Shown here piece by piece: positions 1-43,392 of a DNA stretch of 43,392 nt; the first letter of the stretch is position 1; every line of letters starts with the position of its first letter. Under the pieces are notes generated by a model. That model was not told the DNA's origin. It saw only the letters and a program-made list of their open reading frames with translations, and did no database searches. The position numbers and the translations under genes are program-made. Source of the stretch: a virus; IMG/VR virus record IMGVR_UViG_3300044695_003079, positions 1 to 43,392 of that record. One strand, 5' to 3'.

Positions 1-159
1 GTCAAAGCTAAAGAAGAAAAAGCTAAGGCTGATAAAGCCATATTAGTTGCTGGAAAAGAAAAGGCAATTATCTTAAAATTAGCTAAAGCTCTTAATGTTA
101 CTGATGAACAAGCCAAAGCTATTCGCACTGCCCAATTAGCCAAGAAAGCTAAAAAGTAA
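1..159 (+). CDS. C-terminal end of an alanine/lysine-rich protein (partial)
   Basis: The plus strand is open from the left edge to a TAA at 157-159. The 52 visible residues are rich in Ala, Lys and Glu (the stretch KAKEEKAKADKA), suggest a charged helix or coiled coil, and end in LAKKAKK. The 5' part lies outside the window, so no function can be given. It is the only plus-strand gene in the window and is followed by a strong terminator, so the two transcription units converge here. Confidence 0.75.
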   Translation, partial: VKAKEEKAKADKAILVAGKEKAIILKLAKALNVTDEQAKAIRTAQLAKKAKK

Positions 160-198
160 CTTAAACGTTATTAAATCATAGTAATTAGTTTACTACTA

Positions 199-223
199 GC
201 ACCTGACCCCTCAGGTGCTTTTT
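199..223 (+). terminator. Intrinsic terminator of the plus-strand gene
   Basis: Perfect 8-bp stem GCACCTGA/TCAGGTGC with a CCCC loop, followed by TTTTT. It sits 40 bases after the plus-strand stop and faces the minus-strand terminator. Confidence 0.9.
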
Positions 224-233
224 ATTTGCAAAG

Positions 234-257
234 AAAAAGCCCGCTAGAATGCGGGCT
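234..257 (-). terminator. Intrinsic terminator of the replication operon
   Basis: In the minus direction GCCCGC-N-GCGGGC forms a GC-rich stem followed by TTTTTC. The 3' arm overlaps the TAG stop of the RuvC-like gene, so the hairpin closes the long minus-strand operon. Confidence 0.88.
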
Positions 258-948
258 CAAAGGATTCTTGATATTTAATGTCTGCTATGTAATGACCGAT
301 TAGAATTGCTTCTGCTATGTCATCTATAACGTCAATATTATACATTGTCTTTACTAACTGAACTGCTCTACGTTTTACGTCATCACGCTTACCAGTGATC
401 TGGTAGTGACTACGCCATTGAACCGGGGCTATAATTCTATAGTCTAGTTTAGCGCGTTTTGCGGCGACTGTAAGCACTCCAAGTAGCATGGCTAATTTTT
501 TATATGTTTGATAGTTATTTTGATATTGAATATCTTCCATAACTATATAGTCAGGTTTCCAATTAGCTATCATTACATCATTTACAACTTCAAAGATTTT
601 TGTAATTCTGAAGTCAAAATTACCGTTAAAAGTAAGTAGGTGATAATAAACTAACTTGCCATTATCGTAAATAGATAGTCCAAGTTTTTCTGTTGCGTTA
701 TCTAAAGCTAAAATTCTATAACCAGTTTTTTCTGGTGGATAAGCAGTTATTTTAACTTCGCCGCCGTCACACTTGGGACATCTAAAAGTATCTTTTCTAA
801 AGGAGAAAAGGTTTGTTTCTAGAACATGTTCATTTTGGCATTTAATAACAAAAGGACTTCTAATAGTTTCATAGTTTTGTAAATCTAAAACTATATAACC
901 TTTACTTTCTACTTCATCAATAACCTTTTCTTCACTAAGCTTTGCCAT
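244..948 (-). CDS. ruvC: RuvC-like Holliday junction resolvase with N-terminal zinc ribbon
   Basis: 234 aa. The C-terminal two thirds has the RuvC RNase H fold: first acidic strand ILALDNATEKLG, central acidic strand YIVMEDIQ, and a final DDIAEAILIGHY helix. It would cleave four-way junctions or branched replication intermediates before packaging. The N-terminal third carries a ribbon-like set (KCQNEH, then RCPKC), a zinc-binding pattern I associate with phage nucleases rather than with cellular RuvC. ATG at 948 is chosen because AGGAG lies 7 bases upstream; a longer TTG-started version to 996 has no such site. The start overlaps the preceding 59-aa gene by 14 bases. Last gene of the operon. 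Confident in the fold, less in the exact substrate. Confidence 0.82.
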   Translation of the reverse strand: MAKLSEEKVIDEVESKGYIVLDLQNYETIRSPFVIKCQNEHVLETNLFSFRKDTFRCPKCDGGEVKITAYPPEKTGYRILALDNATEKLGLSIYDNGKLVYYHLLTFNGNFDFRITKIFEVVNDVMIANWKPDYIVMEDIQYQNNYQTYKKLAMLLGVLTVAAKRAKLDYRIIAPVQWRSHYQITGKRDDVKRRAVQLVKTMYNIDVIDDIAEAILIGHYIADIKYQESFEPAF

Positions 949-1114
949 TAGCGGACTCCTGAGGTTCTTTTTGAAGGAACATTTCAATCGCTTCAATTTC
1001 CTCTAGTATTTCCGCAAGCTTTGGGTTCAAAGTTAAAATACCTATTTCTCGTTTTCTTTCTTCTAGCATATCTTCCAATTCTTGATTGGTAAATTTACTC
1101 AAGTCTAATTTCAT
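935..1114 (-). CDS. Small 59-aa acidic helical protein
   Basis: ATG at 1112-1114 preceded by AGAGGTGATATT, a strong ribosome binding site; stop TAG at 935-937. The product begins MKLDLSKFTNQELEDML and is mostly Glu/Lys/Leu helix, with no cysteine and no membrane segment. It starts 10 bases after the upstream exonuclease stop and overlaps the RuvC-like start by 14 bases, so it is translated as part of the operon. I do not recognise the family; its position suggests a small accessory of the exonuclease or resolvase. Confidence 0.7.
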   Translation of the reverse strand: MKLDLSKFTNQELEDMLEERKREIGILTLNPKLAEILEEIEAIEMFLQKEPQESANGKA

Positions 1115-1124
1115 AATATCACCT

Positions 1125-1697
1125 CTAGAAACCTAATAGGTTTCGTTTTACAGAACGTTGTTGAGTACCAGTCATTCTGTTATATATTTCTATTAATGCT
1201 TTAACATCTTCTATGGCTGAGTGGGCTTGATATGTTAAACCATATCCAGCCGCAATAGATTGTTGTTTGTAAGAAGGAGCTCCGCTTGCAGTTAGCATTG
1301 TTGTCGGTGCCTTAACTTGGCGCGCAACTTTTAGCGTATCAATACTTTTTATTAAAGGCCAGTTTAGAAAATGAAATGAAGCTTTTGCTTTAAAGAACTC
1401 ACCGTCAAAAGCGTCATAATTATGCCCTACAATTGCGTCAGGGACATATTCTTTAACGAATTGTATAAAGTCCTTAAGAACTTCAAACTCGCCTCTACAG
1501 CTCTCTACTTGCGCATTAGTAATGCCGGTAATCTTTTCTATTTCTTCTGGAATTTTTTTATATGGTTTTATATACTCATGAAAAGTTATAATTTGTTTTT
1601 TCAAGTCAGTATTGTATAAGATAGCCGCAACTTCAATTATTGAGTCCCATCTTCTATCAAAACCTGTTGTTTCTATATCTACAAAAAGTAGCCTCAT
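1125..1697 (-). CDS. dnaQ: DEDDh 3'-5' exonuclease (DnaQ/PolC-exo like)
   Basis: 190 aa, the full length of a stand-alone DnaQ domain. Exo I is FVDIETTG (Asp and Glu metal ligands), Exo II is VGHNYDAFDGEF, Exo III is HSAIEDVKAL (His and Asp). Family role: removes 3' terminal nucleotides, normally as the proofreading partner of polymerase III alpha. The polymerase alpha of this phage lies two genes upstream in the same operon and has no exonuclease domain of its own, so a proofreading role is a good inference. Start ATG 1697 has GAGGTGAAGAG upstream and overlaps the upstream TGA as ATGA. Confidence 0.88.
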   Translation of the reverse strand: MRLLFVDIETTGFDRRWDSIIEVAAILYNTDLKKQIITFHEYIKPYKKIPEEIEKITGITNAQVESCRGEFEVLKDFIQFVKEYVPDAIVGHNYDAFDGEFFKAKASFHFLNWPLIKSIDTLKVARQVKAPTTMLTASGAPSYKQQSIAAGYGLTYQAHSAIEDVKALIEIYNRMTGTQQRSVKRNLLGF

Positions 1698-2896
1698 AAC
1701 TCTTCACCTCGTTTTATTGCTTCCCCTATTTTGATTAATGTATCCTCTTTCTCGAAGTTGTATGTAAACTCAACCACTTTCTTGAAGTTAATATGGGTTA
1801 TGTCAATACTATTGTCTCCCCATTTTCTTGTTGTATAGGGTAGAATTTCTGGATATTTTGTAATAACATGTAATAGAAAGTCTACGCGAGGAACAGACCA
1901 TTTTATAGGATTGTTTAATATTTCTTGCCAACTAGTTTTAGTTCTGTTTGTTAGTGATAGTAACATCATTTCTATGTAAGAAATATATGGTGACTCTGTA
2001 GTCCAGTTCTCCATCATATCAAAGAAAAACCAGTAAGGAGTAATCATTCTATCTTTTGGAGTTTTAATGATTACGTGTATTTTATTTCTTTTTGCATAGT
2101 CAGTAATCTTTAATAATCTCTTTAAATCTTTAATGCCATTAGTTTTATCTTTCCAATGGTCATAGATAACTGCTTTGATTGGAAATCCTTGAACTTCTAT
2201 ATGCGGATGCAATTCTTTAAACTCTTTAAATTTATCTATGATTTGTTTAACTTCAGAATATTCTGAACCAAAGTCATTTTTGAATTTAAATATTGTCCCA
2301 CCTTGGAAGTGTAGGTTTTTAAATTTAGACCAAAACCTATCTGTTGTAATTCTTTTTAAACTAATAGGATGAGCAAATGCAATATCTTTATAGTCTTTAA
2401 TTAAGTCAAAGTACTTTGTTAAGTCTTCAATACTTAAGTCCCAAATGTTTTCATCTACAATATAGGTTTTTTGTTTTCCTGATACTGCGGCATTTGTAGC
2501 GTCTTGCCAAACTGGAAGAAACTTAGTGCCATCGAGCATTTGAATAATGTGTGCATTGGCATATGCGTTATTTTCAGGTACTTCGTATAAAGAATAATCG
2601 GGCCGCACCATCTTCATTTCAGAAGTTAGATCCCAATGATTATCATAAAAGTCAAAATCTGCTCCAACTAATTTGATATTTTGTTTATCAATGTATTTTC
2701 TAGCTGGAAAAGGCGTTGCTTTCTTCTCTCTTATAATATACAACAAATCATACTCAAAAGTCAAATGTTCGCTTTCTTCAACAAAGTTAATGATATCTCC
2801 CTTTTGTTTATGAAAGGAAGATATCTTTTGTGCTTTATGATTAGGTATAAAGCTTTGTTTATTAAACCAGTCCATATCCCAAATTGTTATTCTCAT
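1694..2896 (-). CDS. Cysteine-free 400-aa protein resembling the N-terminus of B12-binding radical SAM proteins
   Basis: 400 aa. The first 110 residues (IWDMDWFNKQSFIPN, then KISSFHKQKGD) resemble the cobalamin-binding-like N-terminal part of some radical SAM proteins, and the later alternating strand/helix pattern could be a TIM-barrel. There is not a single cysteine in the protein, so it cannot hold the usual CxxxCxxC iron-sulphur cluster. It is joined by ATGA overlaps to the polymerase gene upstream and to the exonuclease gene downstream. I infer a degenerate or repurposed scaffold, possibly a replisome accessory; function unknown. Confidence 0.55.
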   Translation of the reverse strand: MRITIWDMDWFNKQSFIPNHKAQKISSFHKQKGDIINFVEESEHLTFEYDLLYIIREKKATPFPARKYIDKQNIKLVGADFDFYDNHWDLTSEMKMVRPDYSLYEVPENNAYANAHIIQMLDGTKFLPVWQDATNAAVSGKQKTYIVDENIWDLSIEDLTKYFDLIKDYKDIAFAHPISLKRITTDRFWSKFKNLHFQGGTIFKFKNDFGSEYSEVKQIIDKFKEFKELHPHIEVQGFPIKAVIYDHWKDKTNGIKDLKRLLKITDYAKRNKIHVIIKTPKDRMITPYWFFFDMMENWTTESPYISYIEMMLLSLTNRTKTSWQEILNNPIKWSVPRVDFLLHVITKYPEILPYTTRKWGDNSIDITHINFKKVVEFTYNFEKEDTLIKIGEAIKRGEEL

Positions 2897-5800
2897 AGTT
2901 TTTCATAGAAGTTTTTAAACTTCCCACCTTCGATTTCAATTTGTAAAATAGGTGCCGTTCCAACTTCTTTATAGACTTTTGGAATAAACATATCTCCACG
3001 CTTAATTCCAGTAACCATTAAATGAACTCCTTTTTTAAAGAAGCTATCTTGAATTAAATTCTTAGTGCCGTCATCAGCCACAGTTGATAGAACTTGGTCA
3101 TACTTTGAAAACTGGGAACGATAAACCTTAATCATAATAATACCTTCAGGAGTTGAAAGCGTTACAGTGTGCTTAAGCTTATCTTTATCTAATACGGTTC
3201 CTATAATATGTCTAATTTTATATTTAGGAAAAGACTTGCCGTCAATATTAAATGTTCCGATTACATCATCTTCTTTTATATTTTGTATAGGAGTAATTTC
3301 ATGATGCATTGTTTTAGCCACGCCATTTAATTCATGACCGCTATGATAGAAGTTTAAAGCTTCTAGCTCCCATTGCAAAACATTACCTGCGGCGTACTTG
3401 TTCCATTCTTCTTCAAATGCTTTCTTATTATATTCTTCAAGCAATCTATCATGGTTTTCTACAATAAACTTACGAACATTTTCCATATGCTTATCATAAA
3501 TCTTTTCCCACTTAATAGCGTCAATTGCCATAACTATTTCAACTCCGCGTTTGATGTTTTCAATATCTAAACCAAAGTTGTTTTCAAAATAGAATTCCTG
3601 TGCAGATTCATCAAGGACATAATACTCTTTAAGTTTGCTCTTGCGAATATGCTTAGTAAAGTTAAATACTCTTTTTTCTAAATCAAGTTCAATAGGAAGC
3701 ATCTCATATTTTACAAGCGACATTATATTTTGTAAAGTAATACGATTTTTCTTGTCATAAGTTTTTAAAATAAAGCTTTCCATAATCTCTTCACGAGGCC
3801 GCATTTCAATTTTATCAAACGCGCCAGATTTGATTAAAGATATAATTCTATCTTTGCTTACTAAAGTTCTCGCTCCTGTTTTATTTAACTTCTCAATAAA
3901 GTTATCAACAGAAGTATACGGACGATTATTAATGATTTCTCTAATTAAGTCATCACCAATTCTGGAAATACCTTTTAAACCAAACCAAACAACGTTCGCC
4001 TCTGAGTCTGGAGTAAATCCAAACTTAGCGCGATTAACATCTGGCAACTCAATCTTCATGCCGAGTTCAGTTTTAAATTTACCGATTGCTGCGGCGACCT
4101 TACCATATTGAACTTTATTTGCTTCACGTTTATTTTCATCGTCTTCTTCAATTTCTACTATACCTTCTTCTATAAGGTCTTCGTAATCTTCTTCATTAAC
4201 CGCGCCTGCGTTTACAGACAAGCAAGCAGTATTCCAATAAATGACGGGGAATTTGTAGGCCATATTCATTTCTTGTAAAGCAATAGTCGAATAACCCATC
4301 GTGTGTAAAACACTAAATGAGTAACCAGCTTGCCGCATAACTTGAACACTCCAGACATAATCTAGAAGTTTCTTTCTTGTGCCTATTTCTTTTCCTTTTT
4401 CATAGAACATCTTTTTAATTTTATCGATGGTATCAAACTTCTTTTTAGCGATAGCTTTACGAAGACCGTTAGCTTCAACAACAGAAAAGTTTGTAATCTT
4501 TGGGTCCATAACAATCATCATGATTGATTCTTGAGAGTCTGCAACTCCAGATAATGGCTTAAGATATTTTTCAAGTATCTTAACTTCATCACTATTGATG
4601 CCGCTATTTTCTAATTCTCTATACCACATAACTTCTGAGTTTTTAAACTTAACATAAGTATTAAGTGGTAACTCAGCGTTTTCATCCTGCGCCATAAGCC
4701 TCATTAAAGAGTTTGCGATAGCAAGTTGCGAAATAGATTGCGGCTTAATTGACCGCATTGCTTGTGAACCAACGCTTGTGTCGAATTGGAATAAATCAAC
4801 AATTTCTCCGCGACCTGCCATAGCCCACATATTGGGATCTTTATATTCTAATTCTTTTGGTAATAAATATTTATCATAAGTCGCTTTAAGATTTCCTTGC
4901 CATTCAATTTTGCCATCTTCTAAAAGAAGGTTCATAGTTGTGCGAAGTTTATCCAATGCGTTAATAGTTAAAAAGTCGTATTTTAAACCACCGGCATATT
5001 CAGTATCTTCTAGGTTATAGGCGGATACTAAAACACCACGACTAGTTTTCATTAACGAGTTGTGCTTTGTAAAGTCTTCATTAAATGCGATAACGCCAGA
5101 AGCGTGAACACCTAAACGAGTAATAAGTCCTTCAATACTATAGGCGAGTTTCCATAAGGATTTTTCTCTACCCATTTCTTCTTGAAACTTAGCAATTGCT
5201 TTATGGTCTTCATCTCCATACATACATTGGTCAAGAGTCCAGTCAAAGCCTCTTTCGTTTGGAATCATTGAAACGATAAATGATATAACATCATCATCAA
5301 CGTTAAGTGCGCGACCCGCAGTACGGATAGCTGACTTAGATTTTTCAGTACCGAAGGTGCAAACGTTAATAACGTCACCACCTATTGAGTTAAAGTATTC
5401 TTTTACTTTATTAAAAACTCGTGTTCGTTTGCTGCCTTCAGTATCAATATCAATATCAGGAAGTTCTGGGCGATCTTTATGAATGAAGCGCCAATAGGGC
5501 ATTATAAGCTCTTGGCGAAGCGGATCTAGTTGGGTAATACCTAAACAGTAGTTAAGTAAGAAACCGGCAGCAGAGCCACGGGAAACCCCTAAAAGAGAGT
5601 CTCCTTCATCCCATATGATGTCAATCATTTTAGCCATCGTAACAAAGTATTTAGATAATGGTTGTTTGATTGTAATAGAAGTTTCCCAAACCTGTTCTAA
5701 CTCATCGTTAAAGCGTTGTAGGTATTCTTCATTGAAAACATTTATCTTTGCGACGAAGCCTTCAAATATTTTATATATAAAAAATAAGTCTTGAGTTTCT

Positions 5801-6813
5801 GTAGCGTTTAGATAATTATGAATGTATTTATATTTAGTGGGGATTTGCAGTCTTAATTCACTTAGTTTATTTTCTATGTCTTTAGTGATTAAAACTGGAA
5901 CTGTAGGAACAACTTGAGGACTTTTTAAGTCATAGGTTTGAACAGAGTCAGCAATACGAATAGTATTTAGCCGCATCTCTTCAAGCTTATCTTCTGAAAA
6001 ATAATTAAGACGTTCAAAGATTTGTTGTACGGACATGACAAAAGCAGACGCATAAAAGTTTTCCGCGTCTCTATCGCCATTAGATGCTGAGCTAAGAAAC
6101 TGAGCATGTAAATCTTTATCTTCTTCGTTTAAGTAATGTGCGTCCGTGGTAAAAACAAAAGGGTATTTACCCCAGAAATTATCAACCATGAACTTATTAT
6201 AAGCTATTTGTTGTTCGTCCATAGATGGCTGCACTTCGATAAAGAAATTATCTTTACCGAAGAGTTGACCCATCTTTTCTAAGTGAGCAGCAATATCGTC
6301 CAAAGCTGCCGCACCATAGGAAATAAACAGACTGCCGGTTACACCACCTAAGCAGGCTGTTGTTGTGATAAGATGTCCCGGGTTTGAACCAATGACTTCT
6401 TTTAAATCGCTTCCATACGTTGGCGTTCTCATTACACCACGAATAAAAGAGCGTGACCAAGCACGCGATGAAAGTTTGCGAAGTTGTTCATGTCCTTCTG
6501 CATCTTTTGCAAGCAAAAGAACATGATAAAACTTTTCGCCTTTTTCATAGTTTTCAGAATTTAAACCTTCTCTTGTAAGATAGATTTCGTTTCCCAAGAT
6601 AAGCTTAAAAGGTTTGTCTAAATACTTAGACTTAAAATGTTGAACTGCTTTTACGTGACCAGATAATGTATCATGGTCAGTTAACGCAATGGCATGTAAT
6701 CCCTTGTTGAAAGCACCATCTATTAAATCGCCAACTTTATTGATACTATCAATAACTTTGAGATTTGAATAGTCGGAATGTGCGTGCAAACTTGAGTATT
6801 TGTTTTCTGACAT
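2893..6813 (-). CDS. dnaE: DNA polymerase III alpha subunit (DnaE type)
   Basis: 1306 aa. N-terminal PHP domain (LHAHSDYS, ALTDHDT within the first 50 residues). The polymerase active site has PDIDIDTE near residue 455 and the third acidic strand GGLKYDF near 613. A fingers segment TFGTEKSKSAIRTAGRAL follows the first motif. A helix-hairpin-helix stretch (ISRIGDDLIREII) sits near 955 and an OB-like C-terminus after 1180. It is the replicative polymerase; no embedded exonuclease is present, so it is DnaE and not PolC, with proofreading probably from the DEDDh exonuclease two genes on. Start ATG 6813 has AAGGAG upstream and a promoter lies just before it. Longer than the common 1100-1160 aa, mainly through the C-terminal part. 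Confidence 0.95.
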   Translation of the reverse strand: MSENKYSSLHAHSDYSNLKVIDSINKVGDLIDGAFNKGLHAIALTDHDTLSGHVKAVQHFKSKYLDKPFKLILGNEIYLTREGLNSENYEKGEKFYHVLLLAKDAEGHEQLRKLSSRAWSRSFIRGVMRTPTYGSDLKEVIGSNPGHLITTTACLGGVTGSLFISYGAAALDDIAAHLEKMGQLFGKDNFFIEVQPSMDEQQIAYNKFMVDNFWGKYPFVFTTDAHYLNEEDKDLHAQFLSSASNGDRDAENFYASAFVMSVQQIFERLNYFSEDKLEEMRLNTIRIADSVQTYDLKSPQVVPTVPVLITKDIENKLSELRLQIPTKYKYIHNYLNATETQDLFFIYKIFEGFVAKINVFNEEYLQRFNDELEQVWETSITIKQPLSKYFVTMAKMIDIIWDEGDSLLGVSRGSAAGFLLNYCLGITQLDPLRQELIMPYWRFIHKDRPELPDIDIDTEGSKRTRVFNKVKEYFNSIGGDVINVCTFGTEKSKSAIRTAGRALNVDDDVISFIVSMIPNERGFDWTLDQCMYGDEDHKAIAKFQEEMGREKSLWKLAYSIEGLITRLGVHASGVIAFNEDFTKHNSLMKTSRGVLVSAYNLEDTEYAGGLKYDFLTINALDKLRTTMNLLLEDGKIEWQGNLKATYDKYLLPKELEYKDPNMWAMAGRGEIVDLFQFDTSVGSQAMRSIKPQSISQLAIANSLMRLMAQDENAELPLNTYVKFKNSEVMWYRELENSGINSDEVKILEKYLKPLSGVADSQESIMMIVMDPKITNFSVVEANGLRKAIAKKKFDTIDKIKKMFYEKGKEIGTRKKLLDYVWSVQVMRQAGYSFSVLHTMGYSTIALQEMNMAYKFPVIYWNTACLSVNAGAVNEEDYEDLIEEGIVEIEEDDENKREANKVQYGKVAAAIGKFKTELGMKIELPDVNRAKFGFTPDSEANVVWFGLKGISRIGDDLIREIINNRPYTSVDNFIEKLNKTGARTLVSKDRIISLIKSGAFDKIEMRPREEIMESFILKTYDKKNRITLQNIMSLVKYEMLPIELDLEKRVFNFTKHIRKSKLKEYYVLDESAQEFYFENNFGLDIENIKRGVEIVMAIDAIKWEKIYDKHMENVRKFIVENHDRLLEEYNKKAFEEEWNKYAAGNVLQWELEALNFYHSGHELNGVAKTMHHEITPIQNIKEDDVIGTFNIDGKSFPKYKIRHIIGTVLDKDKLKHTVTLSTPEGIIMIKVYRSQFSKYDQVLSTVADDGTKNLIQDSFFKKGVHLMVTGIKRGDMFIPKVYKEVGTAPILQIEIEGGKFKNFYEKL

Positions 6814-6841
6814 TTTTTTCTCCTTTTAAGTTTATACAATA

Positions 6842-6870
6842 ATTATAACATGACTTTAGATAAAAGTCAA
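6842..6870 (-). promoter_or_regulatory. Promoter in front of dnaE
   Basis: Minus strand TTGACT, 17-base spacer, TATAAT. It sits between the dUTPase stop and the polymerase start, so the polymerase and downstream genes can be made independently of the upstream part of the operon. Confidence 0.8.
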
Positions 6871-6871
6871 A

Positions 6872-7372
6872 TTAGTAGTTATTTCTTTGTCGTTCGATAT
6901 TGACTTTAGCTTTTTGGTTATAAGCATAAATGATTTCAGTCCATTCACAATTAAGTGTTTTAATTGTTGCGGCCAAACCAGTTAGCATTAACACCATTGG
7001 TGGAAGTTGAGTTCCAGCTGTAACGCTTTCAGATACAAATCTAATTACATCAATTTCTGGGTCCATAAACTTTTCAAAGTTATCATCCATCCATAACGCT
7101 GCTTGCGCCTGTTTGGTTGGTTCAAGTAAAAGCATATAAGATAAGAAGAAAGCAATAACGTCTGCTAGCTCATCAAGAATTCTATCTTTCTTTGGGATGT
7201 GTGAATGTTTCCACCATTTCCAAGTTCCAATTTCATTGAAGAGTTCAAACAATTCAATATGCATAGCAAGAGTGTGGTCTTCTTTAGTAGGAGCCGTTTT
7301 CAGCTTTTTCATTACTTCGTCGCGCACTTCCATTTGTACTTTTAATAATTCATCTAATTTCCAATTAATCAT
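6872..7372 (-). CDS. Dimeric all-alpha dUTPase (dUTPase_2 / MazG superfamily)
   Basis: 166 aa. The EExxE-type metal site appears as HIELFELFNEIGTWKWW, and the second as DELADVIAFFLSY, matching the dimeric dUTPase family rather than the trimeric beta one. It would hydrolyse dUTP to dUMP, keeping uracil out of DNA and feeding dUMP to the phage ThyX encoded at 34 kb. Start ATG 7372 has AGAGGTGA upstream; it begins 9 bases after the recJ stop. A related NTP pyrophosphatase activity cannot be excluded from sequence alone. Confidence 0.8.
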   Translation of the reverse strand: MINWKLDELLKVQMEVRDEVMKKLKTAPTKEDHTLAMHIELFELFNEIGTWKWWKHSHIPKKDRILDELADVIAFFLSYMLLLEPTKQAQAALWMDDNFEKFMDPEIDVIRFVSESVTAGTQLPPMVLMLTGLAATIKTLNCEWTEIIYAYNQKAKVNIERQRNNY

Positions 7373-7381
7373 ATTTCACCT

Positions 7382-9169
7382 CTAAATTAAATCAGATTCA
7401 GCGGACTTTTCAAAGTTGAAATTGTCCATAATAATCTGAAGTGTTTTTGTTCCATTGAACTCATTGTATTGTGCTCTACCAATAATCTTTACGCGCAGCT
7501 TTGGATTAACATCCACAAAAGCGTCTTCTGTTTCCGCAAACAATTCTGGTATAATTTCTTTAGCATTGAATTTAATAAACTCAATATTGTTATAATTAAA
7601 CTTCATTGTATTGCGTTCTTTACCAATAAGATTAATCATATCTCTTGTAATAAAGATTTCAAAAGCGAACTTTGGTTGTGGTATTCCCATTCCATATAAG
7701 TAGTTATATTTAGCGAAGTCTGTAAGAATGTCGTGAGATATTCTTCTGCCGCGCAAAATTGCGTCTACTTCAATTTCTTCTGTACCAAAATCAATATCTT
7801 TTAATTTATCGTTTAAGTACGCTGTTAATTTTTCTAAATCGTCTTCATGAACTCCAACCCCAAAGGCCATATCATGACCTTCTGCGAAATGAATTAAACC
7901 ACTTTGTTGAAGTACTTCTCTAAATGACTTAAATCCTGGTCGCACATTAGCGCGAGCTGAGCCATAGAAGTAATTTTCTCCATCAATATTTCTTGGTCTT
8001 AATAACATTGCGGGTTTTTTATAATTCTTTACAATGTCCATTGCAACTAAGCCGGTCATTGTTTTTGGAACGGTGACATCATCATTTTGAGAACTAATAA
8101 CCGTAACAACTGTGTTTTGGTCTAATTTATCCTGTTCAATAATACCGCGAATAAAGTCCATTGATTTTTCTTTTTCTTTGTTTTGTTGATTACGAATATT
8201 ATAAGCCATTCTTGCAATCATCTCATAGAAGGTTTCTGAACTTACATTTCCTTTGTATTGTTTTTCATAAGTTTCATCGTGATTATATTCTGTGAAACCT
8301 TGAAACAATTGCTCATTTTGTTCTACCGTACCTACGCGAATTACCGCATTGATAAGAGGTGTGATATAAAAAGCAACGTCAATTTTATTAGGAAGATCAA
8401 CTGAACTAACACTATAAGATTGTTTTACTAGTAAAGCTTTAAACATGGCGTTTTTAATGGTTTTTAAGCCCGTAGCGATGAGAAAATTATTATCTAGGTC
8501 CCGTGTATCCATCATGTCAGAAATGAGCCCTAGCGCTGCTAAATCAATATATTCTTGATGATGTTTATTATCACCGTATTTCTTGCTATAACATTGTATG
8601 ACTTTATAAACCATACCCGCACCACTAAGAAACTTATTTTTAAACTTTGGCGAAAGTTGATTGTTTACAACTATTGCGCCTGGAACTTCTTCGTAAGTAT
8701 CAACTAAGTGATGGTCAATAACTAAAACCTTTTTACCTTTACGAACAAGCTCTTTTTGCTCATCAATTTGATTTGAGCCGGCATCTGGTATGATAATATA
8801 TTTTGCATCTTGCGGCACAGAATTCATTACAATTCCGTGTTCTTTTCCATTATGCACTCGGCACTTAATTTGTGCCGCAGGATAAAGGTCTTTAAAGTAT
8901 CTATAAAATATTGAGGCAGATGTAAAACCGTCTACATCGCTGTCAATCTGCATAAAAAACTTTTGATTAGTTGTGAAACCTTCATGCAAGGTATCTACTA
9001 ATTCATGTACTCGTTCAAGACCTTCATAGCTTTCTTCATCGTAGATTGACGGTTCCGACAAGAAGCTTTCGATCTTTTCAATTCCAAGAGACCTTAAGTA
9101 ATCCTCGATAATGTTTCCACTATCGAGGTTTAAGGGTGTCTCTTTTAATTTATAATTAAATTTATTCAT
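7382..9169 (-). CDS. recJ: RecJ-type single-strand DNA exonuclease
   Basis: 595 aa, close to cellular RecJ length. DHH-family motifs: IDSDVDGFTSA near residue 75, a PDAG motif, VIDHHLVD near 151, ALGLISDMMDT near 220. The DHHA1 part holds SARANVRPGFKSF and EGHDMAFGVGV near 430. The family degrades single-stranded DNA 5' to 3' with manganese or magnesium. Placed between primase and dUTPase in the replication operon, it may process Okazaki 5' ends or recombination substrates. Start ATG 9169 with AAGGTGA upstream. Confidence 0.93.
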   Translation of the reverse strand: MNKFNYKLKETPLNLDSGNIIEDYLRSLGIEKIESFLSEPSIYDEESYEGLERVHELVDTLHEGFTTNQKFFMQIDSDVDGFTSASIFYRYFKDLYPAAQIKCRVHNGKEHGIVMNSVPQDAKYIIIPDAGSNQIDEQKELVRKGKKVLVIDHHLVDTYEEVPGAIVVNNQLSPKFKNKFLSGAGMVYKVIQCYSKKYGDNKHHQEYIDLAALGLISDMMDTRDLDNNFLIATGLKTIKNAMFKALLVKQSYSVSSVDLPNKIDVAFYITPLINAVIRVGTVEQNEQLFQGFTEYNHDETYEKQYKGNVSSETFYEMIARMAYNIRNQQNKEKEKSMDFIRGIIEQDKLDQNTVVTVISSQNDDVTVPKTMTGLVAMDIVKNYKKPAMLLRPRNIDGENYFYGSARANVRPGFKSFREVLQQSGLIHFAEGHDMAFGVGVHEDDLEKLTAYLNDKLKDIDFGTEEIEVDAILRGRRISHDILTDFAKYNYLYGMGIPQPKFAFEIFITRDMINLIGKERNTMKFNYNNIEFIKFNAKEIIPELFAETEDAFVDVNPKLRVKIIGRAQYNEFNGTKTLQIIMDNFNFEKSAESDLI

Positions 9170-9177
9170 TATTCACC

Positions 9178-10248
9178 TTATAAGTATATTCTTTTTAGCA
9201 TTAGCTGTTCAAACAATTCTTTACCTTGATCTATTGGAGCATTTTTATGCTCTAGCACGAAGTCATAATCGACTATAATGCTTATGTTAAAGAAGTTCTT
9301 AGCGTACTTGAAGATTTCCATATACTCATTTAATTCTTTCTCTATTTCTTTATGTGATTTATAATCTCTATCAAAACCAAGGATAATATTTTGTACTCCA
9401 TATTTCATAAGTAGCGCCACATGTTCTTTGCTTAAGTTGCGGCCTGAAACAGCCACCGAGATATTATTATCGCCATAAAGACTATCCATCTTCATAACGC
9501 TTTTTTCACCTTCAAATAGTATTATTGTTTGTAATCGTTGTATTGCATTTTTATTAACATCAAGACCGTAAAGTATTTTACTTGTTGGATGAGCTAAATA
9601 CTCGCCATTATATTTCACTGGCATATATTTTGCTTTTGCGTCTGGGCTTAAAAACCTACCACGCACACCGACAAGTTCTTTATTATCTGTATAGTAAGGT
9701 ATAACAATGGCATTTGATATTGTATCAAACTTGATGCCGTACTTGACTAAAGTTTCCGGAGTAATTGCTTCAGAAATCCAGGGTGTAAGATAGTTTAAAT
9801 CAAACACATATCTATTCATAATATCTTTAGATAATACTTTTAAAATAGTTGGATCATCTTCCGGGTGATTGTTTATTTCGTATAAATAATCTAATTGTTC
9901 CCGCACTCCATAGTATTCATTTTCATCTATGCTTTCGTTATTGTCTATACCACATAATTGTATTGCTTTACGCAAAGAAATTTCTTCTCCTGCAATTCGT
10001 CGCATTTTAATAATTAATTCAAAGATATCAAACACTGCGTTGCACTCTGTATAACATTTAAACATGTTATTTTTTTTGTAATAATATAACTTCTCACTTC
10101 CGTGGTCGTGAGTTGAATTATGGCATACCGTTGAGTAGACAATCATAGTATTATTTTCTCTAGCAGATTCAACCCCATGGTCTTTTAGAATTCTTTTAAT
10201 GTCTTCTGGCGAGAGCATCTCGCGATAATCTCTAATTGATTTCGCCAT
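9178..10248 (-). CDS. dnaG: DnaG-like DNA primase
   Basis: About 356 aa, shorter than cellular DnaG (about 600). The N-terminal zinc-binding region has STVCHNSTHDH followed by CYTEC. The TOPRIM core has LFEGEKSVMK near residue 246 and ILGFDRDYKSHKEIE near 290, giving the acidic metal ligands. The C-terminal helicase-binding domain of DnaG is missing. It makes RNA primers for the phage replisome and follows dnaB directly, overlapping its end. Four clustered possible starts exist (10260, 10254, 10248 and a GTG); I prefer 10248 because GGTG lies 8 bases upstream, but the choice is weak. Confidence 0.9.
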   Translation of the reverse strand: MAKSIRDYREMLSPEDIKRILKDHGVESARENNTMIVYSTVCHNSTHDHGSEKLYYYKKNNMFKCYTECNAVFDIFELIIKMRRIAGEEISLRKAIQLCGIDNNESIDENEYYGVREQLDYLYEINNHPEDDPTILKVLSKDIMNRYVFDLNYLTPWISEAITPETLVKYGIKFDTISNAIVIPYYTDNKELVGVRGRFLSPDAKAKYMPVKYNGEYLAHPTSKILYGLDVNKNAIQRLQTIILFEGEKSVMKMDSLYGDNNISVAVSGRNLSKEHVALLMKYGVQNIILGFDRDYKSHKEIEKELNEYMEIFKYAKNFFNISIIVDYDFVLEHKNAPIDQGKELFEQLMLKRIYL

Positions 10249-11812
10249 CGTCATCACCATCTTTCTTAGGTTGAGTCATAATGTCTAATAGGTCAAATTC
10301 TTTTGTATCGTATTCAATCTTATCATAGTTTTTAAGTATATTGTGATTGAGACCGGTTAAGAACAAGTCTCGTGTTCTACAAGTACCGTAATCGAAGTAT
10401 CTAAATAGCTTTACGCTAGTTAGTTCACCACGACGATTTTTATAAATATCAGTAACCACATTCGGTATTTCAATACCAGCGTGTTTACATAATTGTTCTA
10501 CGATTTCTTTTTCTTCAGGAACTTCTTCAAGTTTTACTGTAATCATACCTACGTCAGCCTTATCAGCAATAGCCTTACTACCGCGAATATGGTTAACATT
10601 TCTAATCATAGTTTGCTCCCAGCGCTCATTTAACTGAGTTGCTGACTGAACGAAGACATCGTATTGTGCCGCAATTTCTTTTAATGTATTTGACAACATC
10701 ATAAGTGCAACGTCTTCACGAATCTTGCTTTGTTGATATTCAACAAGTAAACTAGGACTGGTAAAGATATAATCATAAAATATAAACTGCACATGATTTT
10801 GAAATATGTGCTTAATTATTTTAGCTCTAATTAATGCAATAGAAGGGTCTGGTATTACTTCAATAATAAAGTTATTTTCATATTTTTTAATTAACTGTAT
10901 AGCTTGTAATATCCTTTGCTCTTCTTCAAAATTAGCATTTCCATATAATATTTTTCTTTCATTAACACCACTAACATAAGCAAGAATTAGTGTTTGTATT
11001 TCATCAGCCTGTTGCTCTGTAGTTACAAACAAAACAGGAGCTAAGTCATCTCTAATGACAACTTTATCCCCTTCAATTCTTGGTAGTGAAATCGCACAAG
11101 CATTGCCAACCATGAAGCGAGTTTTACCGTGACCTGATGGAGCGCTATTTATATACATTTTACCGAAGCGAGCTCCGCGCACAATGTAATTGAAAATATC
11201 GCCTTCAAGTGGTTTGCCAACTTCTGGTCTTTCTTTTAATTCTTGATATAATTCAAGAATGCCTAATGCGGCCTTTTGAGTTGTAGTAATAGCTCGTGAT
11301 ACGAAACTATCTTCTACCTTATTAACTTTCTTTAAAATAGTCTTGACAATGTCATCAACTGTAATGTTGTTAAGCTTTTCGCTTTCTTTGTCAAGGTGCA
11401 TAAAGTCTACTTCTGGATTATAGAATTCTTTGGTTTCAATACCTGCTTTTTGCAAGTCTCTTAAAACGGTAAACTTTTTTAATCTTTCATAGTAAAAATT
11501 AAACTTACTAGAGTCCATACTATCAATGAAGGGTTGAAGCCCTCTAAGATATTCATAGCCACCAGCAGATTTAAATACTTCATATTGTTTATTAAATTGA
11601 CCAATGTAAAGGTCAATATCTTGCGGTGAAATGTTTTGTGAACCTTCAGCCGCAATATTAGCGATTGCACCAAAAACTATTTTGTAAAATTCATTATCAA
11701 AATCGTTAGTTGTGAGTTTGAAATTTTCTTGGTCATGGACTAGCTCCGGATTTTTAATTAACCCAGCGATAATCATCATGGCCGCATTTCTGTCGAATAG
11801 TGCTTTTGACAC
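10232..11812 (-). CDS. dnaB: DnaB-like replicative helicase
   Basis: 526 aa. The N-terminal helical domain (DRNAAMMIIAGLIKNPEL and GGYEYLRGL) matches the DnaB collar. The RecA-like C-domain has Walker A APSGHGKTRF near residue 224, Walker B FIFYDYIF near 344, and the later SATQLNER and HIRGSKAIADKADVG segments typical of DnaB. It unwinds DNA ahead of the polymerase and partners the primase encoded next. Start: the GTG at 11812, with AGGTG seven bases upstream; an earlier GTG at 11818 would sit too close to that site. Confidence 0.94.
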   Translation of the reverse strand: MSKALFDRNAAMMIIAGLIKNPELVHDQENFKLTTNDFDNEFYKIVFGAIANIAAEGSQNISPQDIDLYIGQFNKQYEVFKSAGGYEYLRGLQPFIDSMDSSKFNFYYERLKKFTVLRDLQKAGIETKEFYNPEVDFMHLDKESEKLNNITVDDIVKTILKKVNKVEDSFVSRAITTTQKAALGILELYQELKERPEVGKPLEGDIFNYIVRGARFGKMYINSAPSGHGKTRFMVGNACAISLPRIEGDKVVIRDDLAPVLFVTTEQQADEIQTLILAYVSGVNERKILYGNANFEEEQRILQAIQLIKKYENNFIIEVIPDPSIALIRAKIIKHIFQNHVQFIFYDYIFTSPSLLVEYQQSKIREDVALMMLSNTLKEIAAQYDVFVQSATQLNERWEQTMIRNVNHIRGSKAIADKADVGMITVKLEEVPEEKEIVEQLCKHAGIEIPNVVTDIYKNRRGELTSVKLFRYFDYGTCRTRDLFLTGLNHNILKNYDKIEYDTKEFDLLDIMTQPKKDGDDDGEIN

Positions 11813-11834
11813 GACCACTCACCTCTGCTTTCTG

Positions 11835-12203
11835 TTATAAATTCTCGATGTCTACTATATACCTACCACTGCTAGGTTTATTTTTTCTTGGCTTCACCTT
11901 TATAACTTTAGTGACTCCTTGAGTAATTTTTTGTGCCTCTTCTTTTATGCGGGCACGTTCGATAGCTTGAGAGCTATAGTAGCGTTGTGCTTCTTCCATG
12001 ACATAGGGAACTATACCTATGCCCTTTCTTCGGTCAGGCACCTGACCTTGTACTTCAACATAATAAGCAACCGCACGGGCAATATCTTTTTCAGAGTACC
12101 CGTGCAGTTTTTGGAATTTAGTAATTTGAGCATCAATCATTGAGTTAATAGCGTCTACACCGTATAGCTCGCAAATCAATTGCTCTAATTCTTTCCTTGT
12201 CAT
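11835..12203 (-). CDS. Unknown 122-aa protein between Sak4 and DnaB, possible helicase loader
   Basis: 122 aa, helical N-terminus, a well-defined central stretch VPDRRKGIGIVPYVMEEA, then a basic tail (KVIKVKPRKNK). No cysteine pairs and no ATPase motif, so it is not a DnaC/DnaI-type AAA loader. It is translationally coupled to the Sak4-like gene (TAATG) and lies 23 bases ahead of the dnaB start, the usual place for a phage helicase loader or accessory. That role is inference from position only. Confidence 0.6.
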   Translation of the reverse strand: MTRKELEQLICELYGVDAINSMIDAQITKFQKLHGYSEKDIARAVAYYVEVQGQVPDRRKGIGIVPYVMEEAQRYYSSQAIERARIKEEAQKITQGVTKVIKVKPRKNKPSSGRYIVDIENL

Positions 12204-13177
12204 TAAAGGTTTACTTTAATGTCTAAAAGTTCTTGTTGAAGTATTTTAAGTTGTGGTTCGTATACTTTACTTGCTTGGCTAAGTTTAATTTCCGCACCCA
12301 TAATTGTAATTATTTTTTGTTCAACAATTTGAAATGCATCTGTTTCTAAAAGCTCTTTAGCAAGATTAACTACATCAAGCCTTAATTGTTCAAAATCTTC
12401 TTCTTGAAGTTCATGTAAACTGTATTCTTTTTCTTGAACAGTTACAATGCCTTCAACTTTCTTTTGTTCTTCAATTGCTTTCTTCATTTCTGCTTTAAGG
12501 TTATCATAAGTAAATTCAAACCTTGTCGAGAAATAACGAGAACGTGTTTTAGTTTCAATTTCTACTAATTGGTTATAAGCAAAAACTGTTTGGTTTTCAG
12601 TAGTTAAAGCACCATCTGTATTATCTTTATATTCTTTACGAACATAGAAAATAAAGTCCGCTAAACCTTTAATGATTGCGGCTGGACGCTTATCGATATC
12701 TACTTTTGATTTAATGTTGTTCTTTTCTTCAATTTCGTCTGCGTGTGCAATTAGGACTAACCCGTAGCCCATTTGAGGAATAGATAGTATTGATTTTTCA
12801 AATTCTTTACGAATCGCTCTCCAACCTTTACCGAATCCAAGATCACCAGCATCAGTAACGCCGTATTGTCCTAAGACATATTCCATACATGCGCTGTAAG
12901 CTAAGGTAACTGTATCGACTATAATTGTTTTATAAATAGAACGAACTTCATCTCTTTTTAATTCTCTTAAAAATTGTTTGAAGTCTGACCAGCTTTGAAT
13001 TGGCTGGGCTTGAACACCGTCAATAAACTTATAACCGATTTCAAAAGCTGCTAATAAGCTACCTTCGAATCCTGCGGCTACTGTTGTTTTGCGTGTACCT
13101 GCTTCACCATAAAATAAAAAGATTTTATCATGAAGACTTTCCGAAATAATATGTGGTTTTAATTTAGTCAAATCCAT
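12203..13177 (-). CDS. Sak4-like RecA-fold ATPase (AAA_24)
   Basis: 324 aa. Walker A GEAGTRKTTVA near residues 24-34, Walker B strand TIIVDTVTLAYS near 86, and a sensor-like VLIAHADE. This size and motif set match the Sak4/AAA_24 phage recombination ATPases, which load or act with an SSB in single-strand annealing and strand exchange. The SSB-like gene lies directly upstream, the typical pairing. After the core there is a long Glu/Lys/Leu helical C-terminus. Start ATG 13177 with AGGAG upstream. Confidence 0.85.
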   Translation of the reverse strand: MDLTKLKPHIISESLHDKIFLFYGEAGTRKTTVAAGFEGSLLAAFEIGYKFIDGVQAQPIQSWSDFKQFLRELKRDEVRSIYKTIIVDTVTLAYSACMEYVLGQYGVTDAGDLGFGKGWRAIRKEFEKSILSIPQMGYGLVLIAHADEIEEKNNIKSKVDIDKRPAAIIKGLADFIFYVRKEYKDNTDGALTTENQTVFAYNQLVEIETKTRSRYFSTRFEFTYDNLKAEMKKAIEEQKKVEGIVTVQEKEYSLHELQEEDFEQLRLDVVNLAKELLETDAFQIVEQKIITIMGAEIKLSQASKVYEPQLKILQQELLDIKVNL

Positions 13178-13201
13178 TTGTTCACTCTCCTGTTAATTAG
13201 T

Positions 13202-13228
13202 AAAAGGAGCCGCTTTATTAACGACTCC
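13202..13228 (-). terminator. Terminator after the SSB-like gene
   Basis: Minus strand GGAGTCG and CGGCTCC pair (one G.U) around a 9-base loop, then TTTT. It is close to the ribosome binding site of the next gene, so it probably reduces rather than stops downstream transcription, giving more SSB than ATPase. Confidence 0.75.
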
Positions 13229-13241
13229 TTTTGTGTTTGGA

Positions 13242-14138
13242 TTAAAGTAAAGACGTTCTTGGAGTCTTTGCTGGTGCTGGAGCTGCAGTGGTTGTTTTAC
13301 CACCTGTGGTTGTTTTACCAGTTGTAGCTTGACCTTTGGCCGCATTTTGAATTGCGATACCATCGTCATCATAAGCACGAGTAAGTTCTAAGATATCTTG
13401 TGGCGAATAAGCGCCTTTGTCTAATGGTTGAGAACCGGTTTGAATAAGATAGTTCTTATATGTGTTGTGATAAACACGAGTCGATTCACCAAAAGCTGTT
13501 TTTTCAGAAACTTCAACATCTTCATTGATAATTGAAATATTGCCACGAACACTAACGGTCATACCTTTTTCGTATAAGCGTTGAATTGCAGTAACAGCAG
13601 TTTTGTTTTCTTTAGCAACCGTAAACTTAACTAAGTTTGGCTTAGTGTTATTCCAGTTTGCTTGAGCTACAAGCATTTCATAAGCAACTAATTGACCATC
13701 TTTAGAATTCTTTTCATAAAGTGGCTTTACGATATAACCAGCAAATGAGAAATCTGTTGTATCTTTTTCGCCAGTATCAGCTGCCGCAACATAACGTCCA
13801 CGATTTACAACCGTAGAAACTAATTGCGAGTTTTGTGTTGAGAAGAAACGGCTTTCACCTAATTCTCCAGATACACGAACACGTTTATTTAACAGCGCGC
13901 CTAAGTTGGCATACGTGTCAAAAAGCTTATTTCCTGTTCCGTCTTGTTTGAACTTATTAGAGTAAAGTTCGACTTCGGTAAGTTGTTGTCTTCCGTCAAT
14001 TAATGATTTAATGACGATTTTTCCAGAGATAAAATCCTTACCTGTGCGACCAGAAGTTTTGTTTTCTAAATTTACTTCTACTAAGTCACCTACGATTTTA
14101 AAACTGTTTTGTTTGGCTAATTCTTTTTCTGCGTTCAT
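13242..14138 (-). CDS. SSB-like single-stranded DNA-binding protein with two OB-type repeats
   Basis: 298 aa. Two regions (about 12-115 and 130-235) each show an OB-like pattern: NSFKIVGDLVEVNLE with GKIVIKS, and FSFAGYIVKPLYEK with YEMLVAQANW, the second ending MTVSVRGNIS. A low-complexity Thr/Gly/Ala-Pro linker (TTGKTTTGG) precedes the tail PRTSLL, in place of the acidic tip of cellular SSB. It is followed by the Sak4-like ATPase, a common SSB partner, and its own terminator suggests high dosage. Identification rests on fold pattern and context. Start ATG 14138 with GGAGG upstream. Confidence 0.68.
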   Translation of the reverse strand: MNAEKELAKQNSFKIVGDLVEVNLENKTSGRTGKDFISGKIVIKSLIDGRQQLTEVELYSNKFKQDGTGNKLFDTYANLGALLNKRVRVSGELGESRFFSTQNSQLVSTVVNRGRYVAAADTGEKDTTDFSFAGYIVKPLYEKNSKDGQLVAYEMLVAQANWNNTKPNLVKFTVAKENKTAVTAIQRLYEKGMTVSVRGNISIINEDVEVSEKTAFGESTRVYHNTYKNYLIQTGSQPLDKGAYSPQDILELTRAYDDDGIAIQNAAKGQATTGKTTTGGKTTTAAPAPAKTPRTSLL

Positions 14139-14158
14139 TGTTATTCCTCCATAGAATA

Positions 14159-14187
14159 ATTATAGGTTTGTCCTATATATTTTTTGT
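14159..14187 (-). promoter_or_regulatory. Possible promoter before the SSB-like gene
   Basis: TATAAT followed by TAT, as at the other promoters here, but no good -35 (ACAAAA at 17 bases). A small hairpin ATAGG/CCTAT overlaps it. Weak call. Confidence 0.35.
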
Positions 14188-14192
14188 TGATA

Positions 14193-14480
14193 TTATTCAG
14201 CGTCAACTGTCGCTGCGTCTACGTCGAATGTCTCACCTTTAGGTGTAAGGTTATATGCTTTATATTCCTTGACGACATCGACTCCGTCTGTAGAAATCGT
14301 TCTTTCGGTATCAACCTTTTCGATCAAATCATTCTTCACTAATGAATTCAGAACACCGTGAATTCCTCGTGGATTTAAACCGACTGCGGCAGCGATTTCG
14401 TCACCGAAGTATTGGCCGTGATTAGCTTGTAAAAAACTAATAACGGAAGCTGTCTTTGCTGTTAGCGTAATTTTTTCCAT
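14193..14480 (-). CDS. Small winged-helix DNA-binding protein
   Basis: 95 aa. Residues 5-60 read as a winged helix-turn-helix: ASVISFLQANHGQYFGDEI, then AAAVGLNPRGIHGVLNSLV as the recognition helix, then a beta wing (LIEKVDTERTI ... YKAYNLTPKG). MarR/ArsR-like transcription regulators have this layout. A strong promoter lies upstream and the gene stands at the head of the replication operon, so it could control that operon. Start ATG 14480 with AGGAGG upstream. Acidic C-terminus, no cysteines. Confidence 0.75.
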   Translation of the reverse strand: MEKITLTAKTASVISFLQANHGQYFGDEIAAAVGLNPRGIHGVLNSLVKNDLIEKVDTERTISTDGVDVVKEYKAYNLTPKGETFDVDAATVDAE

Positions 14481-14572
14481 CTTTTTTCCTCCTGTTCTCT
14501 TTTTTATATTTGCTATTTGATAAGGGGCTCTACTTATCCTTTAGCAGTAAAAGTATTTTCTTTTACATAATA

Positions 14573-14601
14573 AGTTTACCATAAAATAAAATAAAAGTCA
14601 A
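14573..14601 (-). promoter_or_regulatory. Promoter of the winged-helix gene and replication operon
   Basis: TTGACT, 17-base AT-only-type spacer, TAAACT. It leaves an untranslated leader of about 85 bases with no clear hairpin. Confidence 0.75.
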
Positions 14602-14625
14602 TTTCTACTAACCAAAATTGATAGT

Positions 14626-15135
14626 TCATTTAAGCTTTACAAAAGTAAGTTTTGCATCTTCACCGCACGTACTACAGTAGTAGCCTTCTGCTTGTTTTTT
14701 GTATACCTTTGTCCTACGAAATATATAATGTCTATTGCTACACTTATGACAATCTGTATAAGCAACAGCCCTGTTCATAGCCGCGACTTCTTCACCTTCA
14801 GTGGATTCAGCATAAATTTTAATAGAGGTGTTAGTTTTGACAGATATCTCTCTAGCTAGCCGCATCCAGTTATGGTCGTGTGAATGTTTATTTCGATCTA
14901 ATGCGTGAGATAACTCATGCATAATTGTATTTCTAACTTCTTCTGGTCCATTATTTTCCCAGTGAAATTTTGATATTTTAATAGTATATCGATCTCCATT
15001 TCTGACGCAAACCCCCATTGTTGATACGGAGTTATAGTTCATACTAAATGATAGATTTGTTGGTAGGTCATATCCAAGTCCAATAAGTTCATCTCTACAC
15101 TCAATAAATAAATTATAGGTTTCTTCTGCTGTCAT
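14626..15135 (-). CDS. SprT-like zinc metalloprotein
   Basis: 169 aa. HELSHALD near residue 68 is the HExxH zinc protease motif, with HDHNW about 15 residues on giving the third ligand. The C-terminus has a zinc ribbon, CHKC and CSTC. This is the SprT/Spartan-like architecture; family members degrade DNA-crosslinked proteins, and phages often carry one of unknown substrate. Start ATG 15135 with AAGGAG upstream, own promoter just before it. Ends 145 bases upstream of the winged-helix gene. Confidence 0.85.
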   Translation of the reverse strand: MTAEETYNLFIECRDELIGLGYDLPTNLSFSMNYNSVSTMGVCVRNGDRYTIKISKFHWENNGPEEVRNTIMHELSHALDRNKHSHDHNWMRLAREISVKTNTSIKIYAESTEGEEVAAMNRAVAYTDCHKCSNRHYIFRRTKVYKKQAEGYYCSTCGEDAKLTFVKLK

Positions 15136-15181
15136 TAGTGACTCCTTTAAATGAAAAGACTTTTTTCTTTTCTATACTATA

Positions 15182-15210
15182 ATTATAGCATATACTTTGA
15201 AAAAAGTCTA
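15182..15210 (-). promoter_or_regulatory. Promoter of the SprT-like gene
   Basis: TAGACT, 17-base spacer, TATAAT, then TATAG. Located between the BMP-like lipoprotein stop and the SprT-like start. Confidence 0.72.
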
Positions 15211-15226
15211 ATTTTATAAAACTAAA

Positions 15227-16327
15227 TTAAGCAATCCAATTTAATTGTACTAAGTTTAAATCAGCATCTAAATCAGCTAAAGTAGATGAGGAGTTAACAG
15301 GATAAATATCATTAGCAAGAACAATATATAAACCTTCAGCTAAATCATTATAAATTTCTTCGTATTCTGCAACTGTAAAGTTTTCAAATCTCCAAGAGTC
15401 TTCTGCAGTTGGTAATCCAACGCCTCCATTAGTTGCGTCTAAAATTGTAATTTCTCCACCAGGAAATTCATCATTATAAAAAGCATCAAGAGTTTGATAA
15501 ACAGAAGTTGTAAGACCTTTCATTGCTGAAGTAATTACTGTTTCAGATAAACCAACTTGGTCAACGTCAACACCAATCATCTTAGCACCGGCTTCTTCTG
15601 CTTCTTTAGCAACAGAGAAAGCCACCGCTCCACCTGCTACAAAGATTACTTCTGTACCCAATTGATACATAGTTTCAGCTTTCGCTGCGTTTTCTGTAGT
15701 TGCGGCGAAATCACCAGTATAATGGTAATCAATAATAATTTGTTCAGTTAATCCTAAATCAACTGCTGCGGCTTCTGCACCTTGAGCAAATCCAATACCA
15801 AATCGGACAACTGCAGGAACTGCCATACCACCCATAAATCCTAGTTTTCTATAACCATCTGCAACTGCAGCATAACCTGCTAACCAACCAGATTCTTCTT
15901 CCGCATAAAGGATAGAAGCAACATTGTCTTCTAATCTAAATTCAGGTCCGTTTGGTCCTCCCCAGTTTCCGTCATTAGGAACTCCATCTAATAAAATAAA
16001 TTTAGTATCTGGATATTCATCTTGAGCAAAAAAGATTGGAGTCTCAAATAAGAACCCAGGAGTAACTACAATATCTGCTCCGTTATCAATTGCCATTCCT
16101 ATTGTTGATATATATTCGTCTGCGTTTACTTCTAATGGTTTATAGTATGAGTAAGTTTTATCAAATTCTTCTGCAAATTCAACTACACCTTCCCAAGAGC
16201 CTTGATTAAAAGACCCGTCGTCAATGTCGCCTACGTCTGTAACTAATGCGATTTCATATGTTTCTTGTGTGGCGCATGCCGCTAAAAGTAGAGGCAAGGC
16301 TAATAATGGTAATAATTTTTTATTCAT
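15227..16327 (-). CDS. BMP/PnrA-like nucleoside-binding lipoprotein
   Basis: 366 aa. Lipoprotein signal peptide with lipobox LLAAC at Cys18. The mature part is a full BMP-family binding protein: DVGDIDDGSFNQGSWEGV, the strand IVVTPGFLFETP, EESGWLAGYAA, LGFMGGMAVPAVVRFG, VIFVAGGA and MIGVDVDQ. PnrA-type members bind purine nucleosides for an ABC importer. Only the binding protein is encoded here, so it would have to work with a host permease. Start ATG 16327 with GGAGG upstream; 19 bases after the PstS-like stop, so co-transcribed. Unusual in a phage; fits the nucleotide-supply theme, but ligand identity is inference. Confidence 0.9.
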   Translation of the reverse strand: MNKKLLPLLALPLLLAACATQETYEIALVTDVGDIDDGSFNQGSWEGVVEFAEEFDKTYSYYKPLEVNADEYISTIGMAIDNGADIVVTPGFLFETPIFFAQDEYPDTKFILLDGVPNDGNWGGPNGPEFRLEDNVASILYAEEESGWLAGYAAVADGYRKLGFMGGMAVPAVVRFGIGFAQGAEAAAVDLGLTEQIIIDYHYTGDFAATTENAAKAETMYQLGTEVIFVAGGAVAFSVAKEAEEAGAKMIGVDVDQVGLSETVITSAMKGLTTSVYQTLDAFYNDEFPGGEITILDATNGGVGLPTAEDSWRFENFTVAEYEEIYNDLAEGLYIVLANDIYPVNSSSTLADLDADLNLVQLNWIA

Positions 16328-16346
16328 GAATTCCTCCTTATGAATA

Positions 16347-17348
16347 TTAGGCTGCTAATACTTCAGCCCAAGTACGAATTGGATTACTAGAACCCTTTTC
16401 ATACATTCTTTTTAAGATGTCAGCAGTGACGTTATTAAGAGGATTGTCTTTGTGGATAATAGCAACAATGGCATCCCATGCTAATTGACCATATTGATCT
16501 AATGGTAATGCTTCCCCTGCTTGATTTAACTTTTCAGCTTCAGTAAATGGACGTGATGCAAAACCAACATCTTTACCAACAGGTTCATCTTTTTGTAAAC
16601 CAACTGTACGTTTCCAACCATCGCTAGAACCAGTATGTTCGTGTTCTGCAATAAAGTTGCCGCAACGGGGTTTAAAAGAAGCAGTAACTGCTTTAGCTAC
16701 TTTTTCAATTGAATCTGAACCACCAAAACGAATTGTAACGGCACTGTTATTTTGTTGACAAACTGGATATGTATCTTTAATATCGTCCCAACGTTCGTTG
16801 GCTTCAAGTGCTACAGCACCGGCACCAGCAATCGTTTCTTCACCTTCAATTGTTGTCATGAAAGTTACAAAAGCTTTAACTATTTGTTCAATTGTTTCAT
16901 TTTCATAATCACCATCTGTTCTAGTTATCCAGTTAAATGGTCTTTTTAATCCGTAGGTATTGTCTAATACTGTTTCTTCACTTGCTTCAACATCATTAAA
17001 ACGTAATCCTTTTACGTTATTATTTACTGAAGACAAAGAAACATATCCTATACCATACTTATCACTACTACTCATTGCTGTTAAAATTGCAGTATTATCA
17101 GCTGTAATGAAACCATCAGTAAGAAGAGTATCATTTTTTGCTGCGGGACCAAAACCTATACCATTCATAAAACCATCTCTAGTTCCTGAGCTAGTATCTC
17201 TTGTATATAATACAATCTTATTTGTATCTATAAAATTTACTAGTTGGCTACTTGTAGTCCCTTCTGAAGAATCACCTCCTGTTGGAGTATTTACGCACGA
17301 CGCTAGTACTAATAACGGCAAGGCAACAGCTAATAGTCTTTTCTTCAT
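16347..17348 (-). CDS. PstS-like substrate-binding lipoprotein with swapped halves
   Basis: 333 aa. Lipobox LVLASC at about Cys18, then a Ser/Thr/Gly linker. Residues about 38-185 look like the normal C-terminal half of PstS (TRDTSSGTRDGF, then YGIGYVSLSSV, then YGLKRPF). Residues about 190-333 look like the normal N-terminal half (TIRFGGSDSIEKVAKAV, GFASRPFTEAEK, AIVAIIHKDNPLNNVT, ILKRMYEKG). The motif order is therefore reversed, as in a circular permutation. Probably binds phosphate or another anion at the cell surface. Start ATG 17348 with GGAGG upstream; an in-frame TTG one codon earlier is less likely. A hairpin leader precedes it. Confidence 0.78.
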   Translation of the reverse strand: MKKRLLAVALPLLVLASCVNTPTGGDSSEGTTSSQLVNFIDTNKIVLYTRDTSSGTRDGFMNGIGFGPAAKNDTLLTDGFITADNTAILTAMSSSDKYGIGYVSLSSVNNNVKGLRFNDVEASEETVLDNTYGLKRPFNWITRTDGDYENETIEQIVKAFVTFMTTIEGEETIAGAGAVALEANERWDDIKDTYPVCQQNNSAVTIRFGGSDSIEKVAKAVTASFKPRCGNFIAEHEHTGSSDGWKRTVGLQKDEPVGKDVGFASRPFTEAEKLNQAGEALPLDQYGQLAWDAIVAIIHKDNPLNNVTADILKRMYEKGSSNPIRTWAEVLAA

Positions 17349-17361
17349 CAATGTCCTCCAT

Positions 17362-17418
17362 GAAATGTCTATGATGAATTGTGGACATTTCTATATTTAA
17401 ACCAGCCTCTCCTTTTCC
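17362..17418 (-). promoter_or_regulatory. Hairpin leader of the PstS-like gene (copy B)
   Basis: Minus strand order: GGAAAAGGAGA, 5 bases, GTTTAAA, 4 bases, then an 8-bp perfect inverted repeat GAAATGTC/GACATTTC ending just before the GGAGG site. The same order occurs before the unknown lipoprotein at 18.7 kb. It may be a control hairpin or a phage-specific promoter; no sigma-A promoter is visible. Confidence 0.5.
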
Positions 17419-17442
17419 AAGAAAGCTGTGTTTAATATTATT

Positions 17443-18729
17443 TTAATAGTAGACTTCTTCGGGTTGGTAGCCGAGCTCGATGAGTTCGTACTCTTCCTTA
17501 TTTACAGGTAGGGCGATAGGTATTTCATTTGACAGCTCCGAAGTTTCCAAAGATATTTCTATGTCGTAACTTGTCGAGTAGGACCAAGAATATGGGTACT
17601 GTTCGAAGCCAAGCTCGTCGGCATTAACACTTTCCGGGTTGTAGAACGACATTTCCCCGTCGTAAGAGTAGCCCGTTGACACGTCTATGTCTATTGTTAG
17701 GCTCTCTACTACGCTAGTGAGAAGGTCGACTGAAACCGATGCAAACATCCTATTGATTTGAAAACCAGCCACGGCATCAGCTACCCACTGGTCAAGTTGT
17801 TGGAGGTACTCTTCGTCGAAGTCTTCCCTGCTGTAGCCACCGAGGTACCCCGTCTCAAAAATTTGGACAAGGTCATCCTGAGTAGCCTCGTAGGTTATCG
17901 ACAGCTTTGTGCCAGATATCTCGCTCTGGAGTAAATTATAATTGAACATCGGCAGAATTGAAGCTGCGAATGCCTCGATTTCTTCCTGAGTTAGAGGACC
18001 TCTCGGCTCCTGCTCCGGTTCTTCTTCTTCGCAAGGTGAGTTGCACTCAATCTCTTCAGTGCTTGGGTCGTCTAAGCACATCTTTATACAGACCTGCTGG
18101 TCGTTGCGACCTGGGAATAAGGGTAGAAGACCGCTCTCGATTATTTCCCTGGCGTTGAACCTGAGCTTTGACGGTCTATCGATGCCTTCTATATAGTAGT
18201 AGCTCCACGAGGGGGCGATTCCGCTGTGAGCAAAAACGAATGCGAAGCCTTCTGCGTCCGTTAGGTCGAGAAATACCTCTGAGCCGTCATAATAGGCGAC
18301 GATTCTCTCGTTTTCAAATGCTGTTCTATACAATTCATACTGAGGTCCGGAATCGTATATTACTTCTGACTCGAAGTTGACTAGGTCAACCTCTGCGTAA
18401 ATTTTAGCCTGGTCAGTGCCGAACCCCTCAGACCTCAGTAGTCCAGAGGCCTCGAAGTCGAAGATGTCTGTGTATTCTGCGCTCCAGTCGCCGAGAGTGT
18501 TTGACCAAGTACTAACTGTCCTTGAGTCGACAGATGCAACCGTCTCAGTCCTGGACGAGGATGTCGGCATCATCAGAGCCGAAAGAAACATCCTACTTGG
18601 TTCGTTTTGGGCCATCATGAGGACATCATTTGGTATCGATATTCCTCCCTCAGATGAGGAAGAGGACGGTGACGCACACGAAACCATAGTTAGTGTCACT
18701 AGAAAGGCAAATAGATTTTTATTTTTCAT
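17443..18729 (-). CDS. Unknown lipoprotein of distinctly higher GC
   Basis: 428 aa. Signal peptide with lipobox TMVSC at Cys18 followed by SPSSSSS, a Mollicutes-style lipoprotein start. The rest is acidic, rich in Tyr, Ser and Glu, without membrane segments. A cysteine cluster near 215-235 (VCIKMCLDD, then CNSPCEEEE) could form disulphides or bind metal. Two sampled 60-base lines are 47% and 52% G+C, against 20-42% in lines sampled elsewhere, and the window-wide hexamer GCCGCA is absent, so it may be recently acquired. Start ATG 18729 with AGGAGG upstream. I do not recognise the family; it is probably displayed on the infected cell. Confidence 0.75.
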   Translation of the reverse strand: MKNKNLFAFLVTLTMVSCASPSSSSSEGGISIPNDVLMMAQNEPSRMFLSALMMPTSSSRTETVASVDSRTVSTWSNTLGDWSAEYTDIFDFEASGLLRSEGFGTDQAKIYAEVDLVNFESEVIYDSGPQYELYRTAFENERIVAYYDGSEVFLDLTDAEGFAFVFAHSGIAPSWSYYYIEGIDRPSKLRFNAREIIESGLLPLFPGRNDQQVCIKMCLDDPSTEEIECNSPCEEEEPEQEPRGPLTQEEIEAFAASILPMFNYNLLQSEISGTKLSITYEATQDDLVQIFETGYLGGYSREDFDEEYLQQLDQWVADAVAGFQINRMFASVSVDLLTSVVESLTIDIDVSTGYSYDGEMSFYNPESVNADELGFEQYPYSWSYSTSYDIEISLETSELSNEIPIALPVNKEEYELIELGYQPEEVYY

Positions 18730-18741
18730 AGAATTCCTCCT

Positions 18742-18795
18742 AAAATGCCAAAATAAATATTAGGCATTTTTATTTTAAACAATATCTCCTTTTCC
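18742..18795 (-). promoter_or_regulatory. Hairpin leader of the GC-rich lipoprotein gene (copy A)
   Basis: Minus strand order GGAAAAGGAGA, 4 bases, GTTTAAA, 3 bases, then 8-bp perfect inverted repeat AAAATGCC/GGCATTTT directly against AGGAGG. The layout parallels the leader at 17362-17418 although the hairpin sequences differ, with both arms changing together. Confidence 0.5.
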
Positions 18796-18817
18796 ATTAG
18801 AGTTCTTGTTTTATTAA

Positions 18818-20470
18818 CTAACCTTCGCAACTAGCGCAACCCTCACTCATAACTTTTTTACGAGAGAGTTCTTGCGCTTGACTCATACCAAATTGATAGT
18901 ATAAAGTCTTGATACCCATGTCATGAGCGTAAAGCATAAGTGCGTTGATTTCTTTTACAGGCACATTTGCTGGCATCATAAGGTTTAATGATTGGGCTTG
19001 GTCGATATATTCTTGACGCACAGCAGCTTGGTCAATAATTGCATGTGGATTAATTTCCGCAAACGTTTTAAAGACTTCGCGCTCTTCTTGAGTCATGAAT
19101 TTTAAATGTTGTACTGAGCCGTCTGCTTTTTGAATAGACTCCCAGATTTCGTCAGTGTCCTTATCATATTTTTTCAATAACTTTTTAAGGTATTGATTTT
19201 TAATTGTAGTTTTAGATTTAGCCAAGTCCTTCACATAGAAGTTAGAGAACTCTGGCTCAATAGATTGAGATACTTGACCTAAGATTGAAGATGAGCTTTT
19301 TGTAGGAGCAATAGCCATCAACGTTGTGTTGCGGCGACCATAGCCTTTTAATAGTTCTGGTTCCCCATACTTTACAGCTAGTTCAGCCGAAGCTTTATAA
19401 GTTCTTTCTTTTAAGGTTTTTGCAATCTCTAAATTCTTTTTAGCCGCACTACGACTTTCAAACGAAAGCATATTTGATTGAAGATATGAGTGCCAACCAA
19501 GAACACCAAGACCTAAGGCCCGATGATTGATAGCAAAGTTTCTTGCTCTCTTATGGTATTCTTTACCTTCTGTTTTATTAATAAATTCTGTGACGACTGT
19601 ATCTAAGAAATAAGTAAGCGTTTCAATTGCATCTGTTTCTTTAATCTCTTCCCAGTGAAGTAAGTTAATCGAAGATAATACGCAAGTAAAAGTTTCATTT
19701 GGATTAGATGGCAATGCAATTTCAGAACACATATTACTAGCAAAGATTTTCATATCTTTATCTTTATAAATATCAGGTTTATTTTTATTCATATTGTCTG
19801 TAAATAAGATATATGGATAACCAATTTCACTTCTGCGCTGTAATACTTTTGCCCAGAGCTTTCTTGCATCCTTATCGCCAGCTTTTACGTTTTCTAAAAA
19901 AGCGTCTGTTACTGTGATACCGTGAGTAAGTCCCTGAATAGGGTTTCCTTCGGTGCCAATATCTAAGAACTCTTCTGCGTCTGGATGTTCAATAGGTAAA
20001 TAGGCACTGAAGAAACCTCTACGCACGCTACCTTGGGAAACAACTGAAGCTAAAGTGTCATACATTTTCATAAAATGAACTGCGCCACTGGATTCTCCAC
20101 TATTTTTAATTGGAGCTCCGCGTCCACGTAACTCACCAAAGTAGCCGGATGTTCCACCGCCACCTTTCATAAGCATACCATTCTCTGCATGTCCATATAA
20201 GATAGATTGCATATCGTCTTCAATGTAAGAACCGAAGCACGATACAGGCAATCCTCTTTGTATTCCATAGTTAGACCACACTGGTGAAGACAGCGAGAAA
20301 AATCCTCTACCCATATAGTCATAAAATTTATCCGCATAGCCTGGAATACCTAAATATTCTTCAGCTTTGTTTGCGATTTGTCTAATTCTTTCTTCTGGAG
20401 TTTGTCCTTCCAGTAAGTAGCCGCGTGACAAAAACTTGCGCGACTCTTTGTTTAACCATTCAAATGCCAT
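18818..20470 (-). CDS. nrdA: Ribonucleotide reductase alpha (catalytic) subunit, no ATP-cone
   Basis: 550 aa, short for class I alpha (about 700-760). Visible: PVSCFGSYIEDDM with the first active-site cysteine, the GGGGTSGYFGELRGRGAPI loop, NMCSEIALPS near 245 with the radical cysteine, the CVLSSINL segment near 263 with its partner cysteine, and a C-terminal CASC pair for thioredoxin-dependent reduction. The protein starts directly at the catalytic barrel region; the regulatory ATP-cone is absent here and present on the beta subunit instead. Makes deoxyribonucleotides for phage DNA synthesis. Start ATG 20470 with AGGAGG, 9 bases after nrdB. Confidence 0.94.
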   Translation of the reverse strand: MAFEWLNKESRKFLSRGYLLEGQTPEERIRQIANKAEEYLGIPGYADKFYDYMGRGFFSLSSPVWSNYGIQRGLPVSCFGSYIEDDMQSILYGHAENGMLMKGGGGTSGYFGELRGRGAPIKNSGESSGAVHFMKMYDTLASVVSQGSVRRGFFSAYLPIEHPDAEEFLDIGTEGNPIQGLTHGITVTDAFLENVKAGDKDARKLWAKVLQRRSEIGYPYILFTDNMNKNKPDIYKDKDMKIFASNMCSEIALPSNPNETFTCVLSSINLLHWEEIKETDAIETLTYFLDTVVTEFINKTEGKEYHKRARNFAINHRALGLGVLGWHSYLQSNMLSFESRSAAKKNLEIAKTLKERTYKASAELAVKYGEPELLKGYGRRNTTLMAIAPTKSSSSILGQVSQSIEPEFSNFYVKDLAKSKTTIKNQYLKKLLKKYDKDTDEIWESIQKADGSVQHLKFMTQEEREVFKTFAEINPHAIIDQAAVRQEYIDQAQSLNLMMPANVPVKEINALMLYAHDMGIKTLYYQFGMSQAQELSRKKVMSEGCASCEG

Positions 20471-20479
20471 ATAAGCCTC

Positions 20480-21718
20480 CTAGAAAAGGTCGTCTTCAGT
20501 GAATGACTTAGTTTTCTTTGAATAAGCCGTGCTTCTTTTTACAAAGAAGTCCACATTTTTCGTACTTAACATTTCTTCTGCAAACCATGCAGTTTGTTTT
20601 ACCATTTCGGTATTTACTTCAAATACATTTTCTAAACCAATCGCTCTCATAGCTTGATTAAATCTGTCTTTTACAAATTCTTTTACTACTGCTTTTGGTA
20701 AAAAGTCTAAATCAATATCTCCGTAGATCCAGTCAACAATTCCGGCTTCAGCCTCATATGCTTGTTTAACCAGTTCTATAACTTGATCTATCATAATTTC
20801 ATTAAACCAACCTGTATTTTCTTGCTTAATAATATTTACAATATCAAATCCAAATTTTGCGTGAATATCTTCTTCTTTAGAAGTTGCTTCAACAGCATTT
20901 GAAATACCCTTCAAAACATTTTTATGTTTATTGAAAGACATCATAATTAAGAATTGAGAGAATAAAGAAACACTTTCAACAAACATAGAGAATAAAATAA
21001 TGTTCTTAAAATAATCTTTATCATCAATAGGTGTTTGAATTGATTTGTCTAAATACTCTATACGCTTTTTGATAGCTGGAACTTGAATAAGTGTTTTAAA
21101 CTCATCATTAAGTCCGGCTAATTCAAGAAGTGTTGAGTATGCGTCTGTGTGCCGCACCTCTGATTCAGCAAAAGTTACACCGACTGCTTGAATCTCGGGT
21201 TTCGGTAAACGGTCTCCAATCTTAGCCCAGAAGGTTTTTACTTGTAATTCAATTTGCGCGATGGCTAGCATTGCGTTCTTGATTATATTTGCTTCACCTT
21301 GGGTTAAGTTTACTTTTAAATCTTGTATATCACTTGAGTAATTAAACTCAGTATGAATCCAATATGAGTGACGAATTGCATTAACATATTCGATTAGCTC
21401 AGGGTATTCGTATGGTTTTAAATTTGCCCTCTTCTTAAATACGCTTTGCTTGTTTTGAAAGCGATATGTAATATATTCTCTTGCAAGGTCATGAAGGCCC
21501 TTACTCATAATAACATTTTCTACTATTCTGTGAATTTCATCAACATGAATAGTTTCTTTATTTTTTCCGCCAAGAATTTGAACAGTTGCCTCATTAGCAA
21601 TAGCTTTTGGAATGATAGTATCTACCACTCCAATTTTCTTGAGTCCCCTTTGTATTGCGTTTTCAATTTTATACGCGTCAAAAGGAACAACGTTTCCGTT
21701 GCGTTTTGTGACTAACAT
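20480..21718 (-). CDS. nrdB: Ribonucleotide reductase beta subunit with N-terminal ATP-cone
   Basis: 412 aa. Residues 1-95 are an ATP-cone (KRNGNVVPFDAYKIENAI, then HVDEIHRIVENVI, then YRFQ), a domain usually found on the alpha subunit. The remainder is the diiron R2 protein: ESEVRHTDAY near 185 gives Glu, His and the probable radical tyrosine; FVESVSLFSQFL and KEEDIHAKFG near 281 give the second ligand set. ATP/dATP control would therefore act through beta, as known for some NrdB proteins. Start ATG 21718 has GGAGAAAG upstream and follows the thioredoxin stop by one base; an upstream start at 21736 would overlap thioredoxin. Confidence 0.93.
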   Translation of the reverse strand: MLVTKRNGNVVPFDAYKIENAIQRGLKKIGVVDTIIPKAIANEATVQILGGKNKETIHVDEIHRIVENVIMSKGLHDLAREYITYRFQNKQSVFKKRANLKPYEYPELIEYVNAIRHSYWIHTEFNYSSDIQDLKVNLTQGEANIIKNAMLAIAQIELQVKTFWAKIGDRLPKPEIQAVGVTFAESEVRHTDAYSTLLELAGLNDEFKTLIQVPAIKKRIEYLDKSIQTPIDDKDYFKNIILFSMFVESVSLFSQFLIMMSFNKHKNVLKGISNAVEATSKEEDIHAKFGFDIVNIIKQENTGWFNEIMIDQVIELVKQAYEAEAGIVDWIYGDIDLDFLPKAVVKEFVKDRFNQAMRAIGLENVFEVNTEMVKQTAWFAEEMLSTKNVDFFVKRSTAYSKKTKSFTEDDLF

Positions 21719-21719
21719 T

Positions 21720-21974
21720 TTATACTTTCTCCGCAAAGAACTCTACAAGCTTTTGTTTTGTTTGTAAACCTGAAACACGACGATATTTTTTATCACCATC
21801 ATAAAAATCAAGAGTTGGAATACTTAAAACATCATTATCTTCTGCTCTCTGTGTATGTTCATCAACATCAACCATTTCAATGTTATAGCCTTGAGCTTGT
21901 AACTCTTTTAAGATTGGTGTCAACATCTTGCAAGGGCCGCACCATGCGGCTTTAAATGCTACTAATTTTCTCAT
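21720..21974 (-). CDS. trxA: Thioredoxin
   Basis: 84 aa, compact thioredoxin with active site WCGPC at residues 11-15, DVDEH strand, cis-proline SIPTLDFY near 53. It is next to the RNR genes, so its likely job is to re-reduce the CASC tail of the alpha subunit using host reducing power (glutaredoxin-like phage reductants do the same). Slightly shorter than cellular thioredoxin (about 105). Start ATG 21974 with AGGAGG upstream, 12 bases after the ligase stop. Confidence 0.93.
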   Translation of the reverse strand: MRKLVAFKAAWCGPCKMLTPILKELQAQGYNIEMVDVDEHTQRAEDNDVLSIPTLDFYDGDKKYRRVSGLQTKQKLVEFFAEKV

Positions 21975-21986
21975 TTCGCTTCCTCC

Positions 21987-22964
21987 TTAGGCTTCATCAC
22001 GAAGTCTAATTAATCGAGGATGTCGTATGCTGTCTGGGGTTAAGCTCATCCCGGTAAATACCGCGATTAACTTGCCCGCTTTCATTATTTCTGCAGCTTC
22101 AGGTGTACTTAAATACTCAGCATCTTCATCAGTGAGTCCACTTGTGATGTTCACTACTCTGCCTTCATAATTTACTGTAACTCCTGCTTTCCATCCTTTG
22201 GCGTACGCCTGTGTAATTACATTTCCATTCGGGTCTCTATATGTCCAATGAGGGTCGTCTCCTGTGTAATCTTTATTTGGTTCTACAAAAGCTACAACTG
22301 GTGATTCTATTTCTCCAAGTTCTCGCTTTACTTTAATACTATGCCAGGCTTTCGCACGGCCAATATTATAAGGTTCGTTTTTGTTAATCAAAATAATACC
22401 TTCTCCGCCATCGTCCCAAACGCTTTCTAATAAAACTTTTGCGTCAGAACCAACAAATGCTTTATGGGTATAAGTTGCTTTTTTAATCCAATCGCCGCCA
22501 ATTCTATTCCAGAAGGGGTTTTGATAAACCTCTTGTCCATCATAGGCTAAGCAATCAAAAAAGTAAATGTGTAATTTATCTTCATCTTTTTCTTGTAGCG
22601 CGACTGCCTTATCATCTAAACATCTTAAAACAGAACCTACGTGGTTTGCATCTTTTTTAAAAGATGGGTAGCAAATTTCTCCAAGTAAAACTGTTCCAAC
22701 AGGATAAAGACTTTTAATTTCATTAGTTATGTGCGGAACTTTTAGTTGGTACTCACCGTATGTATTAGTAACGACGCTAATACCGCGACTTTGAATAACC
22801 ACACCAGTTTCGGCAATAATTACTCTAGCCCATACTCCGTCATGTTTAATCATAGGCAAATAGTTTGGATCTTTCATATACTTATCAATTTCAGCCTTTT
22901 TATTTTCTGGAAGCTTCCAGTATTTCCCAGGCTCCATATCAAAGAATTTTTTATAATCTAACAT
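21987..22964 (-). CDS. lig: ATP-dependent DNA ligase
   Basis: 325 aa. Motif I KHDG with the adenylated Lys at residue 40, a GEICYPS motif, motif IV DDGGEGIIL near 188 and motif V SIKVKR near 212. The OB-fold ends with DSIRHPRLIRLRDE. Seals nicks between Okazaki fragments. T7-like small viral ligases have this size and layout. First gene of the ligase-thioredoxin-RNR unit, with its own promoter. Start ATG 22964 with GGAGG upstream. Confidence 0.93.
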   Translation of the reverse strand: MLDYKKFFDMEPGKYWKLPENKKAEIDKYMKDPNYLPMIKHDGVWARVIIAETGVVIQSRGISVVTNTYGEYQLKVPHITNEIKSLYPVGTVLLGEICYPSFKKDANHVGSVLRCLDDKAVALQEKDEDKLHIYFFDCLAYDGQEVYQNPFWNRIGGDWIKKATYTHKAFVGSDAKVLLESVWDDGGEGIILINKNEPYNIGRAKAWHSIKVKRELGEIESPVVAFVEPNKDYTGDDPHWTYRDPNGNVITQAYAKGWKAGVTVNYEGRVVNITSGLTDEDAEYLSTPEAAEIMKAGKLIAVFTGMSLTPDSIRHPRLIRLRDEA

Positions 22965-22984
22965 ATTTTTCCTCCATATAAATA

Positions 22985-23013
22985 ATTATATCATAGTCTA
23001 TGTTGTTTTGCAA
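22985..23013 (-). promoter_or_regulatory. Promoter of the ligase-trx-RNR operon
   Basis: TTGCAA, 17-base spacer, TATAAT then TAT. The -35 abuts the helicase stop codon. Confidence 0.72.
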
Positions 23014-24276
23014 TTAAAAGGCTAGCCTAAATTCATTATTTATAAATTCAATTTTTTTCTTATCGCAATGTTTTATATTGTTTAATAAAGTTTCGTAGTG
23101 ACAAACTATTAATTTATCTTTAGCTCTTGTTAAACCTACATAAGCAACGTTTTTATCTTCTTCATTTTGAAGTTCAAAATCTACTAATAAAACATTTTTA
23201 AATTCAATGCCTTTAGCTTGGTGAATTGTTGTGGCATTTTTCAGACCAAGTTTTTGTAAAGTCTTTGCTTCAATATTTGTGCGGCAAAGAATTTGATAAG
23301 GATTGTTTTCTAGCTGGTCTTTAAATACTTCAGCTGGGTCAATTGTTGGTCCACCCGTTATCGCATCAAAGAAACGACCTCTGCGGTCTATAAAGATTTG
23401 GCATTCACCCTTCCCACTTCCTCTAATAGCTTTCATCTCGTTGGCATAATAATAAGTAGTTTTATTAATCCACCATTTATCCTGCACTTGATTTTTAAAA
23501 CTTGAGGCAAAATCTAATATTGGTTGATAGCTTCTATAATTAATATCTAACTTATAACTCTTAAAATCTTCTAACTTGCTGAATATTTCTTTATTAGCTC
23601 CTCTAAAAATATAAATGGCTTGATCAGGGTCTCCAATAAAGAATTTTTTATCTGCAACAACTCTATCGAAAACTTCTAATTGAGTTGGGTCTACGTCTTG
23701 AAACTCATCTACAAATAAGGCACCGACTGTTATATACTCGTCATACTCCATCAGTAAATCTTTTAAGTAAAGTGGCAAGTCGGTAAAGTCGTATAAATAT
23801 CTTGCTCTTTTATAATCTGTATATTTTTTATATATAGCATCGAATTTTGCCCGCACATTTTGGTGAAGGTCTGGATTGATTGTTCCCATCATATACATAT
23901 AGCAGGAGTCTTCAAGCTTTTCGTGAACTTTATATTCTTCAATAAAAGGTTTAAGAATTACTCTAATCTTATCTTCTGCTAAAATTTTAACTCTAAACTT
24001 ATATTTAAAAGATAATTTATTTAACTCAGACAAGCTCCAGCTGTGAATAGTAGCAACAGATAAGAGCTCGTTAGAAACAAATATCTTACTTTGTATATCT
24101 TCTGTTGCTTTTTTAGTAAAAGTAATTGCTACTACTGTCTTTGGATTTTCTTGTTCTAAATGCTTCTTAATCGCCGCAATCATTGTGTGAGTCTTACCAG
24201 ATCCTGGCGAAGCGATAACTACGACTTGCGGCTCAACTGAATTAATAGCTTGTAATTGTTTTTCATTATAAAGCAT
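23014..24276 (-). CDS. Compact SF1 (UvrD/Rep-like) DNA helicase
   Basis: 420 aa, far smaller than UvrD (about 720). Walker A ASPGSGKTHTM at residues 22-32, motif Ia AITFTKKATEDI, motif II FVDEFQDVDPTQ near 190, motif III GDPDQAIYIFRGA, motif IV region LDINYRSY, motif V TIHQAKGIEFKNVLLV and motif VI YVGLTRAKDKLIV. All core helicase motifs are present; the 1B/2B insert domains are reduced. Likely a 3'-5' helicase in recombination-dependent replication or repair. Start ATG 24276 with GGAG upstream, overlapping the preceding gene by 11 bases. Confidence 0.92.
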   Translation of the reverse strand: MLYNEKQLQAINSVEPQVVVIASPGSGKTHTMIAAIKKHLEQENPKTVVAITFTKKATEDIQSKIFVSNELLSVATIHSWSLSELNKLSFKYKFRVKILAEDKIRVILKPFIEEYKVHEKLEDSCYMYMMGTINPDLHQNVRAKFDAIYKKYTDYKRARYLYDFTDLPLYLKDLLMEYDEYITVGALFVDEFQDVDPTQLEVFDRVVADKKFFIGDPDQAIYIFRGANKEIFSKLEDFKSYKLDINYRSYQPILDFASSFKNQVQDKWWINKTTYYYANEMKAIRGSGKGECQIFIDRRGRFFDAITGGPTIDPAEVFKDQLENNPYQILCRTNIEAKTLQKLGLKNATTIHQAKGIEFKNVLLVDFELQNEEDKNVAYVGLTRAKDKLIVCHYETLLNNIKHCDKKKIEFINNEFRLAF

Positions 24277-24712
24277 TCAGGAACTCCACAAGCTGTTTTA
24301 CATCTGTAAAATCTTTTTTAGCTTGATTTGATTTAATATAATTAAACGTTACTTTAGATTCTTTTAAATAACTATCTAATAAAGCTTCTTGCGCATCTAG
24401 TGCTATTTTATTTATCACATAAATTTCATTTGCCTTAACATTAGTGTGTGACATTCCAAAGTAAATAGTTGTTTTGTTTTGGTCTGTAATTGACTTAATG
24501 GTTCCAAACTCATTATACATATTGCCTAATGAAATTGAACTCGCGATAAGTCTTACTGTAAAGTTTTCTAAGTTGTATTTGCCATCTTTTAGCATAAACA
24601 TAAGTGGAGAGATGATGTTATATTTTTTCATGTCTAAGTTCTTTTTTAAGAAGTCAAAATCCTTAACCATATCGGCTGAAAAAATGTTATCTAATACTAC
24701 TATAGTTTTCAT
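24266..24712 (-). CDS. Unknown 148-aa protein between RNase H and helicase
   Basis: 148 aa, begins MKTIVVLDNIF. Alternating strands and helices (KTIVVLD, TTIYFGMS, EIYVINKIAL) suggest a Rossmann-like alpha/beta fold, with no nucleotide-binding loop I can point to and no cysteine. Overlaps the RNase H gene by 26 bases and the helicase by 11, so translation is coupled. ATG 24712 is preferred because GAGGG lies upstream; an in-frame TTG two codons earlier is less likely. Function not recognised. Confidence 0.6.
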   Translation of the reverse strand: MKTIVVLDNIFSADMVKDFDFLKKNLDMKKYNIISPLMFMLKDGKYNLENFTVRLIASSISLGNMYNEFGTIKSITDQNKTTIYFGMSHTNVKANEIYVINKIALDAQEALLDSYLKESKVTFNYIKSNQAKKDFTDVKQLVEFLNAL

Positions 24713-25190
24713 TTTCAACCCTCTCTTTTGCTTTCACTGCCAGTTCGTCGGCAAGATTATTATACTCATTATCTTTATGAGCTGATACTTTTAATATAGT
24801 TAATTTAGTTTGGACTTTAACTTTTTTATATAGGTCTAGTATTTTAACCCATAGCTCTTTATTTTTTACTGGCTCTTTAGTTGAGGCTATCCAGTTATTA
24901 GCTATCCATTTCTCATACCATTTTTGCTCAAAGCAATTATGTATATAAGAACTGTCTGTATATATGTTAACGAATTCATACTCTTTCATAAAAGATTGAA
25001 AATCTACTAACTCTAAAGCTTTTAAAAAAGCCGTCAATTCCATTTCGTTATTTGTCGTATGCATTTTATTGCCGTCAATAAAGATTGGTTCCCTGTCAGA
25101 GAGAATTGCTACTACAGCATATCCTCCGGGCCAAGGCATAAAAGCTCCTTGACTGCAAGCGCCGTCTGTGTATATTTCAATAGAATTCAT
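24687..25190 (-). CDS. rnhA: RNase HI
   Basis: 167 aa. Catalytic residues in order: YTDGACSQG (Asp8), NNEMELTAFLKAL (Glu), IYTDSSYI (Asp) and NNLADELAVKA (Asp). The handle loop NNWIASTKEPVKN is also recognisable. It removes RNA from RNA-DNA hybrids, here the phage primers. I choose the ATG at 25190; an in-frame TTG at 25199 would overlap the upstream gene. No strong ribosome binding site is visible, so translation is probably coupled to the gene ending at 25192. Confidence 0.92.
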   Translation of the reverse strand: MNSIEIYTDGACSQGAFMPWPGGYAVVAILSDREPIFIDGNKMHTTNNEMELTAFLKALELVDFQSFMKEYEFVNIYTDSSYIHNCFEQKWYEKWIANNWIASTKEPVKNKELWVKILDLYKKVKVQTKLTILKVSAHKDNEYNNLADELAVKAKERVENENYSSIR

Positions 25191-25191
25191 A

Positions 25192-25650
25192 TTAGGCAAT
25201 AATACTTAGAATTGCTTTATCTTTTACATTAAAGAAAACTATATTAAACTTTTCAACAGGTAAATTATAGTTAACTAAATCTAAAGCATTTGCATCCATT
25301 AAAAACCCTTTATCAATACTTAACTGTCTAGGCACTGCAAGTATTTTTTCACCATGTTTAAACACTGTTTTATCTAGCTTTAGATTTAAAACAAATGCTG
25401 TTAAGAGTGGCGGAATCATAGGATCTAAATCCATATTTTTTAAATCTGTTTTAAATTCAAATACAACGTTATGGTCTTTATAATCAGATAAGTTTGCTGC
25501 AACTATTTTTGCCCGCATATCTTCATTAATTAATTTTGTAAAATCAAATATACTCATATCTAATTTATCTGCTAGTTCAAAATTAAATATAACTTTTGTA
25601 TACTCTGTTTCTGTTGTCATCCTCAAATTCTTAAAATCAATTATGCGCAT
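25192..25650 (-). CDS. Unknown 152-aa protein upstream of RNase H
   Basis: 152 aa, starting MRIIDFKNLRM, rich in Asp, Leu and Phe with alternating strands (KVIFNFELAD, NVVFEFKTDL) and a final FNIVFFNVKDKAILSIIA. No catalytic motif recognised. ATG 25650 has GAGGTG five bases upstream; a GTG at 25662 is in frame but lies inside that site. It is the first gene of the RNase H and helicase operon, directly behind a promoter. Confidence 0.6.
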   Translation of the reverse strand: MRIIDFKNLRMTTETEYTKVIFNFELADKLDMSIFDFTKLINEDMRAKIVAANLSDYKDHNVVFEFKTDLKNMDLDPMIPPLLTAFVLNLKLDKTVFKHGEKILAVPRQLSIDKGFLMDANALDLVNYNLPVEKFNIVFFNVKDKAILSIIA

Positions 25651-25681
25651 ATAGCACCTCACTTGTTTTTTCTATAATATA

Positions 25682-25710
25682 ATTGTAACATAACTTTTAA
25701 CAAAACTCAA
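25682..25710 (-). promoter_or_regulatory. Promoter of the RNase H/helicase operon
   Basis: TTGAGT, 17-base spacer, TACAAT then TAT, immediately downstream of the terminator at 25724-25746. Confidence 0.72.
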
Positions 25711-25723
25711 ATCTTTGGAGAAT

Positions 25724-25746
25724 AAAAAAGAAGGGTGTTTACCCCT
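25724..25746 (-). terminator. Terminator of the nucleotide-kinase operon
   Basis: Minus strand AGGGGT/ACCCTT stem, AAAC loop, then CTTTTTT. It overlaps the last codons of the second exonuclease gene and separates it from the RNase H operon. Confidence 0.8.
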
Positions 25747-26299
25747 CTTGTTTTTCGCTATTCTCGATTTTTTGCAGGAATGAAAATATAACTGCGGTAG
25801 CTATAGCATCAGAATGAGCATCGTGCTCATCGAATAATTTATAACCAGCCTCCTCAGCGACATTCGCTAGTGTTAATATACTTTCCCTGTTTAAAATACG
25901 GCGCGCATTCTTATATGTACAATAAGAATGGAGAGGTAATGTGTTTACTCCAAATTTTTTCAAGACTAATCGATCGTTCTGCGCCCCATGAGATACGAAT
26001 AACATATCTTCGGGATTGTAGTTTGAGATTAATTGCGTGAAAGTTTTTATAAACTCTTCCTTGCTAATTCCATTCTCATTTAAGAACTCTGTTGTAAGAC
26101 CAGTATACTTGACCGCATACTTGTCTACACTCGGCACTTTAATGTACCAGTTGAAATTTACTGCCAACTGATATATGTAATTTTTTTCGTCTACTAATTT
26201 AAATATGAGACCTGCACATTGAAGCACATTGTCTTTATCATATTCTATGTCAGCAACTAAAACATAAGGTTGTTTGATGTTTTTTAAATACATCAACAT
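25739..26299 (-). CDS. Second DEDDh 3'-5' exonuclease (DnaQ-like)
   Basis: 186 aa. Exo I is VLVADIEYD, Exo II is FVSHGAQNDRLVLKKFG, Exo III is HDAHSDAIATAVI with the DEDDh histidine. A C-x-C-type cluster (HSYCTYKNAR) lies between II and III, as in oligoribonuclease/ExoX-like members. Only distantly like the exonuclease at 1.1 kb, so it is not a simple duplicate; it may act in DNA turnover rather than proofreading. Two in-frame ATGs (26299 and 26293) precede the domain, neither with a strong ribosome binding site. Confidence 0.82.
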   Translation of the reverse strand: MLMYLKNIKQPYVLVADIEYDKDNVLQCAGLIFKLVDEKNYIYQLAVNFNWYIKVPSVDKYAVKYTGLTTEFLNENGISKEEFIKTFTQLISNYNPEDMLFVSHGAQNDRLVLKKFGVNTLPLHSYCTYKNARRILNRESILTLANVAEEAGYKLFDEHDAHSDAIATAVIFSFLQKIENSEKQEG

Positions 26300-26302
26300 A
26301 AG

Positions 26303-26563
26303 CTAGAAAGCCTTCTTAAATGCGGGCTTAAATTGCTGCTTAGGCTTATAAGGTGCTGGACTTCCTGCTCTAACTGGTTTTGGTTCTTCAACTTTTATAA
26401 CTACTGGTTTTGATTTTGCTACCAATACTTCATAAGGTTGTGACCACCCTGAAACTTGAACATATGGCTTTCTAAGATTTAATTCTTTACGAAGTTTATC
26501 TGTACTCATCTTAGCCATTTGAACTTCTGCTCTTAAGTCTGTTTTATCATATCGTCTTGGCAT
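26303..26563 (-). CDS. Small basic Pro/Lys-rich protein
   Basis: 86 aa. N-terminal helix with RRYDKTDLRAEVQMAKM, middle SGWSQPYEVLVAKS, then a Pro/Lys-rich low-complexity tail (EEPKPVRAGSPAPYKPK) ending FKPAFKKAF. High positive charge suggests nucleic-acid binding or a virion role; nothing more can be said. Start ATG 26563 with AGGAGG upstream. Lies between the membrane protein and the second exonuclease. Confidence 0.6.
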   Translation of the reverse strand: MPRRYDKTDLRAEVQMAKMSTDKLRKELNLRKPYVQVSGWSQPYEVLVAKSKPVVIKVEEPKPVRAGSPAPYKPKQQFKPAFKKAF

Positions 26564-26576
26564 TTATTGTGTCCTC

Positions 26577-26930
26577 CTATAGAACAAATATTAATGTAAT
26601 CGCGGCGGCGGATAGAATAAAAACAATAGCATGGAACCATAAACTGTCTCTTGTTTTGTCTGTTATATCAATCGCGGCTAATTCTCCGAAGTTTACACCT
26701 AAACTATCTTTACCAGTTTTTCTAGCACTTGTGATAATTGCTCTTATTACAAATGAATTTGTAAATACACCTGCTGAATATGCAGGTATAACCATAAACG
26801 CAAATGCGTACCAGTTTTGTTTAATAAATAATTCAATTTGTTCAAGATATGTTATTACAAGAACTGTTCCAACTACAACACCAATTAATAAAAGTATCAA
26901 TAGCCATTTTTGCTTTAAAAAATTTAACAT
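26577..26930 (-). CDS. Three-helix membrane protein
   Basis: 117 aa with hydrophobic segments at about 9-28 (LLILLLIGVVVGTVLVITYL), 40-60 (WYAFAFMVIPAYSAGVF) and 98-117 (AIVFILSAAAITLIFVL). The loop 62-95 is soluble (TSARKTGKDSLGVNFGEL). Start ATG 26930 with GGAGG, overlapping the kinase stop. No family recognised; a phage inner-membrane or lysis-related role is possible. Confidence 0.62.
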   Translation of the reverse strand: MLNFLKQKWLLILLLIGVVVGTVLVITYLEQIELFIKQNWYAFAFMVIPAYSAGVFTNSFVIRAIITSARKTGKDSLGVNFGELAAIDITDKTRDSLWFHAIVFILSAAAITLIFVL

Positions 26931-27496
26931 TAATTTTCCTCCAATAGTTTCTCTATTTTGCGGTAATTAAGCTCATGCTGCTCATTTGAGCAATCTGTTT
27001 TAAGAACTAAGTCCGCTATTTTTTCTATATCTTCAAATTGTATCTCATCATCTCTTAACCGCATCTCAAATCTAATTGGGTCATCTAATCTTTCGTGACC
27101 CCTGCGGCGAAGTTCTTCGCTATCGCTGTGAAGGTAAATAACCTTAACTTTATTTTTGCCAAGATGTTTAATAGCATTTTTTGCACCATCTTGATTTAAT
27201 ATTGCTAAGTTTATTTTATCATTATCAACTTCAGACTTGGTTAATCCGTAATACCATTTATCATCTGTATAGTCAGATAATCTGTAATCTGTTGTTTCAA
27301 TAAAGAAGTTTTGTATCGCCATTGTAATAAATGAAACAGTTTCAAGAAAATGATACTGAAGATGATTTGTTTCACCTTGTCTCATCGGTCTTGTTGTATG
27401 GGAAACAGCTCTATGCCAAGAAGGATTTCTTTGCATAAGAGTTTCTCTATATGTATTCTTACCACTAGCAGTCTTGCCGCATAATATTAATAGCAT
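26930..27496 (-). CDS. Guanylate-kinase-like (d)NMP kinase
   Basis: 188 aa. P-loop LCGKTASGKNTY at 5-16, then SHTTRPMRQGETN, the GMP-binding TTRxxRxGE signature of guanylate kinases, and a YYGLTKSEV segment matching the guanylate-kinase YGT region. The lid region is RRRGHERLDDPIRFEMRL. It probably phosphorylates dGMP or another dNMP from degraded host DNA. First gene after a structured leader RNA and terminator, which lie directly before its GAGGT ribosome binding site. Start ATG 27496. Confidence 0.82.
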   Translation of the reverse strand: MLLILCGKTASGKNTYRETLMQRNPSWHRAVSHTTRPMRQGETNHLQYHFLETVSFITMAIQNFFIETTDYRLSDYTDDKWYYGLTKSEVDNDKINLAILNQDGAKNAIKHLGKNKVKVIYLHSDSEELRRRGHERLDDPIRFEMRLRDDEIQFEDIEKIADLVLKTDCSNEQHELNYRKIEKLLEEN

Positions 27497-27510
27497 ACAA
27501 TACCTCTTTA

Positions 27511-27535
27511 TAAAAAAGAAGGGACTTTAACCCTC
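27511..27535 (-). terminator. Intrinsic terminator directly before the kinase ribosome binding site
   Basis: Minus strand GAGGG, 7-base loop, CCCTT, then CTTTTTT. The T-run ends about three bases before AGAGGT of the kinase gene, the arrangement used by transcription attenuators. Confidence 0.7.
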
Positions 27536-27707
27536 GAGGACGACTTTACGACTCTCGTTTTAATAGCTCCTAAAGCCATGTCAGTAGGAACCATCTCTGG
27601 CGGTTTCTCTTAAGTGCTTTCCGTGTTTGTCTCTTCTATCGAGAGAACTCAAACTCTTGTGACTAATAGGCTTGCGCCCTGAGTCTTCGCACCAGAATCA
27701 TTCATAT
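27511..27707 (-). ncRNA. Structured leader RNA: candidate riboswitch/attenuator or stand-alone small RNA
   Basis: About 195 nt between a promoter and a terminator, with no open frame. Visible pairings: a long-range 7-bp stem TCTGGTG/CGCCAGA (27690-27696 with 27596-27602) enclosing a hairpin GGC-GCAA-GCC with a GNRA loop (27669-27678) flanked by GACT/AGTC, and a hairpin GTTTG/CAAAC with inner TCTC/GAGA (27625-27654). Outside it are hairpins ATGGCT/AGCTAT (27563-27579) and ACGA/TCGT (27548-27558). It does not match tmRNA, RNase P, 6S, SRP or any riboswitch class I know. Confidence 0.6.
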
Positions 27708-27713
27708 ACACAT

Positions 27714-27742
27714 ATTATAACACATGTGTATTTGAAATACAA
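27714..27742 (-). promoter_or_regulatory. Promoter of the leader RNA and kinase operon
   Basis: TTGTAT, 17-base spacer, TATAAT. Start of transcription expected near 27707, giving the leader described above. Confidence 0.72.
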
Positions 27743-27754
27743 ATTTTGGAACCA

Positions 27755-28069
27755 CTACTTGTCTTCAGTGGTTGGTGCTGGTGCTTCGGCGGGTTTCCAG
27801 CTTTCCGCTAACTTATCATGCATTACTTGCAACCAGTTGAGATAGTATTGTTTAGCGATTTCAATTTCACCAAATACCATTCCTCTTGCCCGCATAATAA
27901 TGTGACCGTTCTTATCTACTAATAATATAGCCTCACTTCCGTCATCTTGAAATACATTAAATACTTCAATTAGTTCTGTATCAAAAGCAAATGTTGTTTT
28001 AGGAACAAATACTTTTTGACCTTCTTTAAACTTAACAACTTCTGCTTTTTCTTTTTTTAAATCTGGCAT
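27755..28069 (-). CDS. Unknown 104-aa soluble protein
   Basis: 104 aa. A short beta-rich core (GQKVFVPKTTFAFDTELIEVF, then EAILLVDKNGHIIMRARGMVFG) looks like a small barrel, followed by helix IAKQYYLNWLQVMHDKL and an Ala/Pro/Thr tail. No cysteines. Start ATG 28069 with AGGAGG upstream; next to two small membrane proteins. Function unknown. Confidence 0.62.
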   Translation of the reverse strand: MPDLKKEKAEVVKFKEGQKVFVPKTTFAFDTELIEVFNVFQDDGSEAILLVDKNGHIIMRARGMVFGEIEIAKQYYLNWLQVMHDKLAESWKPAEAPAPTTEDK

Positions 28070-28080
28070 AAATAGCCTCC

Positions 28081-28347
28081 TTATCTCTTAGTGAATGAAA
28101 ATAAACCGATTAAGAATAACCCAATACTTGTTTGTAACATTTCAACATTGTTTTCTAAAAACTGTTCTGGGATTCCAGAAGCAGGATTTAGAACTTCAAA
28201 TGTGATTAGTCCAAAAAATACAATACCTAATAAGCCCGTCAAAAAAAATCCTCTAGCAAGATTTGTTTGAATGATTGTTTCAGCTTTTTTAACTGGTTTT
28301 TTGACTACTACTTTCTTTTGTGGTATAACTTTCTTTACTTCTTCCAT
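28081..28347 (-). CDS. Small two-helix membrane protein (paralogue 1, possibly holin-like)
   Basis: 88 aa. A long basic N-terminus (KKVVVKKPVKKAE), then membrane segments at about 32-50 (GFFLTGLLGIVFFGLITF) and 71-86 (LQTSIGLFLIGLFSF), ending TKR. Shares length, the FFxTGLL start of helix 1, a GIP-containing loop and the GLFS end of helix 2 with the next gene upstream, so the two look like tandem paralogues. Small two-helix proteins with charged tails include holins, but no lysin gene is visible nearby, so the role is open. Confidence 0.6.
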   Translation of the reverse strand: MEEVKKVIPQKKVVVKKPVKKAETIIQTNLARGFFLTGLLGIVFFGLITFEVLNPASGIPEQFLENNVEMLQTSIGLFLIGLFSFTKR

Positions 28348-28359
28348 TTTAGTTCCTCC

Positions 28360-28608
28360 TTAGAACTGTTGTTCTTTCTTAACTCTAATTGAGAATAATC
28401 CTACGAGCATTGCGGCCAAGCTAATAAACTGTGCCGTTATGCTATTACCTTCCGCGATCCAATCCCTTAATAGTTCTTGAACTAATATCGTTCCTGGAAT
28501 ACCAACATCGGGTAACTGAAGAATTAAATCATTTAATAAATTCATATGCAACGCAGTAAATAACGCGGTGAATAATAAACCTGTAAAAAATAATCCAAAT
28601 GCTTTCAT
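28360..28608 (-). CDS. Small two-helix membrane protein (paralogue 2)
   Basis: 82 aa. Helix 1 at about 4-22 (FGLFFTGLLFTALFTAL), loop with VGIPGTIL, helix 2 at about 58-75 (QFISLAAMLVGLFSI), basic tail RVKKEQQF. Similar in plan to the neighbour at 28081. A GCGG/CCGC hairpin ends next to its GGAGG ribosome binding site and lies between this gene and the tmRNA 3' end, so translation could be tuned by that stem. Confidence 0.6.
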   Translation of the reverse strand: MKAFGLFFTGLLFTALFTALHMNLLNDLILQLPDVGIPGTILVQELLRDWIAEGNSITAQFISLAAMLVGLFSIRVKKEQQF

Positions 28609-28649
28609 CTTTACTTTTCCTCCGCGGTTTTACCCGCACTAATTTAATA

Positions 28650-29012
28650 TGGTGGAGTCGAGGGGAATTGAACCCCTGTCCGAATAGCTATCCCATAAAA
28701 ACATCTACATGCTTAGCTTCTTATATTATCTTATCATACTTTGAATAAAAAGTCAAAATTAAAGTATGAGCAAACTTATTATTCTTTAAGCGTGACTAGT
28801 TCAGCCGCACTCTCATATCTGGCTTTCTTTTCAGGGTTTGTCCCACCAGAGAGGACTCGCCCAGATAGCTCCTTCTAAATTAAGCTAATGCATATGCCAT
28901 TGAAGGCGTATATGCAGGAATGTAACTGTTGTCAGTTATCTTGTTTTGGCTTTAAGGCACCACGCCGCATGCATTTCTACTAATCACTACCCGTCGAGAC
29001 CATTACGACCCC
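28650..29012 (-). ncRNA. ssrA: tmRNA (transfer-messenger RNA)
   Basis: 363 nt. The 5' GGGGTCG and 3' CGACTCC pair with the G.U wobble at the third position that marks alanine charging, followed by A and an encoded CCA. The T-arm GGGGTTCAATTCCCC is present. The tag frame starts at GAC 28931-28933 after ATAACT and ends TAA at 28880-28882. With the loaded alanine the tag is A-DNSYIPAYTPSMAYALA; the ALA end is the usual protease signal. It rescues ribosomes stalled on broken mRNA. The 5' end is one base after the stop codon of the upstream gene, so the RNA must be cut out of the operon transcript, presumably by RNase P. Confidence 0.96.
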
Positions 29013-29013
29013 A

Positions 29014-29244
29014 TTAAACTAAAAAATTATTATGTAAATAAACTCCATCTTCTCTTTTTATATAATAAACTTTATAATCTCTAAGTGAGTTTAAATTTAA
29101 TTCAACCAATCTTCCAAATCTGGATTTTCCTTCCATATCAAAATCTATATATCTTATTTCTCTGGTAGCTAGTTCCAGCTCTCCACCATAATACCATTGC
29201 TCATCGTATTCATCCCAATAATAAGTATCAACAGTTAATCTCAT
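29014..29244 (-). CDS. Unknown 76-aa protein upstream of tmRNA
   Basis: 76 aa, beta-rich and full of Tyr, Asp and Glu (TYYWDEYDEQWYYGGELEL), then KVYYIKREDGVYLHNNF. No cysteines or membrane parts. AAGGGTG upstream of ATG 29244. Its TAA at 29014-29016 is separated from the tmRNA 5' end by one base. Not recognised. Confidence 0.6.
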   Translation of the reverse strand: MRLTVDTYYWDEYDEQWYYGGELELATREIRYIDFDMEGKSRFGRLVELNLNSLRDYKVYYIKREDGVYLHNNFLV

Positions 29245-29253
29245 AAAACACCC

Positions 29254-29706
29254 TTAAGCCTGATAAAGCTTAACTTCTTCCTTTTTTATTTGCGCGTCAA
29301 TATAATCTGAGAAGTCCCATTGATTTGTATTCATAGCTATAACTTTTAATTTTTTTAAGTTTTTAATCTTAAGTTCTTTTTTCTTTCTATTGTATTTGTA
29401 TTCTTCATCTTGATTTAGTAATTTATATTTTCCATCAATAAGCTGACTATTACAGTACTTAATTGCAAACTCAATATCTTTTAATTTTTTTGGTATCATA
29501 TCATTAAATGTTGTTTGATATTTATCATCTTTAATTTTTGCTAATATACCAAGAGCTTCTTTAAGCGCACTCTTTTCTTCTTGTAAGAAATCAAGAGCTA
29601 GGTGGTAATTTTCTTGTATCATCAATTCTTTAATAACATCACCTATGTCTTTAACAGATGCTATTGTGTAGGCAAATACTTTATCAACATCTAAATTATA
29701 GGACAT
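29254..29706 (-). CDS. Unknown 150-aa helical protein
   Basis: 150 aa, almost all helix, Lys and Glu rich (EYKYNRKKKELKIKNLKKLK near the C-terminus). One cysteine (KYCNSQL). It could be a coiled-coil or nucleic-acid-binding protein. GGAG upstream of ATG 29706; the start overlaps the preceding gene by 11 bases. Not recognised. Confidence 0.6.
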   Translation of the reverse strand: MSYNLDVDKVFAYTIASVKDIGDVIKELMIQENYHLALDFLQEEKSALKEALGILAKIKDDKYQTTFNDMIPKKLKDIEFAIKYCNSQLIDGKYKLLNQDEEYKYNRKKKELKIKNLKKLKVIAMNTNQWDFSDYIDAQIKKEEVKLYQA

Positions 29707-29944
29707 TTAAATCAACTCCGGCTTCTCTTCCTGTCTTTAGCAATTTTCTAAAGCCCGCATAATCTGTGTAAATTTTTTCGCCGTCTATCATATATAAGGC
29801 GTATAACTTTGTTGCTTTGGAAATACCTACCCAAGCCCAAGTTGCGGCTTTTTGGATAGCGTTAATCATACTTAAATTTATTTCATCAGTATAATTGTTC
29901 CAGTAATTCACGTACTTGTGGTATGTTGCTAACTTTACTTTCAT
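29696..29944 (-). CDS. Unknown 82-aa protein with long overlap of the upstream gene
   Basis: 82 aa, aromatic-rich (ATWAWVGISKATKLYALYMIDGEK), ending GREAGVDLNVL. The start ATG 29944 has GGAGG seven bases upstream, inside the preceding gene, giving a 59-base overlap in another frame. A shorter start at 29869 has no ribosome binding site, so the long overlap seems real. Function unknown. Confidence 0.6.
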   Translation of the reverse strand: MKVKLATYHKYVNYWNNYTDEINLSMINAIQKAATWAWVGISKATKLYALYMIDGEKIYTDYAGFRKLLKTGREAGVDLNVL

Positions 29945-30497
29945 ATTGCGCCTCCTTTAAACCCAATACTTTATAGTATCTATCTGTATCTTTGGGTGTT
30001 TTTAATTTTTCTCCAACATAATAGTTGCGGTAGGATTGTAATGGATTATTTGGTACGTGCCATTGAGTATCTGTGATTGCAACTAACATAGGTGTTGGTC
30101 CGATGTGCGGAATATTTTTAGGAGGATTTGAAAGTAATCCTGATAGCAATAATTCACTAGCGTGGCGTTTGCCATAACGTTGATAGTATTCTTCTGATAA
30201 AGCTATAAAATGTTGATATAACCACATATAGTTATCTACCGACTGCCGCACCCAAATACCAGAAGGGTGATTTAAGTGAGTGGATTTGTATAAAGTAGCG
30301 TCAACATATGGATCTGGATGATTCCATTTTTTAAGACGGGCACCAGACTTTGATAATTGAATAAACTCTTTACCATCTAGTGCACGATGTGCTGTTGATA
30401 ATAATTGTGCTGACTCTAAAATCATTTTGACTACATGTTTGTCAGTCATTGCTTGTGCGGCGATAACTGGATCGGTGTGTATGTAAAAAATATTCAT
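29886..30497 (-). CDS. Conserved phage protein, DKHVVKM family (function unknown)
   Basis: 203 aa. The N-terminal stretch DKHVVKMILESAQLLSTAHR is a pattern I have seen in many large-phage proteins of unknown function. Later blocks WNHPDPYVDATLYKSTHLNHP, HASELLLSGLL and QSYRNYYVGEK add conserved His, Asp and Tyr, consistent with an enzyme. Start ATG 30497 has GAGGT upstream; an in-frame TTG at 30518 lies within the promoter region and is unlikely. Own promoter directly upstream. Confidence 0.75.
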   Translation of the reverse strand: MNIFYIHTDPVIAAQAMTDKHVVKMILESAQLLSTAHRALDGKEFIQLSKSGARLKKWNHPDPYVDATLYKSTHLNHPSGIWVRQSVDNYMWLYQHFIALSEEYYQRYGKRHASELLLSGLLSNPPKNIPHIGPTPMLVAITDTQWHVPNNPLQSYRNYYVGEKLKTPKDTDRYYKVLGLKEAQYESKVSNIPQVRELLEQLY

Positions 30498-30520
30498 ATT
30501 TATTTTACCTCTATACAATA

Positions 30521-30549
30521 ATTATATCATAAAGTAAAATAAAAAACAA
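30521..30549 (-). promoter_or_regulatory. Promoter before the DKHVVKM-family gene and tmRNA unit
   Basis: TTGTTT, 17-base spacer, TATAAT then TAT. It is the nearest promoter upstream of the tmRNA, which it would drive through the intervening small genes. Confidence 0.72.
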
Positions 30550-30556
30550 ATTTTTA

Positions 30557-30814
30557 CTAAACTATTTTTTTCTTAAATACGACTGTAAAAAAGAAGACAG
30601 TAATTATAAATACTAAAATAGACTCTAATGGTATTGGTAACATTTGAAAGGTCCATATTCCAGTTGCTGTTGCTAAAAACCAATGCTCACCTGTGATAAT
30701 CCACATTGCGCCCATGATTAACCAAGGAGCACTAACTATTGCATTAGCAATAAGCCAAGATATCCATCCCCACCTATTCAGCAGGAGCTTTTTTAGTATT
30801 TCTAATTCCTTCAC
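30557..30814 (-). CDS. Small membrane protein
   Basis: 85 aa with hydrophobic segments at about 15-38 (WGWISWLIANAIVSAPWLIMG), 45-55 and 62-80 (LESILVFIITVFFFTVVF), ending KKKIV. Starts with GTG at 30814, AAGGTG five bases upstream. Tryptophan-rich. No family recognised. Confidence 0.6.
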   Translation of the reverse strand: MKELEILKKLLLNRWGWISWLIANAIVSAPWLIMGAMWIITGEHWFLATATGIWTFQMLPIPLESILVFIITVFFFTVVFKKKIV

Positions 30815-30830
30815 CTTTTCACCTTAATTT

Positions 30831-30852
30831 AAAAGGAGCTTTTTAGGGCTCC
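30831..30852 (-). terminator. Intrinsic terminator after the 146-aa gene
   Basis: Minus strand GGAGC, 8-base loop, GCTCC, then TTTT. It lies between the 146-aa gene and the GTG-started membrane protein. Confidence 0.75.
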
Positions 30853-30877
30853 TTTAATTGTTTTTAATCACTTATTA

Positions 30878-31318
30878 CTATGTTAATAAATCACTTAAAA
30901 AGTAAGCTAAATTTAATAAATATAGTTTATAGTTTTTGATAAAAGCTATTTCTTTTTCATATAAACCTTCAGAGTTTTTTGCTAATAGTTTATCTTCTAC
31001 GATATTACATATATGTTTTAATTGAATAATGTTTGAAGGTAAATTATAATCGTCTATAGTGTTATATGTATCTATCAATCTTTCTTTCATATAGTTTGTT
31101 AGATGTTCTAAAATTTTTGTAGTTCTTTCATAGTTTGAGGTATTTACAATACCATCATATAAATAAGCATACATATCATTAAGAGAGTATGTTAATTCTT
31201 TTAATAAACTATCCGGCATATTTTTAGAGTCTTGATATAAGAAAATAGTTTTTACTTGTATGTCTTGTATATTTTCAATTAGGCTTCGTTCCCTATATTT
31301 TTGTATATCAACATACAT
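30878..31318 (-). CDS. Unknown 146-aa helical protein
   Basis: 146 aa, predicted all-helical with regular Leu/Ile spacing (LLKELTYSLNDMYAYLYDG, TTKILEHLTNYMKERL), one cysteine (KHICNIV). No motif recognised. ATG 31318 with GGGTAGGG upstream; terminator after the stop. Confidence 0.58.
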   Translation of the reverse strand: MYVDIQKYRERSLIENIQDIQVKTIFLYQDSKNMPDSLLKELTYSLNDMYAYLYDGIVNTSNYERTTKILEHLTNYMKERLIDTYNTIDDYNLPSNIIQLKHICNIVEDKLLAKNSEGLYEKEIAFIKNYKLYLLNLAYFLSDLLT

Positions 31319-31325
31319 TTATTCC

Positions 31326-31523
31326 CTACCCTGCTGTGTAATTGTGAGTAACGGTAACTTCCCACCACTCTTCAACAACTTCGCCTTTTGTTTTTTTGAC
31401 TTTGTGGTTAACTTTGTAGCTAACTTCTCCATCATTCATAGCTTTGTGTTCATAAATTAAGTTGTCAGCTTCTTGTTCGCTGTCAGCACGTTTTACAAAA
31501 GTGTGTTTTAATAAATCTGCCAT
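31326..31523 (-). CDS. Unknown 65-aa protein
   Basis: 65 aa, begins MADLLKHTFVKRADSEQEAD; a helix followed by a beta hairpin (EVSYKVNHKVKK, EEWWEVTVTHNY). Strong AGGAGG site before ATG 31523, three bases after the upstream stop. Function unknown. Confidence 0.6.
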   Translation of the reverse strand: MADLLKHTFVKRADSEQEADNLIYEHKAMNDGEVSYKVNHKVKKTKGEVVEEWWEVTVTHNYTAG

Positions 31524-31525
31524 TT

Positions 31526-31768
31526 TTAGTCCTCCTCCTTTTCTTTAAGTGTTTGTAAGTCTACTGCAATGTAGCGGAAGAAGTCCGTTGCATGGCCGTA
31601 GTTAATATAAGTATATTTTGAGCTTTGCCATTGAGTAATATTACGACTCTTTGGTTCAACATCTTCTTGAGCTAATTCAACTAACTCAAACATACCGTTA
31701 GCATCCGTTATAGATACTTCATTAAATCCATCTCTATGGTTGCCTTTTTGTACTTTAAATACAATCAT
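31526..31768 (-). CDS. Unknown 80-aa protein
   Basis: 80 aa starting MIVFKVQKGNHRDGFNEV, small beta-rich protein with an acidic tail LQTLKEKEED. ATG 31768 has GGAGG eight bases upstream; a GTG at 31783 in frame lies on the promoter side of that site and is rejected. Function unknown. Confidence 0.6.
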   Translation of the reverse strand: MIVFKVQKGNHRDGFNEVSITDANGMFELVELAQEDVEPKSRNITQWQSSKYTYINYGHATDFFRYIAVDLQTLKEKEED

Positions 31769-31790
31769 GATTTTTTCCTCCACTATAATA

Positions 31791-31819
31791 ATTATAGCAT
31801 AACTTATCTATCAAGTCAA
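31791..31819 (-). promoter_or_regulatory. Promoter of the 80-aa/65-aa/146-aa genes
   Basis: TTGACT, 17-base spacer, TATAAT then TAT. The -35 overlaps the stop of the glycosyltransferase gene. Confidence 0.78.
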
Positions 31820-33522
31820 TTTTTAAATTCAAAGACCCCATAGAAAGCTTTTCCTGTAGCTCCGTTCTCGTTTATATAAGATACGTTGCCTTTTTTTCCT
31901 ATCCACTTTTCAAGATTTTCTTGAGTAATCATTTGTGGATGTCCAATTTCTTGAGGTGTGTCTAACCACTCAAAAATTCTTAAACGTTTACCTGCTTTTT
32001 TAGCATTTTGAATAATAAGTTCTGGGTTTTCTGTATGCTGTAAACAATTGTAAATCCAAACTTCATCATAGCCGGTTTCATTTACTTCTTCGCCGCCAGC
32101 TTTTACATAAGCTATTCCATTATCTTGATATCTTTTAATTGTCCATTCTGGATAAGTAGATGGATCATAAACTTTAGAAAATTTAAATTCTTGATCTGCC
32201 ATTTTTAATAGCATAGATACGGGTCCACCACCAATATCAATAATCTTTTGTTGCATGGCATATGGTGGATTGAAATAAAATTTATCATTATCTACTCCAA
32301 GGCCCATATACTTTGCATAGACTTTTTGTTTTTCTTCTTCACCTTTAGTATCTATACAATCTCCCCACCATCTTTGCTCCCAAATAAGTTTAGGTTCTTC
32401 GATGTAGTGAGAATGAGTTGTATACCAGCCTTTATCTTTTAAATCATAGATTTGTTTAAATACGGTATCATACATTTTTCCCACTGCATTTGTGCTGTAT
32501 AGTCTGCGGGCACGATCTGCAATATATTTGCGGTCTAAAGTTTCAGCCGCAAGTATCCCTGTAATAAAGTCTCCTAATGTATGGCATCTAAAACCAGTCT
32601 TACCATGTTCAATTGTTTCTGGGAAAACACCATAGTCAGTTGTAACTACTGGGGTTCCACACATCATAGCCTCAACAGCTACGCCACCAAAAGGTTCTGT
32701 GTAAATTGTTGGCATAATTACTACTCTTGCATTTCTTAATAAATCACTTCTTTCTTTTTGACCAACAATAGCTCCTAAGAATTCCATATTTGGCGCCATA
32801 AAAGGAGTTGGGTCACCCATTCCTACTATTTTAATTTTCTCATTAAAATAGTTTGAAACTTCTCTAATTACTTCAAGTCCTTTACCTTCAAATACTCTAC
32901 CTAAATAAAGTATATAATCGCCTTTATTATAATTAGGTTCCCAATCATTTCCATTATAATAGTTTGGAACAACCCATTCGTAAAATTTTCCTCTACGACC
33001 TTGTTGAGTTACTTCACCTTTATCATTTTTAATTTGGTCTTTGCCTTGATGATAGTGCATCCAGGCATAAGATTCAAAAACTCTAAATGCGCCAAAGTCT
33101 CCGGTATCATAACCAATACCTGTTTCTACGTGATAGGCTTCTGGAAATCTTGAAACAAGAATTGAATGAGAAGGACCAAAAGGGTGACAAACTATGTCAT
33201 ACTTTTTAATTCTTTTACCCACTTCTGGTACTAATCTATCTTGAAAGTTTTGCCACATTGGTGTTCCCATTGCCGCTAGCTTCATAAAGTTATCTACGGT
33301 CTTTGTATATTCTGCAACTTCTTCTTCTGTATAAATTTGAACTTGTTCGTCAGCTCCTGAAATACTTTTACCATTAGAGTATTCAATAACTTTATAACCT
33401 TGAGCCTGCATCATTTTAGCAAAGCGCAAAACTTTACCAGTGAAGGCACAGTGGTCGTAGTGGTGATTGGGAATTGTATGAAACAATCCAATCATATGTA
33501 ATGTTGGTTTAGAGTAAGACAT
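31816..33522 (-). CDS. GT4 glycosyltransferase fused to a SAM methyltransferase
   Basis: 568 aa. The N-terminal two thirds is a GT-B fold of the GT4 family: ILYLGRVFEGKGLEVI, then VGMGDPTPF, and the nucleotide-sugar signature EPFGGVAVEAMMCGTPVV near 277. The C-terminal third is a class I methyltransferase, motif I IIDIGGGPVSMLLKMA near 427 and WIYNCLQHTENPELII. One chain thus could attach and methylate a sugar on a virion protein, phage DNA base or host surface polymer. The ATG at 33522 has GAGG 8 bases upstream and overlaps the preceding gene by 14 bases. Acceptor unknown. Confidence 0.85.
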   Translation of the reverse strand: MSYSKPTLHMIGLFHTIPNHHYDHCAFTGKVLRFAKMMQAQGYKVIEYSNGKSISGADEQVQIYTEEEVAEYTKTVDNFMKLAAMGTPMWQNFQDRLVPEVGKRIKKYDIVCHPFGPSHSILVSRFPEAYHVETGIGYDTGDFGAFRVFESYAWMHYHQGKDQIKNDKGEVTQQGRRGKFYEWVVPNYYNGNDWEPNYNKGDYILYLGRVFEGKGLEVIREVSNYFNEKIKIVGMGDPTPFMAPNMEFLGAIVGQKERSDLLRNARVVIMPTIYTEPFGGVAVEAMMCGTPVVTTDYGVFPETIEHGKTGFRCHTLGDFITGILAAETLDRKYIADRARRLYSTNAVGKMYDTVFKQIYDLKDKGWYTTHSHYIEEPKLIWEQRWWGDCIDTKGEEEKQKVYAKYMGLGVDNDKFYFNPPYAMQQKIIDIGGGPVSMLLKMADQEFKFSKVYDPSTYPEWTIKRYQDNGIAYVKAGGEEVNETGYDEVWIYNCLQHTENPELIIQNAKKAGKRLRIFEWLDTPQEIGHPQMITQENLEKWIGKKGNVSYINENGATGKAFYGVFEFKN

Positions 33523-33952
33523 CAATATCATCCTCATCTGGTTTATGTAATTCACAAGCGGTCACAATATCGCCACTGACTGAATATGACTTACCATATC
33601 TACCGCATTCCATGCAGGTTTCATTTGCTATTTTTTTATATAATTTAATTATTCTATTCAAATCTTCTTTTGCTTCTTCAACAAATCCTGCGTGTTGCCA
33701 TTTTAAAATGCCACCAAGACTAGATGCTGAAAGAACACGATAATTTTCAACACAATCATATTCATTTAAGACCTCATCAATTTCTGTAAGCATATCTTCT
33801 AAAAAGCCTTCCTTCCAGCCTTCTGGAAGTCCATCTAATTCGGTCCATGCTTCTTCATCATCTTCAAATTGTAAGTAATCATTAGACCAATCTTCGCGAG
33901 GATTTAACCAAGGAAATTGTTCAATCAATTCTCCGGGAGTTCTAAACATCAT
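33509..33952 (-). CDS. Unknown 147-aa acidic protein with Cys pair
   Basis: 147 aa, strongly acidic N-half (QFEDDEEAWTELDGLPEGW), a basic helical middle (EDLNRIIKLYKKIAN) and CMECGRYGKSYSVSGDIVTACELH, which could be a zinc knuckle (C-x2-C ... C-x2-H). ATGA overlap with the thyX stop, GGTGG upstream. Sits between ThyX and the glycosyltransferase fusion. Function not recognised. Confidence 0.6.
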   Translation of the reverse strand: MMFRTPGELIEQFPWLNPREDWSNDYLQFEDDEEAWTELDGLPEGWKEGFLEDMLTEIDEVLNEYDCVENYRVLSASSLGGILKWQHAGFVEEAKEDLNRIIKLYKKIANETCMECGRYGKSYSVSGDIVTACELHKPDEDDIDVLL

Positions 33953-34635
33953 TTTTTACCACCTTCAGTTATATTTACAACCTTATTAATTAAAGGAAAA
34001 ACTTCTGCAATAACTCTGGCACAAGCTTTCGCTACATCCATGTGTTCTTTTTGCGTTCCGTTGCCTGCTCTTAAATCAATATAGTGTACCCAACTACGAA
34101 GGGTTCCATTCATATAAAGACGAGTAACTGTATTACCTTCAGGCAATACTGCTCTCGCCTGCTCTTTAGCAATACCGTTAGAAATAGCCCAATCGTATGC
34201 GGCCCTTGCCGTTTCAATTACTTTCTTTTGTTGTAGCTCCCAATTTAAAGCTAAGTTAGCATCTGTTGTTACTACGCTATTTTGTCTATTGTTTGGATCT
34301 TGTAATCTTGCTTCTCTTAAAACAAAGTGAAGTTCTTTTGTTGGGTCTGCATAACGTTGTGAAAATTCTTGAAAAGAAAAGGAACGGTGCCGCACAATTT
34401 GATGCGCAATGTCACGAGTTGTTTCAATCTCAAGAACAATGTTTACCATTTCTAATGGTGACCAATGTTTGTTTTTAATTAAATACATAACTAACTTTTC
34501 TGCGGTCTCTGTATTGTATTGGTTTGCAGGATTTGAAACACGAGCGCAAAAAGCTATTAGATCTTGTGCTTCGTGTATACCCGCCTTAAACATATCTTCT
34601 GATGGTCTTGTATAACTTATTATATCTACTTTCAT
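33949..34635 (-). CDS. thyX: Flavin-dependent thymidylate synthase ThyX
   Basis: 228 aa. The ThyX signature RHRSFSFQEFSQRY lies near residues 82-95, complete, and NGTLRSWVHYIDLRAGNGTQKEH supplies the nucleotide-binding serine/arginine stretch. Converts dUMP to dTMP with methylene-tetrahydrofolate, NADPH and FAD. The phage also encodes the dUTPase producing dUMP and serine hydroxymethyltransferase making the folate donor two genes upstream. Start ATG 34635 directly follows the upstream stop; the frame extends to 34674 but that overlaps the upstream gene. Confidence 0.95.
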   Translation of the reverse strand: MKVDIISYTRPSEDMFKAGIHEAQDLIAFCARVSNPANQYNTETAEKLVMYLIKNKHWSPLEMVNIVLEIETTRDIAHQIVRHRSFSFQEFSQRYADPTKELHFVLREARLQDPNNRQNSVVTTDANLALNWELQQKKVIETARAAYDWAISNGIAKEQARAVLPEGNTVTRLYMNGTLRSWVHYIDLRAGNGTQKEHMDVAKACARVIAEVFPLINKVVNITEGGKK

Positions 34636-34637
34636 AA

Positions 34638-35186
34638 TTAATACCCAATAAACTCTACTACTCTGCGTAACCACATAATTAAATCTTCATTACTCATATC
34701 TCTAATCCAAGCATGAATAGCCGCGTATTCTACGTCATAACGTTCTTCCCATAAATCTTCTCTTTCTATAAAGTCTGGATTTTCTTCTGTTCCAATATTT
34801 TCAAGATATTTTTCATTAAAATCATCTGGTAGATATTCGACATAATCCTCTGTGTCACATTCTTCATGAATGGTGCGCGCAAGTTCGTGTAAAGTAGAGT
34901 TAAAACTTTCTCTTGGATACTCGTTCCAAATGCGTTGAAACTCTGCCAATATTAAATAGTTTTCTTTTAATGTTTGAGATTCAAGTACATTGTCTCCAGC
35001 TACCGGATAAATTACATCAAGGTTTTTTTGGTCAAGCATTTTAGGTTCAATCTTAATACCTGTTTTTTGTTCATGCTCTTTTAAGTTATCCCAAAAGCGA
35101 TGTCCCCAAGCTTCCATTTCTTCTGGAACTTCATATTCTAAAACCACTCTTTGAGTTTGAACTACTTGGACTTTCTTTGTTGCCAT
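34638..35186 (-). CDS. Unknown 182-aa acidic protein between ThyX and GlyA
   Basis: 182 aa. Begins MATKKVQVVQTQRVVLEYEV, then helical and strongly acidic (EECDTEDYVEYLPDDFNEKY). One cysteine, no motif recognised. GGAGG upstream of ATG 35186, overlapping the glyA stop by one base. Context suggests co-expression with folate metabolism but says nothing on function. Confidence 0.6.
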   Translation of the reverse strand: MATKKVQVVQTQRVVLEYEVPEEMEAWGHRFWDNLKEHEQKTGIKIEPKMLDQKNLDVIYPVAGDNVLESQTLKENYLILAEFQRIWNEYPRESFNSTLHELARTIHEECDTEDYVEYLPDDFNEKYLENIGTEENPDFIEREDLWEERYDVEYAAIHAWIRDMSNEDLIMWLRRVVEFIGY

Positions 35187-36394
35187 TATAATTCCTCCAC
35201 TTTTTTAAGCTTCTTAGTTATCTTATTAACTAACTTAAGAGCTTCTTCATTTGTAATTTTATTACTAAGATATTTATAAATAATCTTAGCAATTTCTATT
35301 GCTTGTTTCTTTCCCGCACCTCTTGTGGTTATTGCTGCAAACCCAATTCGAACTCCAGAAGTTACACTTGGCTTCTCCGGATCTTTAGGTAGCATATTTT
35401 TATTAACTGTAATTTGAACTGCGTCTAATTTATTTTGAGCATCAACACCAGTTAGTCCAAAAGACTTCTTGGTATCCATTAGGAATAAATGATTCTCAGT
35501 ATCTGTGACAACAGCTCCCAGCTTCTTTAGTGTATCTACAGCTGCTTTAGTATTTACTACTACTTGTTTTGCGTATTTCTTAAATGATTTATCAAGAGCT
35601 TCATGAAATGCTTGACCCTTCGCCGCAATAACATGCTCTAATGGTCCGCCTTGCATTCCTGGAAATGTGGCACTATTTACTTTTTTAATTATGTCTTCGC
35701 TATTTGTGAGAATCATACCTCCACGAGGACCACGAATTGTTTTATGAGTTGTGCTCGTTACGATATCTGCATATGGAAATGGGGTAGGATGAACTCCTGC
35801 TGCTATAAGACCTGAAATGTGAGCCATATCTACAAGGAAAATAGCCCCGATTTCTTTTGCAATTCTACCAAATCTTTCAAAGTCAATGATAAATGGGTAG
35901 GCACTGAACCCTGCAATAATCATATTTGGTTTTTCTTTTCTTGCTAGCTCTTCCATCGCCGCATAATCAATGCGACCTGTGTCGTCAATATGATAATGAA
36001 TAAAATTATATGTCTTTCCACTAAAATTAACTGATGAGCCGTGAGTTAAATGACCACCCTCATCAAGAGAAAGAGACATAATTTTATCTCCTGTTTTTAA
36101 TAGTGCGGCAAAAGCAATCATGTTAGCTGTGCTACCACTATGCGGCTGAAGATTTGCGAACTTACAATTATAAAGCTTGCAGGCCAAGGAGTTTGCCAGC
36201 TCTTCAAGCTGATCTACATACTCGCAACCACCATAGTATCTACGCCCAGGAAAACCTTCGGCATACTTATTGGTTAAAATAGAACCTGTGATTTCTCTAA
36301 CTTTTTTAGAAGTAAAGTTTTCACTTGCGATTAGTTCAATATTATTATTTTGTCTTGCATTCTCTAATTCAAGAAGCTCATTTATTTTCTTCAT
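35186..36394 (-). CDS. glyA: Serine hydroxymethyltransferase
   Basis: 402 aa, full length. Key parts: IELIASENFTS, the YAEGFPGRRYYGGCEYVD substrate loop, SGSTANMIAF, HLTHGSSVNFSGK, DMAHISGLIAAG, and the PLP lysine in STTHKTIRGPRGG near 219. It makes glycine and 5,10-methylene-tetrahydrofolate, the methyl donor for ThyX. Phage-borne copies are uncommon. Start ATG 36394 is coupled by TAATG to the upstream stop. If the phage used a hydroxymethylated base, the same cofactor would be needed, but no hydroxymethylase was recognised. Confidence 0.94.
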   Translation of the reverse strand: MKKINELLELENARQNNNIELIASENFTSKKVREITGSILTNKYAEGFPGRRYYGGCEYVDQLEELANSLACKLYNCKFANLQPHSGSTANMIAFAALLKTGDKIMSLSLDEGGHLTHGSSVNFSGKTYNFIHYHIDDTGRIDYAAMEELARKEKPNMIIAGFSAYPFIIDFERFGRIAKEIGAIFLVDMAHISGLIAAGVHPTPFPYADIVTSTTHKTIRGPRGGMILTNSEDIIKKVNSATFPGMQGGPLEHVIAAKGQAFHEALDKSFKKYAKQVVVNTKAAVDTLKKLGAVVTDTENHLFLMDTKKSFGLTGVDAQNKLDAVQITVNKNMLPKDPEKPSVTSGVRIGFAAITTRGAGKKQAIEIAKIIYKYLSNKITNEEALKLVNKITKKLKKVEEL

Positions 36395-36720
36395 TACTTA
36401 TCGCCTTCAGTTTTAATAAGGTCTTCTTTTTCATTAAGCCAACCTTCAATCTCTTCGACTTTCCATTTAGCTGAATTATATTCTTCATCAACAACAAAAG
36501 TTTCATTATATAAAGACTCTAAGTCTTCGAGATAATCTTCAGCTTTATTAAATCTTTTTTCAATTTCATGCAAAGAGATTTCGTCAAAATAACTTTCTAC
36601 AAAATCGTGAAGCTCACTGATTTTAGCAAGTATTTTTTCAGCAGATTCTAAGGCCACCTCATCTGCTCTGCTCATTTCTGGTGGGTTGATTCGTTGGTCT
36701 GGTGTATCATAGTAATTCAT
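36394..36720 (-). CDS. Unknown 108-aa acidic helical protein
   Basis: 108 aa starting MNYYDTPDQRINPPEM, then acidic helices (SYFDEISLHEIEKRFNKAED, NSAKWKVEEIEGWLNEK) of coiled-coil character. ATG 36720 with GGAGG upstream; an ATG at 36735 is inside that region and is rejected. Function unknown. Confidence 0.6.
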   Translation of the reverse strand: MNYYDTPDQRINPPEMSRADEVALESAEKILAKISELHDFVESYFDEISLHEIEKRFNKAEDYLEDLESLYNETFVVDEEYNSAKWKVEEIEGWLNEKEDLIKTEGDK

Positions 36721-36721
36721 A

Positions 36722-37012
36722 TTATTTTCCTCCATATACTGCTTTATTTGAACTTGGATCTTCCCAAGCTCTTTGGTTAATCCAATCTGAATTTAAAGAC
36801 ATAAAGTCGTCTTCAAACTTTAATACAAAATCTTTTTCTTCCATTTCATCATACTTAGGTAGCCACTCAAATCTTTCGTCTGTGCGTAAAGCAAAAGCAA
36901 TTTCATAGGAGCCGAACATAACCCAAACATCTACTGAATAGTTATCTTCTAAAACCCATTCAATTTCATGACTGTAAGTATAGTTAGTATCATTTAAGTC
37001 TTTTAATTTCAT
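36722..37012 (-). CDS. Unknown 96-aa protein
   Basis: 96 aa. A mixed alpha/beta small protein (SVDVWVMFGSYEIAFALRTD, FEWLPKYDEMEEKDFVLKF), no motif recognised. AGGAG upstream of ATG 37012 and its own promoter. Ends in GGK, its last codons forming the ribosome binding site of the next gene. Confidence 0.6.
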   Translation of the reverse strand: MKLKDLNDTNYTYSHEIEWVLEDNYSVDVWVMFGSYEIAFALRTDERFEWLPKYDEMEEKDFVLKFEDDFMSLNSDWINQRAWEDPSSNKAVYGGK

Positions 37013-37031
37013 TTATTTTTCTCCTATAATA

Positions 37032-37060
37032 ATTCTACCTAAAAAAAGGTTGTAAATCAA
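37032..37060 (-). promoter_or_regulatory. Promoter of the 96-aa gene and glyA-thyX operon
   Basis: TTGATT, 17-base spacer, TAGAAT then TAT. The -35 lies inside the 3' arm of the terminator at 37041-37079 and the T-run lies in the spacer. Confidence 0.65.
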
Positions 37061-37079
37061 ATTTTTGATTCATAACCTT
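37041..37079 (-). terminator. Terminator after the MGLDMYL-family gene
   Basis: Imperfect 14-bp stem between 37066-37079 and 37046-37059 (outer AAGGTT/AACCTT perfect), short AAAATTT-type loop, then TTTTTTT. Overlaps the next promoter. Confidence 0.8.
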
Positions 37080-37084
37080 AAGGA

Positions 37085-37570
37085 CTACCATGATGCGTAA
37101 TAGAACCAAGTTTCTTGGGACGGATTATCTGTAAGCTCTCGCTTAATCAAGTCTGCAGTTCTTTTTAGGTCTCGGGAATACCAGTATTTATAACCAGTAT
37201 CACCAAAGAAGAATCCGGATTGTGTAGGCAGTAGCTCTTCAGCCGCAGTAATATTTAATTTATATTCCACAGTTTCATCTACATTAATACCTTTATCAAT
37301 ATCAAAATAACTAATTTTTTCTATTTTAATTTTGTCTGAGAGAATTGTGTGAATCCGATCAAGTAGGTTCATTAAGTCTTGTCTATCAATATAATAATAT
37401 CCAACCCCCTCCGCCCCATCTTTTGCTAATCTTCCATTATCACAAAAGAACTTATGAATAGCATTAGCTTTACGCCAATATATTACACCAGAATTGATGT
37501 CTTCATAAGCATCTGCAAAAGCTTCTTTGCTCATATCTTTCGAACGTTGTAAATACATATCTAATCCCAT
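37085..37570 (-). CDS. Conserved MGLDMYL-type phage protein (function unknown)
   Basis: 161 aa. The start MGLDMYLQR and the later VIYWRKANAIHKFFCDNG are hallmarks of a protein common in phages and some bacteria with no known function. C-terminal part FFFGDTGYKYWYSRDLKRTAD is also typical of it. ATG 37570 with AGGAGG upstream, terminator after the stop. Confidence 0.78.
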   Translation of the reverse strand: MGLDMYLQRSKDMSKEAFADAYEDINSGVIYWRKANAIHKFFCDNGRLAKDGAEGVGYYYIDRQDLMNLLDRIHTILSDKIKIEKISYFDIDKGINVDETVEYKLNITAAEELLPTQSGFFFGDTGYKYWYSRDLKRTADLIKRELTDNPSQETWFYYASW

Positions 37571-37572
37571 AA

Positions 37573-37785
37573 TTATTTATCCTCCTGAATGTTTAATATT
37601 TTACTTTGTAGTTTTAATTTTTTATAAATTCTATCTACCGCGTCTTTATCAAATCGCAATTTAATAATTTCAAGACTATCCCAACCACACATAAAAAGAA
37701 ATTCAATAGTTTCATTTGGTGAGGTTGCCTCTACCATATGGTCTAATAAATCATTAGCAAGTCTTTCGTAATCAAAGTAAATCAT
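37573..37785 (-). CDS. Unknown 70-aa protein
   Basis: 70 aa, helical (YERLANDLLDHMVEATSPNE, then LEIIKLRFDKDAVDRIYKKL). One cysteine. AAGGATAAC upstream of ATG 37785. Resembles small helical phage early proteins; no function. Confidence 0.58.
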   Translation of the reverse strand: MIYFDYERLANDLLDHMVEATSPNETIEFLFMCGWDSLEIIKLRFDKDAVDRIYKKLKLQSKILNIQEDK

Positions 37786-37796
37786 ATTTGTTATCC

Positions 37797-38063
37797 TTAC
37801 AATTCATCTATATATGTATGACCGAAATCATACCTACATTCTGCACATAAAACTCTCGGGTCATTACTATCACTATCTCCGCCGCAATAAGGGCATTCAT
37901 TTTTAGTTTGACCCTTAATATAATTTGCGACATCAATTACAACTTTTTGTAAGTTCTCATTAACAGATTTCATGGTTTCTAATACTGCCATAACTTCATC
38001 TGTGTCTTGCCAACTATCGTCCCACTTATAACCATACTTTTCTATAATATATTTTGCTAACAT
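37797..38063 (-). CDS. Small zinc-ribbon protein
   Basis: 88 aa. Residues 1-55 helical, then CPYCGGDSDSNDPRVLCAEC, a four-cysteine zinc ribbon, and RYDFGHTYIDEL. Such ribbons bind nucleic acid or proteins; partner unknown. Start overlaps the upstream stop by one base (coupling). Confidence 0.68.
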   Translation of the reverse strand: MLAKYIIEKYGYKWDDSWQDTDEVMAVLETMKSVNENLQKVVIDVANYIKGQTKNECPYCGGDSDSNDPRVLCAECRYDFGHTYIDEL

Positions 38064-38551
38064 TATTTTTTCTCTCTTTCAAATTTAGATGACATCCATG
38101 GTCCATTGGGAACCCTAAGTTCTGAAACTAATTCATATAAAGCATCAAGCAAAAGATTATTATATTTATCAAATAAATCCTCTTGCTCTTTTTTATACGC
38201 GGCTTCTTCTTGCTCTGTGACATAGGTGTATTTGAAATAGTCATCAATGTCTCTGCGAATTAAAGCTACACCAATAGACCATTCATTATCAATAATTACA
38301 ATTTCAAAATGTTTATTAGATAATAAAACTCTACCATCACCAATCCATCTTTTTTCTTTTTCAAAGTGCGGGGAAAGAATAGACGAGTCTTGAAATTGTA
38401 AAAGCCAGTCATCAAAAAGTAGTGACTCCATATCGTAGTCACGCTCAGTGGTGTCGTTACCGTCTTCGTCTTGAACAAAAGCCTGGAAGTTATCATAATT
38501 TACATAATAGATTACTTCGTTGTCTGCTACTTGTGTGTTTCCTCGTCCCAT
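38063..38551 (-). CDS. Unknown 162-aa protein
   Basis: 162 aa. Acidic N-half (NYDNFQAFVQDEDGNDTTERD), central strands GRVLLSNKHFEIVIIDNEWSIGVALI and a helical C-terminus with a basic end. No motif recognised. AGGAG upstream of ATG 38551. Confidence 0.6.
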   Translation of the reverse strand: MGRGNTQVADNEVIYYVNYDNFQAFVQDEDGNDTTERDYDMESLLFDDWLLQFQDSSILSPHFEKEKRWIGDGRVLLSNKHFEIVIIDNEWSIGVALIRRDIDDYFKYTYVTEQEEAAYKKEQEDLFDKYNNLLLDALYELVSELRVPNGPWMSSKFEREKK

Positions 38552-38560
38552 AAGTTTCTC

Positions 38561-38749
38561 CTATTCGTTTTCTATAATTACTTTTGCGCCTAAGGCCAAG
38601 TTAATAAAGTCTTTCTTACTTAATAGTCTGGTATTCATAAGCTGATGCATCTTTTCTACAATGCGAGTTGCTTTTGTTTTACCAATCGTAAAAGATAGTG
38701 CTACTAACTCTATGTCTAATGCTTTTACTTGTTCGTCTGTAAGGTTCAT
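38561..38749 (-). CDS. Unknown 62-aa protein
   Basis: 62 aa, all helix (MNLTDEQVKALDIELVALS, then KATRIVEKMHQLMNTRLLSKK). AAGGAG upstream of ATG 38749; 34 bases after the promoter at 38781. First gene of the operon to 37 kb. Function unknown. Confidence 0.6.
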   Translation of the reverse strand: MNLTDEQVKALDIELVALSFTIGKTKATRIVEKMHQLMNTRLLSKKDFINLALGAKVIIENE

Positions 38750-38780
38750 ATAAACTCCTTTATTTTTTTCTTATAATATA

Positions 38781-38809
38781 ATTATAACACAAATTAAAAA
38801 GTACGGCAA
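38781..38809 (-). promoter_or_regulatory. Promoter of the 62-aa to MGLDMYL operon
   Basis: TTGCCG, 17-base spacer, TATAAT then TAT. The -35 is made of the terminator 3' arm bases. Confidence 0.7.
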
Positions 38810-38824
38810 GTTTTTGCCGCACTT
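38796..38824 (-). terminator. Terminator after the metallophosphatase gene
   Basis: 11-bp stem AAGTGCGGCAA/TTGCCGTACTT with one G.U, AAAC loop, then TTTTT. Overlaps the gene stop on one side and a promoter on the other. Confidence 0.88.
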
Positions 38825-39539
38825 AAAATATATTAGTTTCCGTTTCAATTACATGAATCGTAACTTTTTTACTTATGTTTGTTGTCGCATCTATGCCAAT
38901 AAAGTTTTTATAAATAAACTTATATGGATTACCTGTTGAAATATTTAATGATTTGTTAAGCTTCTCTGCGTGCCAGTGACCAAAGATATAGATTTTATTT
39001 TTATCAAATAAATCTGCTCTATACTTTACCATTACTTCTGTGTGGTTCCAGTTATCAACAAACAACTTCCCATCATCTCTGGAAAAGAAACCTGCATGAG
39101 TTAGAACATAATTATCAATGTTAATGACAGGAATCATGCTTTGTAAAAACTCAATAATATTTGGATAGTTTTTTAACACCAAATTTTTTGCCGCAATATA
39201 ATTTTCTAAGTTAGCAAATTTTACTTTTTCTCCTGCTAGTCCATCAATCGTTTTATCTAAACCATTATACCTTAAATTATGAAAGGCATCTACTACATTT
39301 AAGGTTAAAAAATCTAAAAGCATATCATCATGATTGCCACGAATAAGTTTGATACGGCCTTGCTCCTGCATAGCCATAAGGAATGCTAAGACGAATTCGT
39401 TTTGTGAACCACGGTCAAAGTAATCTCCAAGACCAATTAGGTAATGGTCTGGATTAGATATGTCAAAACCTGCTTCTTGTAAACTCGTTACAAGGGCATC
39501 GTATTCTCCGTGAATGTCGCTAAATAAAAAGTATTTCAT
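38823..39539 (-). CDS. Calcineurin-like metallophosphatase
   Basis: 238 aa. Metal motifs in order: FSDIHGEYDAL, GLGDYFDRGSQ, IRGNHDDMLLDF, VLTHAGF and IFGHWHAEK. The family includes phage Ser/Thr phosphatase (lambda-type) and diadenosine-tetraphosphatase-like enzymes; the sequence looks closest to the lambda phosphatase group but the substrate cannot be assigned. ATG 39539 with AGGAG upstream, last gene after the tRNA array and probably co-transcribed with it. Confidence 0.88.
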   Translation of the reverse strand: MKYFLFSDIHGEYDALVTSLQEAGFDISNPDHYLIGLGDYFDRGSQNEFVLAFLMAMQEQGRIKLIRGNHDDMLLDFLTLNVVDAFHNLRYNGLDKTIDGLAGEKVKFANLENYIAAKNLVLKNYPNIIEFLQSMIPVINIDNYVLTHAGFFSRDDGKLFVDNWNHTEVMVKYRADLFDKNKIYIFGHWHAEKLNKSLNISTGNPYKFIYKNFIGIDATTNISKKVTIHVIETETNIF

Positions 39540-39554
39540 AATTTTCTCCTATAT

Positions 39555-39630
39555 TGGTGGACGCTGAGAGGTTTGAACTCCCGACCCTCGCCATGTAAAG
39601 GCGATGCTCTCCCTGCTGAGCTAAGCGTCC
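39555..39630 (-). tRNA. tRNA-Val (anticodon UAC)
   Basis: 76 nt including encoded CCA. Acceptor GGACGCT/AGCGTCC, D-stem GCTC/GAGC, anticodon loop TTTACAT, T-arm GGGAGTTCAAACCTC. Reads GUA, common in AT-rich genes. Confidence 0.95.
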
Positions 39631-39634
39631 ATCT

Positions 39635-39711
39635 TGGCCTCCCCGAAACGATTCGAACGTTTGACCTACAGATTAGAAGTCTGTTGCTCTATCCAGCTGA
39701 GCTACGGGGAG
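39635..39711 (-). tRNA. tRNA-Arg (anticodon UCU)
   Basis: 77 nt with encoded CCA. Acceptor CTCCCCG/CGGGGAG, discriminator G, anticodon stem ACAGA/TCTGT with loop CTTCTAA. Reads AGA. Immediately upstream of tRNA-Val (3-base spacer). Confidence 0.95.
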
Positions 39712-39713
39712 AT

Positions 39714-39875
39714 TTATAAATCCCACTCATCTAAAGCCATTGACCATAGCATACTGTCCGCGACTTTTTTACCAAATTGTTTTTTTAGATTTTTGAAAGT
39801 GTTTTGCACTTCCCATTCTAATCCTTCTTTGGCCGCAATTTCCATTGCTTTGGCTCTGTCTAAATTTGCTCTCAT
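39714..39875 (-). CDS. 53-aa protein inside the tRNA array
   Basis: Starts ATG 39873-39875 with GGAGGTG upstream and ends TAA at 39714-39716. Product begins MRANLDRAKAMEIAAKEGL and includes FKNLKKQFGKKVADSML; helical, no cysteines. Placed between tRNA-Gly and tRNA-Arg, only two bases before the latter, so RNase P cleavage to free tRNA-Arg would cut the message just after its stop. Function unknown. Confidence 0.65.
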   Translation of the reverse strand: MRANLDRAKAMEIAAKEGLEWEVQNTFKNLKKQFGKKVADSMLWSMALDEWDL

Positions 39876-39897
39876 AAAAGCACCTCCGTTTTTTCTT

Positions 39898-39971
39898 TGG
39901 AGCAGGTGATGGGAATCGAACCCACGGCTTCAGCTTGGAAGGCTGAGGTATTACCATTATACGACACCTGC
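39898..39971 (-). tRNA. tRNA-Gly (anticodon UCC)
   Basis: 74 nt with encoded CCA. Acceptor GCAGGTG/CACCTGC, discriminator U, anticodon stem TCAGC/GCTGA with loop CTTCCAA, T-arm GTGGGTTCGATTCCCAT. Reads GGA. Confidence 0.95.
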
Positions 39972-39972
39972 A

Positions 39973-40048
39973 TGGTGGACCCTCTAGGACTTGAACCTAG
40001 AACCCGCCGGTTATGAGCCGGATGCGCTAACCATTGCGCCAAGGGTCC
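39973..40048 (-). tRNA. tRNA with anticodon CAU, probably tRNA-Ile2
   Basis: 76 nt with encoded CCA. Acceptor GGACCCT/AGGGTCC, anticodon stem CCGG/CCGG with loop CTCATAA. Not the initiator type. The GGACC acceptor resembles Gram-positive tRNA-Ile2, whose C34 is changed to lysidine by host TilS so that it reads AUA; elongator Met is the alternative. AUA decoding suits the set of A-ending codons served by its neighbours. Confidence 0.85.
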
Positions 40049-40050
40049 CT

Positions 40051-40125
40051 TGGTTGCGGGAGTGGGATTTGAACCCACGGCCTCCGGGGTATGAACCCGA
40101 CGAGCTACCACTGCTCCATCCCGCG
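40051..40125 (-). tRNA. Initiator tRNA-fMet (anticodon CAU)
   Basis: 75 nt with encoded CCA. Starts CGCGGGA and ends TCCCGCA, so positions 1 and 72 are the C.A mismatch that marks bacterial initiators for formylation; three G-C pairs (GGG/CCC) flank the anticodon loop TTCATAC. Both are initiator identity features. T-arm GTGGGTTCAAATCCCAC. Confidence 0.93.
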
Positions 40126-40130
40126 ATATA

Positions 40131-40206
40131 TGGTGCCGGCTATAGGATTCAAACCTATGACCTACTGATTACAAATCAGTTGCTCTATCAACTGAGCTAA
40201 GTCGGC
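40131..40206 (-). tRNA. tRNA-Thr (anticodon UGU)
   Basis: 76 nt with encoded CCA. Anticodon stem ACTGA/TCAGT with loop TTTGTAA, T-arm ATAGGTTTGAATCCTAT. The acceptor GCCGACT/AGCCGGC has one A.C mismatch at the fifth pair. Reads ACA. First tRNA of the array after its promoter. Confidence 0.92.
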
Positions 40207-40210
40207 ACTG

Positions 40211-40244
40211 AAATAAAAATAGTGTAAGATTTTTTTCTTACACT
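40211..40244 (-). terminator. Hairpin with T-run between promoter and tRNA array
   Basis: 9-bp perfect stem AGTGTAAGA/TCTTACACT with an A-rich loop, then ATTTTTATTT. It lies downstream of the upstream gene stop and also of the promoter at 40248-40275, whose transcript would begin with this hairpin. Terminator for the 535-aa gene, or a 5' end-protecting stem for the tRNA transcript. Confidence 0.7.
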
Positions 40245-40247
40245 ATA

Positions 40248-40275
40248 ATTATAACACACTTTAAGTAAAAAGCAA
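40248..40275 (-). promoter_or_regulatory. Promoter of the tRNA array
   Basis: TTGCTT, 16-base spacer, TATAAT then TAT, just after the stop of the 535-aa gene. Confidence 0.7.
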
Positions 40276-40283
40276 ATATTTAA

Positions 40284-41891
40284 TTAACCTTTTTTATTTC
40301 TAGGTTTACTACCAGCTACTGCCATTTTTAATACACCTGCTTTATCTGCAGCTTTTTCTTCAGCTTCAATTAGTAAATCTTCAATTCTTTGAATAGCTGC
40401 TTTCACTAATCTTTCACCGGTAGCTCTCGCTGCTTGTACTTTTTCTTTATTGGCATCTATTATTGAAATATCTATTCCTTCTAAATCCATTGTTCCCTTA
40501 AGCTCTGATTTTAAAGAACCAAGTCTTTCTCTTATACCTTTTATGAAGGACTGTTGTAGTAATTCATAGCCTTGAACTTCTAATTTAATTTTTTGAATAT
40601 CAACTAATTCTTTTTGTATTCTTGATGAATATCCTTTTAATTCGTTTTGTAATACATTACCTAATCTAACTGAAAGATTTTCATCGAACTCCCTCATCTT
40701 TCTTGATAGGTTTATTTTTATTGCACTTTCAGATTTACCATCTTTAATTAAATTATCTAATTCTGCCGCAACTATTTTATTTCTGTTTTCAGTAGAGAAT
40801 GCTCCCTTACTACCTCTGGCTAATAAAACTTTATTTTTATCATCAGATTGAATAACAATATTATTTGTATCGTATGATAAATATTCAAAAAATGTACCAA
40901 CTTCTTTATTACCAATATGGTCTTTAGTTCTCATATCTCCTTTAATATCTTGCTGACCCGGTCTTTCTAAGCCTAAAACCACTACAGCTTTTTTTAATAC
41001 ATCTAAAGTTAAATCATTATTAAAATAATTGGCTACAGGAGAAGATGGCATACCTAACCTTATAGATAAATCAAAAATTTCTTTTAACTTAATATATAAG
41101 TCTTCTTTACTTCTTTTTATTTTTTGTATGCCTGAAGCAAAACCTGAAGGTCTTGAATCAAGAACTGTTTGACTACCTTCATAAAGTGCAAAATATGCTG
41201 CCATAACCCACTCAGATATTCCTCTTTGGGTCATAATGGGTTGTTTTAAAGGACCGCCTTGTCCACCACCCGCGGTATTCACACCAGCTACAGGTGTCAT
41301 TTGAGAACCTTTTTGCATAAGTGTTGGAAAATCTTCTTTATTATCTTGTAATGTAGTTAATGGGGCAGCTGCAGCTCCTTCTTTAATATACCATTCTTCC
41401 AATTCGCCAAGATCAAAATGACTTGCCACATCAATTATTTGTGGAGCTCTATACACATTTGTTAAAGTTCTTCTTGAAGAATAAAAACCATTATCAAATT
41501 CGTTTCTTGTAGCTTCTCTTAAGACTGTATGAAATACGTCTTTTAATGGAAGTCCCTTTTCATCTTTTGCTTCAAAGTGAGCCTGCATACGTTTTAATGT
41601 AGGCAACTGAATAGAAAGACCAAGATACATAAATCTAGCCTTATATCTGTTTGTTTCTTTACCTTTTACAATGTCAGACTCTTTTCTATTAGACATTTCT
41701 GAAGGGGGTAGAAGTTTTGTATCATAGATATTATCACTATAAGTCATTTCAAACTCCCAATTATAAATAACACCAAGCCCAAGTTCATTAACTTTGCTTA
41801 GTGTCTGTGTTCTTCTTACTTTTTCAGTCCTGCCATTAACCAACTCTGCAAAAGAGTTTAAGTTTCGGACACCAGCATTAGCTTTACTCAC
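40284..41891 (-). CDS. Unknown 535-aa protein with C-terminal coiled coil
   Basis: 535 aa. Residues 1-250 are mixed (GLGVIYNWEFEMTYSDNIYD, NEFDNGFYSSRRTL), with a Gly-rich loop TAGGGQGGPLKQP near 210. Residues 380-520 are long charged helices (IQKELVDIQKIKLEVQ, ERLGSLKSELKGTMD, QRIEDLLIEAEEKAADK), a coiled coil. No cysteines seen. Start is GTG at 41891 with GGAG upstream; a GCCGC/GCGGC hairpin stands just before that site. Size and style suit a virion or virion-assembly protein, but I do not recognise it. Confidence 0.7.
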   Translation of the reverse strand: MSKANAGVRNLNSFAELVNGRTEKVRRTQTLSKVNELGLGVIYNWEFEMTYSDNIYDTKLLPPSEMSNRKESDIVKGKETNRYKARFMYLGLSIQLPTLKRMQAHFEAKDEKGLPLKDVFHTVLREATRNEFDNGFYSSRRTLTNVYRAPQIIDVASHFDLGELEEWYIKEGAAAAPLTTLQDNKEDFPTLMQKGSQMTPVAGVNTAGGGQGGPLKQPIMTQRGISEWVMAAYFALYEGSQTVLDSRPSGFASGIQKIKRSKEDLYIKLKEIFDLSIRLGMPSSPVANYFNNDLTLDVLKKAVVVLGLERPGQQDIKGDMRTKDHIGNKEVGTFFEYLSYDTNNIVIQSDDKNKVLLARGSKGAFSTENRNKIVAAELDNLIKDGKSESAIKINLSRKMREFDENLSVRLGNVLQNELKGYSSRIQKELVDIQKIKLEVQGYELLQQSFIKGIRERLGSLKSELKGTMDLEGIDISIIDANKEKVQAARATGERLVKAAIQRIEDLLIEAEEKAADKAGVLKMAVAGSKPRNKKG

Positions 41892-41932
41892 AATACCAGC
41901 TCCGCCGCGTTAAAGTGCGGCTCTTTTATAAT

Positions 41933-42106
41933 CTACTTGTCTTTTTTTTCTTCTTCATCTTCTTCAAAGTGTTCTTCTATACTTTTTTCTAAATCAAAAT
42001 CATCATCAAATACGTCTGTTTTTTTCTTCTTCTTTTTTGGTTTTTCATTGAACGCAACAGCAACGGCTATGGCCGCAGCTAATGGGTCTATTTTATTATC
42101 TGGCAT
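41933..42106 (-). CDS. 57-aa Ala/Lys/acidic small protein
   Basis: ATG at 42104-42106 with AGAGGTGG upstream, stop TAG at 41933-41935. Three blocks: hydrophobic Ala/Val (LAAAIAVAVAFN), poly-lysine (KPKKKKKK), and an acidic end (FDDDFDLEKSIEEHFEEDEEE). Overall it looks like a charged linker or scaffold-type peptide. Directly precedes the 535-aa gene behind a long structured leader. Function unknown. Confidence 0.65.
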   Translation of the reverse strand: MPDNKIDPLAAAIAVAVAFNEKPKKKKKKTDVFDDDFDLEKSIEEHFEEDEEEKKDK

Positions 42107-42238
42107 TAAACCACCTCTCTTTGTTTTTAGAAAAACAACTTTGCAAATCCCACATTAAGACTTTTGCTTACATGAGAAACTTGCAAAATCGGAGCAGCGG
42201 GCCTAAGGAGATAGGATTACGCTGCTCTAATTAGTTAT
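42107..42238 (-). promoter_or_regulatory. Long structured 5' leader of the 57-aa/535-aa genes
   Basis: About 130 nt untranslated. Contains a two-part hairpin: outer GAGCAGCG/CGCTGCTC (42192-42199 with 42220-42227), inner CCTA/TAGG (42202-42215) with loop TCTCCT. The rest holds repeated TTTGCAA/TTGCAAG-type words. No terminator in the leader. Could control translation or mRNA stability; not matched to a known riboswitch. Confidence 0.5.
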
Positions 42239-42244
42239 ACCATT

Positions 42245-42273
42245 AGTATAACATACGGTTTGTAAATTGTCAA
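42245..42273 (-). promoter_or_regulatory. Strong consensus promoter
   Basis: TTGACA, 17-base spacer, TATACT; the best -35 match in the window. Drives the 57-aa and 535-aa genes. Confidence 0.85.
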
Positions 42274-42301
42274 TTTTTAATTTGACAGATTGTTGTTTTG
42301 T

Positions 42302-43392
42302 TTAGAAGGCTACTGCGCCGAACTTAAGAAAGTTATACATCATTTCTTTTGTTAAGACTAATACATCGGCTGGGAATGCTCCATCGGCAACTACATGAGT
42401 GCTGACAAAACCTTTATTGTTAAATTCATAGTAGTAGTTTTCAGCAAAGCCTTGTGGAGAAGTTTCAAATGCTCTACCCCATAAAGGAACTTTTGTATTA
42501 AACATAAAGCCAACTTGGTGAGCGATAAACATAAACACATCATACGCCGCCGCATCTTTGAAAGTGACACGACCTGTTTTTTCAAATTTCATTATTTTAT
42601 AAAAGTCAGCATAAGAGAAGCTCTTTTGAACCACTGATAGTTTTTCATCAACGCTAAGGTCAGTAGCATTTGTTAGTGCTCCTTGATAAAGGTTAGCACC
42701 ATCTTTAATAAGTTGTAATCGGTTCTTTGCTAAATAGAAGTAGCGTAAATACATTTCCGAGTTTACTCTTTCAAGATTATCAGAACCTGTGCCATCTGAA
42801 GTACCTGTTTGATTATACATCAGTCGTTGCATGCTTTGACTTCCGGCACTGCCTTCATAGCCAAGAACCATGTAATAAGGATATCTTACAGTGGCTCTTT
42901 TAACTGGATTATATTTTGAAGCAGTTGTATTATCAGACCAGTTAATTCCAATAGCTTCCATAAGTGTAGTAAAGATAGTAAACTCACGGAAGTTTGAAAT
43001 CTTGCTTCTTTGAGTCGCTAATAAAACAACATCTTGATTAGTAATAATATTTGGTAATCTTTTAATTAAAGACATACCCGCATAAAAGTCATCTGCTTTG
43101 TGTTTCTTTACAAGATTATTACCAACTTCTAAATCAATACTACTTAAAACTTTCTTTACTAATTCAATATCTGTAAAACGAATTTCTTCAACATTAGTGT
43201 CTGCGCTTGTTCCGTTTTCTTCACCATCTGCTTCTTCGGCTTCTTCTGCTTGTGCTTGTTCTCTTTCTTCTTCTTCTCGTTTTGCTTCTTCGCGTTCTTC
43301 TTCAATTCTGTCGCGGCAACCTTCGCAGTAGTATGCTTCATTTTCTTCATCATAGTGTAAGTAGTCGTTGTGATGACGGTCATCGCAGCTTT
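42302..43392 (-). CDS. Unknown protein with N-terminal Cys/His cluster and Glu-rich helix (5' end outside window)
   Basis: At least 362 aa. The frame stays open from the stop at 42302 to the right edge, so the Met at 43075 is internal (no ribosome binding site there). Visible order: SCDDRHHNDYLHYDEENEAYYCEGCRD, a possible zinc-binding module, given here only as C..HH..CxxC near the edge; then a long Glu/Arg/Ala helix (about 43180-43310); then a globular region with RATVRYPYYMVLGYEGSAG and ALTNATDLSVDEKL. Not recognised; the promoter at 42245 follows the stop, so this gene ends its own unit. Confidence 0.75.
   Translation of the reverse strand, partial: SCDDRHHNDYLHYDEENEAYYCEGCRDRIEEEREEAKREEEEREQAQAEEAEEADGEENGTSADTNVEEIRFTDIELVKKVLSSIDLEVGNNLVKKHKADDFYAGMSLIKRLPNIITNQDVVLLATQRSKISNFREFTIFTTLMEAIGINWSDNTTASKYNPVKRATVRYPYYMVLGYEGSAGSQSMQRLMYNQTGTSDGTGSDNLERVNSEMYLRYFYLAKNRLQLIKDGANLYQGALTNATDLSVDEKLSVVQKSFSYADFYKIMKFEKTGRVTFKDAAAYDVFMFIAHQVGFMFNTKVPLWGRAFETSPQGFAENYYYEFNNKGFVSTHVVADGAFPADVLVLTKEMMYNFLKFGAVAF

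Follow-up and report, generated by a model that had tools for sequence, protein, structure and literature searches.

Why would a phage put an intrinsic terminator, preceded by a folded RNA of some 190 nt, between a promoter and a nucleotide-kinase gene? This arrangement occurs in IMG/VR record IMGVR_UViG_3300044695_003079, a linear sequence of 43,392 bases that was analysed over its whole length and is called the window here. The phage encodes a DNA polymerase, a primase, a DnaB-type helicase, a ribonucleotide reductase, six tRNAs and a tmRNA; the likeness of its replication and kinase genes to those of Bacillota phages suggests a host from this phylum. The element lies on the minus strand, as do all features described below unless stated otherwise.

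Layout of the kinase unit and its promoter

Read 5' to 3' on the minus strand, the locus consists of an extended −10 promoter, the structured RNA of about 190 nt, an intrinsic terminator, a Shine-Dalgarno (SD) sequence and a guanylate-kinase-like gene. This is the order that the first-pass annotation had described (a promoter, about 195 nt of RNA with stems, and a terminator before the kinase ribosome binding site), and each of these parts was found. The kinase gene (26930..27496, 188 aa, ATG at 27496) is assigned by family match to PF00625 and phrog_1815. Its SD sequence AAAGAGG is located at 27503..27509, and the U-run of the terminator ends at 27512, 2 nt ahead of it. The kinase heads a unit of four genes, the remainder of which (25728..26930) comprises two ORFs of unknown function (26577-26930 and 26303-26563), a DEDD-type exonuclease gene (25739-26299) and a closing terminator (25728-25749) closely similar to that of the leader. 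The unit upstream of the leader ends without a clear terminator.

The predicted promoter (27714..27742) has the −35 element TTGTAT (27742-27737), a 17-nt spacer and the sequence TG-T-TATAAT with the −10 hexamer at 27719-27714, which places the predicted transcription start at about 27707. A generic sigma-70 scan misses this promoter because its −35 element is poor. We built a phage promoter motif from nine other upstream regions of the TG-N-TATAAT type in the same phage. With this motif the leader promoter scores 19.8 bits and the best unrelated minus-strand site 5.7 bits; the nine members themselves score 27.8-46.3 bits as training members and 10-37 bits when each is left out in turn. By the phage's own promoter standard, the predicted leader promoter is a real one.

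The −10 region is surrounded by a dyad, TTCAAATACACAT-(10)-ATGTGTATATGAA, also given as ATACACAT-N10-ATGTGTAT (27701..27736, no strand assigned). A dyad of equal quality is found in 0.5% of random 55-mers of the genome, and in the related contig L003 both half-sites are altered in step (ATACGTAT..ATACGTAT). It may serve as an operator or simply belong to the make-up of this class of phage promoters; the operator is only a possibility because the palindromic tendency may be shared by the class generally. This phage-wide class, TTTGACTTTT..AAAGTNATGNTATAATTATNGTATA, has ten minus-strand sites in the window (for example at 6850, 15190, 22993, 25690, 30529, 31799, 38789 and 40256), is partly palindromic and carries an unusual conserved stretch 3' of the −10 element, TATNNTATA. 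A site of the class (28712-28760, 21.1 bits) is situated inside the tmRNA gene (28650-29012), where it perhaps drives the three small genes behind it. The tmRNA, with the tag DNSYIPAYTPSMAYALA, is kept in all relatives, and in the relative L005 it is 10% divergent with the same tag. Another promoter of the class, P42253, precedes a second structured leader (42110-42238), about 129 nt long. It folds into three strong hairpins (z −4.9), and the 3'-most of these abuts the SD sequence of a 57-aa acidic/lysine-rich ORF at 42106. This leader matches no Rfam family above threshold (Anti-Q RNA reaches E 0.14 at half the gathering score) and has no match in nine related contigs, which are mostly fragments.

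We compared the 5' UTRs behind the ten class promoters that precede genes in the window, leaving out the tRNA promoter. Nine of them have 5' UTRs of 14-132 nt (≤40 nt in 7/9), as compared to 211 nt for the leader promoter, and the latter is the only one of the ten with an intrinsic terminator ahead of the first gene. Neither the generic sigma-70 scan nor the scan with the phage motif reveals a promoter between the leader terminator and the kinase ATG. The placement of the terminator ahead of the kinase, as annotated before, is thus upheld. Since the 211-nt UTR contains a terminator and no promoter follows it, the supply of the kinase operon is best read as read-through of the leader terminator, unless transcripts from the upstream unit supply it.

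Predicted fold and conservation of the RNA

The leader RNA (27511..27707) measures about 190-197 nt to the U-run. Its 5' part is predicted to form a three-way-junction domain (27596..27696) of the helices P1, P2 and P3. P1 consists of 7 bp, UCUGGUG/CGCCAGA (27696-27690/27602-27596). P2 (27685-27682/27664-27661 plus 27679-27676/27671-27668) is capped by the GNRA loop GCAA (GUAA in L003), and P3 has the base GUUUG/CAAAC (27654-27650/27629-27625) and an upper stem. These three helices, all of which had been pointed out earlier from the letters of the sequence, are present in both the minimum free energy (MFE) and the centroid fold. The strand J3/1 that joins P3 to P1, ACGGAAAGCACUUAAGAGAAAC (27603..27624), is single-stranded and invariant. 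Next comes the 10-bp hairpin P4, AUGGUUCCUA-(12)-UAGGAGCUAU (27563..27594; 27594-27585/27572-27563), with pair probabilities of 0.95-0.99. A stem ATGGCT/AGCTAT proposed in this region has to be redrawn: AGCTAT pairs with ATGGTT as the end of P4, and ATGGCT lies in the loop. The hairpin P5, CGAG..CUCG (27535..27557), abuts the terminator GAGGG-UUAAAGU-CCCUU-C-UUUUUU (27512..27535), whose hairpin has a free energy of −5.7 kcal/mol and, in the default fold, a pairing probability of 0.92. Taken alone, the folding energy is not exceptional (z −0.85 for the whole RNA, −1.5 for P1-P3 and −3.4 for P4); conservation is what exceeds chance.

The element is present on three other IMG/VR contigs: L003 and L004, which are near-identical to each other and have kinases 97% identical to that of the window, and L005, with 83% kinase identity. 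The order of promoter, RNA, terminator, ribosome binding site and kinase is kept in all three lineages. Between the window and L005 there are 0/188 changes in the RNA (27698-27511), as compared to 36/363 in the tmRNA, 92/567 (16%) in the kinase coding sequence, 54 of them at third codon positions, 6/48 in the promoter and about 12-25% in the flanking genes. The kinase ribosome binding site and start are unchanged as well (0/37), as compared to 2-37 changes at 21 other gene starts. Together these form an identical block of 225 nt (27474..27698). No exact match shared by the two phages is longer, and those next in length measure 79, 68, 51 and 51 nt. The block spans the terminator and the SD sequence and, in the kinase gene, the start codon and 23 coding nt. 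The invariance covers the whole length of the RNA, loops and linkers included, and its continuation through the ribosome binding site and the first 23 coding bases argues for a role in cis.

Within the RNA, no two known copies are set apart by more than 3 positions. L003 has three changes, a G-U to A-U replacement in P2, GCAA to GUAA in its loop and one in a joining strand, all of them compatible with the predicted fold. The three near-identical lineages provide one one-sided compatible change and 0 compensatory changes. Recombination was considered as the cause of the identity and set aside: L003, otherwise close to the window, differs at three RNA sites where L005 matches the window. Because of these sites and because both flanks are divergent, constraint is a simpler explanation than repeated exchange. 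Our comparison supports the view that the RNA is structured and under selection. In the same region the exonuclease gene (25739-26299) contains a patch with up to 97% DNA identity to L005 (96-97%), its neighbours having 70-80%; this is a possible recombination patch. With such a highly similar patch nearby, recombination may still have contributed to the identity of the RNA.

Distribution of the RNA

An Rfam scan of the whole window detects only the tmRNA and the tRNAs, and a relaxed scan of 27450-27800 (E≤10) gives chance matches only. The Infernal search advised in the first-pass annotation therefore assigns the RNA to no family, at gathering or at relaxed thresholds. With the RNA as query, BLASTN yields no significant match in phage records (50,697), plasmids (72,556) or E. 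coli genomes. The sole match in an exact scan of 84,980 species genomes with one 19-mer is a chance one inside an archaeal gene, and exact 17-19-mers from J3/1 find only the known contigs plus chance matches within coding sequences (L018, L019). A gapped P2 pattern hits eight further contigs, none of which is accepted by the covariance model. This model, R1, was run on 35 records, among them 27 phage contigs with a related DNA polymerase (including phages at 36-46% polymerase identity), three RNA-bearing relatives and four kinase-bearing annotated phages, and it finds only the known copies of the RNA. BLASTN matches in distant polymerase relatives were rejected as homologues, as they cover mainly the terminator.

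Kinases of the same family occur in Brevibacillus phage Sundance, Enterococcus phage Planchet, Clostridioides phage LIBA6276, Staphylococcus phage Fi4S2 and the polymerase relative L056. In these five phages the kinase gene sits close behind other genes and has no such leader. From these loci and the searches above, the RNA is limited to one phage genus (three lineages, four contigs, as far as the searched sequences go) and is untied to the kinase family. Among the distant polymerase relatives, L059, L060 (G026, G025), L058 and L061 (G010, G009) have kinase-like matches with in-frame TAG codons, nine in two of the four, hinting at TAG recoding in these phages.

How the RNA may act

We consider the RNA a genus-specific phage leader that would act as a transcription attenuator for the four-gene unit headed by the kinase. 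The probability that we give to this reading is a little under one half; it is a judgement and not a computed value, as are our gradings of all other readings. RNA polymerase would start at the phage promoter near 27707, and the transcript would fold compactly into the three-way junction P1-P2-P3 followed by the hairpins P4 and P5. By default, transcription would stop at the U-run (27517-27512); the product set free would be stable and about 190 nt long, and this short terminated form probably accumulates. The kinase operon would receive only the polymerases that read through the terminator, and their fraction would depend on some agent able to recognise this unvarying RNA. A free nucleotide is a less likely agent than a protein that binds RNA, the polymerase or a second RNA. 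What the sequences show is the promoter match, the predicted structure, the position of the terminator, the lack of a further promoter and an extreme conservation that goes on past the kinase start; partial, regulated termination with the conserved RNA as its regulator is what we infer from them. Three points speak against attenuation: transcription from the unit upstream, where a clear terminator is missing, may also supply the kinase; invariance over the whole length exceeds what attenuators usually show; and kinases of the same family in other phages do without such a leader.

There is also no ready antiterminator, as the best alternative folds lie 9-11 kcal/mol above the MFE. CUCUCGA of P3 can form 7 bp with UCGAGGG, and we rejected this candidate: it is about 11 kcal/mol uphill, and a 7-bp complement occurs in 13% of shuffled sequences. 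The other complement that would reshape the neighbourhood of the terminator is that of CUCUCG in P3 with CGAGAG. Since the only complements found cost 9-11 kcal/mol, a classical antiterminator flipped by a ligand is not visible, and the invariant RNA is more plausibly acted on by a protein, by the polymerase or by an RNA partner. This speaks against a small-molecule riboswitch for a nucleotide or nucleoside, which was initially proposed for the leader. The layout of the leader is indeed that of a terminating riboswitch, with a junctional domain, a terminator and a ribosome binding site before a nucleotide-kinase gene, and in this it resembles the purine, 2'-dG and PRPP/ppGpp ykkC families of Rfam. 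In contrast to them, the leader has no Rfam match at E≤10, no antiterminator and no spread across bacteria (it is absent from the phage and plasmid records and, by the exact scan with one 19-mer, from the 84,980 species genomes), and in the five other phages named above this kinase family lacks the RNA. We therefore regard the sensing of a nucleotide or nucleoside as unlikely. T-box leaders are likewise about 200 nt long with a terminator, and the string UGGUUCC resembles their core. This assignment was rejected: the core UGGNACC is not matched, its A being a U here, the bases of the string are paired within P4, and RF00230 gives no match. Attenuation by a leader peptide would require that a 28-codon ORF, MVPTDMALGAIKTRVVKSSSRVKVPSFL (27508..27594), be translated through the terminator to cause read-through. 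Every copy preserves this open frame, and its end falls exactly in the U-run. However, it has no good SD sequence, its start codon is sealed in P4, and zero synonymous changes have occurred in any of the three lineages, from which selection is not mainly at the protein level. The ORF is probably not translated, and we rejected this explanation as the least credible of all.

The main rival, coming close behind attenuation, is a stand-alone small RNA of about 190 nt that ends at its own terminator and acts in trans, its targets being RNAs of the host or the phage or else a protein, with the kinase operon then living on leaky read-through or upstream transcripts. We regard it as a serious, if tentative, possibility. 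It accounts well for an invariance that runs the whole length of the RNA and exceeds that of the phage's own tmRNA, and it agrees with the RNA having its own promoter and terminator, with the missing antiterminator and with kinase homologues that lack the RNA. A precedent is IsrK of the Gifsy-1 prophage, a phage small RNA with its own promoter and intrinsic terminator and with a read-through mRNA isoform (PMC4825925). The leader RNA shares the promoter and the terminator, its read-through being deduced here; sequence, structure, host and downstream genes all differ, and activity in trans is here only a reading. What fits a trans-acting RNA less well is that the identical block continues through the terminator, the SD sequence and the start codon into the kinase coding sequence. 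Moreover, the kinase unit would be the sole unit without a promoter of its own, and the target is not known. In HK022 put, a structured leader RNA ahead of terminators acts in cis by RNA alone (PMC9378689). If the leader RNA worked in this way, the nascent transcript would bind its own polymerase and make it resistant to the adjacent and later terminators. The position of a phage leader between promoter and terminator, the strict conservation expected of a polymerase-docking RNA and the independence of put from protein factors (PMC9378689) are in favour of such a mechanism. However, put is about 70 nt long with two stem-loops and known in lambdoid phages of enterobacteria, as compared to about 190 nt with a three-way junction and two hairpins here, and the operon reaches a terminator after only four genes; we hold this mechanism to be very improbable. 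A more speculative model, doubtful in our judgement and still easier to accept than nucleotide sensing, is a new RNA class. Compact and nearly immutable, such an RNA would either bind to the polymerase or ribosome of the host or sequester one of its factors, and would also gate its own read-through into the operon for nucleotide metabolism and an exonuclease. Large Bacillota-type phages would then possess an RNA with two roles, small RNA and antitermination switch.

Returning to attenuation as the best reading, the leader RNA looks like a real, previously undescribed phage RNA that ends at a terminator. To our knowledge, few phage RNAs besides tRNAs and tmRNA are so strictly conserved. Besides its tmRNA, this phage maintains a second RNA that has varied even less, and a terminator separates this RNA from a nucleotide-kinase operon. 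Should the RNA gate the operon, it would add to the rare examples of attenuation in phages that encode replication genes of their own. Should it work in trans, it would be a new phage RNA with a target in the host.
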